Positions 1 through 64,000 of a DNA stretch of 64,000 nucleotides are shown here, one piece after another. The notes under the pieces were generated by a model. That model was not told where the DNA came from. It saw only the letters and a list, made by a program, of their open reading frames with translations, and did not search any database. Both the position numbers and the translations under genes were made by a program. Numbering within the stretch: position 1 is the first letter of the stretch; each line of letters starts with the position of its first letter. Origin of the DNA: Periplaneta americana (Eukaryota; Arthropoda; Insecta; Blattodea; Blattidae); assembly GCF_040183065.1 (NCBI RefSeq), contig NC_091119.1:205627798-205691797 (forward strand). Direction: 5' to 3'.

Positions 1-345
<345 letters not shown>

Positions 346-1421
346 AAGTAAAACCAAACGAAAATATATACAGGCTACAGTCACAAAACCTAGATTGTCT
401 AGATGTTGTTGGCCTTCATGATGTGTCAACAATCTTATTTCATGTCGTGTTATTTTTCCATGGCCTCATGGAAGTCGATGTTGAATACAACAGACAATAA
501 TAAAGAACAATTGACTGTATAAGATTGCATTTTAATATTATACATCAATGTTTCATCGTATTTATTTTTATTTTTTTATCAACAGTAATCTCACTAGAGG
601 TTTTGATTTATCTAGAGAAAATCAAAACTCGAGTGGGATTTAATTGACTATTACACGATTAGAAGAAAGTATATAAAGATTAGAAGTAACAAAGTGTACA
701 ATAAAATATTAATTGGCATACGAAAATACAACTGTCTTCAAATGTATTATTGTACCATCTCAACATTACGCTAGATGGCAGTAGTGTTTTATGAGGATGT
801 TTTCTTGTTACCGGTATCAGTTGTGCCAACTATGGAATCATCATTGAACTCTGTGGACTGTTACTAGTCAAGAAGGCTTTGTTGATTCAGTTTCATTTTT
901 ATTAAAACATTTGCATTTCATTTCAATCATCCGGATCCCAGTAATCAACGTCACTTGACAGATGATTTTCAATAAATCTTAGTATTAAACAATCTCTGAT
1001 ACGTGACTATCCATAATATATAGCAGAAGCTATAACAAACATAACCTAAATAATATAAACAAGTGTTAGAAACGTTTTAATTAACGATGATGAAATAAAA
1101 AATAAACATGGATAATTTTAAAAGAAACAATTATTGAAAGTACAATTTTCAAATTTGAATGTTTTGGTGGTTCAGTTGCTGTTATATTGGACGTGTGCGT
1201 AAAAGAAGTGAACTCGTTGGTGTACATGGTGTATCCCTCAACTCATTCAGGATTTCCGAATGGTGCTCTTCATATATGACCAGTGATCTTTATTAATTCT
1301 TGTTCTTGAATGCCAAAATGCGAGTCATATTTGAAACTGCTGTGCATCGACTGGAGTGGTTTGTAATTTTCTGTTTTTTTGACGGCCAGACCAGTGCAGT
1401 TTGAAATGTTGGTAAACAAAG
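346..1421. other. AT-rich sequence, nothing recognised
   Basis: No coding frame, tRNA or repeat could be supported. The short minus-strand frame at 1270-1455 has no recognisable motif and overlaps a small tandem repeat. Confidence 0.5.
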
Positions 1422-1505
1422 AAACAAATGCTAGGGTAGTGATAAAAATAAACAAATGCTAGGGACGCGATAAAATTAAACAAATGCTAGGGACGCGATA
1501 AAATT
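1422..1505. repeat. 28-bp tandem repeat, three copies
   Basis: The unit begins AAACAAATGCTAGGG and recurs at 1422, 1450 and 1478. The second and third copies are nearly identical; the first differs in the segment after GGG. Confidence 0.9.
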
Positions 1506-2833
1506 GTGCGATAAGCGGCCATGATTGGTTGAAAGACGTCCTTTCGTACCGTTTTATTGGTCGAAAGTGGTGTGACGTAGTAAAAGTGTAATAGTCTTTT
1601 TAATTAATTTAACGTCCATTTGTACGACTTTAATGTAGCCTATGTTCTTCTGCTGGTTATGAAAGTTATGTGGAAACTTTGACACATATCGGTCAAAGCG
1701 TGTAGATTTGTATGGAGTACATACATATATTTGACTTTTATATATTTTATAACATAATACACAACACCATAGCAACAATACGAGTACAGCATTATCTTTC
1801 AGTGATATCTGAACCTTACTGAAGAAGAAAAACGTCTACAAGAAATATCAGATCATATAAGAATTATTTGCAGAAAAATACTGGCAAATTTTCACTACTA
1901 GTTGCCATAGCTACAAAAATTCCTTCAGTAAGAATAGGATTGGCAGTCGTTACTCTTCTAGTGCTGATCTATGAGGAGAGAGCAATGCAATTACATTACG
2001 TGTGTTGCACAATTACGGATCAGCCTGAAAAGAGCTCGCTTGCATACGTGTTATGTTTGAATTCGTCCCGCGAGCGAATGCATCAGCGCCACGTATATCA
2101 CTGCAGTCACAAGGGGATTACGTCATGAAGCTTGCAACAATACTATCAAAGCTCTTGCAGCTCCAGTCTGGACCAAGTTCACAATTCATTTCACCTGTCT
2201 GTGAAGCACACGCCGAAGCAAATAATGCATCATGAAACGCGTGTTAATTTCCTGTTGTCCTACAAAATTCAACGGGTTAGAGATTGCAGTCCTTTCACAC
2301 ACAATTTTATTTATAAATATACAGCAACGCATTCCCATTCAATACCAGATGCAGGGCCTTGGAATAACAATCAGGCATCCATCTCATAATTTCGTTTAAA
2401 ATATATTTTTAGTGAAATCAAGACGACACTGTCACATGTGTGACACTATCTTTGTTTCTTCCAATATTTACTTGTTTCGCGACAATTAGGAACAAACACT
2501 ATATTCAGGCTACAGTGTGTGATTAAAATGTGAGTACGTCTCATCTGCAATATTTGTCGAGCCCTGAAAATGTTGAGGCTTCGACTGACGTGAGTAAGCG
2601 AAGAATATTCCATTCCTTGTCCATCCTATGTAATATGAGTCCCATAGTTCCAAAAGTGTCTTATCCACTGTTTTATGTTCTTTCACAAATCAAAGAAAAA
2701 AAACATTTTCCCATTTCTATGTTAAAATAAGATTTTTTCACCCTTTAAAATAAACATTTTATAGAATACACGTCAGGAATGAAAGATTATTTGGTTACCC
2801 TGCTCAGTAAGGTTTTTATTTAAATGTTAAAAT
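1506..2833. other. No feature recognised
   Basis: Several short open frames (for example 1868-2128 +, 2053-2235 + and 2530-2730 +) overlap one another in different frames and show no family motif. I regard them as chance frames. Confidence 0.5.
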
Positions 2834-4494
2834 TGGAGAAGGCAAGTTTTGGAACTATACGTAGGATGAGACAAGTTTTGGAACAATACCTAGGAGAATA
2901 CTACTTTTTGGAACTATACCTACAAGGCAAGTTTTTGGAACTATACATACGAGAAGACAAGTTTTGGAACTATACATAGGAGAAGACAAGTTTGGAACTA
3001 TACCTAGGAGAAGAAATGTTTTGTAACTACCTAGGAGAACACAAGTTTTGGAACTATGCCTAGGAGATGACAGGTTTTGGAACTATATATAGGAGAAGAC
3101 AAGTTTGGAACTATACCTAGGAGAAGACAAGTTTGGAACTATACCTAGGAGAAGGAATGTTTTGTAACTACCTAGGAGAACACAAGTTTTGGAACTATGC
3201 CTAGGAGATGACAGGTTTTGGAACTATAGACCTACCTAGGAGAAAGCATGCCTTAGAACTGTACCTAGGAGAATATTTGTTTTGTAACTATACCTAGGAG
3301 ACGACAAGTTTGGAACTATATTTAGAAGAAGGCATGTTTTGTAACTATACCTAGGAGAACACAAGTTTTGAAACTATGCCTAGGAGACGACATGTATTGG
3401 AACTATAGACCTAACTAGGAGAACACAAGTTTTGGAACTATGCCTAGGAGACGACAGGTATTGGAACTACAGACCTAACTAGGAGAAGGCAGGTTTTGGA
3501 ACTATACCTAGGAGAATATTTGTTTTGTAACTATACCTAGGAGAAGGCATGTTATGTAACTACACCTAGGAGAACACAAGTTATGGAACTATGCCTAGGA
3601 GACGACAAGTTTTGGAACTATAGACCTACCTAGGATAAGGCATGTTGTGTAACTATACCTAGGAGAAGACAAGTTTTTGATCTATATCTAGGAGACGACA
3701 GATTTTGGAACTATACCTAGGAGAAGGCAAGTTTTTGATCTATATCTAGGAGACGACAGGTTTTGGAACTATACCTAGGAGAAGGCATTTTTGGAACTAT
3801 ACCTAGGAGAAGGCAAGTTTTTAACTATATCTAGGAGACGACAGGTTTTGGAACTATACCTAGGAGAAGGCAAGTTTTTTATCTATATCTAGGAGACGAC
3901 ATGTTTTGGAACTATACCTAGGAGAAGGCATTTTTGGAACTGTACCTAGGAGAAGGCAAGTTTTTTAACTATATCTAGGAGACGACAGGTTTTGGAACTA
4001 TACCTAGGAGAAGGCATGTTATGTAACTACACCTAGGAGAACACAAGTTATGGAACTATGCCTAGGAGACGACAAGTTTTGGAACTATAGACCTACCTAG
4101 GATAAGGCATGTTGTGTAACTATACCTAGGAGAAGACAAGTTTTTGAACTATATCTAGGAGACGACAGATTTTGGAACTATACCTAGGAGAAGGCAAGTT
4201 TTTGATCTATATCTAGGAGACGACAGGTTTTGGAACTATACCTAGGAGAAGGCATTTTTGGAACTATACGTAGGAGAAGGCAAGTTTTTTTAACTATATC
4301 TAGGAGACGACAGGTTTTGGAACTATACCTAGGAGAAGGCAAGTTTTTTATCTATATCTAGGAGACGACAGGTTTTGGAACTATACCTAGGAGAAGGCAT
4401 TTTTGGAACTGTACCTAGGAGAAGGCAAGTTTTTTAACTATATCTAGGAGACGACAGGTTTTGGAACTATACCTAGGAGAAGGCAAGTTTTGGA
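2834..4494. repeat. 29-bp minisatellite with higher-order duplication
   Basis: About 55 imperfect copies of a unit built on GGAGAAGGCAAGTTTTGG followed by AACTATACCTA. Variants alternate GAAGGC, GACGAC, GAACAC and GAAGAC, so the array is a patchwork of subtypes. A CCTAGG palindrome forms most unit junctions. A block of subtypes at 3541-4007 is repeated almost exactly from 4008 on, a 467-bp (16-unit) higher-order duplication. No frame stays open across the array. Confidence 0.93.
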
Positions 4495-5508
4495 AACAAC
4501 ATAGTTGGAAGGCAGCCTTCAATGTAAATTACGTTCTGTATTACAGACTTCAAATCAAAAGTTACACTTTGTTAAAGAAGTTGTCTAATGTCAATTATTA
4601 GTAAAAAAACTCAAAGCTTACTAAAAATCTCAAAATACTTTCATAATTAGAAAGTTAATATAAATTAAATTTTATATTACAAGACTTCAAATCAAAAGTT
4701 ATATACTGTCAATTAAGTAGTTTAAGGGCAGTGATTAGTAAAAAAAAAAAAAAAAAAAGAAAACAGACGGCTTACTAAAACATTTTCAAAATACTCTTAT
4801 AATGAAAGAGTACTCAAATGTTCTTAAGCACAATGAACTGATTCAGAGTCTGGTGCACCACAACAGTCAACATCTGATTCAACATTCTGGGCTTCATCAG
4901 CACGATTTGCATTCAGGAGGTTCATGTAGAAAGAATCCGGTCTGATTTTTCCATCCATCGCCGAAATGTTTTGTTAGAACGTTGTTAACATAATTTAATT
5001 TTGCTTCTTTAATGACGTTCCCTTTGCGAATAATTTGAGGCTCAATATAAAAAAATGTTTTCCCCCTTTTTTGACAACACTTCTATGGAGTATGGAGTAG
5101 GCAAGTTATGGAATACACTTTGGGGGGATAAGTCACATTTTGGAACATCAACCATATTTCTCCTATTACACTGAGTGGAGGAAGAATTTTTTTTGGAACA
5201 TCATTTTGTGACAGTAGGCTATATTGTGTATTGATCATAGACTGCAGTAGTATACTTATCTCAGTTTTCGAATTTGGATGCTCTCGACAAAAGAACGTTT
5301 CTTCCCACTCAGAAATAAATTTTCTTTTTCTGGACACCGGTCCAGAAGAACATGCCTTCGACACAGACACTGCTAACAACAGTTAGCTAAATGCCACCAA
5401 GGTACGTACTATGTCAGTATTACGTAGTATACCCCTTTCGCTTCGCCTCTTTCCAGGGGTTTGTAAATTTAATATTCTGATTGCAATGTACTCTATATTT
5501 TTGTAGAT
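4495..5508. other. No gene; minisatellite-like relics
   Basis: AT-rich sequence with a poly-A run near 4739-4758. Around 5089-5150 isolated phrases such as GGCAAGTTATGGAA resemble the units of the neighbouring minisatellite, as if the array once extended further. The minus-strand frame at 5083-5379 has no recognisable domain. Confidence 0.4.
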
Positions 5509-5790
5509 TCACCAGCGTAGCTCAGTCGGCAGACTCGCTAGCCTGTTGATCCGGAGATCGCTCAGGCTTGAGTTAGATCCCAGTTTGGTTCGATTACCTG
5601 GTTGGGAATTTTTTTCGAGGTTTTCCACAAACCATAAGGCAAATGCCAGGTAATCTATGGCGAACCTCGGCCTCACCTCACTTTATCTCGCCAAAAAATT
5701 GTAATCTTATAAAATGTTGACTTGTCACACATCTTAAAGGTTCAATGCTAATGCAAGATGTATGGAATACAATAAATGCAATGAAATTAC
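5509..5790 (+). mobile_element. tRNA-derived SINE with GGTTTTCC core
   Basis: A polymerase III A-box-like segment (GCGTAGCTCAGTCGGC, near 5514) and a B-box (GGTTCGATTACC, 5587) form a tRNA-like head. The body (ACCTGGTTGGG, GAGGTTTTCCACA, GGCAAATGCCAGGTAA, CCTCACCTCAC) is shared with the SINEs at 58577 and 62956 and in part with 10446. The tail is AATACAATAAATGCAATG. The right edge is approximate. Confidence 0.75.
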
Positions 5791-6398
5791 ACATATCGTC
5801 AAGTGAGATGTACTACCTGATAATAGGTATACATGCCAACCAGATCCTCAATTCTAATTAAAATTTAACCATTAGAAATTTAAGTTCTAAAAATTTACCA
5901 AACTTATCTCAGCCTCACAAACCTTTTCCAGGCGTTAAACTTCTTTTGTGTGAGATCGTGCGTATTTGCTTGGTTTCCGCACAAAACCAATTCGCGGAAA
6001 GTCTAAAATTCCACATTCAGTATTCCCAACCTAACACACATAACAATTTCCCTCTTCTTACCGCTTAAGCGACATATTGATTTTACTGCTTTAGGCTTTT
6101 AACATATTATTTTTCCAGACGTTCAATATAGTAATAATTATAAATTGGAAACTTATCACTGCAATTTCACCTAAATTGCACTGTTAATTATTGTTTTTAA
6201 ATATTCGCAAAAATTAAGTAAACTCTACAACTCCACTAAAGTTACTGCATTCGTGATGCAAGTAATATTAAGCAAGCCGTGAAAAAATCAACAAGATTCC
6301 AGACTCATCATAGACTGGGGGAAAAAAAGACAGACATATATCACGGCCTGCTAGAGTACAGTAAACACATAAAACATTTTAAAGCAACAATGTTGAAG

Positions 6399-6445
<47 letters not shown>

Positions 6446-7653
6446 TTTTTTTTTTTTGAAAATTTGCCGTCATTGAACACAAACCAAGATGGAGATTTCA
6501 TTGCAACTAATTAGAAATTCCTCTTTCAGGTATGTAATAAACGATCTTCGCACAAAATAATGTACGATACACGAGCGGTATGTTTTCTTTCAATTCTCGG
6601 AAATTAAAAAAGCTCAACTACGTTTCGCTTTTTCAAACTTTTCCTCGAACATGAAAACTTCAACATACCGCTCTTGTAACGCATATTACTATTCCATTCA
6701 GAATTTTTTCACATCCTGTATTTCTTAAGCTTTCCTATTTCAGAAAATAATAAATGCCTTATTTAATACTTCGTGCTTCTTCCTTACATTTATCATACTT
6801 TCATTTTGGTGCGGAGAGAAATTTAAGAAAGCCAACCAAAAGATATTATAAGAAACTCAAATCAAGTTTAATAATCAAAGAGCATTGCCCGTGACTTTTC
6901 GTGTGAGCTTACTTTCAGTATATTAAAAAAAATTACTTTTCGTTATTTCCAGGTTCGGGAACACGTCTTTATATCCCAGAAAAATAAAATTGTTACTATA
7001 CGATACTTTAAGTCTCCACGTAGCCTCACAAAATGTTACCTTGAAGTCGAATAATGACAAAACTGAAGTTGCAGTTGCCCTGGAGATATTTATTAAGCAT
7101 CTTTGTTAAGTTTCTCTTTCTGGTGACATCTGCATGTCGGTGCATGAAACACTTGAATATTGGATTTTCCAAGAGCAAAAGACGGCTGCGCACGCGCAAG
7201 AAAACTGAGTGCTGTCACCTATGCCGAGTTGCGTGAACTACATGATAATCTGCCCGATCGCGTCGTAAAAGCAAAGAAGGATAAAAACAGGAGAATGACG
7301 CGTTAACTTTTATTATTTCAGGAAAATTTGAAAAGACGAGACTAGGTCTCCAAAGCATTCGAGGCTGTGATATTATGAATGTGTTGAACTGTAAGTGATG
7401 CTGTGCTCTCTAGAGTCTGTGCAGATTTCGAAAAGTCTATTCATAATGCAATTTTGAATGTTGAAGATTTCACTTAGGTCAAAATTGGTTTAAACATTGC
7501 AATTATTGTGTTAAGTGTATAATAAAGGAAAGAGATTCTAAGATTAGGAACTTGGATCGCCGTTTCTTTGACCCAGCCATATTGGCGATGCTTTCGCGGA
7601 TGTTTTAATGTCTCTTCAACCTCAGGAACTTCGAGTCCTAGCTTCACAGATTA
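5791..7653. other. No gene; one dinucleotide array and a small hairpin
   Basis: Holds a (TA)n array at about 6400-6439 and an imperfect inverted repeat around 6571-6667 (CGAGCGGTATGTT against AACATACCGCTCTTG). Short frames at 6279 +, 7054 + and 7568 + are not supported as genes; the first runs through the TA array. Confidence 0.5.
6400..6439. repeat. (TA)n microsatellite
   Basis: About 20 dinucleotide units followed by a T-run. Confidence 0.95.
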
Positions 7654-8523
7654 TACTTACTTACTTACATACTTACAAATGGCTTTTAAGGAACCCGAAG
7701 GTTCATTGCCGCCCTCACATAAGCCCGCCATCGGTCCCTATCCTGAGCAAGATTAATCCAGTCTCTATCATCATATCACACCTCCCTCAAATCCATTTTA
7801 ATATTATCCTCCCATCTACGTCTCGGCCTCCCCAAAGGTCTTTTTCCCTCCGGTCTCCCAACTAACACTCTATATGCATTTCTGGATTCGCCCATACGTG
7901 CTACATGCCCTGCCCATCTCGAATGTCTGGATTTAATGTTCCTAATTATGTCAGTTTTCTGTAGGGGCGTGAGCATTTATAACTATGATGTCGCACCATC
8001 TACCCTTAAGTACTAAATATGACAACCTGTCACTGATAAATTCGACCTTTTTTACTGCTCATTTTATTCTTTTATGAACAAAGAATCCTGTTCCTAATTG
8101 GTGATTATTGTTTCCTTCCCCATAATACAACAAGTAATCTCCTATTTGTGATATGCCATTTCCATCTAACCTAACCTCTTGTACTCCCACGGAGTCTATT
8201 CTATATCTAGCTAGTTCTTTAGCTACTAATGTTACCCCTCCTGTTCTATAAAGACTAGTTACATTCCAAGTGCCAAATCTCAAAAACCTAATTCCTTTGC
8301 TGTGGTCGTGCCAGAGAATCAGTCCTATTCCGAGGCTTATTGTAGGGATTCGTAACAAGCTGTTTTTTACGGTGATGGGTTGTTAGGCCTTCGCCCAACC
8401 CCCAAGCTGGAGGACCACCCCTTATTGGCTGTCCACGACTGCTTATTCAATATATTCGCAGCTACCCTCCATATCTGGAGGCCGTCTCCTCTATCCGCAA
8501 CCTGAGGACGCGCCATGCCGTGG
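7654..8523 (-). mobile_element. LINE-A copy, both ends kept, middle deleted
   Basis: Minus-strand non-LTR retrotransposon. The (TAAG)n tail appears on + as ACTTACTTACTTAC at 7654. Then comes the C-terminal coding segment shared with seven other copies (RWAGHVARMGESRNAYRVLVG, GRPRRRWEDNIKMDL). At about 7970-8060 this passes directly to an N-terminal endonuclease-type segment and a GC-rich 5' leader ending near 8523 (CCACGGCATGGCGCG on the minus strand). Most of the endonuclease and the reverse transcriptase core are missing. Confidence 0.85.
8059..8358 (-). pseudogene. LINE-A endonuclease-like domain, N-terminal fragment
   Basis: About 99 residues. The segment FGTWNVTSLYRTGG followed by VGVQEVRLDGNG matches the opening motifs of apurinic/apyrimidinic-type endonucleases of non-LTR retrotransposons: the W-N-V-x-S/T-L start and the Q-E-x-R box with the metal-binding glutamate. 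In an intact element this domain nicks the target DNA to prime reverse transcription. Here it stops at HKRIK and the rest of the domain is absent, so the fragment is not functional. It is the only 5' end of LINE-A visible in the window. Confidence 0.75.
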
Positions 8524-8609
8524 TGATAGGGACCCACAATACATGGTCACATACTATATGTTTACAAATTATATATCTCCTGATTGTGATTTTCCTCCTT
8601 CCGTTTGGT

Positions 8610-9615
8610 TAGAGTCTGTAGACTTTTCTTCAAGTACAAAGAACTACAAACAGCTGTGACTGGTTCCCAGTCAATAAATTGGTATTAAATTGTAACAAAA
8701 CTAACATAATTCAATTTAAATCCTGTCCAAATTCAACCTCGCAAATTTCTAGAACAATAATGAACAATAGATTACTATTACAAACAACAACAACCAAATT
8801 TCTTGGCTTAAAAATCGATAATGTATTAAATTGGAAAAATCATATTAAAGAAATTAACCCCAAACTAAATTCAGCTTGTTTTGCTATTAGATCTCTGCAA
8901 AAGACAGTAAATATCAATACCTTAAAAACAATATACTTTGCATACTTCCAGTCGGTATTGAGTTTCGGAATAATATTCTGGGGAAATTCCACAGATAGTA
9001 ACAATATATTTCTATTACAAAAAAACCTTATTAGAATAATAGTAGGTGCCAAATCTAGGGAATCGTGTAGGACTATTTTCAAAAAACTACAAAAATGCCC
9101 ATGGCTTGTCAATATATATTTTCATTAATAATCTTCCTCGTATGTAATCGTGAAAACTTTGTAACTAATTCAACAGTTCATAGCATAAATACACGTCAAA
9201 AAATAACTTTCATACTCCATCGGCAAGTCTATCATGCTATCAAAAAGGAGTGCGTTATATGGCAGTAAAAATTTTTAATAGCCTCCCTATCGATATAAAA
9301 AATGAAAGTCAAAACTTAAGATTATTTAGGGCCAAATTAAAGTACATAATTTCTCACGCCTTCTATTCTGTAGGTGAATTCATGACATTCAATAACACTT
9401 CATGAAATTGATACTAAAACTTTATGTTGTACTAGTAAACTATATTGTAAACCTCTTCTGTATATATTTCATCTAAACTGTGACTATAAATTAAGACTTT
9501 ATAATACTATTAAGTTTTTTGACTTGTTCCATATTCTAGCTGTAAAGCAATGTATGAATACCATGGAATGTTAATAAATACAATACAATACAATACAATA
9601 CAATACAATACAATA
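8610..9615 (+). mobile_element. LINE-B copy, 5'-truncated, (CAATA)n tail
   Basis: Plus-strand 3' portion of a non-LTR retrotransposon related to the second copy at 42907-44320. It carries the C-terminal reverse transcriptase region, a 3' untranslated part with AATAAA near 9570, and a terminal run of about nine CAATA pentamers. Truncation at the 5' side is typical of incomplete target-primed reverse transcription; the exact left edge is unclear. Confidence 0.82.
8679..9128 (+). pseudogene. LINE-B reverse transcriptase C-terminal fragment
   Basis: About 149 residues. In frame upstream of the listed start, DWFPVNKLVLNCNKT can be read, the typical W..NKL.LN..KT segment downstream of the YADD box in jockey/CR1-like reverse transcriptases. 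It is followed by the FLGLKIDN.LNWKNHI motif and a thumb-like region (YFAYFQSVLSFGIIFWG). The frame is lost near 9128, but an amino-acid match to the rest (VRY-AVKIFNSLP-like) continues to about 9400 in another frame. There is no palm domain and no intact start. Confidence 0.8.
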
Positions 9616-10445
9616 CAAGCATTCCAATCGAACTTGAACTTAATGTTTTATCATCATCATCCCAATTTATTTTCCGTAGTAACTACATTGAAGGAAATAT
9701 AAACCCAGATATATGTAAAAATTAATAGCTTTCATCAAGTTTATTGGGGGAGAGAGCAGTATTATACATGGAGAAAAAAACAGATAATGGCAGAAAACTT
9801 ATGTTTTAGATTTCTTGAAATTTTTATCATACAAATTTCAGCCTGTTCATCTTAAAAATTTTATTACTGTTCTATTTTGATATTTTAAACTTTAATATTT
9901 TAAAGTTAGAGGCAGGAGAAAATTTAATTTTAGGAAATATGGAAGCTAAAAATCTGGAAATTAATTTTCCTCTTGTTTCCTATATGTAAAACAACTAGAA
10001 AAAATTGGTCCCATTTGTTTGGATATTTCAGGAATTATTTTTGAAATTTGAAGAAAAAAAAAGAGTATGATTATAAAAAAAAAGCTAAAAAATATCATTC
10101 CAAAACAAGCTAAAAATTTTTACTTTCAACTGGCCCCCTTCAACACCCCCCCCCCTTAAGTTCATACCACTAAGATAACAAGCAGCACAGGATGCTATTC
10201 AATAGCCCTTATAAGGTGTCGAAGTGCCCTCGGAAGTTCTCTTAAGGAATGAAACCTGGCAGAGATATTGCGAAAGACTTGGAACCCAGAGACGGTTTCG
10301 GAGAGGACGCCTCTCCTGCAAGCGGACAAAGACATGCGTCAGGACTTGAATATGCCTATGGAATGAGATGATATAGATGAGCGATATAATATGAAATCTA
10401 AATTCTTTTTCTACAGTGAAGAGGAAGGAAAATGGTCTGTGACAA
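9616..10445. other. No feature recognised
   Basis: AT-rich sequence with A-runs near 10050-10085 and a C-run near 10145. No frame, TIR or tRNA-like segment supported. Confidence 0.5.
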
Positions 10446-10593
10446 TGAAATTTTAAACCCGATATTTGCCTAAATAACTGTGGAAAGCTACGGAAAAACC
10501 ACAGTCAGGTTGGTCGGTCCGGGGATTTGAACCGCAGATCTCCCGAATGCGAGTCTGATGCTTAACGCATGAACCATCTTGCTCGGTAGACCA
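10446..10593 (-). mobile_element. tRNA-derived SINE
   Basis: Read on the minus strand, an A-box-like CGAGCAAGATGG and a B-box GGTTCAAATCC (on + GGATTTGAACC, 10523-10533) form a tRNA-like head. A core (CTGACTGTGGTTTTTCCG, TTTCCACAGTT, GGCAAATAT) follows, matching the SINEs at 5509 and 62956. The frame across it (10453-10746) is accidental. Confidence 0.7.
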
Positions 10594-13500
10594 AGATAGC
10601 CATGTGACAACGATTCTGTGATAGTCTGTCTTTCTCGTGTGGCGTAAGCATTCCGTTTCTAAGCAACTGTAATGCCTTCCCTGAGAGAAAAACACATTGG
10701 TAGTTGGGTCATTTGCAGAATTTGTATAACAAATGATGTCCATCAATTCTTACCCTTCCCATTATTGCATTTATAACGATAGAGTTATAAATTCCTAACA
10801 GTGAGTAGTTCCAATACTATTGTAGTAAACGTCACAAGAATTATTTCCTTCGTGTGAAATATTTCACGACAATAAAATAAAATTCTCATAGTAACAGCTA
10901 AAATGCCGTGTCCATACTAGTTAAGTTTTTAAAATGGAGCATGATTATGTCCAGATAAAGGTTTGTTTAATAATGTAATTGAGAAAAAAAAATTAATGAA
11001 ACATTTGATATTATCAAAACTTCTTCAATTATGTCTGAGTTTATATTTCCTTAAACATGATTACATAATTACTCTAGTCCAGTAAGTCAGTCAGGTCTGT
11101 TATACCATTCTGTTCCTATGGATACACAGTTGAAAAAGAAATCCCACAGATGTCAGCACAAGCCAAGATGATGCACAAAGACCCATTTTGATTGTACTGA
11201 TATGTTGACCCATTTTGATTTGGCGAGTTTGTGTGTCATACTCTTGCTTTATGTTTTAGTCTAAGCGTGCATTTTTACTCTGTCAGATCTGTTTGTGTTG
11301 TGTTTTCCACAAATAACAACATATAAAGTCAAGATCAAGAGGACATAGTAGTGCACGTGTCCAGTAGTTAAGTTGCTATTTTGCAGATTTTTAAGCAAAC
11401 AAATTTTACGTTAGCACATGCCTGTTTGCTTTGTCAAGTCTGTTACCTGTCAGATCTGTTACTCCGTCATGTCTGTTACATCATTCAAAACAGTGCTGTA
11501 AAGCAAGGTGAGTGTACAGTGGCTGATTACTATGGCAGAGACATTGCGCTACATTAATACATGCAGAATATGCACTAAATAGTACTTTAATTTTGACGTT
11601 CTCAATCTTCCATTTGTTATACAGGGACATCATTTTATTTTTACTTCAATTTTTATTGTACCTGACTTTTTGAACCTACTTCACTCCCACCCCTTCTACT
11701 AACGAAGTTCCAACTGTCCTCCACACAGAACCAAGCTGCATATACGAGTAAGCAGTACTGAGTTAGTGAGTATAGTACGTTTCAGAAATATGTTCGCGTT
11801 TTCCAGTGACGAAAGAGCTTTCAATATTGAATCATATTTTCGCACAGGTACTGTCGTCAGTTTGCCTATGTCGAATCCGATTTCCCCCACCTCCTTCTGC
11901 TCGCTCCACTGTAAAGACTAGTGACTGGGCTTTGTTAGCTCTTTTCTGAAAACATTAATTTCTGTTAGGAATTGGACGTCTACGTAATATTATGCAACTG
12001 TTTAAAATAACTTAAAAGGGCCTCGTTAAGTAATTAATTATCACGTGATTTCTCCCCTTTCTTCGATCCTACGACATAACCACTTGGACGGACAGTAGAT
12101 TGCATGTCTGAGTAATTTTATCTGTGCGGATCGGGCAGAAGTGAAGATTAAATTTACAGTACGTAAAGTACTCTTTTATAGAGTAGGTACAGAATTATTT
12201 CAACATGAGTTACTAAGTATGAAGGACGAAACTGGTAACTGGAATTAGATGCAATAGTCTATAGTGCGATAATATGCACATCAGAACTGAAGCCTGTATC
12301 GAAATGAACGGCCACCATTTTCAAAAATGTGTTTAAATATCCATATTATCATTATTTTTCAATTTAACTTCATTCTCTATATTGTACGCTAATGTGCTGT
12401 AGACAGTATAATATACACTGCATAATGAATACGTTCGCATGGATAACTCAGTTCTTGAGTAAAAACACTTATTCTTAATACAGTACTGTAGTTTGATTAA
12501 ACAAAAACCTAATGGAAATTATCAAACTCAAAATCGCGATATTTCCTAGTTTACGTAAATGGATGAACTACTTTTCTTCCCTCCTATACCTAGTAAAATG
12601 ATTTGTTTGTATATTACGCCAGTATCACCGAACTCCAGTCGTGGAAGGGGGTAGCAAACGGTGTTTCCGCGTCTCAACCATTAAACCAAAGGAATAGCCA
12701 GGTTAATATTAAAAATGTTAGTAAAAATAAAATGATGTCCCTGTACAAATTTTGCAAATGACCCAGTTACATCCCTTTCCATACATTGCCATGGCGTGCG
12801 TAGGTTTGCTGCACCCTGTCAAGTATCCCTTTTTTCCAATGGATTCGAACTCCTGTGCTGTTCGTAAAGACAGACGCTGCATTCCTACTGAGCACGAGGC
12901 CTGCGACACAAGATCGCTCGTCCCTGCCCACACGGGCATTAATCTTGTTACGCGGGCGTTTTTATTAGCTTTTTGAAGGCAGGTGATTATTTTTCTATTA
13001 ATAACACTGGAAGGATTATGAGCGAGTGCGGGCGAAATCTGATCGCTGTCGACAGAGGAGCAAGCTGTGTGGAGGGGTGGCTGGCAGGGGGTTAAAAATT
13101 GTCGAAGGGTGGAATATATTGCACGTATAGACGCTGCCTGTTACAGGGACGTCAAATTTCATACGTAACAGGGAGAGGGTGAAATACATTACACTGCTCA
13201 AACACTTTGATACTTTTACTTACTAATTCAGGAAGTAAAAATAGATTCGATGAATAGATTTTAAGATTATCATAAAATAGACATTTTCACATTCTCAGAA
13301 TACCGTCCCGTTGTCTATCTTTCCGTCCTTGCACAGCGATTTCTTCTTAATTATTAAACTATTTCTGTAAAGTACAAATTCAGAAACTAAGGGGCGATTT
13401 ATGCTAATATTTCGCTTATGTACCAATGTATCAATGGAGCTTAAGAATCGATCAAGTTTTAACCAATTAAAGCCAACTATCAACTGCAATCTTGTCGCAC

Positions 13501-13648
13501 TTGATGTTCATTTGTTTAATATCTTTCCGCATCAGATATTAAATATTTTAATTGTTTCCTTAACAATACAGTAGGCCGTGATATAGAGTGATAGCCTGAC
13601 TAGTAAATGTAAACTATTAAATATCTTAATTTATATTCTGTTTCCATA
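10594..13648. other. No gene; possible SINE relic near 12740-12930
   Basis: Mostly unrecognised. On the minus strand around 12850-12905 a GTGCTCAGTAGG segment and a GAGTTCGAATCC segment are spaced like tRNA A and B boxes, so a decayed SINE head is possible. Between 11085 and 11485 the phrase TCTGTTA recurs with flanking GTCA several times without a regular period. Short frames here have no motif. Confidence 0.35.
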
Positions 13649-16075
13649 TGTCGACAATTCACTAAATGAAAATAACTAAACATCACAAGAGTCTTCATCT
13701 TGTCGACAATTCACTAAATGAAAATAACTAAATATCACGAGAGTTCTCATCTTGTCGACAATTCACTGAATAAAAGTAACTAAATATCACAAGAGTTCTC
13801 ATCTTGTCGACAGTTCACTAAATGAAAGTAACTAAATATCACAAGAGTTCTCATCTTGTCGACAGTTCACTAAATGAAAGTAACTAAACATCACAAGAGT
13901 CCTCATCTTGTCGACAATTCACTAAATGAAAATAACTAAACATCACAAGAGTTCTCATCTTGTCGACAATTCACTAAATGAAAATAACTAAACATCACAA
14001 GAGTCCTCATCTTGTCGACAATTCACTAAATGAAAATAACTAAACATCACAAGAGTTCTCATCTTGTCGACAATTCACTAAATGAAAATAACTAAATATC
14101 AAAAGAGTTCTCATCTTGTCGACAATTCACTGAATAAAAGTAACTAAATATCACAAGAGTTCTCATCTTGTCAAAAGTTCACTAAATGAAAGTAACTAAA
14201 TATCAGAAGAGTTCTCATCTTGTCGAAAACTCACTAAATGAAAGTGACTAAATATCACAAGCGTTCTCATCTTGTCGACAACTCACTAAATGAAAGTGAC
14301 TAAATATCACAAGCGTTGTCATCTTGTCGACAACTCACTAAATGAAAGTGACTAAATATCACAAGCGTTCTCATCTTGTCGACAATTCACTAATTTAAAA
14401 TAACTAAATATCACAAGAGTTCTCATATTGTCAAAAGTTCACTAAATGAAAGTGACTAAATATCACAAGCGTTCTCATCTTGTCGACAATTCACTAAATG
14501 AAAATAACTAAATATCACAAGAGTTCTCATCTTGTCGACAACTCACTAAATGAAAGTGACTAAATATCAGAAGCGTTCTCATCTTGTCGACAATTCACTA
14601 AATGAAAGTAATTAAATATCACAGGAGTTCTCATCTTGTCAAAAGTTCACTAAATGAAAGTAACTAAATATCACAAGAGTTCTCATCTTGTCGACAATTC
14701 ACTAAATGAAAATAACTAAATATCACAAGAGTTCTCATCTTGTCGACAGTTCACTAAATGAAAGTGACTAAATATCACAAGCGTTCTCATCTTGTCGACA
14801 ACTCGCTAAATGAAAGTGACTAAATATCACAAGCGTTCTCATCTTGTCGACAATTCACTAAACGAAAGTAACTAAATATCACAAGAGTTCTCATCTTGTC
14901 GACAGTTCACTAAATGAAAATAACTAAATATCACAAGAGTTCTCATCTTGTCGACAGTTCACTAAATGAAAGTGACTAAATATCACAAGCGTTCTCATCT
15001 TGTCGACAATTCACTAAATGAAAGTAACTAAATATCACAAGAGTTCTCATCTTGTCGACAGTTGAATAAATGAAAATAACTAAATATCACAAGAGTTCTC
15101 ATCTTGTCGACAGTTGACTAAATGAAAATAACTAAATATCACAAGAGTTCTCATCTTGTCGACAATTCACTAAATGAAAATAACTAAATATCACAAGGGT
15201 TCTGATCTTGTCTACAATTCACTAAATGAAAATAACTAAATATCACAAGAGTTCTCATCTTGTCGACAATTCACTAAATGAAAATAACTAAATATCACAA
15301 GAGTTCTCATCTTGTCGACAATTCACTAAATGAAAATAACTAAATATCACAAGAGTTCTCATCTTGTCGACAGTTCACTAAATGAAAGTAACTAAATATC
15401 ACAAGAGTCCTCATCTTGTCGACAGTTCACTAAATGAAAGTAACTAAATATCACAAGACTTCTCATCTTGTCGACAGTTCACTGAATAAAAGTAACTAAA
15501 TATCACAAGAGTTCTCATCTTGTCGACAATTCACTAAATGAAAGTAACTAAATATCACAAGAGTTCTCATCTTGTCGACAGTTCACTGAATAAAAGTAAC
15601 TGAATATCACAAGAGTTCTCATCTTGTCGACAGTTCACTAAATTAAAGTAACTAAATATCACAAGAGTTCTCATCTTGTCGACAGTTCACTGAATAAAAG
15701 TAACTAAATATCACAAGCGTTCTCATCTTGTCGACAATTCACTAAATGAAAGTAACTAAATATCACAAGAGTTCTCATCTTGTCGACAATTCACTAAATG
15801 AAAGTAACTAAATATCACAAGAGTTCTCATCTTGTCGACAATTCACTAGATGAAAGTAACTAAATATCACAAGCGTTCTCATCTTGTCGACAATTCACTA
15901 AATGAAAGTGACTAAATATCACAAGAGTTCTCATTTTGTCGACAATTCACTAAATGAAAGAAACTAAATATCACAAGAGTTCTCATCTTGTCGACAATTC
16001 ACTAAATGAAAGTAACTAAATATCACAAGCGTTCTCATCTTGTCGTCAGTTCACTAAATGAAAGTAACTAAGTTT
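13649..16075. repeat. 52-bp satellite array, about 46 copies
   Basis: Units start TCTTGTCGACAATTCACT and continue with AAATGAAAATAACTAAATA, TCACAAGAG and TTCTCA. GTCGAC recurs at 13650, 13702, 13754, 13806 and so on, a strict 52-bp period. Diagnostic sites vary between copies (AATTCAC/AGTTCAC/AACTCAC, AAATAAC/AAGTAAC/AAGTGAC, AAGAG/AAGCG), giving interspersed subtypes rather than a gradient. There are no unique spacers, so this is not CRISPR-like. It ends 21 bp before an AT dinucleotide array. Confidence 0.96.
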
Positions 16076-16093
16076 CAAGTAAAATGTTATAAC

Positions 16094-16096
<3 letters not shown>

Positions 16097-16152
<56 letters not shown>
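16097..16152. repeat. (AT)n microsatellite
   Basis: About 28 dinucleotide units just after the 52-bp array. Confidence 0.96.
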
Positions 16153-16154
<2 letters not shown>

Positions 16155-16524
16155 CTTTATCATATGCCACCAGGTTGTCTTTTCTACATTTCTGGTCTTC
16201 TCTCCTGCCGTGGCTTAGTTGTAACCCACTTCTGAGGTTGGGGCGCCTGGAAGGCGGAGTTACATTACCCCGATGATGTGATAGGATGCTCTATATTTTG
16301 TTTCATTCCGCTGTTTCACTAATCATAATTTCTACAGCTATTGTCAGATGTCTATCCATGAATTTCATATTGCAGGAGGCCAAGGCCATGCTCAGAAAGG
16401 AAATATATTAAGCTAGCAACTTAAATATCTTATTTAACAGTAATATAATTATGTTATCTCCTTTTTATTAAATGGATTTATATATTTCTGTATTTGTCAA
16501 CCTACCTACCTACCTCTCTATCTA

Positions 16525-17432
16525 CAGGGTGGCACACGAAATGTCATACCATTTAATTTTCACATAAAAATTGTAATATTGTTGCTTCGATGTTTCTAAC
16601 TGCGCTAGTGGATGCCAAAATTCATGGAAAATCCGATAAGTAGCATCACAGTTTGGATGTAACCATGGCTACGAGCACAAACATCAATTTGTGAAATGGA
16701 GGACAACGGGCGATTGACTGCTGGACACAAGGTGAAAGTTATTCTGTGTTGTGAGTAAACAAAACGTTCGATTATGGGCTAGGGAACCTCCTCGCATGCT
16801 GCATGAAAAAGAAATGTTTGGGGCAAAAGTTTCTGTATGGGTCGCAATTTCGAGCCACGGAATCATCGGTCCAATTTTCTTCGATGAAACTGTCAACCAA
16901 GTTCGATACAAAACCATGTTGGAAAGCAGTTTTATCCCCCGTCTCATGGCAAAAAGTCTCACTATGGAAACTCAGTGGTTCATGCAGGATGGAACCCGTC
17001 CACACACTGCAAACACCGTTCTGGATTACCTGCACGAGATGTTTGATCTTCGTGTGATGTCACGTCGACATGGGTGCCGCAAATTTTGGCCGCCTCGTAG
17101 CCCGGACATTAATCCATGCGATTTATTTTTGTGGGGATTCCTAAAAGAGAAAGTGTACCAAAGGAGGCCAGAAAATGTTGTGCAGCTCAGAGCCCTTCTA
17201 GTGGAGTTGTGCCGTGCGCTATCTGAAGACTTGTGTCGAAAAGTGGTGACGAAGTAAGGGTTCGTTTGCAAGAGGTTGTGAGGCAAAACGGCGGTCATAT
17301 GGAACATGTTCTGCATTAGAGACAAAATTCCAAATCCTAATTATTAATTCTGTATAATTTTGTAAAGCTTTAATACAAATCAATAGGTGTTACGTGTAAA
17401 ATAAATGGTATGACATTTCTTGTGCCACTCTG
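16525..17432 (+). mobile_element. Tc1/mariner-type element, internally deleted
   Basis: 31-bp terminal inverted repeats with two mismatches begin CAGGGTGGCACACG on the left (16525) and CAGAGTGGCACAAG on the right (read inward from 17432). TA lies on both outer sides (16523-16524 and 17433-17434), the target duplication of this superfamily. At 908 bp the element is shorter than an intact mariner, and only the C-terminal half of the transposase remains. Confidence 0.9.
16751..17257 (+). pseudogene. mariner-like transposase, C-terminal half
   Basis: About 168 residues of a DDE transposase, the enzyme that cuts and rejoins element ends. Visible motifs are VSVWVAISSHGIIGP and IFFDE before the second catalytic block, WFMQDGTRPH with the catalytic Asp, and WPPRSPDINPCDLFLWG with the third Asp. 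By codon count 43 residues separate these two Asp, more than the 34 of classical mariner. The N-terminal DNA-binding domain and first catalytic Asp are absent, since the left TIR lies only about 200 bp upstream. The region therefore cannot encode an active enzyme, though the remaining frame is unbroken. Confidence 0.88.
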
Positions 17433-18824
17433 TATATTGCCCACTCCGTAGATGCTTTGTTTAAACCTTCCATGCAGAAATGCTTGCGTGTCGCGGGCTA
17501 TTACAATACTTATTTTTTCTGCCGCTTGGTAGCGCTCATCTCTCCGAGCCTTTTGTGTGTTATTGTGTGTGTAATATTTTAAGAAAATACAATATCATAG
17601 TGGGAAAATAAATAAATGGGTTTGGTGGATATATATTTCACGAAATACCGACCAAAGTAGGAACATATATGACCGAAATCAGTTTTATTTTACCAAGAAA
17701 CCAGGCCCCTAAGCATGACGGTATTCCCTGAGCGTTGATGCATTGTTAATTGTTACGCTATGTGGCTCATCTACATTTTCTCATCGCTGATTAAAATCAT
17801 TTCACCGATGTCTCTTTTTTATAGACGCCATCTTCTTACCCCGTCACGTGACGTATAAGTAATATCCTGTCTCCCCTCCCCTCCGCGCTGGCATAACTGC
17901 TCACCCATCGACCTTCTATTTTTTCACCCTTCTTTTGTCTCGCCCTCAAGTGACGTTAATGGCACTAATCACCGCAGCAATCAACGCATCCAACCCTCTT
18001 CTTCCACCCCCACCCCCTTCATAACCCCCTGCAGAATACCATCAACTAAACGCTATTAATTTTTCCCCCCTTTTTTCACAAGATTTCTCATTTCATTCCA
18101 TTCCTAAGCCCCCAGGAGCAGAGAGAATATTTTCGAGCGAGGTTTAATATCTATGTGGGAAGTATGTTTTGTTGTAACTGTATTGTTTTAGAATTAATCT
18201 GGTCCTGATTAGGGATTGTAAATCCATTTACGTCCCTGCTAACTGGTATAATGACTGGGGAGCTGAGCTCATGCATATTGATAAGACTTCTGGCTCCATA
18301 CATTGCTTAGGAACTGCTTAGGATGCGACGAGATGCACTGCGAAAGGCAAGATGCTTCCGAAAATGGCAAACTATGTTTACTGTGGCCTTGAACTTGGAT
18401 TTCCACCACAGACTGACACATTAAGATAAAATTCTATATCATTACTTTGCAAGGAAAGGCAATATTTCGCCAGAGACAGTAAATTGCCTCCCCTGATCAT
18501 AAAGTATGTAAATTGCCTCCTATTTGCATGAGTTGAGGTACGTAACTTGCCTCCTCTCTACCCGAGTTCGCGAACTGTAGTCCGGGTCAGCTTACTTCAC
18601 ATACTAAGGGTGGAACCTAACCATTTTCCCCCCATTACTACATATGATAGTGGATTGTGGTGATTTTGTAGTTTGCAGGTTGAATTTTCTTTTGCCAACT
18701 TCGTTTCGAAATTCGATAACAACAAATACTACAAATGGTAGTGATTTTGTAACTGGTATGTTGTCAGCTGAGATAAATATTGATAATATTTGTCGGTACT
18801 GGAGTTCCATGAAATTAAAATTGT
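17433..18824. other. No feature recognised
   Basis: No supported genes. The overlapping opposite-strand frames at 18604-18829 show no motif and are probably chance. Confidence 0.5.
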
Positions 18825-18837
18825 ACTAAATTTCTGA

Positions 18838-19432
18838 CACTCGGGAGGAAATTAAACGCAGAATAAATACTGGAAATGCCTGTTATTATTCGGTTGAGAA
18901 GCTTTTGTCATCTAGTCTGCTGTCAAAAAATCTGAAAGTTAGAATTTATAAAACAGTTATATTACCGGTTGTTCTGTATGGCTGTGAAGCTTGGACTCTC
19001 ACTTTGAGAGAGGAACAGAGATTAAGGGTGTTTGAGAATAAGGTTCTTAGGAAAATATTTGGGGCTAAGAGGGATGAAGTTACAAGAGAATGGAGAAAGT
19101 TACACAACGCAGAGCTGCACGCATTGTATTCTTCACCTGATATAATTAGGAACATTAAATCCAGACGCTTGAGATGGGCAGGGCATGTAGCACGTATGGG
19201 CGAATCCAGAAATGCATATAGAGTGTTAGTTGGGAGGCCGGAGGGAAAAAGACCTTTAGGGAGGCCGAGACGTAGATGGGAAGATAATATTAAAATGGAT
19301 TTGAGGGAGGTGGGATATGATGGTAGAGACTGGATTAATCTTGCTCAGGATAGGGATCAATGGCGGGCTTATATGAGGGCGGCAATGAACCTCCGGGTTC
19401 CTTAACAGCCAATAAGTAAGTTTAAGTAAGTA
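18838..19432 (+). mobile_element. LINE-A copy with 13-bp target duplication
   Basis: A 5'-truncated LINE-A 3' end inserted between two perfect copies of ACTAAATTTCTGA (18825-18837 and 19433-19445). It ends in a short (TAAG)n-type tail. The perfect duplication and long open frame suggest one of the younger insertions here. Confidence 0.93.
18905..19405 (+). pseudogene. LINE-A reverse transcriptase C-terminal region
   Basis: 166 open residues, frame intact to the natural stop. The region starts in the thumb (SSSLLSKNLKVRIYKTVIL, LYGCEAWTLTLREE) and ends with the basic tail RLRWAGHVARMGESRN, GRPRRRWEDNI, AAMNLRVP. In the parent element it follows the YADD catalytic core, which is missing here. 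The stop lies only about 12 bp before the TAAG-type tail, so this family has almost no 3' untranslated region. Confidence 0.85.
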
Positions 19433-19445
19433 ACTAAATTTCTGA

Positions 19446-20689
19446 GCCGGTTACTGGAAGCTAGTGAAATTTGAACATACTAATAATTAATTAATTAATA
19501 GCAGTATTAATATTAATACATAATAGTTATTTTATGTGCTGCATTGTGGTTATAATTCAGGATTATTGTCAGGTAGGTTTTCGGAGTTAGTACTAATAAT
19601 TTCATGTGGTCAGAAATATACATTTTTAGGTTAGATCTCGTGAGTCAATTGTTTAGTCAAACCAATGAATTTCGTATTGCCAGACAAAATACTTGACATG
19701 TTGATCCCTTTCTCGTATAGTTCGCCTACGAAAATATGATACAAATTATTGAGTTATTTAGAATAACCTTCCAACATAAAGTATAGTAAGTAAATAAGTC
19801 ATTTAGTACGTAGGAGCGTGTGATATCTGGTAACAATTGGCAACACTGACAAGATGGCAATATTTGCTGTTTACGAACTGTTCTTATGTGACCCTCACTA
19901 TACCTGTAAACCATAGGTTTCGATTTTCGACGCAAAGAAAAGAATTTGTCAAAATTTAGTTTTGCGAGATTTCTAAGTATGAAAACATGAATAAAAATTA
20001 CGAATCCCAACAGATTCTTCTAATTCCTTAAAAGGATGTTAAATTCATGTGTCTGCACAGATATCTATTAGAAGTTTCATGGTTCCGTGCAGAGAACGTA
20101 ACGCCTCTCCTTTTAAAATCTGCCACATGAATAAACATTTTTCTTCCAACTTAAAAACTCGGGGCTGTCAATAATATCGTACATGCATAAATACTGGAGC
20201 GTAAGAAATTGAAATAATATAAAACTAGCCAGCTAATTTTTTCTTCTGTATCAAATCTAGTGCAGAGTTTGCTGAAATGGTGTCTCTTATTCACATTATA
20301 CAAGGTGAACCGTAAGTATTGTCATTAATTTCAGGGGGTCATTCTTTGAGATATTTCAAACAAAAAGGTTGTTGGTTTTTGCCTCGTTTACGAGATAAAA
20401 CTTGTTTTATACTAAATAATTCATAAGATCTTTTATGAAAGCCAGTGATTTAATTCCTAATATGCTCAGTCAATTAAAGAAAGCAGTGTATTATGATAAT
20501 AAATGGTTGAAATAATTTTAGTTTTGTCCTTTAAATTCGCAGAAATTTGATTCGAATAAATTTAGCATTGTAAAATTCATATTCAGATTTTTTTTTAGTA
20601 AATTGGGGTAGGCAAGATCTTGACACATAAGCTTTGTATTTTAATACAAAACAAGCCAAACCACAGCCTTCTAAGGCAAATAGTTCCTA

Positions 20690-20746
<57 letters not shown>

Positions 20747-20858
20747 AAGTGGTAAATATTTTTCTCTAAAACATGCACTAATATTTTTAAAAATATATCT
20801 AAAATAGTAAATATTCTAATATTTTAACAAACCAAACACCAAATTAAGCATAATGAGG
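19446..20858. other. No gene; AT array and possible one-sided transposon end
   Basis: Contains an (AT)n array at 20692-20742. At 20301 the phrase TATACAAGGTGAACCGTAAG resembles a mariner-type terminus, but I could not find a matching inverted end. The frame at 19726-20010 (minus) has no motif. Confidence 0.45.
20692..20742. repeat. (AT)n microsatellite
   Basis: About 25 dinucleotide units. Confidence 0.96.
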
Positions 20859-20871
20859 CATAATTTAATAT

Positions 20872-21388
20872 ACTTACTTACTTACTGGCATTTAAGGAAC
20901 CCGGAGGTTCATTGCCGCCATCACATAAGCCCGCCATTGGTCCCTATCCTGAGCAAGATTAATCCATTCTCTGTCATCATATCCCAACAACCTCAAATCC
21001 ATTTTAATATTATCCTCCCATCTACGTCTTGGCCTCCCTTTTCCCTCCCAACTAATACTCTATATGCATTTCTGGATTCGCCCATACGTGCTACATGCCC
21101 TGCCCATCTCAAACGTCTGGATTTAATGTTCCTAATTATGTCAGGTGAAAAATACAATGCGTGCAGTTCTGCGTTGTGTAACTTTCTCCATTCTCCTGTA
21201 ACTTCATCCCTCTTACCCCCAAATATTTTCCTAAGCACCTTATTCTCAAACACCCTTAACCTATGTTCCTCTCTCAAAGTGAGAGTCCAAGTTTCACAAC
21301 CATACAGAACAACCGGTAATATTACTGTTTTATAAAGTCTAACTTTCAGATTTTTTGACAGCAGACTAGATGTTAAAAGCTTCTCAGC
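20872..21388 (-). mobile_element. LINE-A copy with near-perfect target duplication
   Basis: A minus-strand 5'-truncated copy. The ACTTACTTACTTAC tail lies at its left edge. Flanks CATAATTTAATAT (20859-20871) and CATAATTTCATAT (21389-21401) form a 13-bp target duplication with one mismatch. The coding part (20993-21388 on the minus strand) keeps the thumb and basic tail, but a short deletion near 21040 removes the segment that encodes PEGKRPLGRP in other copies and shifts the frame. Confidence 0.9.
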
Positions 21389-21401
21389 CATAATTTCATA
21401 T

Positions 21402-22318
21402 AGGCTAGTGTAAAAAATTAAAATGTGAATGGAAATCAAACTGTAAATTTGATTTGAATAATTTTTCCCTCGAAATTATTTAAAATGTCAATGTTTTTTT
21501 TTTTTTTAATTTTGGGTCTTGATGACTTCCTTTAATTCGGTTTCAAGTGAATTTTATTTCCTCTATCTGGTTGATCGAAATTGGAACCAACTGACAGTCC
21601 ATATTGTTTGGATCTACTATTTTATACCTGAAAATTATCACTTCATTCTGTTGAATTGCACTTGTAAACAGCAAATTATCGTCAGTTATCATCATTCCAC
21701 TGAACGTATAATTTCTAATAATACTTACGTACACACAGTTAAGCTGTATTGTTGTATTTGCCCATTGACTGCTGTTTTGGGTGGCATTACGCTCGTTTCC
21801 TTATTCTACAAAATGAACATCTCTGCTTGCAACACCACTCGAGGTGTTAGGGGTGATATATTTGTCTTGTTGAGGGTGTGTTGTGCTTGAGATAACAGCC
21901 CGGCGTATCACGTCACCACAGCCACGCCCCGTGTACAGACTTCGCTACCTACAAGATTCGTCTTGTCTAACCAAAACATTGCTGTTATTAGATAAACAAG
22001 TTAAGTTCCGGGAATACGAACGTGTTGAGATGGCGTAACTACAAATTGTACAGCAGATCCTGATTGCCTGCCTCCACGCGATTAGCTGCGAACAGCGTTA
22101 CAAGTCCACACTGACGCCGCAGGATTACCAAGGATTCGTGTATCTCAAAGAAGCATCTAGCATTGTTTTTCAGTGGTGTGATTTATAGAGGGAAATTTAA
22201 TCCTCAATATATGGGCGTGAACAACGAACCTCGATATGGGTAACGGACGTTATGGATTCCCGTACTGTACAGCAATCTGCTACACTTGCAATCAAAACGC
22301 GTCACTAGCTGTTCAAAA
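21402..22318. other. No feature recognised
   Basis: An open frame of 123 codons at 21519-21890 (+) has no recognisable domain, signal peptide or splice context, and an antisense frame overlaps it. I do not call it a gene. Confidence 0.4.
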
Positions 22319-22319
22319 C

Positions 22320-22410
<91 letters not shown>

Positions 22411-22561
22411 CGAATGCCCCTGACAGACTACCGCAGCCAGCTTTCTTTTATAAACCGAATGGAAGACAGGATATAGGACGGCAGAGAACGAGATGGAAAG
22501 ACCAGTTTCAAGAATAATGTCTTTGGCGCAGAACGGGATAAACCCCAATCCTTGGAAAGGC

Positions 22562-22614
<53 letters not shown>

Positions 22615-22765
22615 CGAATGCCCCTGACAGACTACCGCAGCCAGCTTTCTTTTATAAACCGAATACAAGACTGGATATAGGACGGCCGAGAACGAGATGG
22701 AAAGACCAGTTTCAAGAATAATGTCTTTGGCGCGGAACGGGATAAACCCCAATCCTTGGAAAGGC

Positions 22766-22818
<53 letters not shown>

Positions 22819-22971
22819 CGAATGTCCCCTGACAGACTACCGCAGCAAGCTTTCTTTTATAAACCGAATACAAGACTGCATATAGGACGGCCGAGAACGA
22901 GATGGAAAGACCAGTTTCAAGAATAATGTCTTTGGCGCGGAACGGGATAAACCCCAATCCTTGAAAAGGCA

Positions 22972-23022
<51 letters not shown>
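22319..23022. repeat. 204-bp unit x3, each with a (TAA)n array
   Basis: After a first (TAA)n array (22319-22409), a unit starting CCGAATGCCCCTGACAG recurs at 22410, 22614 and 22818, exactly 204 bp apart, each ending in its own TAA array. Unit sequences differ by only a few substitutions. Long frames here (for example 22204-22767 minus with poly-isoleucine) are translated microsatellites. Confidence 0.95.
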
Positions 23023-23023
<1 letters not shown>

Positions 23024-23220
23024 TTATTTATTTAATCTGGCAGAGCTAAGGCCCAGTAGACCTTCTCTTCCGCCCAGCCAGACTCTAATTCAAATAGAAT
23101 ACAATTGGTTACATAGTTATTACATTAATATCTAGACCATAAAACAACATGAAAGTAAATAATGAAAGTTGGATAAGTAATGTTAGTGTGACAATAATAA
23201 ACATTGGTAAGCAATAGTGA
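23023..23220 (-). mobile_element. LINE-C 3' untranslated fragment
   Basis: TTTATTTAATCTGGCAGAGC followed by AAGGCC and GACCTTCTCTTCC matches the 3' ends of the LINE-C copies at 25049 and 51836. No coding sequence is kept. The right boundary is approximate. Confidence 0.65.
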
Positions 23221-23227
23221 TGATAAT

Positions 23228-23699
23228 ACTACTTACTTACTTATAAATGGCTTTTAAGGAACCCGAAGGTTCACTGCCGCCCTCACATAAGCCTTCATCG
23301 GTCCCTATCCTGAGCAAGATTAATCCAGTCTCTATCATCACATCCCACCTCCCTCAAATCCATTTTAATATTATCCTCCCATCTACGTCTTGGCCTCCCT
23401 AAAGATCTTTTTCCCTCCGGTGTCCCAACTAACACTCTATATGCATTTCTGGATTCGCCCATACGTTCTACATGCCCTGCCCATCTCAAACGTCTGGATT
23501 TAATGTTCCTAATTATGTCAGGTGAAGAATACAATAGGTGCAGTTCTGCGTTGTGTAACTTTCTCCATTCTTCTGTAACGTCATCCCGCTTAGCCCCAAA
23601 TATTTTCCTAAGCACCTTATTCTCAAAAACCCTTAACCTATGTTCCTCTCTCAGAGTGAGAGTCCAAGGTCTTTCAGATTTTTGGACAGCAGACTGGAT
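23228..23699 (-). mobile_element. LINE-A copy, 5'-truncated
   Basis: The tail appears as CTTACTTACTTA at the left edge, followed by the minus-strand C-terminal coding region (23295-23615; RWAGHVERMGESRN, GRPRRRWEDNIK). About 50 bp of the thumb region found in other copies is deleted near 23670, and the copy stops at a TAA array at 23700. Confidence 0.85.
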
Positions 23700-23700
23700 G

Positions 23701-23756
<56 letters not shown>

Positions 23757-23781
23757 ATAATTTAAATATTTATTCTGTCAA

Positions 23782-23838
<57 letters not shown>
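23700..23838. repeat. (TAA)n and (TA)n microsatellites
   Basis: A (TAA)n array at 23700-23755 and a (TA)n array at 23783-23838, separated by a short unique segment. Confidence 0.95.
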
Positions 23839-23840
<2 letters not shown>

Positions 23841-23875
23841 ATCAAACATTGAGAAACCTGAAACAGCTATTATTG

Positions 23876-24451
23876 TTAACAAGAATTGTTAGAAAAATAT
23901 TTCGTTAGTCTATTCTTAAATTGGTTTGATGTCTGACAGTCCCTGACATTACTCGGTAGGGCATTCCAAAGTCGAGGAACAGCCACAGTGAAAGAAGATG
24001 AATATGAGGATGTTCGGTGGGAGGGAATGGATAATATTGAGGAGTGTTGTGATCGTGTGTCTAGGTTATGATGGGTGGATAAATTTTGAAAACGAGACGC
24101 AAGATAGACAGGAGTGGAGAAATGCAATATGTGAAAGAGAAGGGAAAGACAGTGGATTTTCCTACGATCTTCTAGACTGAGCCAGGACAACATTTCGAGG
24201 GATGGTGTTACGTGATCAGCCCGGCGAATATTGCAGACGAAACGGACGCACATGTTATGAACACGTTGTAGTCTCTGCGCCGAAGTAACGCTTAGGTCAG
24301 TAAGCAGAATATCACAGTAATCGAAGTGGAGCATCACGAGTGTTTCCACTAACATTTTTTTCATGGAAAAGGGTAGAAAATTCTTCAATCGTCTAAACGA
24401 GTGGATTAATAAGAATATTTTTTGCAGGATTCTGGAACTTGAAGGTTCCAA
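23876..24451 (-). pseudogene. LINE-C reverse transcriptase C-terminal region
   Basis: 191 residues without a stop. Visible are the thumb-like MLVETLVMLHFDYCDILLTDL, the RLQRVHNMCVRFVCNIRR segment, and the C-terminal signature SYSSSFTVAVPRLWNALPSN followed by IRDC. This last motif (P-R-LWN-LP--IR) is characteristic of the end of CR1/jockey-type reverse transcriptase proteins. The start is internal and the catalytic core is absent, so this is a dead fragment. Confidence 0.85.
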
Positions 24452-24660
24452 TTTAAACTTTTATCCATATAAATACCTAGATTCTTTACTGATTCACTGA
24501 ACGAATTTTCGGTGCCGTATGTTTTAATCGGGGACAAATTTGGCATGGTAATAGTGCTTGACAAACGTGAATGGCCCACAATGATGGACTGTGACTTTTC
24601 TGGATTTAGCTTAAGTCGGAATTTCCGTGTCCATGTCCAACGAGGCTGATAACGTGAAAT
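23876..24660 (-). mobile_element. LINE-C copy, reverse transcriptase 3' half
   Basis: Minus-strand fragment of a jockey/CR1-like non-LTR element. Upstream of the open frame, 24480-24660 still translates on the minus strand into LNPEKSQSIIVG and a VKNLGIYMDKSLNW segment, the usual region following the catalytic core. It lacks its 3' untranslated end, which lies separately at 23023-23220, so the AT-rich region between may have been inserted or rearranged. Confidence 0.82.
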
Positions 24661-24664
24661 GGAA

Positions 24665-25047
24665 CAAATTCATACTATTATTTCTTCATTCACCCATAGT
24701 TTTCTGCCCAAGGGCAGGTCTTTCACTGCAAACCCGGCATTATCCAATCTTTCCTATTTCTCGCCTTCTTCTTATTCTCCGCATATGATACATATAGGCC
24801 TATCTTTATGTCGTCTATCATCTGATATCATTTTCTGCCTCAAACTCTTCTCCCGTTCACCATTCCTTCCAGTGCATCCTTCAATGGATAGTTTCTTCTT
24901 AGCCAGTGATCACAGCCAATTTCTTCTTCTGTTCCTGATCAGTTTCAGCATTATTATTTCTTCACCCACTCTTCCAACACAGCTTCGTTTCTTATTCTGT
25001 CTGTCCACTTCACACGCTCCATTCTCCTTCATAGCCACATTACAATT
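24665..25047 (-). mobile_element. LINE-D fragment
   Basis: Minus-strand sequence closely resembling part of the LINE-D copy at 56685-57413: the shared + strand phrases are TTCACCCATAGTTTT, GGCAGGTCTTTCACTGC and CCTGATCAGTTTCAGCAT. The plus-strand frame at 24659-25063 is its antisense shadow. It abuts the LINE-C copies on both sides. Confidence 0.75.
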
Positions 25048-25048
25048 A

Positions 25049-25740
25049 TTATTTATTTATTAATTTAGCCTGGTAGAGATAAGGCCATCAGGCCTTCTCT
25101 TCCCCTCTACCAGGGGATTACAACTACAATATTAAGAATACAATTACAATTATAATTACAACTAATATTAAATTTACAAATACAATGAAAATCAAAGTAC
25201 TAAAAGATTAACTGATTAATAAAAGCTAGACGCTTTATTGTAAAAGTTAAGAAGAGAGAAGCATTTTTTTAATTGATTAAGTAGTCTACAAATTAAACCT
25301 ACTCTACGCAGTAAGAAAATGCTTAATAAGCTTGCTTTTGAACGCTACTAAATTCCGACAGTCTCTGATGTCACTGGGTAGGGTATTCCGCGAGAGCGAG
25401 ATTGTGTATGATGATGAATACGATGATGTCTTGTGTGTTGGTATGGCTAGTATGCGGCTATTTTGCGTGCGTGTGAAGAGATTAAGATATGGTGACAGGT
25501 AACTGAAACGGGAGGCAAGGTGGGTAGGTGTAGAGGTGTGAAGGACTTGGAAAAGGAGAACAAGGGAATGAAAATTTCTACGTTCGTTAAACCGTAGCCA
25601 GTTTAGAGTTTGGAAGGATGGAGTAATGTGGTCAGCGCGACGGACATCGCAGACGAATTTTATTTTAGAAACAATAGAGACTTTTATTTTTGTGAACTAC
25701 CGGTATGTATAATCTGTGTAGTCAGAATATTAAATTTTAT
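25049..25740 (-). mobile_element. LINE-C copy with 3' end
   Basis: Begins with TTTATTTATTAATTTAGCCT and GGTAGAGATAAGGCC, the same 3' end as at 51836. It then encodes, on the minus strand, a frame-broken version of the C-terminal signature (SYSSSYTIS and DIRDCRNLVAFKSK). A poly-A run at 25741-25762 marks the right side. Confidence 0.75.
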
Positions 25741-25899
25741 TAAAAAAAAAAAAAAAAAAAAAAGAAAACAGGCATGTTTGTGAATCATGTAAAATTTTAT
25801 GTTATTTTCAAGTCTTTCTATCAAACCGGAACTGTCCCCGAACACGAGATCTGCTCTTTCAGGGTACTTCCATGTACCGTTTTTTAATTTAATCTATTA

Positions 25900-26872
25900 C
25901 TTACTTACTTCCTTTTAAGGAACCCGGAGGTTCATTGTCGCCCTCACATAAGCCCACCATTGGTCCCTATCCTGAGCAAGATTAATACATTCTCTATCAT
26001 CATATCCCACCTCCCTCAAATCCATTTTAATATTATCTTCCCATCTACGTCTCAGCCTCCCTAAAGGTCTTTTTCCCTCCGACCTCCCAACTAACACTCT
26101 ATATGCATTTCTGGATTCGCCCATACTTGCTACATGCCCTGCCCATCTCAAATGTCTGGATTTAATGTTCCTAATTATGTCAGGTGAAGAATACAATGCG
26201 TGCAGTTCTGTGTTGTGTAACATTCTCCATTCTCCTGTAACTTCATCCCTCTTAGCCCCAAATATTTTCCTAAGCACCTTATTCTCAAACACATTTAACC
26301 TATGTTCCTCTCTCAAAGTGAAAGTCCAAGTTTCACAACCATAAAGAACAACTGGTAATATAACTGTTTTATAAATTCTGACTTTCAGATTTTTTGACAG
26401 CAGACTGGATGATAAAAGCTTCTCAACCGAATAATAACAGGCATTTCCCATATTTATTCCGTGTTTAATTTCCTCCCGAGTATCATTTATATTTGTTACT
26501 GCTGCTCCAAGATATTTGAACTTCTCCACCTCTTCAAAAGATAAATTTCCAATTTTTATATTTCCATTTCTTACAATATTCCCGTCACGAGTCTTAATCA
26601 TATACTTTGTCTTTTCGGGATTTACTTCCAAACCTATCTCTTTACTTGCTTCCAGTAAAATTCCCGTGTTTTTCCTAACAGTTTTTTTGGATTTTCTCCT
26701 AACATATTCACGTCATCCGCATAGACAAGGAGCTGATGTAACCCGTTCAAATCCAAGCCCTCTCTGTTATCCTGGACTTTCCTAATGGCATACTCTAGAG
26801 CAAAGTTAAAAAGTAAAGATGATAGTGCATCTCCTTGCTTTAGCCCACAGTGAATTGGAAAAGGAAAATTTG
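25900..26872 (-). mobile_element. LINE-A copy including YADD region
   Basis: The longest continuous LINE-A 3' portion here (973 bp), flanked by ATCTATTA at 25892-25899 and 26873-26880, a short target duplication. The (TAAG)n tail lies at the left. On the minus strand, upstream of the long frame, the catalytic [12 protein letters not shown] segment can be read (YADD codons at + 26712-26723), preceded by GLKQGDALS and [13 protein letters not shown], the standard reverse transcriptase blocks. Confidence 0.9.
25915..26631 (-). pseudogene. LINE-A reverse transcriptase, thumb to C-terminus
   Basis: 238 open residues beginning just after the YADD block: MEVNPEKTKYM, SFEEVEKFKYLGAAVTNIND, SLLSKNLKVRIYKTVILPVV and the basic C-terminal tail. 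A frameshift separates it from the YADD segment upstream. This is the best template for the 3' half of LINE-A in the window. I place the family among endonuclease-bearing LINEs from the fragment at 8059 but cannot fix the clade. Confidence 0.87.
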
Positions 26873-26880
26873 ATCTATTA

Positions 26881-27903
26881 TAAAAAAAAAATAAAAATAA
26901 TTAACAAAAAATAAAAACTAAAAAGAGAAATCATAATTTTGAAACTAATACAAATATTCAAATAATTATTTCACGAAAATGAACTCCAGTAATTTTATTA
27001 TCAAATCAAATTTATTTTGAACAATCGATTTTTTTTAATCTGTTAAGCTGCACCTATCCCCTTAACTCTGTCACGTAATTTGCACTGTCTTGAATGATTG
27101 TACGCGCAGACACGATAAGAAGAGTGATTATGGAGAGGCGTTTGTTCATACCAGACACAGCTATCTGCATTTGACTGATCCTTTCATCGCATTTTATTTA
27201 AAGACCGGGCTCTAATCATCCTTACATTCACATTTTTCTAAACCCATCGATCTTCAGGGCCGCCATTGTTCCTTTTAATTCTCTATTCTTTTAAAGAAGA
27301 CTTAATCTTTACTGCCTGCCTTTCTTTACTTAAGAATTTCCTTTCATCTCTGACAGCAACTGTTCTTCTATGGAAGAGACTGGGTCAGGAGATACTCCCC
27401 TTGTTGGAAATGACTTCAGCCATTGCTGGGGTATTTGTCCTCCTTTAATGCAAGTTTTTAAGAGTAATTTAGCACTGTCAACAGAAAGACTTTGCTAAAA
27501 AAAAGCTAATTCTTACGCCAGTGGTTTAAGAATTCCCTAATGAAAAGCTGCACATAAACCATGACGTAACAAAATACAGACACTAAAAACGACAAGATTA
27601 CAAGACGAAACACTCTTTCATATGTTCGTGTTGGAAAGAAAGAGTTTTTTATAGCGTGCCTTTCGCACAAAGGCTTATAAAGGAGATTTTCTTTGAAATA
27701 GGAACAAAAAGCATGTAAAAGAATTATTATAGAATTCTGGTGTTTGGGAGAAACATTATTTTCACTAGGTATCATAGCTTACGAGTATATTATCTAAATT
27801 TAGTGGCAGCAAACTCAATATTTTACTATATTTGTCTCTTAAGCTATCCTGAGGAACGATTTCTGGTTGAACACACACTTGAACTGATATTTATTTTATA
27901 ATA
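26881..27903. other. No feature recognised
   Basis: AT-rich with A-runs. Two short frames (27266-27448 + and 27506-27775 minus) carry no motif. Confidence 0.45.
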
Positions 27904-28098
27904 AAGGGTGCGGCAAAACATCCTCCCTAATTTAAAGCATAAATAAAAAACAGGTGGATCAAAATAAGGAAACTTTATTAATATGAATGGTATCTTAACA
28001 GTGGGAATTTTTAATTTTTTTTTAATAACGTGTGTCTCAAGTGGTGTCCTTCACTATCAAAGCATTGTTGAATGCGACTTCGGAAATTCTGCATCACT

Positions 28099-28281
28099 CT
28101 AAGTTAGCATTTCGTGAGGAATAAGACCAATTTCTTCCTGTATTGCATTTCTTAGGTCTGGCAAAGTCCTCGGCCGATATTTGAACACCTCAGCCTTAAG
28201 ATGCCCCCATTGAAAAAAATCGCAGGGTGCAAGGTCTGGTGATCGTGCTTCATCTTCAGTATCTGCATTACACATTTTCAC
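28099..28281 (-). pseudogene. inverted copy of mariner-like transposase C-terminus
   Basis: Sixty residues on the opposite strand: ARSPDLAPCDFFQWGHLKAE, VFKYRPRTLPDLRNAIQEE. It is the left-arm duplicate of the segment at 28639-28790 and keeps the third catalytic Asp (PCD) and an unbroken frame where the right arm has Asn and a stop. The two arms have therefore diverged since the inversion, or were copied from different elements. Confidence 0.85.
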
Positions 28282-28293
28282 TTATCGGGATGC

Positions 28294-28680
28294 GTGAATC
28301 ATCAAATTTTCCGATATTGGAGTGGACAGAACCCTCGTGAACGTCATGAAAAACCTCTACATAACGACCATGTTACTGTATGGTGCGCGGTTGCAAGAGT
28401 CGGGATACTTGGTCCTTACTTTTTTGAAGAGGATGGTGCTACTGTGACAGTGAACTCTCAGCGGTGCTCTTTTATGATCAACAATTTTTTGGCACCAAGA
28501 CTCAATGCGCTGCAGATTGACCAGGTATGGTTTCAGCAGGACGGAGCCACCTCTCACACAACTCAGATTTCTCTCCAAGTCCTGAGACAGATGTTTCCCG
28601 GACGCTTAATTTCTTCACGTGGCGACGTCCCCTGGCCAGCACGATCACCAGACCTTGCACCCTGCAATGTTTTTCTCTGA
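28294..28680 (+). pseudogene. mariner-like transposase, central part, broken
   Basis: About 128 residues with VTVWCAVARVGILGPYFFE, WFQQDGATSHTT (second catalytic Asp) and ARSPDLAPCNVFL. The third catalytic position, 42 residues after the second, is Asn instead of Asp, and a stop follows three codons later in place of the usual W-G. The frame beyond the stop continues as GHLKAEVF. The N-terminal region with the DNA-binding domain and first Asp is missing. Confidence 0.87.
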
Positions 28681-28984
28681 GGGCATCTTAAAGCTGAGGT
28701 GTTCAAACATCGGCCGAGGACTTTTCCAGACCTAAGAAATGCAATACAGGAAGAAATTGGTCTTATTCCTCAAGAAATGCTAGTTTGAGTGATGCAGAAT
28801 TTCCGAACTCACAGTCAACAAAGCATTGATAGTGAAGGACACCACTTGAGACACACGTTATTAAAAAAAAAATTAAAAATTCCCACTGTTAAGATACCAT
28901 TCATATTAATAAAGTTTCCTTATTTTGATCCACCTGGTTTTTTATTTAAACTTTAAATTAGGGAGGATGTTTTGCCGCACTCTT

Positions 28985-30224
28985 TACATGTAAACATGTA
29001 AATAATTTAATAAAATTTGTAACTAAGACTCATGGAATGTCAAATTCAATTACACAGACATTGTACGATTACATTAACGAACAGAACACGAGTTGAAATT
29101 AAAATTTTCGGCGCTCAAGTTGTATTTAAATTTTCCCCACAACTTTGGACATAAAAATGAACGATTCTAAACTTCTTTGCTATTCCCACAGTTGGGAGTA
29201 CAAAAGATTTTCATATCAGCGAAGTTAAGTGCAGTAGAAGTAGCTACAACTGGTTGTTCACTTGGTGTAAAAAAATTTATTTGGACTAAAACAAGTTAAG
29301 TTAATAACATTGCATTACATAAATAAAACATGATTTTATTATTTTAATAAATATTGGTGTAAGAATCATTAACTTTAATTAAGAGCAAATGTATATTATA
29401 TTTACTGTATATGTTTTTAATACTAAAAGTCAACTTGATAAGTCTTAGAAAACTATATTTTGATTTAAACTACTCTGTACTGTACAAACAACCACGTTTA
29501 TATTTCTTTATGTCTTGACTATACCTAAATGCAGAGTAAAATTAGCTTCAATTAGATGGCGTTCCTTGCTGTTACTATCCCAAATAACTCACGGAGTGCT
29601 GTCATACAGGATATCTTATACCGCAAGGTTTCCAGGAAGCGAGTTTGGTTTCTTGGTTCTTGGCAAGATTCCTTCGCTGAGAAACCAACCATTCTTGGAA
29701 ATTTTACAAAGGAAAGACGCTGGATTAGTTGCATACTCAAGATAATTCACAAGAAAGTGTCTCGTTTCCAGGTCTGTTTCAAATTTATTATTTGGCACAC
29801 TGCTACAAACTCTGTGAATTTACAGTATATTAGTTAAATAAACCATCTAATTCACAGGCTATCATCTTACCAGCCCAGCATCTACGTATATGACCCTGGA
29901 AATCGTTTGGCTAATAGCTAACAATAAGGTCAGGTGATTGAACACACTACTATACAGAAGTGCAGTCATTTTACAACTCAGACGGAATATTCTGATAAAT
30001 GTAATATCATTATTATTATTATTATTAACACTTTAATTGGGTTGAATTTGTGGCCGAGAATTCTAAATATATGCACTGGTGTCCCCCATAGAGAAGAGGT
30101 TCTCCTCGTTACCTTGTTTCGTATTCATCTATTTTTGTTACGAACTACTGTATTTAAGCAATTGTTTATCTTTAACATATCTAATTATCAATCTCTGTAC
30201 TAATTGATCTGTCCTGTGTCTTAA
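28985..30224. other. No feature recognised
   Basis: AT-rich; a short (ATT)n run near 30006-30027. Overlapping short frames at 29515-29837 on both strands have no motif. Confidence 0.45.
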
Positions 30225-31880
30225 TTCATTTGTCTTTGTGTGGTGTTGATCCATCAATCTTTGTGTGTGTTGATCCATTTCTCTTAAGTGTGCGTTGATC
30301 CATCAGCCTTTGTGTGTGTGTGTGTTGATCCATCAATCTTTGTGTGTGTTGATCCATTTCTCTTAAGTGTACGTTGATCCATTAGCCTTTGTGTGTGTGT
30401 GTGTTGATCCATCAATCTTTGTGTGTGTTGATCCATTTCTCTTAAGTGTGTGTTGATCCATCAGCCTTTGTGTGTGTGTGTGTTGATCCATCAATCTTTG
30501 TGTGTGTTGATCCATTTCTCTTAAGTGTGCGTTGATCCATCAGCCTTTGTGTGTGTGTGTGTTGATCCATTTCTCTTAAGTGTGCGTTGATCCATCAGCC
30601 TTTGTGTGTGTGTTGATCCATTTCTCTTAAGTGTGTGTTGATCCATTTCTCTTAAGTGTGCGTTGATCCATGAGCCTTTGTGTGTGTGTGTGTTGATCCA
30701 TCAATCTTTGTGTGTGTTGATCCATTTCTCTTAAGTGTACGTTGATCCATCAGCCTTTGTGTGTGTGTGTGTGTGTGTTGATCCATCAATCTTTGTGTGT
30801 GTTGATCCATTTATCTTAAGTGTGTGTTGATCCATCAGCCTTTGTGTGTGTGTGTTGATCCATCAATCTTTGTGTGTGTTGATCCATTTCTCTTAAGTGT
30901 GCGTTGATCCATCAGCCTTTGTGTGTGTGTGTGTGTGTTTATCCATCAATCTTTGTGTGTGTTGATCCATTTCTCTTAAGTGTGCGTTGATCCATCAGCC
31001 TTTGTGTGTGTGTGTTGATCCATCAATCTTTGTGTGTGTTGATCCATTTCTCTTAAGTGTGCGTTGATCCATCAGCCTTTGTGTGTGTGTGTGTGTTGAT
31101 CCATCAATCTTTGTGTGTGTTGATCCATCAGCCTTTGTGTGTGTGTTGATCCAGCAATCTTTGTGTGTGTTGATCCATTTCTCTTAAGTGTGCGTTGATC
31201 CATCTCTCATCCTATTTCTTGATCTTCCTCTCATTCTGTACGTTAGTTCATTTCCCATTTTATGTTTATCCTCAGTCTGTGTGTGATAATCCATTTGTTT
31301 CTGTTTGTTTATCAATCTGTATTTGTGTGTTAATTAATCTGCATTTTTCTATTTTCATTAATCTGTATTTCTGTATTTTTGTATCAGTCTTTGTATGTGT
31401 TGATCCGTCTTTCTTAAGTGTGTGTTGATCCATCGCTCTATTTGTGTATAGTGATCCATTTCTCTCACTTCGTATGTGCTGATCCATCTCTCGTGGCTTA
31501 TGTTGATCTTCCCCTTATTTTGTGCGTTAATCCATCTCTCATTTTCTGTTGCTCCACAGTCTTTGCGTCTGTTAACCATTTTCTCCTTGCGTGTTGATCC
31601 ACATGTCTTTATCAGCTTGTATCCGCGTGTTTTTTTATCAGTTTGTATTTGTGTTTTTTAATAATGTGTATTTTTGTGTGTTTTGACCCAGTTATACATA
31701 TTTGTGTGTGTCGACCTATCTGCATTCGTGATCCCTCTGTAAGTTATTTGTATGTATTGATCCATCTGTGATCGGGTGTGCTGATACATTTGTATTTACG
31801 TCTTGATCCATATATATTTGTGTGTTTACTGTACTTGTGTGTTTATCAATCTGTATTTGTGTATGTTGATCCATATTTCA
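30225..31880. repeat. TGATCCAT minisatellite with (TG)n inserts
   Basis: The phrase GTTGATCCAT recurs every 20-30 bp in three contexts: before CAATCTTTGTGTGTG, before TTCTCTTAAGTGTGCG, and before CAGCCTTTGTGTGTGTG. The three alternate to give a composite period of roughly 75-80 bp. The array is regular to about 31205, then degenerates to isolated TGATCCAT phrases as far as 31880. TG tracts differ in length from copy to copy. Frames across it are repeat-encoded. Confidence 0.92.
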
Positions 31881-33179
31881 TCGTGTGTATTCATCCATCT
31901 CCCTTTGCAATACATGGCAACAATCACTTTTAGAGTATTGATTTTTCTGATTAATAATTCGTTTATGCTACATATTTGTGTTAATTTATTTACACATGTA
32001 TTTATTTATTTATATATTTTATTTCTACACTAATCCAAATTCCTGATTAACATTTTGTATAGTATCTAGCTTCTGTGAGACGAAATTCTACGAATGTAAG
32101 AATGAATGAGGCCTAAATTGCTGCACATTTGGAAAATAAGCTTCGTTCGACTACCACTGACCAATTCTCGCATCTCTTTGGTTTGAAGTTTCACCAATCT
32201 GATATACTGCGATATCTCTCATTCGAAAGTGTAAGCATACACAGTTGCTTTAAAACAGCGCAATGTTCCGAAATTGTTACATTCACACACGCCACATCTT
32301 ATAACAGAGCCATTAAGAGTCCTTGCATTGAGTGTTTTGATGTTCATATTTCTACACAGCTGGTGACAAAGTAGTCTGATGCCAGGACAAAAAATCCCTT
32401 GTGAACCTTCGATGCATAGAATTTGTTGTGGGAATTAACATAGCTGTCCAGAGTGGAGTTACAGACAGGGCAGATATCCACACATTAGCACACCTACTAT
32501 TTCTAACATTACCATGTATGCACGTGAGCCATTGTAACCCATTACCTTGCTAATGGGGAGTGTCATGTGCTCATAAAATGTGCAGAATATAGTAGATCAC
32601 AACACAACGCGGCCTGTGTTGCCACAATAAAGGGGCCGTGTTCGTACCACCTCTCTGCACGGCTTTCATACTTTACTAACATTCATTTATAACTTTTCAT
32701 GTACGGAACAAGACAGCATTCCGAAAACAAGGCCTTTAAAATTCAGTTATACTTCAGCGGAACAAGGTACAGCTATTTAAACTGTCTAGAAAAACTAATT
32801 TTAACACTCACCTAATCCGAAAATTAACAGCATATAAATATTTTAAAATTAGTACCTACAGTACTGTACGAAAACTATAGCCTAACTAAGAAAACCAATG
32901 CAATTCAATCAAATATCGTTCTATGAAAAAATGGAGAAAATTAATAAATTACAAACTCACATAAGAAGTGAAATTTCATTTAATCCGTGAAATGTCATAT
33001 GAAACATTAGAAACGGCCGAATGTTATGGTGCTTACGGAATAGTAAATCAAAAGATGATAAACAAAAACGACAGAACAAATCAAATTAAAAGCTGTAAGA
33101 CATTTCTAGATCCATTATTACTTTGTAGTTTATGGTAATGGTACTGGATATTAAAGTGACAGGATATGGATCTAAGCAA
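31881..33179. other. No feature recognised
   Basis: No gene supported. The frame at 32129-32374 (+) has no known motif. Confidence 0.45.
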
Positions 33180-34515
33180 AATGATTGGCAAGAGATGGTT
33201 CAGAGTTCTGAGTATTGAGAAAAATAACACGTAAATAAAAACAACTGATGGAATCATTAGTCTATGCTTCATATTTCTGAGTATTAAAGAAAATTTAATG
33301 TAAACAAAAAAAAAATAAATAAATATTGTAAAGAGATACGTTTGGAAGTAAATCCCGCAAACACAAAGTATATGATTATGTCTCGTGACCAGAATACTGT
33401 ACGAAAAGGAAATATAAAAGTTGGAAATTTATCCTTTGAAGAGGTGGAGAAGTTCAAATTTCTTGGAGCAACAGTAACAAATATAAATGATACTCGGGAG
33501 GAAATTAAACGCAGAATAAATATGGGAAATGCCTGTTATTATTCGGTTGAGAAGCTTTTATCATCCAGTCTGCTGTAAAAAATCTGAAATTTAGAATTTA
33601 TAAAACAGTTATATTACCGGTTGTTCTTTATGGCTGTGAAACTTGGACTCTCGCTTTGAAAGAGGAACATAGGTTAAGGGTGTTTGAGAATAAGGTGCTA
33701 AGGAAAATATTCGGGGCTAAGAGGGATGAAGTTACAGGGGAATGGAAAAAGTTACACAACACAGAACTACACGCATTGTATTCTTCACCTGACATGAATA
33801 GGAACATTAAATCCAGACGTTTGAGATGTGCAGGGCATTAGCAAGTATGGGCGACTCCAGAAATGAATCCAGAAATGCACATAGAGTGTTAGTTGGGAGG
33901 CCGGAGGGAAAAAGACCTATAGGGAGGCCGAGACGTAGATGGGAGGATAATATTAAAATGTATTTGAGGGAGGTGGGATATGATGATAGAGACTGGATTG
34001 ATGTTGCTCAGGATAGGGACCTATGGCGAGCTTATGTGAGGGCGGCAATGAACCTCCGGGTCCCTTAAAGGCCAGTAAATAAGTAAGTAAGTAAGTAAGT
34101 AATAACAAATGTTGAAATCATTAATCTATGGTTCAGATTTCCGAGTGTTAAAGAAACAAGATGTAAATAAAACAACTGACAACAGATGACATTATTAATC
34201 TGTGATTCACAGTTATGAGTAATAAATAAAACAATATTTATAAATAAAAACTATCAATGAAATTATTACTCTATGGTTCAGAGTTCTGGTTACCTGTTAC
34301 AGAAAACAAGTAAACACTGATATAATATTTATTACTCTTTGATTCGAAATTCCTAGTATTGAAGAAACAACTACTCATGAAATTATTTACCTCGGGTTCG
34401 GAATTTTGAGTAGCTCTATTGAAGAAACAGGATATAAATGAAACAAAATATGACGACAGATTAAATCATTACTCTATTGTTAACAGTCCTGAATATTAAA
34501 GAAACAAGGTAATGC
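33180..34515. repeat. degenerate ~70-80-bp tandem repeat split by LINE-A
   Basis: A unit containing TCTATGGTTCAGAGTTCTG, AGTATTAAAGAAACAAG and ATAAAACAACTGA recurs with much divergence at about 33190, 33262, 34125, 34198, 34270, 34340 and 34470. The LINE-A copy at 33327-34103 interrupts the series. A related phrase occurs in intron 7 of the odorant-binding gene near 56440-56510. Confidence 0.6.
33327..34103 (+). mobile_element. LINE-A copy, frame-broken, (TAAG)n tail
   Basis: Plus-strand copy starting in GLEVNPANTKYM and ending in AAMNLRVP plus a run of about five TAAG units. One missing base near 33578 and a stop near 33839 divide the coding region into three frames (33342-33578, 33656-33841 and 33826-34068), so it is a pseudogene. 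A local repeat inserts an extra ESRN in the GESRNAYRV motif. Confidence 0.88.
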
Positions 34516-34950
34516 AGGATTTTATTTTATTTTAATCTGGATGATTATTGTAATAGGCCTAATTGAAAAATGAATCCCGTAATAGTTCTTTAATTATATG
34601 AAGAAATATATTTGAGATTATATCATAATCATCAAGATTGTGTGTCGATTTAAACGTATATCCTCAATCTGCTAAAAGTTAATTTCTTGATGTGGTAATA
34701 ATTCAAGGAACATGTGAAGCACATTACTATTATTTTTAATTACATTGTTTTCCAATGTCAAACAAATGCCAGCGATGTCTTTGGCTTTTTTCAATATTTG
34801 TTCCCACTATTTACATTCTGTTTAATTTGTACTAGTTGTACAAGTTTGTACAAAGATGTTATTAAGCATGAAACCTGAGCGAGTCGTGAGACGTCACGGG
34901 TTCGACTTCTGGCTGTTGTATTCGTGGTGTCTGTTAGCCTACAATATTAT

Positions 34951-35922
34951 CACAGTCTACTATATACAGTCGCGAAGCTCAATATGTAGTAAAAATGCAA
35001 ACATGGGTAGTTGCCCACCACTAGGATCGCTACTATCGCCTCATCACCGCAGATCTCTCTCCTAGTAGACGACAAAATATGTTACACTTTCGTTGTGTTC
35101 TTTTGGAAAAATTAACACCTTCCTTCCATTATTGAAATATTAAATTGATAAAGTTCATTTATTATTTTAATGAAGTATATTAAATTCCACCATAAACTCG
35201 AAGATACCTGCAAGAAATAGGTTAATATTATTTTGGTTTGTGCAAAACGAACTGAAATTTACTCTAATCGCTTCACTCATTCAAGATTATAGCGATAATT
35301 AACTATGAAACTAATGAATATTAATTTGCATTTTCCTTTACAACAATAATAATGGAAATATGAATTAATGGGAGTAACTTACGTGTACCGGTACTTGTAG
35401 TGTAGGCTTACGTAGTTAACAAAGTGGGATGAGGTTAAGCAATAATAATCACACCAGAATTGGAAATAAAACGTGATCAATAAATTTTACTGTAACAGAT
35501 TTTTTTCTACGTCTCTAGTAAAGTAACAAATAAAAATAACAACAAAATTAACAGCTATAATTAAAAACATATCCTTTGAAAAAAAAAGTAGGCCTAAGCA
35601 ATAATAATCCCACCAGAATTGAAAATAAAACGTGATCAATAAATTTCATTAAAACAAACTTAACTTTTCTACGTCTCTAGTAAAATATTATTATTCCAAT
35701 TATTATATTTTAGCCATTAACATTTTAATTACAACCAATAACGAACAATCCACAAGCATCAATGTGAAATACGCAACGAGCCAGCACTCGATGGAAATAC
35801 GACACAGTCCAAAGTCGACCGTGGACAGTCTATTGTTTCTAGTTGCTAACCGCTTGGAGCGCTTTATCACGAGATTTTCAAAAAATCAACTCAAGCTTCG
35901 CGAATGTATATAGTAGACTGTG
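34951..35922. mobile_element. non-autonomous DNA transposon with 29-bp TIRs
   Basis: The ends CACAGTCTACTATATACAG (34951) and its complement at 35894-35922 form 29-bp inverted repeats with one mismatch, flanked by ATATTAT on both sides (34944-34950, 35923-35929). No transposase is encoded. Inside, a block of about 95 bp (AAGCAATAATAATC, CACCAGAATTG, ACGTGATCAATAAATTT) occurs twice, near 35439 and 35597. The superfamily is not determined. Confidence 0.75.
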
Positions 35923-35929
35923 ATATTAT

Positions 35930-36393
35930 GTTTAGAACGAGGAAATGTCGGACTTCAGTGGCGGTACAAAAACGTAGCACTTCCTTTAATATAAGTGTTA
36001 TCTCCGTTAGATGGAGTACCACTTAAACCACCGCTGCGTAAAATGAAGTTTCTTTCTCTATTCCACGAACATAAACCAGGATACGGTAACAATTGGCGTT
36101 TGCTTCTATAGAAATGTACTTTATATAATTGCACTTAATGCCGCTTTACGTAAGCGATGAGGTACGAAAATGATGTCTCGGTTTGCATGAGTAGCAATTG
36201 TATAATTTACGTCATGAAATTTGCACCGCCTTTTTTCTGTAATAAACCCTTGAACCCAACCGTTTAGAACAAAAGTGGCTTAACGTTTTAAAAAGACGTC
36301 ACTAAATCACAAATTGAAAGATGTTGAAGACTGAAACCAATCAGCAGAAATTAGCTCTTTTTATTGAAGTATAACCGAATGGAATTATTGTTG

Positions 36394-36436
<43 letters not shown>

Positions 36437-39400
36437 CGTAAGATAAAATTATGACGATATACGGTATCCTATTGAATGAAATGAAGTTAAACCCTCAGAC
36501 GACAAAATGTCAATGTTCGTGAAGAATTAGTTGCAGCTAATAACCAGGATAGACAACGAAAAATCCCGAAACAGTTGCTAAAAAAAAAAAGAGACATCCA
36601 CAAAGTTCTCTCAAGTAAGTGCTGGATAGAAATGGCGTTTCTGTCCTAAACTCTTGATGGAATTAGAGTGACGGCGATTTCTCTCCTATCTATTTGTCAT
36701 TCTATGTAAGTTGAATGACTGGTAAGACTGTATGAAGATTGGTGTATTAAAGGAAACCCCCATTAAAAAGTGTGCTTTCCTAGTTTTTTACACTTAAGTG
36801 TAAATATTTCGAATCACGGAGGATATATTCACAGAGTTCAAGAGAAGATTAATTAGAATTTTAAGAAAATAATTTTTTTATGAATTACGAATGTGACTAA
36901 ACAATTTAGTAACATTTAAAATCTAAAAACACAAGATAGGCCTATGTAAAACAATACCTACATATCGTTGTTGTTCGTGCAAAATGTCATATGTCAAAAA
37001 ATTGAATCCAATTAAAAAAAATTTCCCCTCTTGACATGTATTATTTTGGTGCTCGTATATAATTGCAAAATATCACAAGATATGCTTTTATGATAGTTTC
37101 AAAGTAATTGATCTGAAACCAAAAAAAATATTCAGTTTTTTTGCCTTTCCTGAAAAATTTGTAATTTTAACATACGAGATTTTCCAAGAACACCAACGAT
37201 ATTATATCTAAAAAATACCGGTACTGAAACAAGGACTTCAAAATCTGGCAATATTATTTTAAATACATATCTATGAAACATGTAGTTATGAAATTATTGC
37301 AGAATATAAACATATTTATAGAGTAATTTGCAATTTTTAAATTCGCATTTTTTAATTTTGACAACTCATATTGTGTACCGGTAATTTAGACGTTACATTA
37401 ATTGACTTATTACTTTGAAAATTATTAAATTCATCTATGTGATTTATATCACTTCCTGTGAAAAATATGTTCAGAGTGGAACACGTACTTTTCAAATAAA
37501 ATAAACTCTTCAAAAACCAAACCACGTTGAATTCCTCATACAAGCTTTCATTTTAAAGACTTCAGGACCTTCTAATATTCACAATACATAAAGATACAAA
37601 ACATATCAAAATTCGAACCTTTACTTTAAAAAACGCAAACAAATTTGTGTAATTTGTAAGGATTTCGTAGCAACTAAAATGACTGACAATACAGACACAT
37701 TAAACATTAATAGGATTATTTGTTACTTTTAATTACTTTAGAAATATTTTCTTAAAGCATTTTCTTTGTGAGTAATGCACTCTTGTTTTTATGTTACGGA
37801 ACTCTATGTAGGGCCTAATATTTTTGTTTCACAGCTCTTGCCATAAAATCTTTATAATATAGGAGCATTATTGAGCACATTTGTGTACAAATATTCTGTA
37901 GAGTACAAAATAATGTAGCCTATATTTCATATTTTTATCCATTGCTTTAATTATAATATAGGATAGAAAGAATCATAAAATTTCAAATGTAACCCTTTGT
38001 TTAAGAAAATCCTGAAGAACATTTCATACAATTTTACATAGGACTAAAAATCTCTGTGGAAAAACATCGGTTTTACTGATATAATGCAGCTCTCGAACAT
38101 CAATTTCACCTACATATTTTCTGTCTAATAATTTAAAAGAAGCAGTGGTTAAGTATAAAAGATACACTTCTGAGATAATCTGACACTCAACTTCATATCA
38201 CACGTTCAATTACATCCCACTCGAAACGAAATGGAAAGAGTGATGTGACCCAATGTTCAGGTAAACCAATAACCACTAAGAGAAATAAAAATATGTAGAC
38301 TATTTCGTTTATATGACGTCATTCAATTTTCGACCAACGAAGTGTAATAAAATTTTGAAATCCAACCAATCACAGTCATATATCGCGATCAATTTTGCAG
38401 CTCGAATTATCTTCACTAGAAGATATTATTGCCTGATCATGTGCAAAGAGTATAGTATCTAAAAGTCTATTCTTCATTTTAACATGTGTTTGTAAATTCA
38501 ACGGTCACTTCTGGACAAAGTTTAAAATAACAATGATAGAAAATAACCTTTATGCTCGATCATGCCGAAATGTAGTAATTATACACCTGGTAGTAGCCCT
38601 TTAATGCACCTCATTAAAGTACACCTATTCATTATAATTCAGTTGTTCAGCCAATGGGAAATCTCCATTGTACTGATTGTACCATTATAAAACCGCAAGT
38701 ATCGATTATTCTCGGATATGCAATCGAAAGACAATTAGCGAAAAGTCACGGAGGCTGGAAATCCAATACTGTCGCAGAAGGTTATGTTCTGTTACTATAA
38801 TAATTAGCGTTAATTGTAAATAATATTCAAATAAATTCAATAAATTTGTCATGTCGTTTTTCAATGTTTAATTTAATTTCAATGTTATATCAATATTAAT
38901 ATTTAGTTTACTCTCTAGATTATATCAAGGTCAATGTGGACATCTGTTCCTCGGAAAAAATCAATACTTTCGCGTCTGCGCACATCTCATAATTTACGAG
39001 CTATGCACAAGGTCACTTCCGCTCTTCAGTCACATAAGAATAAAATGAATACTTCTGAATAATTTCAAGTTAGAAATATGGTCGAGCATAAAAAGTCGCA
39101 TGGAACTTGACTATAATGGTAATTAAGACGCTCGTATGAAAATGATGAAACTCGCTTGCGCTCGTTTCATAAACAAACCTACTCGCGTCTTAATTACTAC
39201 CATTAGGCCCTATAGGCTCATTGCATAATGTACTATTCTTACCCCTCATTTTATTACTGCAATGCCCTTCTATTTCATTAGATTCCACAACTTAGTTATA
39301 CCTGAATAGTGTTCATGATCTATTAACAACGTTACGGAGTAAATACTCTCGTTAACGTGCGGTTTCGAATAATGTTGTGTTCATAAATCGTTCTTGTTCT

Positions 39401-39511
39401 CAACTACATAATTTCCGTGGAGTCTGCAATTGAAATCGGTGATGTTCAGTTTCCGGAAGTCGACCTGACCGTGATGACGAGATATCTTGAGTGTAATTAA
39501 GCCCCGGGTAG
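35930..39511. other. No gene; one microsatellite, one possible MITE
   Basis: AT-rich sequence upstream of the odorant-binding gene. A (TTA)n array lies at 36384-36436. Between 38549 and 39092 the outer phrases TTTATGCTCGATCAT and ATGGTCGAGCATAAA form a 15-bp inverted pair with one mismatch, which could delimit a small element. A hairpin at 39114-39205 pairs TAATGGTAATTAAGACGC with its near-complement. No exon recognised. Confidence 0.4.
36384..36436. repeat. (TTA)n microsatellite
   Basis: Trinucleotide array starting with three TTG variants. Confidence 0.95.
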
Positions 39512-39519
39512 TATAAATA
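39512..39519 (+). promoter_or_regulatory. TATA box of the odorant-binding gene
   Basis: TATAAATA lies 43 nt before the ATG. Expected start sites (about 30 nt downstream) fall in ACAGTTCTTCAAACC, which contains initiator-like ACAGT (39533) and TTCA (39540). The 5' untranslated region would then be only about 12-20 nt. Confidence 0.7.
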
Positions 39520-39554
39520 CTGCTAGCACCGGACAGTTCTTCAAACCTGTCACC

Positions 39555-39633
39555 ATGAACTCTGCAGTCCTCGTAGCGGTGCTCGCAGTGCTGTGTGCCG
39601 TCACAGCGTACGACTTCGACTTCCCCATCCTCA
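39555..39633 (+). CDS. OBP exon 1: signal peptide
   Basis: ATG after CACC, 43 nt from the TATA box. It encodes residues 1-26: a hydrophobic leader, probably cut after TA at residue 18, then YDFDFPIL. Donor GTGAGT at 39634; the intron falls after the first base of codon 27. Confidence 0.9.
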
Positions 39634-42600
39634 GTGAGTACCCGCCTTTAAAATACGAGAAGTTGTTTGTGTGTTGATCTTTTTCTGTGATAGATTTAAC
39701 AGCTCATTTCAGATGTAGCTTCAAGATTTGTGTTGCCCATATTTTGAGAGAGACTTCATAATTTCTGAATTAAATTAATGTACATCTATGTACTAATAAT
39801 TTGCATATTGTGTGATGTATTAAAGAAATGGAAATATAAAAATTGGAAACTTATCTTTTGAAGAGGTGGAGAAGTTCAAATATCTTGGAGCAACAGTAAC
39901 AAAATATAAATGATACTCGGGAGGAAATTAAACACAGAATAAATATGGGAAATGCCTGTTATTATTCGGTTGAGAAGCTTTTATCATCCAGTCTGCTGTC
40001 AAAAAATCTGAAAGTTAGAATTTATAAAACAGTTATATTACCGGTTGTTCTTTAGGGTTGTGAAACTTGGACTCTCACTTTGAGAGAGGAACATAGGTTA
40101 AGGGTATTTGAGAATAAGGTGCTTAGGAAAATATTTGGGGGTAAGAGGGATGAAGTTACAGGAGAATGGAGAAAGTTACACAACACAGAACTGCACGTAT
40201 TGTATTCTTCACCTGACATAATTAGGAACATTAAATCCAGGGCATGTAGCACGTATGAGCGAATCCAGAAATGCATATAGAGTGTTAGTTGGGAGGCCGG
40301 AGGGAAAAAATCTTTAGGGAGGCCGAGACGTAGATGGGAAGATAATATTAAAATAGATTTGAGGGAGGTGGGATATGATGATAGAGAATGGATTAATCTT
40401 GCTCAGCATAGGGACCAATGGGGGGCTTATGTGAGGGCGGCAATGAACCTCCGGGTTCCTTGAAAGCCAGTAAGTTAGTAAGTAAGTAAGTGATGTATTA
40501 AAACTTCAGGTATTAAGTAACACTTGTGATATCTCAGTAGGTAATTTGCTGGCATTTTGAAACTCAATTTTACCTGATCATACTTATCCAAGTTTACAAT
40601 AGGCTGGTGAAAAATGGTTCTCCTCTCCGTTACTGACGGCACTAATAGGCTATTTCCTAGAAATACAGGGTGATTCATAAAGAGTTACCACCACTTACGG
40701 AGCCCATTTCTGGAGACATTCTGAGCAAAATGTTTATATAAACAAGAGTCCTATTCTAAGTATTTTCAGAGTTACAGTAATTTGAAGTTGTTAAAAATGC
40801 CCTTTTTCTTTAGTTTTAAGGGTAAAAGGATGTTACAAATAGAGAATGAACCCGGTACATCTTCACTGTCCTGGCACTTCTGGGAGTAGCCATTTTGAAT
40901 GCACTGAGAGCAAACTTGTCAGTTTCTATAGTAACCATGGTGCTCTACCGTTTGCTGCCCGTTGTTTATACGTCCGCGCCCATTTTGAATTTTATTTCTT
41001 CAGTTAATTCCTTCACGAATTTTTTCAATTTAACTTCCCGACTGCTGATTATTGCTCAATTGAGATTATAGCCTAGTTAATTATGAATCGTTTGACACCA
41101 TTACGAACGTTCTATCGCTTCGAATTCTCGAGTTACACTGCCTTGGATGTCGCGCGACCCACTAATTCGTGCAACTTCACACTCGAATAATTTCGAAGGA
41201 AAAATTGCTCCGGGGCCGGGTATCGAACCCGGGACCTTTGGTTAAACGTACCAACGCTCCACCAACTGAGCTACCCGAGAACTCTACCAGATATCGATCC
41301 AATTTTTCCCTCTATATCCACAGACCTCAAAGTGGGCTGACGACCGTCAAGCAACCAACATTGAGTGCACACTAACTCTGTGTGAGAGAGGGATAAAATT
41401 GGATCGGTGTCTGGTAGAGTTCCCGGGTAGCTCAGTTGATGGAGCATTGGTACGTTTAACCAAAGGTCCCGGGTTCGATATCCGGCCCCGGAACAATTTT
41501 TTCTTCGAAATTATTCAAATCAACTTTACAGGAAGTTATACCTGAAAGCTTGATTTGCAACTTCACACTCCTTTGCTAGATGACGTCTCCCGCTCCAACT
41601 CAAGGTCGCGTTTGGTCCATTGATCCTCCGTCTGTCGGTCGTCGTTTACTTAATTGGAATATGTCTTGTAGTTTAGAAATTAGAGGCCCAAAAATCTCAT
41701 CTGAAAATGTGTCGTTCGACTTTCTGGGCTGGCACTCATTAATGTATGTGGTAGGGATATCATTGCTAACGTAGCATACAATTTGAATGTTCAGTAATTT
41801 GTAATAATAAAACATGTCGTCTTGAAGTCATCTGTTTCTGTTTGAACCTGGGTTCGACACAACTAAGGTCCCCTGCCAGGACATCGCACCGCACTGGCAT
41901 GTCACAGACATGCTGTTCGTACCCTGTCAGCTGGTGGAAGTCCAATGAAGTGAACCAACTGTAAAGCAGGGCTTCGTTCGTCCCAGTGCACAAATGCTTA
42001 TCGTTTGTGAAATGTGCATCATTTGTTATAGAAATTGGATCTGAAGGAGATTGATGGCAGCCTAATGTTGTAAGCAACTCTAACTCTCTGTTTTCAGACC
42101 ATTACATTGATTCCAACCTCGAGTACTTCCATTCGCGCCAGATCCGAAGTGCTGATAACAAGGAATACAACATGGACAACTGTCAACATCACCGTCGATT
42201 CAATCTGGTGAGTAATATTAAACATTAGCTTAGGTTCGATCCCCGGCGAACACCGATTTATAACTTGTGTTGGTCAAGCTTGTGGTTCAGGTAACACGGG
42301 AGTTTTCTCCCTCCGGGAACTCCGGTTCCATGCAGCATCCCAAGAAATCTCCACCAATCATCATCTGATGTCATCGCGGGTGTAACTTAGACCAGCCTCC
42401 TGTGACGAACCCTGGGCAAAGACTCTGTCTGTAAATTGGTCTACATAACTGGCTTCATATGGGTGAATGACTTAAGTGAATTACCCGACATTAGTACAGG
42501 AAACTCAGTTATCCCTCAAGACATGAAGTGTGTATTTTTAGATATCCGACATCATTATATCTAGTAACAAAGGAATCGTCCCGGATCGTGTAGCTTGAAT

Positions 42601-45600
42601 TTAATGAAAATGCATATTTAAACTAATTTTCGTTCTTTAATAAACGTGGTGATAGTCGTTTGTTTCGTTTTTTGTTCGTTTACGAAATATATTGACTTGA
42701 AAATCGATGTTACTTATACCGCTTCTTGCGCCACTGGAAACTTCATAGCTTCGCGACGCCGTATCGCAGCTCTCGCATTAATGCTCTAGTTAATTTGGTT
42801 CCCCTTAAGTCACATTAATACAGTAGCAGTGCAATCCATGGCATCTGTCACTCATTCGTACACCGTGTAAATCCATAGGTGTGCAGCTGAAAGTCTAGGA
42901 ACACGTTTGTATTGTATTGTATTTATTAACATTCCATGATATTCATACATTGCTTTAGAGCTAGAATATGGAACAAGTCAAAAAACTTAATACTATTACA
43001 AAGTCTTAATTTATAGTCACAGTCTAAATGAAATATATAATATACAGACAGCTTTACAATACAGTCTACTAATACAACACACAGTTTTAGTATCAATTTA
43101 ATGAAGTGTTATTGAATGTCATGAATTCATCTACAGAATAGAAGGCGTGAGAAATTAGGTACTTCTTTAATTTGGCCCTAAATAATTTTATGTTTTGAGT
43201 TTCATTTTTGTGTATCGAAAGGGAGGCTATTAAAATTTTTGCTGCCATATAACGCACTCCTTTTTGATAGCGCGATAGACTTGCCGATGGAGTATGAAAG
43301 TCATTTTTTTGACGTGTATTTATGCTATGAACTGTTGAATTAGTTACAAAGTTTTCACGATTACGTACGAGGAAGACTATTAATGAAAAGATATACTGAC
43401 AAGCCATGGGCATTATTAGTAGTTTTTTGAAAATAGTCCTACAAGATTCCCTAGATTTGGCACCTACTATTATACGATGAAAGAGTAATGGAATGGAGAA
43501 AAATTCTCTCCGGCGCCGGGATTTGAACCCGGGTTTTCAGCTCTACGTGCTCATGCTTTATCCACTAAGCCACACCCGGCGCCGGAGAGAATTTTTCTCC
43601 GTTCCATTACTCTTTCATCGTATGATGACGTAGAATATCTGCATGGAAATATCATATGTACTTCGGTACATTAATATAATATATATGATATGCGTAAATC
43701 ACTTTGTGATTTAAGACGGCGCTTATTCCGTCGGATCCCGGCCAACTAGTCACTCATATCGAGTGCACTTCAGCACATGTGTGGACTTCGGTCCTACGTT
43801 CATAGACATCTATGACGTAGTGCAGAGGGCGGCCACTAGAGGGAACCCAAGAGTTGGAGCTTAATCTGAGACGATTCTAACCGGCGTCGGGGTTGTATCC
43901 GGTGTGGCTTAGTGGATAAAGCATCAGCACGTAGAGCTGAAAACCCGGGTTCAAATCCCGGCGCCGGAGAGAATTTTTCTCCGTTCCATTACTCTTTCAT
44001 CGTATGATGACGCAGAATATCTGCATGGAAATATCATATGTACTTCGGTACATTAATATAATATATACCTACTATTATTCTAATTACTCTTTTTGTAATA
44101 GAAATATACTGTTACTACCTGTGGAATTTCCCCAGAATATTATTTCAAAATTCATTACCGAGTGGAAGTATGCAAAGTATATTGTTTTTAATTTATTGAT
44201 ATTTACTATATTTTGCATAGATCTAATAGCAAAACAAGCTGAATTTAGTTTGGGGGTAATTTATTTAATATGATTTTTCCAATTTAATACATTATCGATT
44301 TTTAAGCCAAGAAATTTGAACACATTATCCATCCTGAATCTTGTGAATACTACTTTTAACGCTTTATTACAAAATATTGATAAATTGGTACTTACTAGTG
44401 ATAATTATTAAAGCACGTCTGGCTTACAGCTGCTTCGGTATATACACCATCGTCAGAGCCTACTGGATTTTGATATCGCACCCTCACACCCTTACAACAG
44501 GCAGCGATATCAAGGTGATGCTATGATCCAGTAGGCTCTGACGATGGAGTATACACCGAAACAGCTGTGAGGCACACTTGGTTTAATAATTAACACTAGT
44601 AAGTGCCAATTCATCAATCTTTTCAACACATTATGTTTTCAAGAACCAAAAGGGAAATTTGGACCTTAAGTAAAACAACGTGTAGACAATAATAAGTCAT
44701 TTAATGCAAGTAGTTCAATAAACTGGCAAAAAAAAAACCACGTGAGAAGATGGTTGTTAGATGTATTTCTCCCGGAAGTTAAGAAAGATATACAGTACTA
44801 CTACTTCTGGATTCCTGGAGTGGTCAGATTGATGACACTATATTTACTTTTGAAGGAGTAAATAATACTTTAGATGGTAACACAATTTAAACACAAATTA
44901 TCCCTACAAAAACTACAAGATTCTTGCAACCGTTGAATGTATTTTTTAAGCAATATAAAATTGTAATTCGAAGGCTAGAAGAGTATTTCAGACATAAAAT
45001 TATCTGTAAAAACATTCCAGACATATTGCACGATAGAGGCTTCATAATGACATTGCATTCTGTTGTGTATCAACAATTTCATTCATCTGTCCTCAAAGAC
45101 GTGGTAATATACGCGTGGCAGATGTGTGGAGATGTGACGGAGAGACATGTGAGAAAGTTTCATAACGATCTTGCAACAAAGTTGCATGTTGAAAACAGTG
45201 TGTGTGTTACAGAAGAATTTCAAAAACCAGCTTGTAGCCTATAAAATATTTATACTGTTCATGGCTCTTTGCTCCGACCACTTCATTTGGAATCCACAAA
45301 GTTGGTATATATTTTAAATTCAAATTGAATTTTTATTTCAACACGAGTACTGTATTAATGTGAATTAACAGAGAGCTAGAGCATTAATGCGGGAGTTGTG
45401 ATATAGTGTATCGGAACTATGAAGATCAGAGTGCGTGCAAGAATTGGCATAAGTAGCATCGATTTTCAAGTTATTATATTTCGTAAACGAGGAAGAAGTG
45501 AAACGAAAGACTATCACCACGTTCCTTAACAAACCAAAATTTGCTTAAATATGCATTTTCAGTAAATTCAAACTACACAACCTGGGACGGTTTACTTGTT

Positions 45601-48600
45601 AGTAACAATAGCAGTTACCTGTTAATTCTTACCTCATGTATTATGAGTGAGGAGAGAAATTACTTCGATCGAAAGTTTGCATAATTTTGTTTTCTATTTA
45701 AGTTAATGATATATAAGGAAGTGAAATTTTATGCAGCTCAAAATTCCTCCACTGATGCTAATTGTGTTACTGTTCAGAACTGTTGCGGCAACTCATCTGT
45801 GATATTCAAAGACTTCAAAGATAAGGAGATGATGATGAAGTGTTTTCGCGAAGTTTCGGAAAAGGTCGGATACGATCACTCAAGTAAGTATCGCAAAAAG
45901 TAAATATTTAAATTAGGTGTAATACTGAATAATTTCCTAAAAGATGTAATGATTATAAAGCTGTGTATACAGGCTTAGTGGAATATACAGGTTAATAATA
46001 AAAAAGTCTGCAATTTAAAGAGAGAACTGTCCACATTCCATTTAGTTAACACACACTATTTGCCTAATAAAATGATTACTGAATAAGCTTTTGTTCCGGT
46101 GGTCTGTATTTCTTACCTAATCAATACTTTTGCAACCTGAAAAATATGTAATTATTCAAAACTATCATATAAATAATAGTTAGCGGTTCTTGGTGTTGAA
46201 TTCTTACTTTACAGTGTCTGGTTGTACGTAAATTCCACATAATATATGACCGATACAGTGTTTTCTGAATTGTATCTTCTTCAGATCCTAACGATACAGA
46301 CCCCTTTTCCTGCGAGACTCTTCTTCGTAAGAAGGAACGTGTTGTGGTAAGTATTCATAAGCCATAAAGTTCATTATAAACTTAAGATGACAGTGAGATA
46401 AAGGCAGTAACAATCACAAGAAAGTTTGATGATAAAACGCTTTTTTTAGCGAAAGTCAAATCTTGATAACTGATTTAGAACAGTCATTATAATTGTCCGT
46501 ATATAAATCACAACAATATTTATATTTATAATATATATAATTATATACATCTTGATTAAACAATTACTTTTAACACTGTATCACTTCGGAATATGTATGA
46601 TAAGATTTTCTTGTGTTAAATTCTAACGTACCTCGTTTACATGTTTCGACCTTTTATGGGTCATCCTCAGAACTGGTCGTTGCTGGTCTTGGCGCCTCTT
46701 GTTTTGTTTCCTGTGAGGGTGTGTTCGTGTGGTATAATGTAGAGTCAAAGAATGTGTGTGTTCTGAAATTGAGTTGTGTGTTGAGAATTTCGTTGGGGTG
46801 TGTTTTCGTGTGTCTGTATATTTCATATTGTTGTAGTGTGTTGAGTTTCTGGCTTTTTGGTTGGATGTGTAGTATTTCCATGTCTGTGTTGATGTCTCTG
46901 TGAGTGTGGTTAGCATTTGTGCTGTGTTCTGCATATGTGGAGGTGTTTTGTAATTTTGTTATGGCTGTGATGTGTTCTTTGTAACGTGTTTGAAATTATC
47001 ACAAATGCTAACCATACCTACAGAGACATCAACACAGACATGGAAATACTGCACATCGAACAAAAAAGCCAGAAACTAAACACACTACAACAATACGAAA
47101 TATACAGACACACGAAAACACACCCCAATGAAATTCTCAACACACAACTCAATTTCAGAACACACACACTCTTTGACTCCACATTACACCACACGAATAC
47201 ACCCTCACAAGAAACAAAACAAGAGTCGCCAAGACCAACAATGACCAGTTCCGAGGATGACTCATAAACGGCCGAAACATGTAAACAAGGTACGTTAGAA
47301 TTTAACATAAAAAAGTCTTATCACACATATTCCGAAATATAATATATAGTTTAATAATATTATAGATGAAGCTAAAACCATTGCATTTAGACGAAAGATT
47401 TTGTAAGGTTCAACATAAACTTATGAAGTAACAAATTTATACATAATTATAATAAACATTTTGAATTTCCTAAGGTGCACATTATCTTATGAAAAAGAGG
47501 AACTTTTGCCTAAATTTTTGGAAGATATGAAAAATAGGGCTTTAAAATAGCACTCAAAGAACTAGAAACTGAAGCCATATTGAAGAAAAGAAATTGAAAA
47601 AAACACAAGTAACAAATAAGTATGCACAGAAAATGGACAGGGGCAGAATTAACAAGTTATTTCTTATATCCTGGCCACAAAGTAGAACTCAAACTGTTCT
47701 CTGAAGAGATTTCTGAATGACTAGCCAGAACAAGTCATAAATATTTGATGATGATTTTCCGTTAACTGTTATACCATGTCACATTTCACTACACAGTCAT
47801 TTTAACTTGTGTTTCACTACAGACGTATTTGTTTCCGATTCTCAGACATTATCAGGAGATTATTTTCAAAACTAACTTTTTCCATTCCCATGACCTTGGT
47901 GGCAATCACGAAAAACGTGTTTAGGTCTAAAGTTTCTTGGCGGCTGAGCAAGAGGCATTATGAATAGTAGTAGTAGGGTTTAAGAAGGGCGCGTCAGCTA
48001 CTATGGCTATTTGCGCCCTTATGTAAAATTCTTAATATAACAAATACATAAATAATATAATAACCTGAGTGCGTTGTCACCATAAAACGAGGCACACAAA
48101 TGCAGTATACATAAGGTGATTTCTACAGAATCATAAATGTGAGTAATTCTACCACATTAGGTGGTATTCAAAACGAACAAATAAAACACTAAAACTAAGG
48201 CCACCAGAGATAACTTGTGAATCATATTTTAAAACCATAAAATTTTATAAAATATTCCTATGTATAAAGTCCGAAATGTCAACAATGTAAAATCAAATAT
48301 AAAACAAATGTAACCTCCGGATGTAAAGGGTCCGGAGGATAAGTAAAACGGATCAATAAAAACTAAATCACCTTATCCAAACCTGTATTTGATAAAAATC
48401 TCAGAACTGCATTTGTACAATTAAAATCATTTCCAAGAGCGTCACGTAATGTCGGCCGAATTCCATAGTGCCTCCGTGCATGGTCATATTTCCTGCAACG
48501 CAATAAAACGTGTTCCACCGTAAGTGGAACATGGCACATATCGCACTCCGGCTGAGGTTCGCCACGTAGGAGATGGCCGTGTGTCAGATGACAATGGCCA

Positions 48601-50580
48601 ATCCTCAACCGGGTGAGTAAAACCTCCTCGTGTCGCGACGCTCTTGTAGACGAATCCCAAACTCGAACAGTATTCTTTATATTTTGTAATTTGTTTCCCT
48701 CTTGTGCAGACCATTCTCCTTCCCATTGCCACCATATTTTATATTTCAAGTAATTTCGAATGTCCTGCCACCTCTCGCGCCAATATACCAGAGAGCCATT
48801 CAGTGCGCCAGCCCTGGCTGCAGCATCCGCGGCCTCATTTCCTGAAATCCCTACATGACCAGGAATAGGCATTATGAAACCAAAGAGGTTTGGTGCATTT
48901 AGAATCAAATGGGAGTATGAGACTCTTTGATTCCATAGATGGAACTAATATTTTATCGCAATTTTGCTCTGGACAAGAATCAGTTTGATTCTAATAGTCA
49001 CTTTTAATGCAAGATTTTACTTGCTTAGAGGGCGTTGTGAGGTCAAACCATGACAGTTGCAAGTAGAGTTGTATTTGAAGAATGCATGGATATAGGAAAC
49101 TCATTTTCGTTATCAGGTGGACAAGAGACTTTTTCAAAATGAGCTCGTCATTAATATAAAGAGTTCTCAATAACTGATATAATTTATTACTAATAAATTT
49201 GACTAATTCAGTTGGTATTCCATTAATTCTATTCTTCAATTACTTAATCACACGTTTCAATATGTATGTTATGTTCTATATATTCCTGAGCTAAATTACA
49301 AGTTCTATGTTTAATTATTTTTGTGTATCTTCCTTTAAAATCTGTTCAAAAATGTTGTTTGTCTTAAAGGAAACGTAAGTTACTCGTTGATTTCACTCCT
49401 TTCATTTAAGCATCTTTCGTATCTTTCAACTTCTTCTCCCATACGTAGTTTTTATTTCCTAGCATGTATTCGTTATATGAATAACAACGAGTGTTTACTC
49501 TGCACAACTACGAGTACTTTTCTGTTAGTCTTCAAAACTATTTTTCTCAATGCAATGGCACAATAGTAGGGGCAGTAACCTGATTCTTTCATTTCTTTCT
49601 ACAGGAAGTTGCATACATAATAAAAAAATCACATTGTGCAAGTTGCGAATATATTACTTCTTAACTATGATAATAGATAAAGAAATAAAATTAATTAAAG
49701 GTAAAACAAATAATCCGTGACGCTACAGCCCGTGAAGGGCCTAGACCGACCAGCCGGCTGCTGGCCTCACGCCCACATACCGAAGCAGAGGTGGACGATT
49801 ATCTAACCAGAATGGAGGTATCGTGTGGTTAGCATGATGATCCCCCCAGCCGTTATAGCTGGCTTTCGCAACCGGATTTCGCTACCTATCGTAGCTTCCA
49901 AGTGCATCACGATGCTGGGTGGGCACCGGTCCCATACACTGGAATAAATTTCATGAGAAAATATCTTCCCCCATGAGGACTCGAACCAGCCCGCATTCCG
50001 TAACGCGAGTCCTAGGCAGGATGCCTTAGAGCACTACGCCACGGAGCGGGACCAGTAACATATTGTTTGCTGGAAAATACATGCGAACAATATTTTATAG
50101 TGAGATAAAATAAACTACTTAAGAGAGACATGACGACTTGCAAATTTGTTAACCCAGTACGAAGATGGTTTCAATCAGAGGTGTGCATCGGACGTTTTCG
50201 CTCGAGCGCCAAGTAGTTCATAGCATAATCCGATAGGTAGTGCACATGCATGATGGGTAAAATTGTCACGAGCGATAAATCCTCGAACGGTATAAGCCGA
50301 GCGTTAGACATTCGTTCTTGTTACAGTGATGAACTGTGTAGTAACATCATAGATGTTTATCATTTCAAAACTTTGCAGTGTTTAACTAACCTCTCCATAG
50401 TACAACTGCAAAACTTGCTTTAAAATGTAATATAAATGTTGTAGGTAAATGTTTTTTTTTTTTCCCCCACACAGGAGTGATTTTGTTTTTGCCACATCTG
50501 ATAGATGTTATTCGAAGTAAATGTAATTATTATAAACGGAGAACACAATCACGACAATGCAAGAACTGTATCAAGTTTTC

Positions 50581-50620
<40 letters not shown>

Positions 50621-53600
50621 CTCTAATAATTAGTGTATCAATCTTTGGGTCTGTAACAGTTGTGCAGCATGATTATTCGTTTTATTATATTTTCTGTGAC
50701 GTTATCTCTATACTAATATTGTTATTAATCTACTGGTATATCAATAATATTTTGTAAAACGTTTCTACATTGTCGCAGTATATAGGCGGAACACTATGTA
50801 TGGACCTATCATATATATGTGGTAAATCAAATATTGAATAATTATTAATTAGCAATAATAACTGTATATCGAAGTTTTTCATACTATTTTATTTATAACT
50901 TCATGTTCCTGCTTTGGTACGTTCCATTGACTGTTCCATTAGACGTTTGTCATAAACGCAGAAAATAAAGCCTTATTTTTACCGTGTGAGCAAAACATAT
51001 GTGTATCTTATCTGTCGCCTTCCATACAAGATAAGACATGTCGGTGAGATGACCTTGTACTGCGCTTCTATTTATTACGAGCGTATCACGACCGATCGTA
51101 TCTCACTCGAGGGTGCGACACTCGACAGAGTTCAAGCGAGCGATTTAACTCCAATGCAGCAGTATGGTTTCAATACATTTTCAAGGTGAAACGAATGTTT
51201 CACCATGGAAAAAATATTCATATATTCAGCTCAATATTGACATAGTACTATTTAATGTCAATAAAGATAAAATTAACTATGTATTACCTGAAATGCTCAA
51301 ATGAAATATTATTCTTTTCATGGAATCACTTAATGATAAGTTAAAACATTATGATAGAAACTATTTAGGCGTATTTATGTAAATATTTTTTCTGTTTCAG
51401 TGCCTTTCCCAGTGTGTGGCCAGAAATAAGGATTTAGTAAGTTATTGTAAAACTTTTAAAATAACAGTTCTTAATTTTTAGAACCTCTGTCACTACTACT
51501 TCATTACGCAACAACTCTGTGCTCGAATTCGCTTGTCCAGACCATTACTAGGAGTATATTTTATTAACGTCAGCCACGAACGAACTAAACACTTCAAAAT
51601 AAATTTGTTTTCGCCAGCATAGCTGTGACTGTAGGCTCGTGTGCCTGAAGTAATCACGTGACGAATACTGCGTCTTTTCTCGACAAATATCACTATTTCA
51701 ATCGACGCTAAAGGACCAAGTACAGTAGATGAAACATCCTGAAATCATATTCATCTCCAGAAAAGAAAATTGTTCAAAGTACACCTCTTCCGAATAACCT
51801 GCTCATGTTTTTAGTAGTAGAATTTAGTAATATTAATTTATTTAACCTGGTAGAGATAAGGCCGTCAGGCCTTCTCTGCCCCTCTACCATGGGATTACAA
51901 CTATAATATTAAGAATAAAATTACAATTAATATTAAATTTACAATACAATAACAATAAAAATTAAAGTACGACAAGATTACGTGATTAATGAAAGCTAGA
52001 CATTTTATCATAGAAGTTAAGAACAAAGAATATTTTTGTATTTACTGAATTACAAATTAAACCTAGAATAACAAAATTCTATAGTGATGAAATTACCAGA
52101 TAGTTACCAGATGTGATAGATTAAGAGAACTATTTACAAGAAACCATGTCTGAACGAGTCTCAATTACTGACCAAGTGCCTAGTAAGTTTGCGTTTGAAT
52201 TCAATTTCGACAGTCCCTGATGCTAGCAGGTAATGAATTCCAGAGTCTTGGCAGGGCTATTGTGAAAGAGGATGAGTATGAGGAGTTGCGATGAGATGAT
52301 ATTGTTAGTATTGTTTCATGACGAGAGCGTGTGTTCAGATTATGGTGGGAAGAAAGGTAAGTGAAGCGAGACGACAGGTATGAAGGAATAGAAGAGTTCA
52401 AGATTTCGAAGAGAAGGAGAAGTGAATGTAAATTTCTTTTCTTATCTAGTTTAAGCCAACCTATTGTTTCCAGGGATGGGTGATATGATCATATTTACGA
52501 ACATTGCTTACAAAACGTACACACAAATTATGAGCACGTTGAAGTTTCATTTTGTTGTCGCTGGAAAGGTCAGTCAGTAAAATGTCAGCATAGTCAAAAT
52601 AGGGAAATACAAGCGTCTGCACAAGGGACTTTTTTAAGCAAGAGGGAAGATGAACATTTATCCTTTTTAGCACATGGATAATAGAATATACTTTTCTGCT
52701 GGTTTCTGTGATTTCTGTGTTTTCTCCTTCTCTTATAACCAAGAAAGAGGTGTCGAAAATTTATGTAACTGTAAATCTGCTCAAAATCTATATTAATAAT
52801 AAATCTATAGCCGAAATTTTTCTGGTAATTTTCAATTTTCCAAAAATAATTGGTCCTAACATATATAATTAACCACCCTGAAACCGAAAATCGCTTTTTT
52901 GAAACTTTTGTTTGTATGTCTGTCTGTCTGTCTGTCTGGATGTTTGTTACCTTTTCACGCGATAATGGTTGAATGGATTTCGATGAAAATTGGAATATAA
53001 ATTAAGTTCGTTGTAACTTAGATTTTAGGCTATATGACATTCAAAATACATTATTTAATACATTTATGGGGGTTATAAGGGGGTCTCAATTAAATAAATC
53101 GAAATATCTCGCTTATTATTGCTTCATGTGAAAAATGTTACATAACAAAAGTTTCTTTAAAAATAATTTCCGATAAGTTTTATTCCTTGAAACATTTTGA
53201 TAGGACTGATATTTAATGAGATAAATGAGTTTTAAAATTAAAATAACTGCCATCTAAGGCCGTGTAATGAATTGAAAAACAAATGACTTCGTCTATAAGG
53301 GGCCTTGGACAGCAACAATCGAAAGCTATGAAAGATAGCCTACAGAGAATGTTTCTGTGTTTGTATGAAGTAATATCGGAAGCTAAATTAGCAGATTTGT
53401 ATAATTAATTATTATTTCACCATTGGAAAGTGTAGTTTCTCTAGATGGACATAATGCTATAATGTTATTAGAGTAACTTCTGATATAATATGATATGATA
53501 TAATATAATATAATATAATATAATATAATATAATATAATATAATATAATATAATATAATATAATATAATATAATATAATATAATATAATATAATATATGT

Positions 53601-56600
53601 AATGTAATATTATATAATATAATTTAAGTTATTTGAAGGATTCAGAACCATAGTGGGCCAAGTGCCATTTACTGAATACGTAGAAAACAAGGGTTAAAAT
53701 TAAGTTATTACCATAATTCAATGGAAACCTATAACAAGTAAAATAAAATATACACATTAAATCTAAATGATGTCAATGTTCTTTAAACTATGATTGCATG
53801 TAATAAAAATTAAGAAACAGGTTAAAGGAATTGTCATTGCACCAAATGAGTTTCTCTGGAACAAAATGATCGCATTTTAATTATTTGGATGCAATTTAAA
53901 TTAAGTAACATATTAAACGATTTATCCTTCTATTAAACACGAATGTTCCCTGGATCAAACGTCCTATTTTAATTATGTAATTACTTTATATTTATTTCTA
54001 ACGGGTGCAGCGGAGCGCACGGGTACGGCTAGTTGAAAATAAGTGAAAAAAAAAAAACTTTTATGAAACGAATCGTAAGTTTTTCAACCGTTTTGTTTCA
54101 TGCTAGATTGATGAAGCCGGCAATCTGAAGGAAGAGAAAATCAAGCAAGAACTCAAGAAACATGGGATCGAGGACTGGAAGCAAAAGATAGTCGATGACG
54201 CTGTGGTGAAATGCTTGGAGGAAGGAAAATCGGTAAAAGGTACGTTTATTTTCAATGATGCGCCCAGAGTAAAATGAGTTGGATATGAAGGAAGCCAAGG
54301 AAGGTTTACTATAGTCGCGACGCTGTTATTCCCGGCGTGACTTGCTTACGTCTTAGGAAGTGAAGGCTCTATAAAGTCTAGGTAGGTAGTGTCTTTCGCC
54401 ATTTTTGTTCTTTCGTTGCCGAGCTACCGTACGAGGAATCTATTTGCCACACCGTTAAACATTATCATGTCGTAGCTCCTTTGATAATAAATCAAACGCA
54501 CTGTAATTCAGAAAATAATTGAGCGGGAAATAACGTCCTCGTGTGCTTTCTGCGAACGCCAACGAAAGAGCCAAAATGGCGGGCGATTATATTAAGTATT
54601 TAGCGAGCCTTAGGAAATGCATAACGTCATCATCAGCGAATCACAAGACGCACACGTTTAAATGTAGCGACCAGCAACGTGATTGGCTGCCGCAAATAAG
54701 AGCGACGGGACTAGAGTAACACTCAAAATGTCGTCGAATAGCTCAAGTATTCTACTTACAAAATATGAACGGTGTCTATCATAGCGAGAATATGTTAAAA
54801 TCGCCAATCATCATTCAATATGTAAGTTTCTATGCTTTCGATGTCTACATTGCTGCCGAAGTTTGAGTTCCTCTAAAATATATTGTGTATTTGTCCCTCA
54901 ATTACACTCTTTTAGCACCATTCACCAGTGTTGCCATATTTAGCAATAAGTCGCTAAATCTAGGGAATTTTGAATCAGTCTCGGCGATTAATTTTGTAAA
55001 ATACGATTAGCGACTTCTCTGCTGATTTTTATATTCTTCCACTTTTTCCTTTCTTTTAAGTTAAAACATTCAAGAGAAGTCATGCACTTCTTAGTTTTAG
55101 AAGAGTCATGGGTGCATGACTGAGTCGTCTAATGATTCATACATGGAAGTCCTGATCTCATATATTTGTGATCAGTGATCAGGGGTGAAAGAAGCTCACG
55201 GGTTACTTCTCTCTCAATGCTAGATTTCACAAAAAAAAAAAAGTGTTCAAACGCTTGGGTGAAAATTTCCACACTTACAATTTGCCACAAAATGTAGAGT
55301 CAATGATTGGATCAAGTGCAGTGTATTCATAATCAGCTGTTCCCACACCTTCCACCTCAACATCACAGCCGTCAACAATACAACCAGACTCCGCAGAAGA
55401 GGGTGACGACGTGGAAATTATATTTTTTTCCGCATATCTGTGTTTTTCTTATTTTTATTTAGTGATATTTATTATTAATTTTTAGCGACATTTCTGGGGA
55501 TTTTTAACAAACTTTCGAGAGATTTAGCTACTTTTTGTTTAAATTTTAGCGAGATTGTAGGGCGATATGTTGGCAACAGTGCCATTCACACATTCACATG
55601 AGACAACTATACACGAAAAAAAATGTCTTTGTAATCTGTGAAGTATTTTTTAGTTGTCATGTAAACGGCTGAACAAAACACTGCACAAATTTTTATAATT
55701 AAAAAAATAACTATTAGCTTAAAAAAAACACGGCGCGGCGTATAGGTTCTGAAGAGAAAATGTAGAAATATAGCAAAATTATACACTGTAATCGGAAATT
55801 GTATCCCCCACCAAAACTCCATGAGACATGTATCAATATATTTAATCCTATCCTGCAGCATTAATAGTGTACCGTGATTTTCATCACAAAGTACGAGTAC
55901 ATTTAATAAGGTAAACAAGAAAACAGCTGTGAAATTAATTTTATTTCTCCATTACAATAATTAACATTTCACTGCAACAGAGTCGCCTGAGCTATACAAA
56001 TTATTGCATTCATGTATTTTGGTTCTGTTCAACAGTTGAAGAAGGAAAGTGTAACCCAGCAAACATGTCTTTCGGCAAATGCATTTGGAGAGAGGTACAA
56101 ATGGTGAGTATATACAATTCCTAGACATACTTGTAATAAGTCAATGTAGAATTACAATTTTCACAAACAGTAAGTAGCGTCTTAGTGTTAGGAACCGGGT
56201 CGAAAATATGATATAGAAATAAATAATGAACGTATGAATTCAATGCAACCGCTTGCTTACAAATTACTGAAGTTAAGGTCCTTCGATTACCTAAAATGTA
56301 CTTTGACTACAATGGGTAAATATTATCTAAACATCCAAGCACTTCTAGCATAGTAAAAAAAAATGTAAAAGAACAGGAGCGAACAAAAATAACAAATTAA
56401 AGTTTAGTAGCAATAGAAGCCCCACTGAAATTTTATGATTTACATTTCTGAAAGTTAAAGAAACAAGATATACGAAAAATAAATAAATACTGCAATCATT
56501 GAATTACTACACTCTTTTAAAATTAAAAAAAACTTAAAAATTGCAAAAATCAGATTTTACTTCTAATTTCTTGAAACTGAATGTCTACATCCATCAACTA

Positions 56601-57887
56601 AACCGGAGAAACGAAATGAGCGAAGAAACAGAGAACATAAATTTTATGAGATAAATTAACAGAAAGACTTCGCAAAGACAGATATATTCACTCATAGTTT
56701 TTGCCCAAGGGTAGGTCTTCCACTGCAAACCCAGCATTCTCCGAACTTTCCTATTCTCTGTCTTTCTATTATACTGCGCATATGATCGACATACCTTAAT
56801 GCTGTCTATCATCTGATACTTTCTTCTGCTCTGAACTTTCTTTCCGTTTACCATTCCTTCCATTGCGTCCTTCAGTAGGCTGTTTCTTATCAGCCAATGA
56901 TCCAACCAATCCCTTTTTCTCTTCCTGATCAGTTTCAGCATCATTCTTTCTACACCCACTCATCCAGCAAACTTTAATTTCTTATTCTGTCTGTCCGTTT
57001 CATACGTTCCATTCTTCTCCATATCCACATTTCAAATACTTCTAGTCATTTCTTTTCTCTTAGTCAAAGTATCCATGTTTCTGTCCCATAGAATGCAACA
57101 ATCCACATGGAGCACTTCACTAGTTTCTTCCTTAGATCTTTCTCCAGATGTCCGCAGAAGATGCTGCTTTTTCTATTAAAAGCCTCCTTTGCCATTGCTA
57201 CCCTCCTTTTGACTTCCTGGCAGCAGCTCATGTTACTGCTTATAGTACACCACAAGTATCTGAAGATGTCCACTTGCTCTACTGCTTCGTTTCCAATTCG
57301 CACGTTTACTTTATTTATTTTTCTTCTTATGATCATGGTTTTCGTCTTGTTTACATTTATCTTCATTCCATACTGCTCACAGCTGTCATTTAGCTCCAGT
57401 AGCATATCCCTTACATTACCGGTTTTTCTGTATGGTTGTGAAACTTGGACTCTCACATTGAGAGAGGAACAGAGATTAAGGTTGTTCGAAAGTAAGGTTA
57501 TTAGGAAAATGTTTTGGGGCTAAGAGAGATGAAGTTACAGAACAATGGAGAAAGTTACACAACGCAGAACTTCACGCATTTTATTCTACACCTGACGTAA
57601 CTAGGAATATTAAATTCAGGCATTAGATATGGGCAGGGCATGTAGCACGTATGAGCGAATCCGGAAATGCATATAGAGTGTTAGTTCGAAAGCCGGAGGG
57701 AAAAAGATCTTTGGGGAGGCAGAGACATAGATGGGAAGATAATATTAAAATGGATTTAAGGGGGGGGGTGGGATATGATGGTAGAGATTGGATTAATCTT
57801 GCTCAGGATAGGGATCGATATCGGGCTTATGCGAGGGCGGCAATGAACCTCCGGGTTCCTTAAAAACACTTTTAAGTATTATTATTA

Positions 57888-57930
<43 letters not shown>

Positions 57931-59638
57931 CATTATTAAAGACGTGTAGTAAAATTATGCTTTACACAAAGCTAGTCATTTTTTTCCCTGCAAGTGTTAG
58001 AACGCCCAGTGATCTGTAACGACTTCCAATCTACTATTTAGTAGTTTCTCAAGTTCACGAGAAACAAAATTACTCGTATAATTCCAACAAAAATATGTTA
58101 ACTGCTTATGGAACGTATCCACTTTACTTTTGTATATGGAAAGGTATATCTGTCTTACAACTAATTTATGTCGCACTTATCTCCAGTTAATAAAGGACTT
58201 GGTTTCTTAATCACACCTTTTCTACCTTTTTTTTTTCAGAATTGCCCTGCTGAACATCGCAGCGACAGTAAGTAACTTGTAGTATGCATGCTTTTAATGG
58301 TGTTTATGACCATAGCAACATATGTATGACCAAAAAAGGATCATGTTGGAAGTATTTCTAGAGTACGTTTTTAGAGATAACATTTAAATATTACAAATTA
58401 TAAGTTTTACAATGCTGATTCCATTGGTAGACATATTGCTATTATTATTTATATTATTTGTGAGATCTTATACCACTTAAGGTTAACGAATATAAATATC
58501 TAAAAAAAAAAAAAAGCGCTGCTTCATACAAGCGTTGTCATATTTCATTCAATGAATTTCTCATAATAAGAAAGCTACCGGCATAGCTCAGGCAGTACCG
58601 CCGTTTTCCTGCTGATTCGGGGATGCGCTCGGGCGTGGGTTCGAGTCATTCTAGCTGATTACCTGGTCGGGTTTCTTCCGAAGTATTACCCAACTTTAAG
58701 GTGAATGTCAAGTAATCTATGGCAAATCCTCGACTTCACCTCACCAAATTCCATCTGGCTACAACAAGTCCAATCGACTCTAAGTAAGCAATAATTGATA
58801 CAGGGTGCCACACTTACGAGGGCTCTGTATAGCAAAGATATATTCAAGGCGTAAATTAGGCGCAAAATATATCAGAGGTCTGCATCGGACGTTTTCGCTC
58901 GAGCGCCAAGTATTTCATAGCATAATCCGATAGGTAGCGCACATGCATGATGGGTAAAATTGTCACGAGCGATAAATCCTCGAACGGTATAAGCCTAGCG
59001 TTAGACATTCGTTCTTGTTACAGTGATGAACTGTGTAGTAACATCATATATGTTTGTCATTTCAAAACTTTGCAGTGTTTAACTAACCTCTCCATAGTAC
59101 AACTACAAAACTTGCTTTAAAATCTAATATAAATGTTGTATGTATGTATTTGTTTACACTGCAAGTGGGCAAGCACCCGGTGGCAGTGGTATACACAATA
59201 TAAACAATACACAATAAAATGCTAAGCAATACACAATAAAATTTACAGTACACAATACAATTTTACAACACATATACAATTTTATACACAATACAATAAG
59301 AATACACAATACAATTTAACACAATAATAATAAAACATAAATAAAATACCTAATTTTACAATACAACCTACATAATTATGTATCGGCCCTACATAAGTTT
59401 CAATAGTCTTTCACTTTACTCTCATCTCATTCCCTGTAGTGGCACTATGACGCATTTCACTGACACTTTAGGACACATTTCACTGACACTATAAATTATG
59501 TTGGAGGTAAGTTCCCCCCCCCCCACACAGGAGTGATTTTGTTTTTGCCACATCTGATAGATGTTATTGGATGTAAATGTAATTATTATAAACGGAGAAC
59601 ACAATCACGATAATGCAAGAACCGTATCAAGTTTTCTA

Positions 59639-59700
<62 letters not shown>

Positions 59701-61399
59701 TAGTGTATCAATCTTTGCGTCTATAACAATTGTGCAGCATGATTATTCGTTTTATTATATTTTCTGTGACGTTATCTCTGTACTAATATTGTTATTAATC
59801 TACTGCTATATCAATAATATTTTGTAAACGTTTCTACATTGTCGCAGTATATAGGCGGAACACTATGTATGGACCTATCATATTATATATGTGGTAAATC
59901 AAATATTGAATAATTATTAATTAGCAATAATAACCGTATATCGAAGTTTTTCATACTATTTTATTTATAACTTCATGTTCCTGTTTTGGTACGTTCCATT
60001 GACTGTTCCATTAAACGTTTGTCATAAACGCAGAAAATAAAGCCTTATTTTTACCGTGTGAGCAAAACATATGTGTATCTTATCTGTCGCCTTCCATACA
60101 AGATAAGACATGTCGGTGAGATGACCTTGTACTGTGCTTCTGTTTATTACGAGCGTATCATGACCGATCGTATCTCACTCGAGGATGTGACACTCGACAG
60201 ACTTCAAGCGAGCGATTTAACTCCAATGCAGCACTCTGAGTAAACATCTTTCCTCAGTCGTGTCAAGCAGGCGCTTCCAGAAAGTGAACGTAAGAGAAAA
60301 TCACGCTATTAGGAAAACGGTCATTTCTTTTGTCTAAGTCTGTAGATTGCAATGAAATTTTATATGATAATTTTGCCTCATGTAACTCTTCACAATGGAT
60401 TTTGAATGTATTGAATGTATGTATTTGTCTTCAAGCAATATACCTTTCGGTGAGGCGACACTTCACAATATTAGCATACAGTGCCGTCTCACCGTTTTAC
60501 ACGCCTCTCGTACAAGTCAATTGGGACATTACTTATTTTTAATTCATTATTGCAATTCTTCCTCTAGTCTTTTCTTGTCTTTCATCAATTCTTCCTCTAC
60601 TTTACTCCTAGCCCATCATTATACCAAAAATACTGTAACCCCCCTCACTCTACATCTCTAATTATTTGCACTTTTCACTACTCCTTTTTCCACATTACTA
60701 CTTTTTACGTCTTACAAGGAGAGGGCACGCTCTGTATATAACCGAATGGAATAAGATTTTGTGAGATGAAAGTACAAGACGTACTGTTTAAAGTCATACC
60801 TAGTATGGGTGGCCAATGAAAATATTGGCTATTGTTTGTGACATACTTCCGTTAGGTGTTCAATAAGGAAGCATTAGACTGTGTAACAGCGTAGCCCAGT
60901 TGTTTTCCAGGCAACCTGAGTTCGAATCTTTACTGGTCCTATATTTTTTCTTTTAATAATGATTAATATTGTGATCAGAGTTATCTATTTACATACCTAT
61001 AACATATTTCTCAATGTATTGAATGCTTCATCATGTTTTAAACAAATTATAATTAGCTAACATTGTATTGTAAAGGATAAACAATGAAATACTGCTCACG
61101 TAGGAAGGTAAGATGTGTCACTGGTGTCTGTTCTATTTCTGTAGCAGCTATTCCATTTCATTTTGTACCCGATTCATTATGATGTCATAAAATCACACAA
61201 AACATATATATTTCCTGCACCATGCACAGCAAATGAAAGAAGGTTGTCCACAGTCACACACATTTTTCAGCACTTCTGCTGCGAAACAGATATCCTTCAC
61301 ATTCACAAACACTTCTCGTTCGTTTATCAATTTTGATGCATACCACGCATATTTCAACATGGTTTTGAATATAGGACTGACAACAGAAAGTGAATTAAA

Positions 61400-61456
<57 letters not shown>

Positions 61457-62379
61457 GCTTTAAAAAATTAGGAGGCATTAGGATTCGAACTCGGGGTGCC
61501 AGGATGACAACTCAGCATCCAACCACATGAGCTACGCCGTTACACAGTCTAATGCTTCCCTATTAGGCACCTAACGGAAGTATGTCACAAACAATAGCCA
61601 ATATTTTCAAAACGAGGGGCCATTGGCCACCCATACCAGGTATGACTTTAAAAAGTACTACTTGTACTTTCATGTCACAAAATCTGATTTAATTCGGTGA
61701 TATACAGAGCGTGTCCTCTCCTTGTTAGTTTTCTTTTCTTTCGATTTATTTCCCCTCCATACCATTTCCTTAAGTCATTCTGTTTTTTCACCTTGTTTTC
61801 CCCTCTTCCTTCATCACTGCTCCCTGAACTATCTCCTACTTGCGTTACTCTGCTTCTAGTCAGCCTCGATTTAGATCTTAGTTCCTTCACCAGCTTCGGA
61901 ATTGCTCCCATCTGATGTCCACTATTTCCATTCGCTTGCATTGAGGTCTTGTTCTGCTGAGCTTGCTGAACTTGCTGAATACCAGTTCGCGTCACTCCTG
62001 TTTCTTCTTCAGTTGACGTCACTGCCAGCTTTCCGAAAATTTTCGCTGACTTTGATACGTTTGCGTTTCACTCGCGTACACTCACCACACTCGTGTCACT
62101 AACCTCAGCTTTAGATACGATATTCTTGATCTTTTCTTTCAAAAATTTTCTGTTCCTTTCCTTTTCTTCTGAGTCTACGATCGGTTCCTTTAACGTTACT
62201 AAGCACTCCTCTACACTAAAAACGAAATTGTTTATCTTAATTTACAATGGATTTAGAAGACTGTATTAATTGCTTTCTTACATCTGTAAATAATGCAATG
62301 TGTTTCTATGTTCTTTCTCAAAGCTGATATGTGCAAAATGTTGCACGAAGAGATGAAGAAGAAATACGGTGGAAATTAA
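39555..62379 (+). CDS. Plus-C-type odorant-binding protein gene, nine exons
   Basis: Assembled from nine exons (39555-39633, 42098-42207, 45703-45883, 46285-46346, 51401-51436, 54107-54239, 56036-56103, 58240-58267, 62324-62379): 753 nt, 250 residues, every intron GT..AG. Odorant-binding proteins are secreted carriers of hydrophobic ligands, typically in sensillum lymph. Residues 1-18 (VLVAVLAVLCAVTA) form a signal peptide. The mature part has Cys at 55, 84, 90, 91, 110, 133, 145, 149, 192, 206, 216, 225 and 236. C145-x3-C149, then 42 residues to C192, C206-x9-C216-x8-C225 and Pro226 directly after it match the Plus-C pattern, in which extra cysteines and that proline distinguish the class from classical six-Cys members. 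Thirteen cysteines is odd in number, so one may be unpaired. Ligand and tissue cannot be read from sequence. Splicing is inferred, not observed. Confidence 0.9.
39825..40489 (+). mobile_element. LINE-A copy in OBP intron 1
   Basis: Inserted between two perfect copies of GTGATGTATTAAA (39812-39824 and 40490-40502). It is a 5'-truncated LINE-A 3' end with (TAAG)n tail, same strand as the gene. An in-frame TAG near 40051, an extra base near 39901 and a deletion near 40240 make it non-coding. Confidence 0.93.
40503..41169. other. OBP intron 1 sequence
   Basis: At 40669 the phrase TACAGGGTGATTCATAAAG resembles a mariner-type terminus but has no inverted partner in the intron. Nothing else recognised. 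Confidence 0.4.
41185..41555. mobile_element. fold-back element A: two inverted tRNA-like modules
   Basis: A 371-bp insertion between perfect 15-bp duplications TGCAACTTCACACTC (41170-41184, 41556-41570) in OBP intron 1. Both arms carry a tRNA-like module in opposite orientation (minus about 41206-41279, plus about 41420-41492), with A-box (TAGCTCAGTTGATGG) and B-box (GGTTCGATA). Complementarity continues outside the modules (GAATAATTTCGAA) and inside them (GAACTCTACCAGA). A central loop of about 75 bp remains. Confidence 0.85.
41420..41492 (+). other. tRNA-like module, element A right arm
   Basis: Folds as a cloverleaf: acceptor TCCCGGG/CCCCGGA with one mismatch, D stem GCTC/GAGC, anticodon stem TTGGT/ACCAA with loop ACGTTTA (GTT at the anticodon position), T arm CCGGG-TTCGATA-TCCGG. 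Position 33, normally U, is C, so I treat it as a tRNA-derived module, not a working tRNA-Asn. Edges are within one or two bases. Confidence 0.65.
41571..42097. other. OBP intron 1, 3' part
   Basis: Unrecognised sequence up to the exon 2 acceptor. Short frames on both strands (41580-41815, 41766-42077) carry no motif. Confidence 0.4.
42098..42207 (+). CDS. OBP exon 2: N-terminal extension
   Basis: Acceptor CTCTGTTTTCAG at 42086-42097, donor GTGAGT at 42208. Residues 27-63, starting NHYIDSNLEYFHSRQ, a polar extension with Cys55 that classical odorant-binding proteins lack. Ends on a codon border. Confidence 0.88.
42234..42500 (+). mobile_element. 5'-truncated SINE in OBP intron 2
   Basis: Starts abruptly at a B-box-like GGTTCGATCCCCGGCG with no A-box upstream, followed by a SINE-like body (GGGAGTTTTCTCCCTCCGGG, AACTCCGGTT, CACCAATCATCATCTGATG). 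The right edge is uncertain. Confidence 0.5.
43093..43413 (-). pseudogene. LINE-B C-terminal coding fragment
   Basis: 106 residues: MACQYIFSLIVFLVRN, VHSINTRQKNDFHTPSAS, YQKGVRYMAAKILIASLSIH and a final FRAKLKKYLISHAFYSVDEF. It corresponds to the end of the protein in jockey/CR1-like LINEs, after the reverse transcriptase thumb. The + strand copy at 9128-9400 encodes the same segment but is frame-broken, so this copy shows the family C-terminus better. Truncated and interrupted upstream, hence not functional. Confidence 0.78.
43509..43579 (-). other. tRNA-like module, element B left arm
   Basis: The inverted partner of the module at 43898. D and T arms are intact, but the acceptor 5' strand (CCGGGTG) no longer pairs and the anticodon stem (TGAGC/GCTGA) has a mismatch. 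Confidence 0.65.
43898..43968 (+). other. tRNA-like module, element B right arm
   Basis: A complete cloverleaf of 71 nt: acceptor TCCGGTG/CGCCGGA (all seven pairs, one G-U), D stem GCTT/AAGC, anticodon stem TCAGC/GCTGA with loop ACGTAGA (GTA at the anticodon position, as in Tyr), T arm CCGGG-TTCAAAT-CCCGG. C instead of U at position 33 and its position inside a transposed element argue against a working tRNA gene. Confidence 0.7.
44376..44619. mobile_element. small fold-back with CTGA..GATG..CGAAAC motif
   Basis: Arms of about 100 bp (44376-44479 and 44508-44619) are complementary: ATTGATAAATTGGTACTTAC, ACCATCGTCAGAGCC and TGATATCGC all recur inverted. Each arm holds a CTGACGATGG, short hairpin, CCGAAAC string (right arm 44536-44563), like the one in the Penelope-like dimer at 46585. 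It lies between LINE-B and the transposase remnant. Confidence 0.7.
44690..45243 (+). pseudogene. DDE transposase remnant of the long-TIR element
   Basis: Two frames can be joined conceptually. LLLLDSWSGQIDDTIFTFEG near 44800-44860 resembles the L-L-D-S-W-S-G block with a catalytic Asp. After a stop, TTRFLQPLNVFFKQYK (from about 44915) and MTLHSVVYQQFHSSVLKDVV with YAWQMCG resemble the QPLDV..F and following C-terminal motifs of DDE-1 (pogo/Tc5-like) transposases. The open part is 44924-45243. The upstream half is lost, consistent with the nested insertions. Assignment is from motif memory, not a search. Confidence 0.55.
45703..45883 (+). CDS. OBP exon 3: Cys doublet and first helix
   Basis: Chosen acceptor TTTTCTATTTAAG at 45702; an alternative AG at 45717 is also in frame and would drop five residues. 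Residues 64-123 include Cys84, the CC doublet at 90-91 (QNCCGNSS) and Cys110 (MMKCFREV). Donor GTAAGT at 45884. The frame reads on past the donor to a stop at 45903, which splicing avoids. Confidence 0.88.
46285..46346 (+). CDS. OBP exon 4
   Basis: Acceptor TATCTTCTTCAG, donor GTAAGT at 46347. Residues 124-144 (NPNDTDPFSCETLLRKKER) with Cys133. Intron 3 before it is only 401 bp and the only one without a recognised transposable element. Confidence 0.87.
46585..47337. mobile_element. Penelope-like 3' ends as inverted dimer
   Basis: Arms of about 338 bp (46585-46922, 47000-47337) around a 78-bp loop, in OBP intron 4. The + strand of the right arm encodes NANHTYRDINTDMEILHI, KSQKLNTLQQYEIYRHTK and ends SSEDDS; the left arm encodes the same on the minus strand. 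This resembles the C-terminal region after the GIY-YIG domain of Penelope-like retroelements. Stops are followed by GATGACCCATAAAAGGTCG and AAACATGT. The two 3' ends point outward. Confidence 0.6.
47963..48925 (-). mobile_element. LINE-E 3' end with RNase H domain
   Basis: Minus-strand copy in OBP intron 4. The tail appears as ATAGTAGTAGTAGGG at 47963, followed by a 3' untranslated region with GCGCGTCAGCTACTATGG, then the coding segment. 5'-truncated within the RNase H domain at about 48925. Confidence 0.82.
48363..48908 (-). pseudogene. LINE-E RNase H and zinc-knuckle C-terminus
   Basis: 181 residues: IPGHVGISGNEAADAAARAG is the final RNase H block, with the catalytic Asp of NEAAD, which degrades RNA in RNA-DNA hybrids during second-strand synthesis. 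Next comes a W-rich linker, EEVLLTRLRIGHCHLTHGHL and a C-x2-C-x4-H-x4-C knuckle (CDMCHVPLTVEHVLLRC). This order is typical of R1/jockey-like LINE proteins. Open to its stop, but the endonuclease, reverse transcriptase and first RNase H motifs are absent. Confidence 0.85.
48926..49709. other. OBP intron 4 sequence, nothing recognised
   Basis: AT-rich; the minus frame at 48991-49239 has no motif. Confidence 0.4.
49710..50058 (-). mobile_element. tRNA-derived SINE in OBP intron 4
   Basis: On the minus strand: tRNA-like head GTGGCGTAGTGCTCTAAGG (A-box) and GGTTCGAGTCCTCAT (B-box), then a body with GGGACCGGTGCCCACCCAG, AAGCCAGCTATAACGGCTGG and a GC-rich 3' part ending near CCGTGACGCTACAGCC (+ strand). 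About 350 bp, different from the GGTTTTCC-core SINEs. Confidence 0.8.
50176..51166. mobile_element. hAT-like non-autonomous element, copy 1 (intron 4)
   Basis: 991 bp. Left end CAGAGGTGTGCATCGG and right end, read inward, CATACTGCTGCATTGG, are imperfect inverted repeats that continue as CGCTCG. An 8-bp duplication GTTTCAAT flanks it (50168-50175, 51167-51174), the length expected for hAT. It contains a (TAA)n tract (50580-50622). The frame at 50986-51189 also exists in copy 2 but has no transposase motif. Confidence 0.82.
51401..51436 (+). CDS. OBP exon 5: 36-nt microexon with C-x3-C
   Basis: Acceptor TTTTTTCTGTTTCAG, donor GTAAGT at 51437. Only twelve codons (residues 145-156, CLSQCVARNKDL), but they hold the C-x3-C pair that defines the family. 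Both borders are between codons, so skipping the exon would keep the frame. Confidence 0.88.
51836..52760 (-). mobile_element. LINE-C copy in OBP intron 5
   Basis: Starts with the LINE-C 3' end (TTATTTAACCTGGTAGAG, GGCCTTCTCTGCCCC). Coding fragments lie at 52201-52401 (YSSSFTIALPRLWNSLPAS, IRDC) and 52461-52742 (SLVQTLVFPYFDYADILLTD, KLQRAHNLCVRFVSNVRK) on the minus strand, separated by frameshifts. No catalytic core. It abuts the Helitron-like element. Confidence 0.82.
52787..54032 (+). mobile_element. Helitron-like non-autonomous element (intron 5)
   Basis: Begins TCTATATTAATAATAAATC after A and ends with an imperfect hairpin (GTGCAGCGGAGCGCAC, 54005-54020) and CTAG (54029-54032) before T. 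The TC start, 3' hairpin, CTAG terminus, A/T target and absence of duplication fit Helitrons. No Rep-helicase is encoded. A pentanucleotide array (53490-53597) lies inside. The 3' end is 74 bp before exon 6. Confidence 0.62.
53490..53597. repeat. (TATAA)n microsatellite
   Basis: About 21 pentamers, preceded by TGATA variants, within the Helitron-like element. Confidence 0.95.
54107..54239 (+). CDS. OBP exon 6: central helices
   Basis: Acceptor after TTTGTTTCATGCTAG, donor GTACGT at 54240. Residues 157-200, rich in Lys and Glu (NLKEEKIKQELKKHG), ending with Cys192. It starts 74 bp after the 3' end of a Helitron-like element. Confidence 0.88.
54306..54720. mobile_element. possible MITE in OBP intron 6
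   Basis: The left end ACTATAGTCGCGACGCTG and the complement of the right end ACTCTAGTCCCGTCGCT form an inverted pair with a few mismatches over about 20 bp. No coding capacity and no clear target duplication. Confidence 0.4.
54721..56035. other. OBP intron 6, rest
   Basis: No feature recognised beyond AT-rich sequence. The minus frame at 55607-55918 has hydrophobic stretches but no motif. Confidence 0.4.
56036..56103 (+). CDS. OBP exon 7: Plus-C cysteines
   Basis: Acceptor GGTTCTGTTCAACAG, donor GTGAGT at 56104. Residues 201-223 with Cys206 and Cys216 nine residues apart (GKCNPANMSFGKCIWRE), the spacing of the extra and fifth cysteines in Plus-C proteins. Confidence 0.88.
56685..57413 (-). 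mobile_element. LINE-D copy in OBP intron 7
   Basis: Minus-strand fragment with two frames. 57064-57413 includes YGMKINVNKTKTMIIRR and FRYLWCTISS (post-YADD region); 56690-56959 includes RMMLKLIRKRKRDWLDHWLI, EGMVNGKK and RRKYQMIDSI, the basic C-terminal part. The second copy is at 24665-25047. A frameshift separates the halves. It abuts a LINE-A fragment in the opposite orientation at 57411. Confidence 0.82.
57411..57868 (+). mobile_element. LINE-A fragment in OBP intron 7
   Basis: Starts at ACATTACCGGTTTTTCTGTA (thumb region) and runs to AAMNLRVP and a stop at 57861-57863. A frameshift near 57520 and a G-run insertion near 57763 break the frame. The usual TAAG tail is reduced to a few bases before an (ATT)n array. 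Confidence 0.85.
57878..57938. repeat. (ATT)n microsatellite
   Basis: Trinucleotide array with two ATC variants, directly after the LINE-A fragment. Confidence 0.95.
58240..58267 (+). CDS. OBP exon 8: 28-nt microexon with C-P
   Basis: A long pyrimidine tract and CAG at 58239, donor GTAAGT at 58268. Nine codons plus one base (NCPAEHRSD): Cys225 is eight residues after Cys216 and is followed by the class-defining Pro226. Confidence 0.87.
58577..58800 (+). mobile_element. tRNA-derived SINE in OBP intron 8
   Basis: Head with GGCATAGCTCAGGCAGTACC (A-box) and GGTTCGAGTCATT (B-box, 58638). The body ACCTGGTCGGGTTTC, AATGTCAAGTAATCTATGG, TTCACCTCACC matches the SINE at 5509 closely in its second half. 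The tail ends in AAGTAAGCAATAATTG. Confidence 0.75.
58873..60238. mobile_element. hAT-like non-autonomous element, copy 2 (intron 8)
   Basis: 1366 bp, nearly identical to copy 1 over its whole length, with left end CAGAGGTCTGCATCGG and better kept right end CAGAGTGCTGCATTGG (read inward). The (TAA)n tract is longer here (59639-59700). Flanking octamers do not match, so the duplication is lost or the copy was moved otherwise. An insertion at about 59135-59505 explains the extra length. Confidence 0.8.
59135..59505 (-). mobile_element. insertion inside hAT copy 2
   Basis: Absent from copy 1 at the same site. It begins GTATGTATTTGTTTACACTG with a GTGGGCAAGCACCCGGTGGC segment, then many ACACAATACA phrases. 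The style is that of a reversed LINE 3' end (A-rich on the minus strand); ATGTTGTA/ATGTTGGA may be a decayed target duplication. Family unknown. Confidence 0.5.
60716..61731. mobile_element. fold-back element C: two inverted tRNA-like modules
   Basis: Long inverted arms (60716-60945 and 61465-61731) in OBP intron 8: ACAAGGAGAGGGCACGC, AAAGTCATACCTAGTATG, GGGTGGCCAATG and ACATACTTCCGTTAGGTG all recur inverted on the right. The inner end of each arm is a tRNA-like segment: plus GTAACAGCGTAGCCCAGTTG with GAGTTCGAATC, minus GTAACGGCGTAGCTCATG with GAGTTCGAATCC. The left module has lost about 18 nt of its anticodon arm. The loop holds a (TAA)n array (61402-61455). No target duplication seen. Confidence 0.78.
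62324..62379 (+). CDS. OBP exon 9: C-terminal tail and stop
   Basis: Acceptor TTCTTTCTCAAAG at 62323. Residues 233-250 (TDMCKMLHEEMKKKYGGN) with Cys236, the extra cysteine downstream of C-P in Plus-C proteins, then TAA at 62377-62379. Confidence 0.88.
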
Positions 62380-62758
62380 GAAGAACCAAGTGAGAGTGGC
62401 AGTTACCAATGGAGCGTTTTGCAAAGTCATTATACTTATACATATTACAAAATACTTGTTAAGCGTTGCAAATGCTGTGATGCATTAGGTTTTCTGTACT
62501 GTATTTCGATGGCCCAGAACCAAACTGTTCCAAGTCCATTTTACTATTTTTTTTCAGCAGAGCTATTTTAAGCTCCTGACATTCAAAGCTTCATGAAACA
62601 ATTTGGAATAGCTTCATAACAACCTTATGGAGAGGAATATTTACAATTTTGTTCGATTCATATATGCAGACAAGAACTGGAACAATATGAAACACAGATT
62701 TTTCTTATAAAAAGTTGGACTTAGAACTGTCTGGTTCTCAACCATCGATTTGTTAATC

Positions 62759-62764
62759 AATAAA
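62759..62764 (+). terminator. candidate polyadenylation signal of the OBP gene
   Basis: First AATAAA I find downstream of the stop codon, 380 nt beyond it. No transcript evidence. Confidence 0.45.
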
Positions 62765-62869
62765 GTCTAAGTTGAGCAAGTCTGAGTTTCTTATACGATT
62801 GGTGTGTTTGGGTGAAAGAACTTTCAGAGCAAAATAAATCAATAACCAAATATTTTCTTTCCATGTACT

Positions 62870-63357
62870 CTGCAGTGCTCGGGAAAAGTGACACAAGTCA
62901 GTTTCCACAAACCTTTTTTGATAATTTATTGACAACTTACAGAACATCTGCTCGCGTGTCCACACCTGTGGAGTAACGGTTAGCAAGTCTGGCCGTGGCC
63001 TGGGTTCGATTCCCGGTCGGGGCAAGTTACCTGGTTGAGGTTTTTTCCGGGGTTTTCCCTCAAACCTATACGAGCAAATGCTGGGTAACTTTCGGTGCTG
63101 AATCCCGGACTCACTTCACCGGCATTATCACCTTCATCTCATTCAGACGCTAAATAACCTAAGATGTTGATAAAGCGTCGTAAAATAACCTACTAAAAAA
63201 CATCTGCTCGCTTGGAAAAAAATACATAAGTATTTCTCCCATTACAATAATTCATACAGAAAAAAATCAAATCGACATAAACCAGTGTAAGTTGTCAATA
63301 AATTATCAAAAAAGGTTTGTGGAAACTGACTTATGTCACTTTTCCCAAACACTGCAG
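62870..63357. repeat. fold-back sequence with nested SINE
   Basis: 71-bp arms (62870-62940 and 63287-63357) are complementary with about three mismatches; CTGCAGTG, AAAGTGACA and TTTGATAATTTATTGAC recur inverted. The mirrored short frames at 62753 (minus) and 63292 (+) come from these arms. Confidence 0.8.
62956..63198 (+). mobile_element. tRNA-derived SINE with 13-bp target duplication
   Basis: Flanked by perfect AACATCTGCTCGC copies (62943-62955, 63199-63211). The head has GTGGAGTAACGGTTAGCA (A-box) and GGGTTCGATTCCCGGTC (B-box); the body has ACCTGGTTGAGGTTTTTTCC, GGGGTTTTCCCTCA and GCAAATGCTGGGTAA. Structurally the most complete SINE here. Confidence 0.9.
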
Positions 63358-64000
63358 AACTGTTTGTGCACTTTTCACTTCATTTGGTATTTCCTCCGTT
63401 ACATTTCTCTATACCACGTCAGAAATTTTCAAGAGGATAAGGTGAGGGTTGCCATATTCTCTCGTCAGGAATTCAGGTCAGGTGATGATATTGCGTTCCT
63501 ACCTTAACGTAAATGCACATTTGAATTAATTCAGCAACTAAATTTATTCGTTTTAAGCACTTCAATTAATTATACAGAGTCGAAACTCTTAATTTTGTTA
63601 CATTTTCTCTAGATTACTAAATTCCCTTTGAATTATTGATAAAGTCTGGAAAAATAATTTCAATATTATACCTTGTTCTACTCAGAAGAAATGCATACTA
63701 CATAGTTTAAATCCTATCTACTCGTATAATAAATCAAATAGTCAAGTTCCAAAGATACTAAGGAATAAAAATACTGTATAATACCTAATACGTATTACAG
63801 CATAGTTTCAACGTTTTTATTTCAATACAACTGGATAGAAGACGCCAGGTGGCATTGACGACGACAGTGAACATAGGTTGGACAGAGTCTTGAAAAAATG
63901 TAGAAAGTATTTTAAAAACAATTTATAGAAATGAGCAACAATTTTATTTCGTTTTTCAAATTCTTTCTGACATTCCGGGACAAATATAACTCGACACAGG
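63358..64000. other. No feature recognised
   Basis: AT-rich sequence to the end of the window; the frame at 63292-63507 is partly fold-back derived. Confidence 0.45.

Follow-up and report, generated by a model that had tools for sequence, protein, structure and literature searches.

Penelope-like elements (PLEs) are described, in the accessible text of PMC3846280, as tandem or partially tandem copies that carry target-site duplications (TSDs) of 8–10 bp in Adineta vaga. One A. vaga insert consists of two direct pLTRs and an adjoining inverted pLTR, with a 31-bp tail at one inverted pLTR and a 9-bp TSD, and palindromes occur at the inverted junctions of PLEs in this species (PMC3846280). For the Anolis PLE, the available parts of PMC11167929 report that both target strands are cut and extended and that reverse transcription starts at two adjacent internal sites, the interval between which corresponds to the genomic tail. 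In that work the two strands did not differ in their choice of start site. Two repeat families of Periplaneta americana, here called A and B, resemble these elements (Penelope/Poseidon; PAc of Anolis and Pen2a_Av of A. vaga) as they appear in those texts: they have tandem units, a head-to-head copy, a tail at one end only, two internal starts of reverse transcription, and a short AT-rich TSD, which measures 12–15 bp in the PLEs of the cockroach itself. Unlike PLEs, both A and B are too short for a reverse transcriptase (RT) open reading frame and have no recognisable hammerhead, in place of which they carry a tRNA-like module.

Four further groups of elements invite comparison, each judged here from the accessible parts of one publication. 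Metazoan non-LTR retrozymes (Cervera and de la Pena 2020, PMC7229834) are, like A and B, non-coding and found as dimers to long multimers, with a unit of 150–450 bp; B differs from them in having a tRNA-like module instead of a type I hammerhead, and head-to-head ends of the two kinds defined below do not feature in the available retrozyme text. The tRNA-derived SINEs Sbg1-9 of Blattella germanica (PMC9191728) share the tRNA head, the A and B boxes and TSDs of 10–15 bp, but each of them begins with that head and finishes in poly(A) or a short tandem repeat; the tandem units of A and B are permuted and can end at either of two positions. TRIMp3 elements (Helenus, Ajax, Cassandra; PMC10886601) are likewise non-autonomous retroelements that have a tRNA or 5S promoter and depend for their mobility on a class other than LINEs. 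In the text available they serve LTR elements, with Penelope unmentioned, and Helenus and Ajax have LTRs, a PBS, a PPT and TSDs of 4–5 bp, in contrast to the Penelope-type ends and TSDs of about 12 bp in A and B. Finally, the short nonautonomous Penelope elements of Heliconius (PMC6685494) are short, non-autonomous and of Penelope class, as we propose for A and B, but the accessible text does not mention a tRNA. Within the open-licence literature, as far as its texts were accessible, we found no Penelope-class element with a tRNA promoter, and no earlier description of the pairing of tRNA-carrying repeats with Penelope-type insertion.

The window analysed is a stretch of 64,000 nucleotides of P. 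americana DNA, which lies in contig C3 of the genome searched (3,231,669,367 bases in 91 contigs). An earlier note on this DNA had described a 593-bp insertion with 12-bp duplications splitting a LINE-B copy, and its coordinates proved exact: element B measures exactly 593 bp (43474–44066), interrupts a LINE copy and is bounded by the 12-bp TSD ACCTACTATTAT at 43462–43473 and 44067–44078. Its flanks align over 810 columns at 92% with an intact LINE copy on the opposite strand (window 9593–8795), and the empty site, which the note had placed at about 9030–9060, was located in that uninterrupted copy as a single copy of the TSD 12-mer (9036–9047, minus strand). ARAGORN and Rfam both called the two opposed tRNA-like modules, in which the anticodon position reads GTA, the left at 43508–43579 on the minus strand (42.7 bits) and the right at 43898–43969 on the plus strand (61.5 bits). 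The left acceptor stem contains two non-pairs, C-A and G-G. The right stem, described as perfect, does have 7 pairs, but one is T-G (G.U), so that it is not fully Watson-Crick. Similarly, the direct repeat of about 100 bp is real and spans 111 bp (43575–43685 and 43957–44067, spacing 382), but it is the edge of a 382-bp tandem unit rather than an extra segment beside the modules.

We number this unit U1–382. It consists of the tRNA-like module (U1-72), a trailer with a T5 run, an end position called alpha at about U106, a tail that reaches a second end position, beta, near U170, and a middle rich in hairpins (U171-382). The window copy of B is made up of an inverted run of 0.28 unit with an alpha end and a run of 1.29 units, in the other orientation, with a beta end. 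The features of this element and of related sequences in the window are as follows:

43462–43473, no strand: left TSD ACCTACTATTAT, present as a single copy in the empty site at 9036–9047.
43474–44066, plus: whole element B, 593 bp, read as an inverted alpha-cDNA head-to-head with a 1.29-unit beta-cDNA.
43474–43576, minus: inverted cap, read as the cDNA from the alpha site (outer end 43474) to the 5' part of the tRNA (U4); the window copy is locus L001.
43508–43579, minus: left tRNA-like module, GTA; the join cuts its 5' acceptor strand.
43575–43685, plus: first copy of the 111-bp direct repeat, the start of the partial unit.
43686–43897, plus: middle of the unit, U171-382, hairpin-rich and in B more variable than the tRNA part.
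43894–43895, plus: U379-380, where a Pol III start is predicted (11 nt ahead of the A box) and where a 5' stop of cDNAs recurs.
43898–43969, plus: right tRNA-like module, U1-72, with the A box at 43905–43915 and the B box at 43948–43958 (boxes assigned by eye).
43974–43978, plus: T5 run just 3' of the tRNA, within a small hairpin, a possible Pol III terminator; a similar run occurs in family A.
44003–44004, plus: alpha site (about U106/107), at which the shorter of the two outer ends stops.
44004–44066, plus: alpha-to-beta tail, at one outer end only.
44067–44078, no strand: right TSD.
9036–9047, minus: empty site, the target 12-mer in single copy in an uninterrupted LINE copy.
41185–41555, plus: element A, of the sister family, GTT, with its TSD at 41170–41184 and 41556–41570.
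21432–21479, no strand: minimal insertion of 48 bp with a 14-bp TSD (21418–21431 and 21480–21493, one mismatch); termini assigned by eye.

Element B has the putative Pol III boxes of a tRNA-derived SINE, an A box of the form TRGYNNARNNG at U8-18 (by eye) and a B box.

A search of the genome with the insert, in which the best 40 of 2039 first-look candidates were scored, recovered full-length copies at 90–96% identity on many contigs, with different flanks and different TSDs, which excludes chance as the origin of the arrangement. The note had proposed to look for further copies with shared ends, and such shared ends are present; because the same two-module configuration recurs at many loci, the two modules do not appear to have been inserted at different times. 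A 33-nt motif from the tRNA 3' part and trailer of B, allowing up to 2 mismatches, occurs at 12,551 + 12,438 = 24,989 places in the genome, counted as sites and not as insertions, with 0 for a reversed-pattern control. Among the first 100 listed motif sites, all of them exact matches on contig C1, neighbours less than 1.5 kb apart included 22 head-to-head and 0 tail-to-tail pairs, and 7 same-strand pairs were spaced at 370–385 bp. This abundance, together with the same arrangement elsewhere, makes it extremely improbable that a true tRNA-Tyr gene pair was caught here by chance. The score of 61.5 bits would suit such a pair, but the left acceptor stem is broken and, as read from the sequences, position 33 of the anticodon loop is C in both family consensuses. 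This position is almost always U in tRNAs. Because C33 stands in both consensuses, the anticodons of the A and B modules are probably meaningless for translation.

The 38 B loci that were mapped contain arrays of up to 10.1 units (L031) with a 382-bp period, and 30 of them include head-to-head runs. The length of the inverted part ranges among copies from about 0.1 to more than 2 units. These observations bear on the classification as a fold-back element, of which the insertion, borders, empty site and tRNA likeness all stand. The inverted repeats at the ends of element B are long (108 nt, 97%) and accompanied by a target duplication, as would be expected of a DNA transposon of fold-back or MITE-like type whose terminal inverted repeats are tRNA-like. 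Such an element is nevertheless hard to reconcile with outer ends that are unequal (alpha vs. beta), an inverted part of such variable length, TSDs of 9–15 bp and frequent tandem arrays, and we give it very little credence. Since the inverted length differs among copies and the two outer ends are unlike, one being alpha and the other beta, the label fold-back is not the best description, and the inverted part of element B is better understood as a second cDNA, made when the tandem 382-bp unit was inserted by priming at two sites. We consider it likely that element B as a whole represents one insertion of a non-autonomous retroelement, with a 382-bp tandem unit and a tRNA-derived module, by PLE machinery.

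The strongest regularity concerns the outer ends. Each of the 28 distinct B insertions that were scored at both ends has an alpha end and a beta end. In this count, L022 was replaced by a C7 array, both ends of which are visible in L012, as L021 and L022 (C1:48.86 Mb and C1:43.19 Mb) contain the same B insertion and flanks at 99.9% over 3492 bases in inverted orientation, either a segmental duplication or an assembly duplicate. L031 was kept outside the count with a long end at U187; a 13-bp TSD at this locus would place that end at about U165, i.e., at beta. Eight B loci run in one orientation only, with alpha ends in L033, L036, L048 and L050 and beta ends in L023, L044 and L047, while L037 runs off its locus boundary and its end was not counted. 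Family A, with a 285-bp unit and a tRNA with a GTT anticodon position, has the same alpha/beta head-to-head architecture, and the single clear match between the two families is a 36-nt stretch covering T arm, acceptor and T run (83%). Here the best 40 of 5418 first-look candidates were scored and 30 loci taken, of which L077 and L078 repeat others and L055 (off the locus) and L060 (unclear end) were unscored; 25 of the 26 scored insertions have one alpha and one beta end. The queries used for scoring both families had one end of each kind, so that copies with two beta ends would score equally and copies with two alpha ends slightly lower. The exception, L070, ends in alpha on both sides, lacks a TSD and is flanked by inverted copies of one sequence, and the beta end beside it belongs to a separate single-ended neighbouring piece (L070:1470-2050). 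Given the missing TSD and inverted flanks it is no ordinary insertion, and may be either an inverted target duplication or an aberrant insertion, but it still breaks the rule. The 48-bp insertion at 21432–21479 with its 14-bp TSD seems to consist of just two family-A termini, one beta and one alpha, assigned by eye and placed head-to-head, and looks like a minimal two-primed insertion that exposes both start sites.

Autonomous PLEs of the same genome, which have GIY-YIG and hammerhead, served as a control. A GIY-YIG search in which the best 150 of 7667 candidates were scored gave 108 matches, several of which, among the 108 listed, sit in head-to-head pairs. Both ends were read in the 6 of 9 pairs with predictable outer ends, and the hammerhead motif was found at 12/12 of these ends. 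In all six pairs one end stops at a common point, 122–131 nt past the start of the motif, and the second end is 37–46 nt longer, with a TSD of 12–15 bp beside each end. The TSDs of the three groups are alike, with medians of 12 bp in B, 12 bp in A and 12.5 bp in the PLEs and AT contents of 77.5, 75.1 and 76.6% (n = 26, 24, and 6, respectively); in A and B their length varies from 9 to 15 bp. These values leave aside L007 (only 7 bp) and L038 (none) of B, L070 (none) and L079 (only 8 bp) of A, and the unscored A loci. Overall, ends of one of each kind occur in 59 of 60 scored insertions (B 28/28, A 25/26, PLE 6/6), a rule sharper than the "optional tail" of the literature; compared with the available texts on the A. 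vaga and Anolis PLEs, the use of one of each is stricter here and the anatomy is of the same kind.

This agreement with the PLE control also weighs on the possibility that A and B are tRNA-headed SINEs mobilised by a LINE, their inversions arising from L1-style twin priming. The A and B boxes and the TSDs of 9–15 bp are as such elements would have them, and the SINEs of the German cockroach are, in the accessible text, tRNA-headed with TSDs of 10–15 bp (PMC9191728). A and B, however, neither start at the tRNA nor end in poly(A) or a fixed microsatellite, their unit (382 or 285 bp) is tandem, and their two alternative ends, one of each in 59/60, match those of the PLEs. To our knowledge, twin priming has no fixed internal start. 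We therefore regard LINE mobilisation as very unlikely and insertion by PLE machinery as the better account.

By its anatomy, element B is PLE-like in its behaviour, although the A and B units gave no blastn match at E up to 1 to 20 PLE 3' ends taken from the 108 GIY-YIG matches. Because no partner was found among these 20 ends, we make no assignment to a particular PLE family, and because a 382-bp unit is too short for an open reading frame with RT and GIY-YIG domains, we file the element as a user of the Penelope pathway and not as an autonomous PLE. Single-sequence RNA folds around alpha were unlike in A, B and PLEs, with no common fold among them. A hammerhead motif, CTGA[A/T]GATG..GAAA, is present in 13 of the 20 PLE 3' ends. 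An Rfam scan for hammerheads at E up to 1 reached only one (L090, E 0.14) of seven PLE ends with the plain motif, missing L083, L085, L091, L096, L098 and L100 despite their clear minimal motif, and found none in B at E up to 5. As Rfam is insensitive to these hammerheads, the point is carried by a motif scan, in which the CTGANGA core was absent from both strands of the A and B consensus sequences. A and B thus have no hammerhead core, although PLEs of the same genome carry one. One candidate in the tail of B, TGATGA-stem-GAAA, was rejected; it has no C before TGATGA and sits after alpha.

Among the 56 cDNA stops of 28 B insertions, analysed without L022 and L031, 22 lie in U355-U9 and 18 in U46-84, i.e., at the 5' edge and in the 3' half of the tRNA, where CCGG-type palindromes occur, and 17 of the 28 joins pair one stop from each stretch. 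The p-values for these clusters (4e-9 and 7e-6) are descriptive only, because both stretches were chosen after inspection of the data. Eleven of the 56 stops fall within the 9-nt stretch U378-U4, and a stop at U380 recurs in runs of 0.29, 0.29, 1.29 and 2.29 units (L006, L007, L028 and L017, respectively). SINEs of the German cockroach start 11 nt before the A box, according to the available text (PMC9191728), and this rule predicts a Pol III start at about U379 in B. The clustering of cDNA stops at the predicted start suggests that Pol III transcripts were the cDNA templates in B. Family A shows no clustering of cDNA stops at its predicted start, so that the Pol III start as the cause of the joins is suggestive in B and unsupported in A. 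A T run follows the tRNA in both families, and the T5 run just past the tRNA should halt much Pol III transcription before alpha and beta. As family A has no such stop and the T run favours frequent termination, we put the Pol III step conditionally; A and B probably use Pol III, through a tRNA-derived promoter that takes the place of the hammerhead.

The modules and arrays can also be viewed as traces of a retrozyme-like circular RNA replicon, in which the tRNA would stand in for the hammerhead, processing would be by RNase P/RNase Z or otherwise, and rolling copying would produce the arrays. In its favour, the unit size and tandem form are like those of metazoan retrozymes, the tRNA has the same place upstream of alpha that the hammerhead has in PLEs, and several arrays consist of near-identical units, with 0–1 differences among five units of L055 and 0–3 mismatches among units 2–10 of L031. 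Within the roughly ten units of L031:1046-4954 a three-unit pattern occurs thrice (units 2=5 and 3=6=9), with an 11-bp deletion shared by units 2 and 5 and absent from unit 8, which hints that a trimer was copied repeatedly. Uniformity is lower in other arrays (5–9 differences in L035 and 10 in L036), and near-identity of units fits either expansion at the DNA level or the copying of a template that was multimeric or circular, so that unit likeness alone may not speak for a replicon. The cDNAs traverse whole tRNA modules, which implies that many templates were unprocessed, and the ends left by RNase P/Z are unsuited to RtcB ligation. We find a retrozyme-like replicon improbable on balance, and do not count B among the retrozymes sensu stricto. 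Conservation differs between the families: in B the trailer and tRNA are the least variable parts of the unit, with 0/72 tRNA positions showing a minority above 10% vs. 16/212 in the middle (37 loci), and in A the tRNA is not less variable than the middle (8/73 vs. 13/123 positions, 28 loci). The low variation of the tRNA in B favours the promoter reading, to which A lends no support in this respect either.

Under our preferred reading, insertion by PLE machinery, a multi-unit copy would be transcribed, probably from the internal promoter in the tRNA-like module, by Pol III reading through the T5 run. A PLE RT-endonuclease would bind this RNA and make two cuts in an AT-rich target, one per strand and offset by about 12 bp, as the TSDs and the in vitro work of PMC11167929 suggest. 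The target 3' ends would then prime inside the RNA, one at alpha and the other at beta, which is what the anatomy of 59/60 scored insertions points to. Both cDNAs would extend toward the RNA 5' end and their 3' ends would presumably be joined, often at the CCGG-type palindromes of the tRNA, giving the head-to-head arrangement. Longer arrays may owe their length to later expansion of the DNA or to a multimeric or circular template. A bolder version, which we hold to be doubtful, is that the tRNA replaces the Penelope hammerhead altogether, in a Pol III-made, tRNA-processed and perhaps circular RNA with two mutually exclusive RT starts, one per target strand, and a self-complementary acceptor stem that clamps the two cDNAs together. 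If true, this hammerhead-replacing tRNA RNA would constitute a Pol III branch of the third class of retroelements.

Short tRNA-carrying repeats seem to have reached thousands of sites via the two-ended insertion machinery of Penelope, and we read A and B as the PLE-class counterpart of SINEs and TRIMp3. LINEs and LTR elements each have known parasites with Pol III promoters, SINEs and TRIMp3, respectively, and a Penelope-class counterpart would complete the set. Because they are tiny and numerous (24,989 B motif sites), the A and B insertions give a clean record of Penelope-type RT starts. They also have a practical consequence: all four tRNA calls in the window fall within A- or B-type elements, and programs that search for tRNAs will report many spurious genes in the P. 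americana genome. Elsewhere in the window, an open reading frame at 16736–17257 contains a DDE_3 transposase domain (PF13358, E 6.6e-08) and is probably a remnant of Tc1/mariner type, and the 4 kb at 28001–32000 show an AT skew of −0.233.
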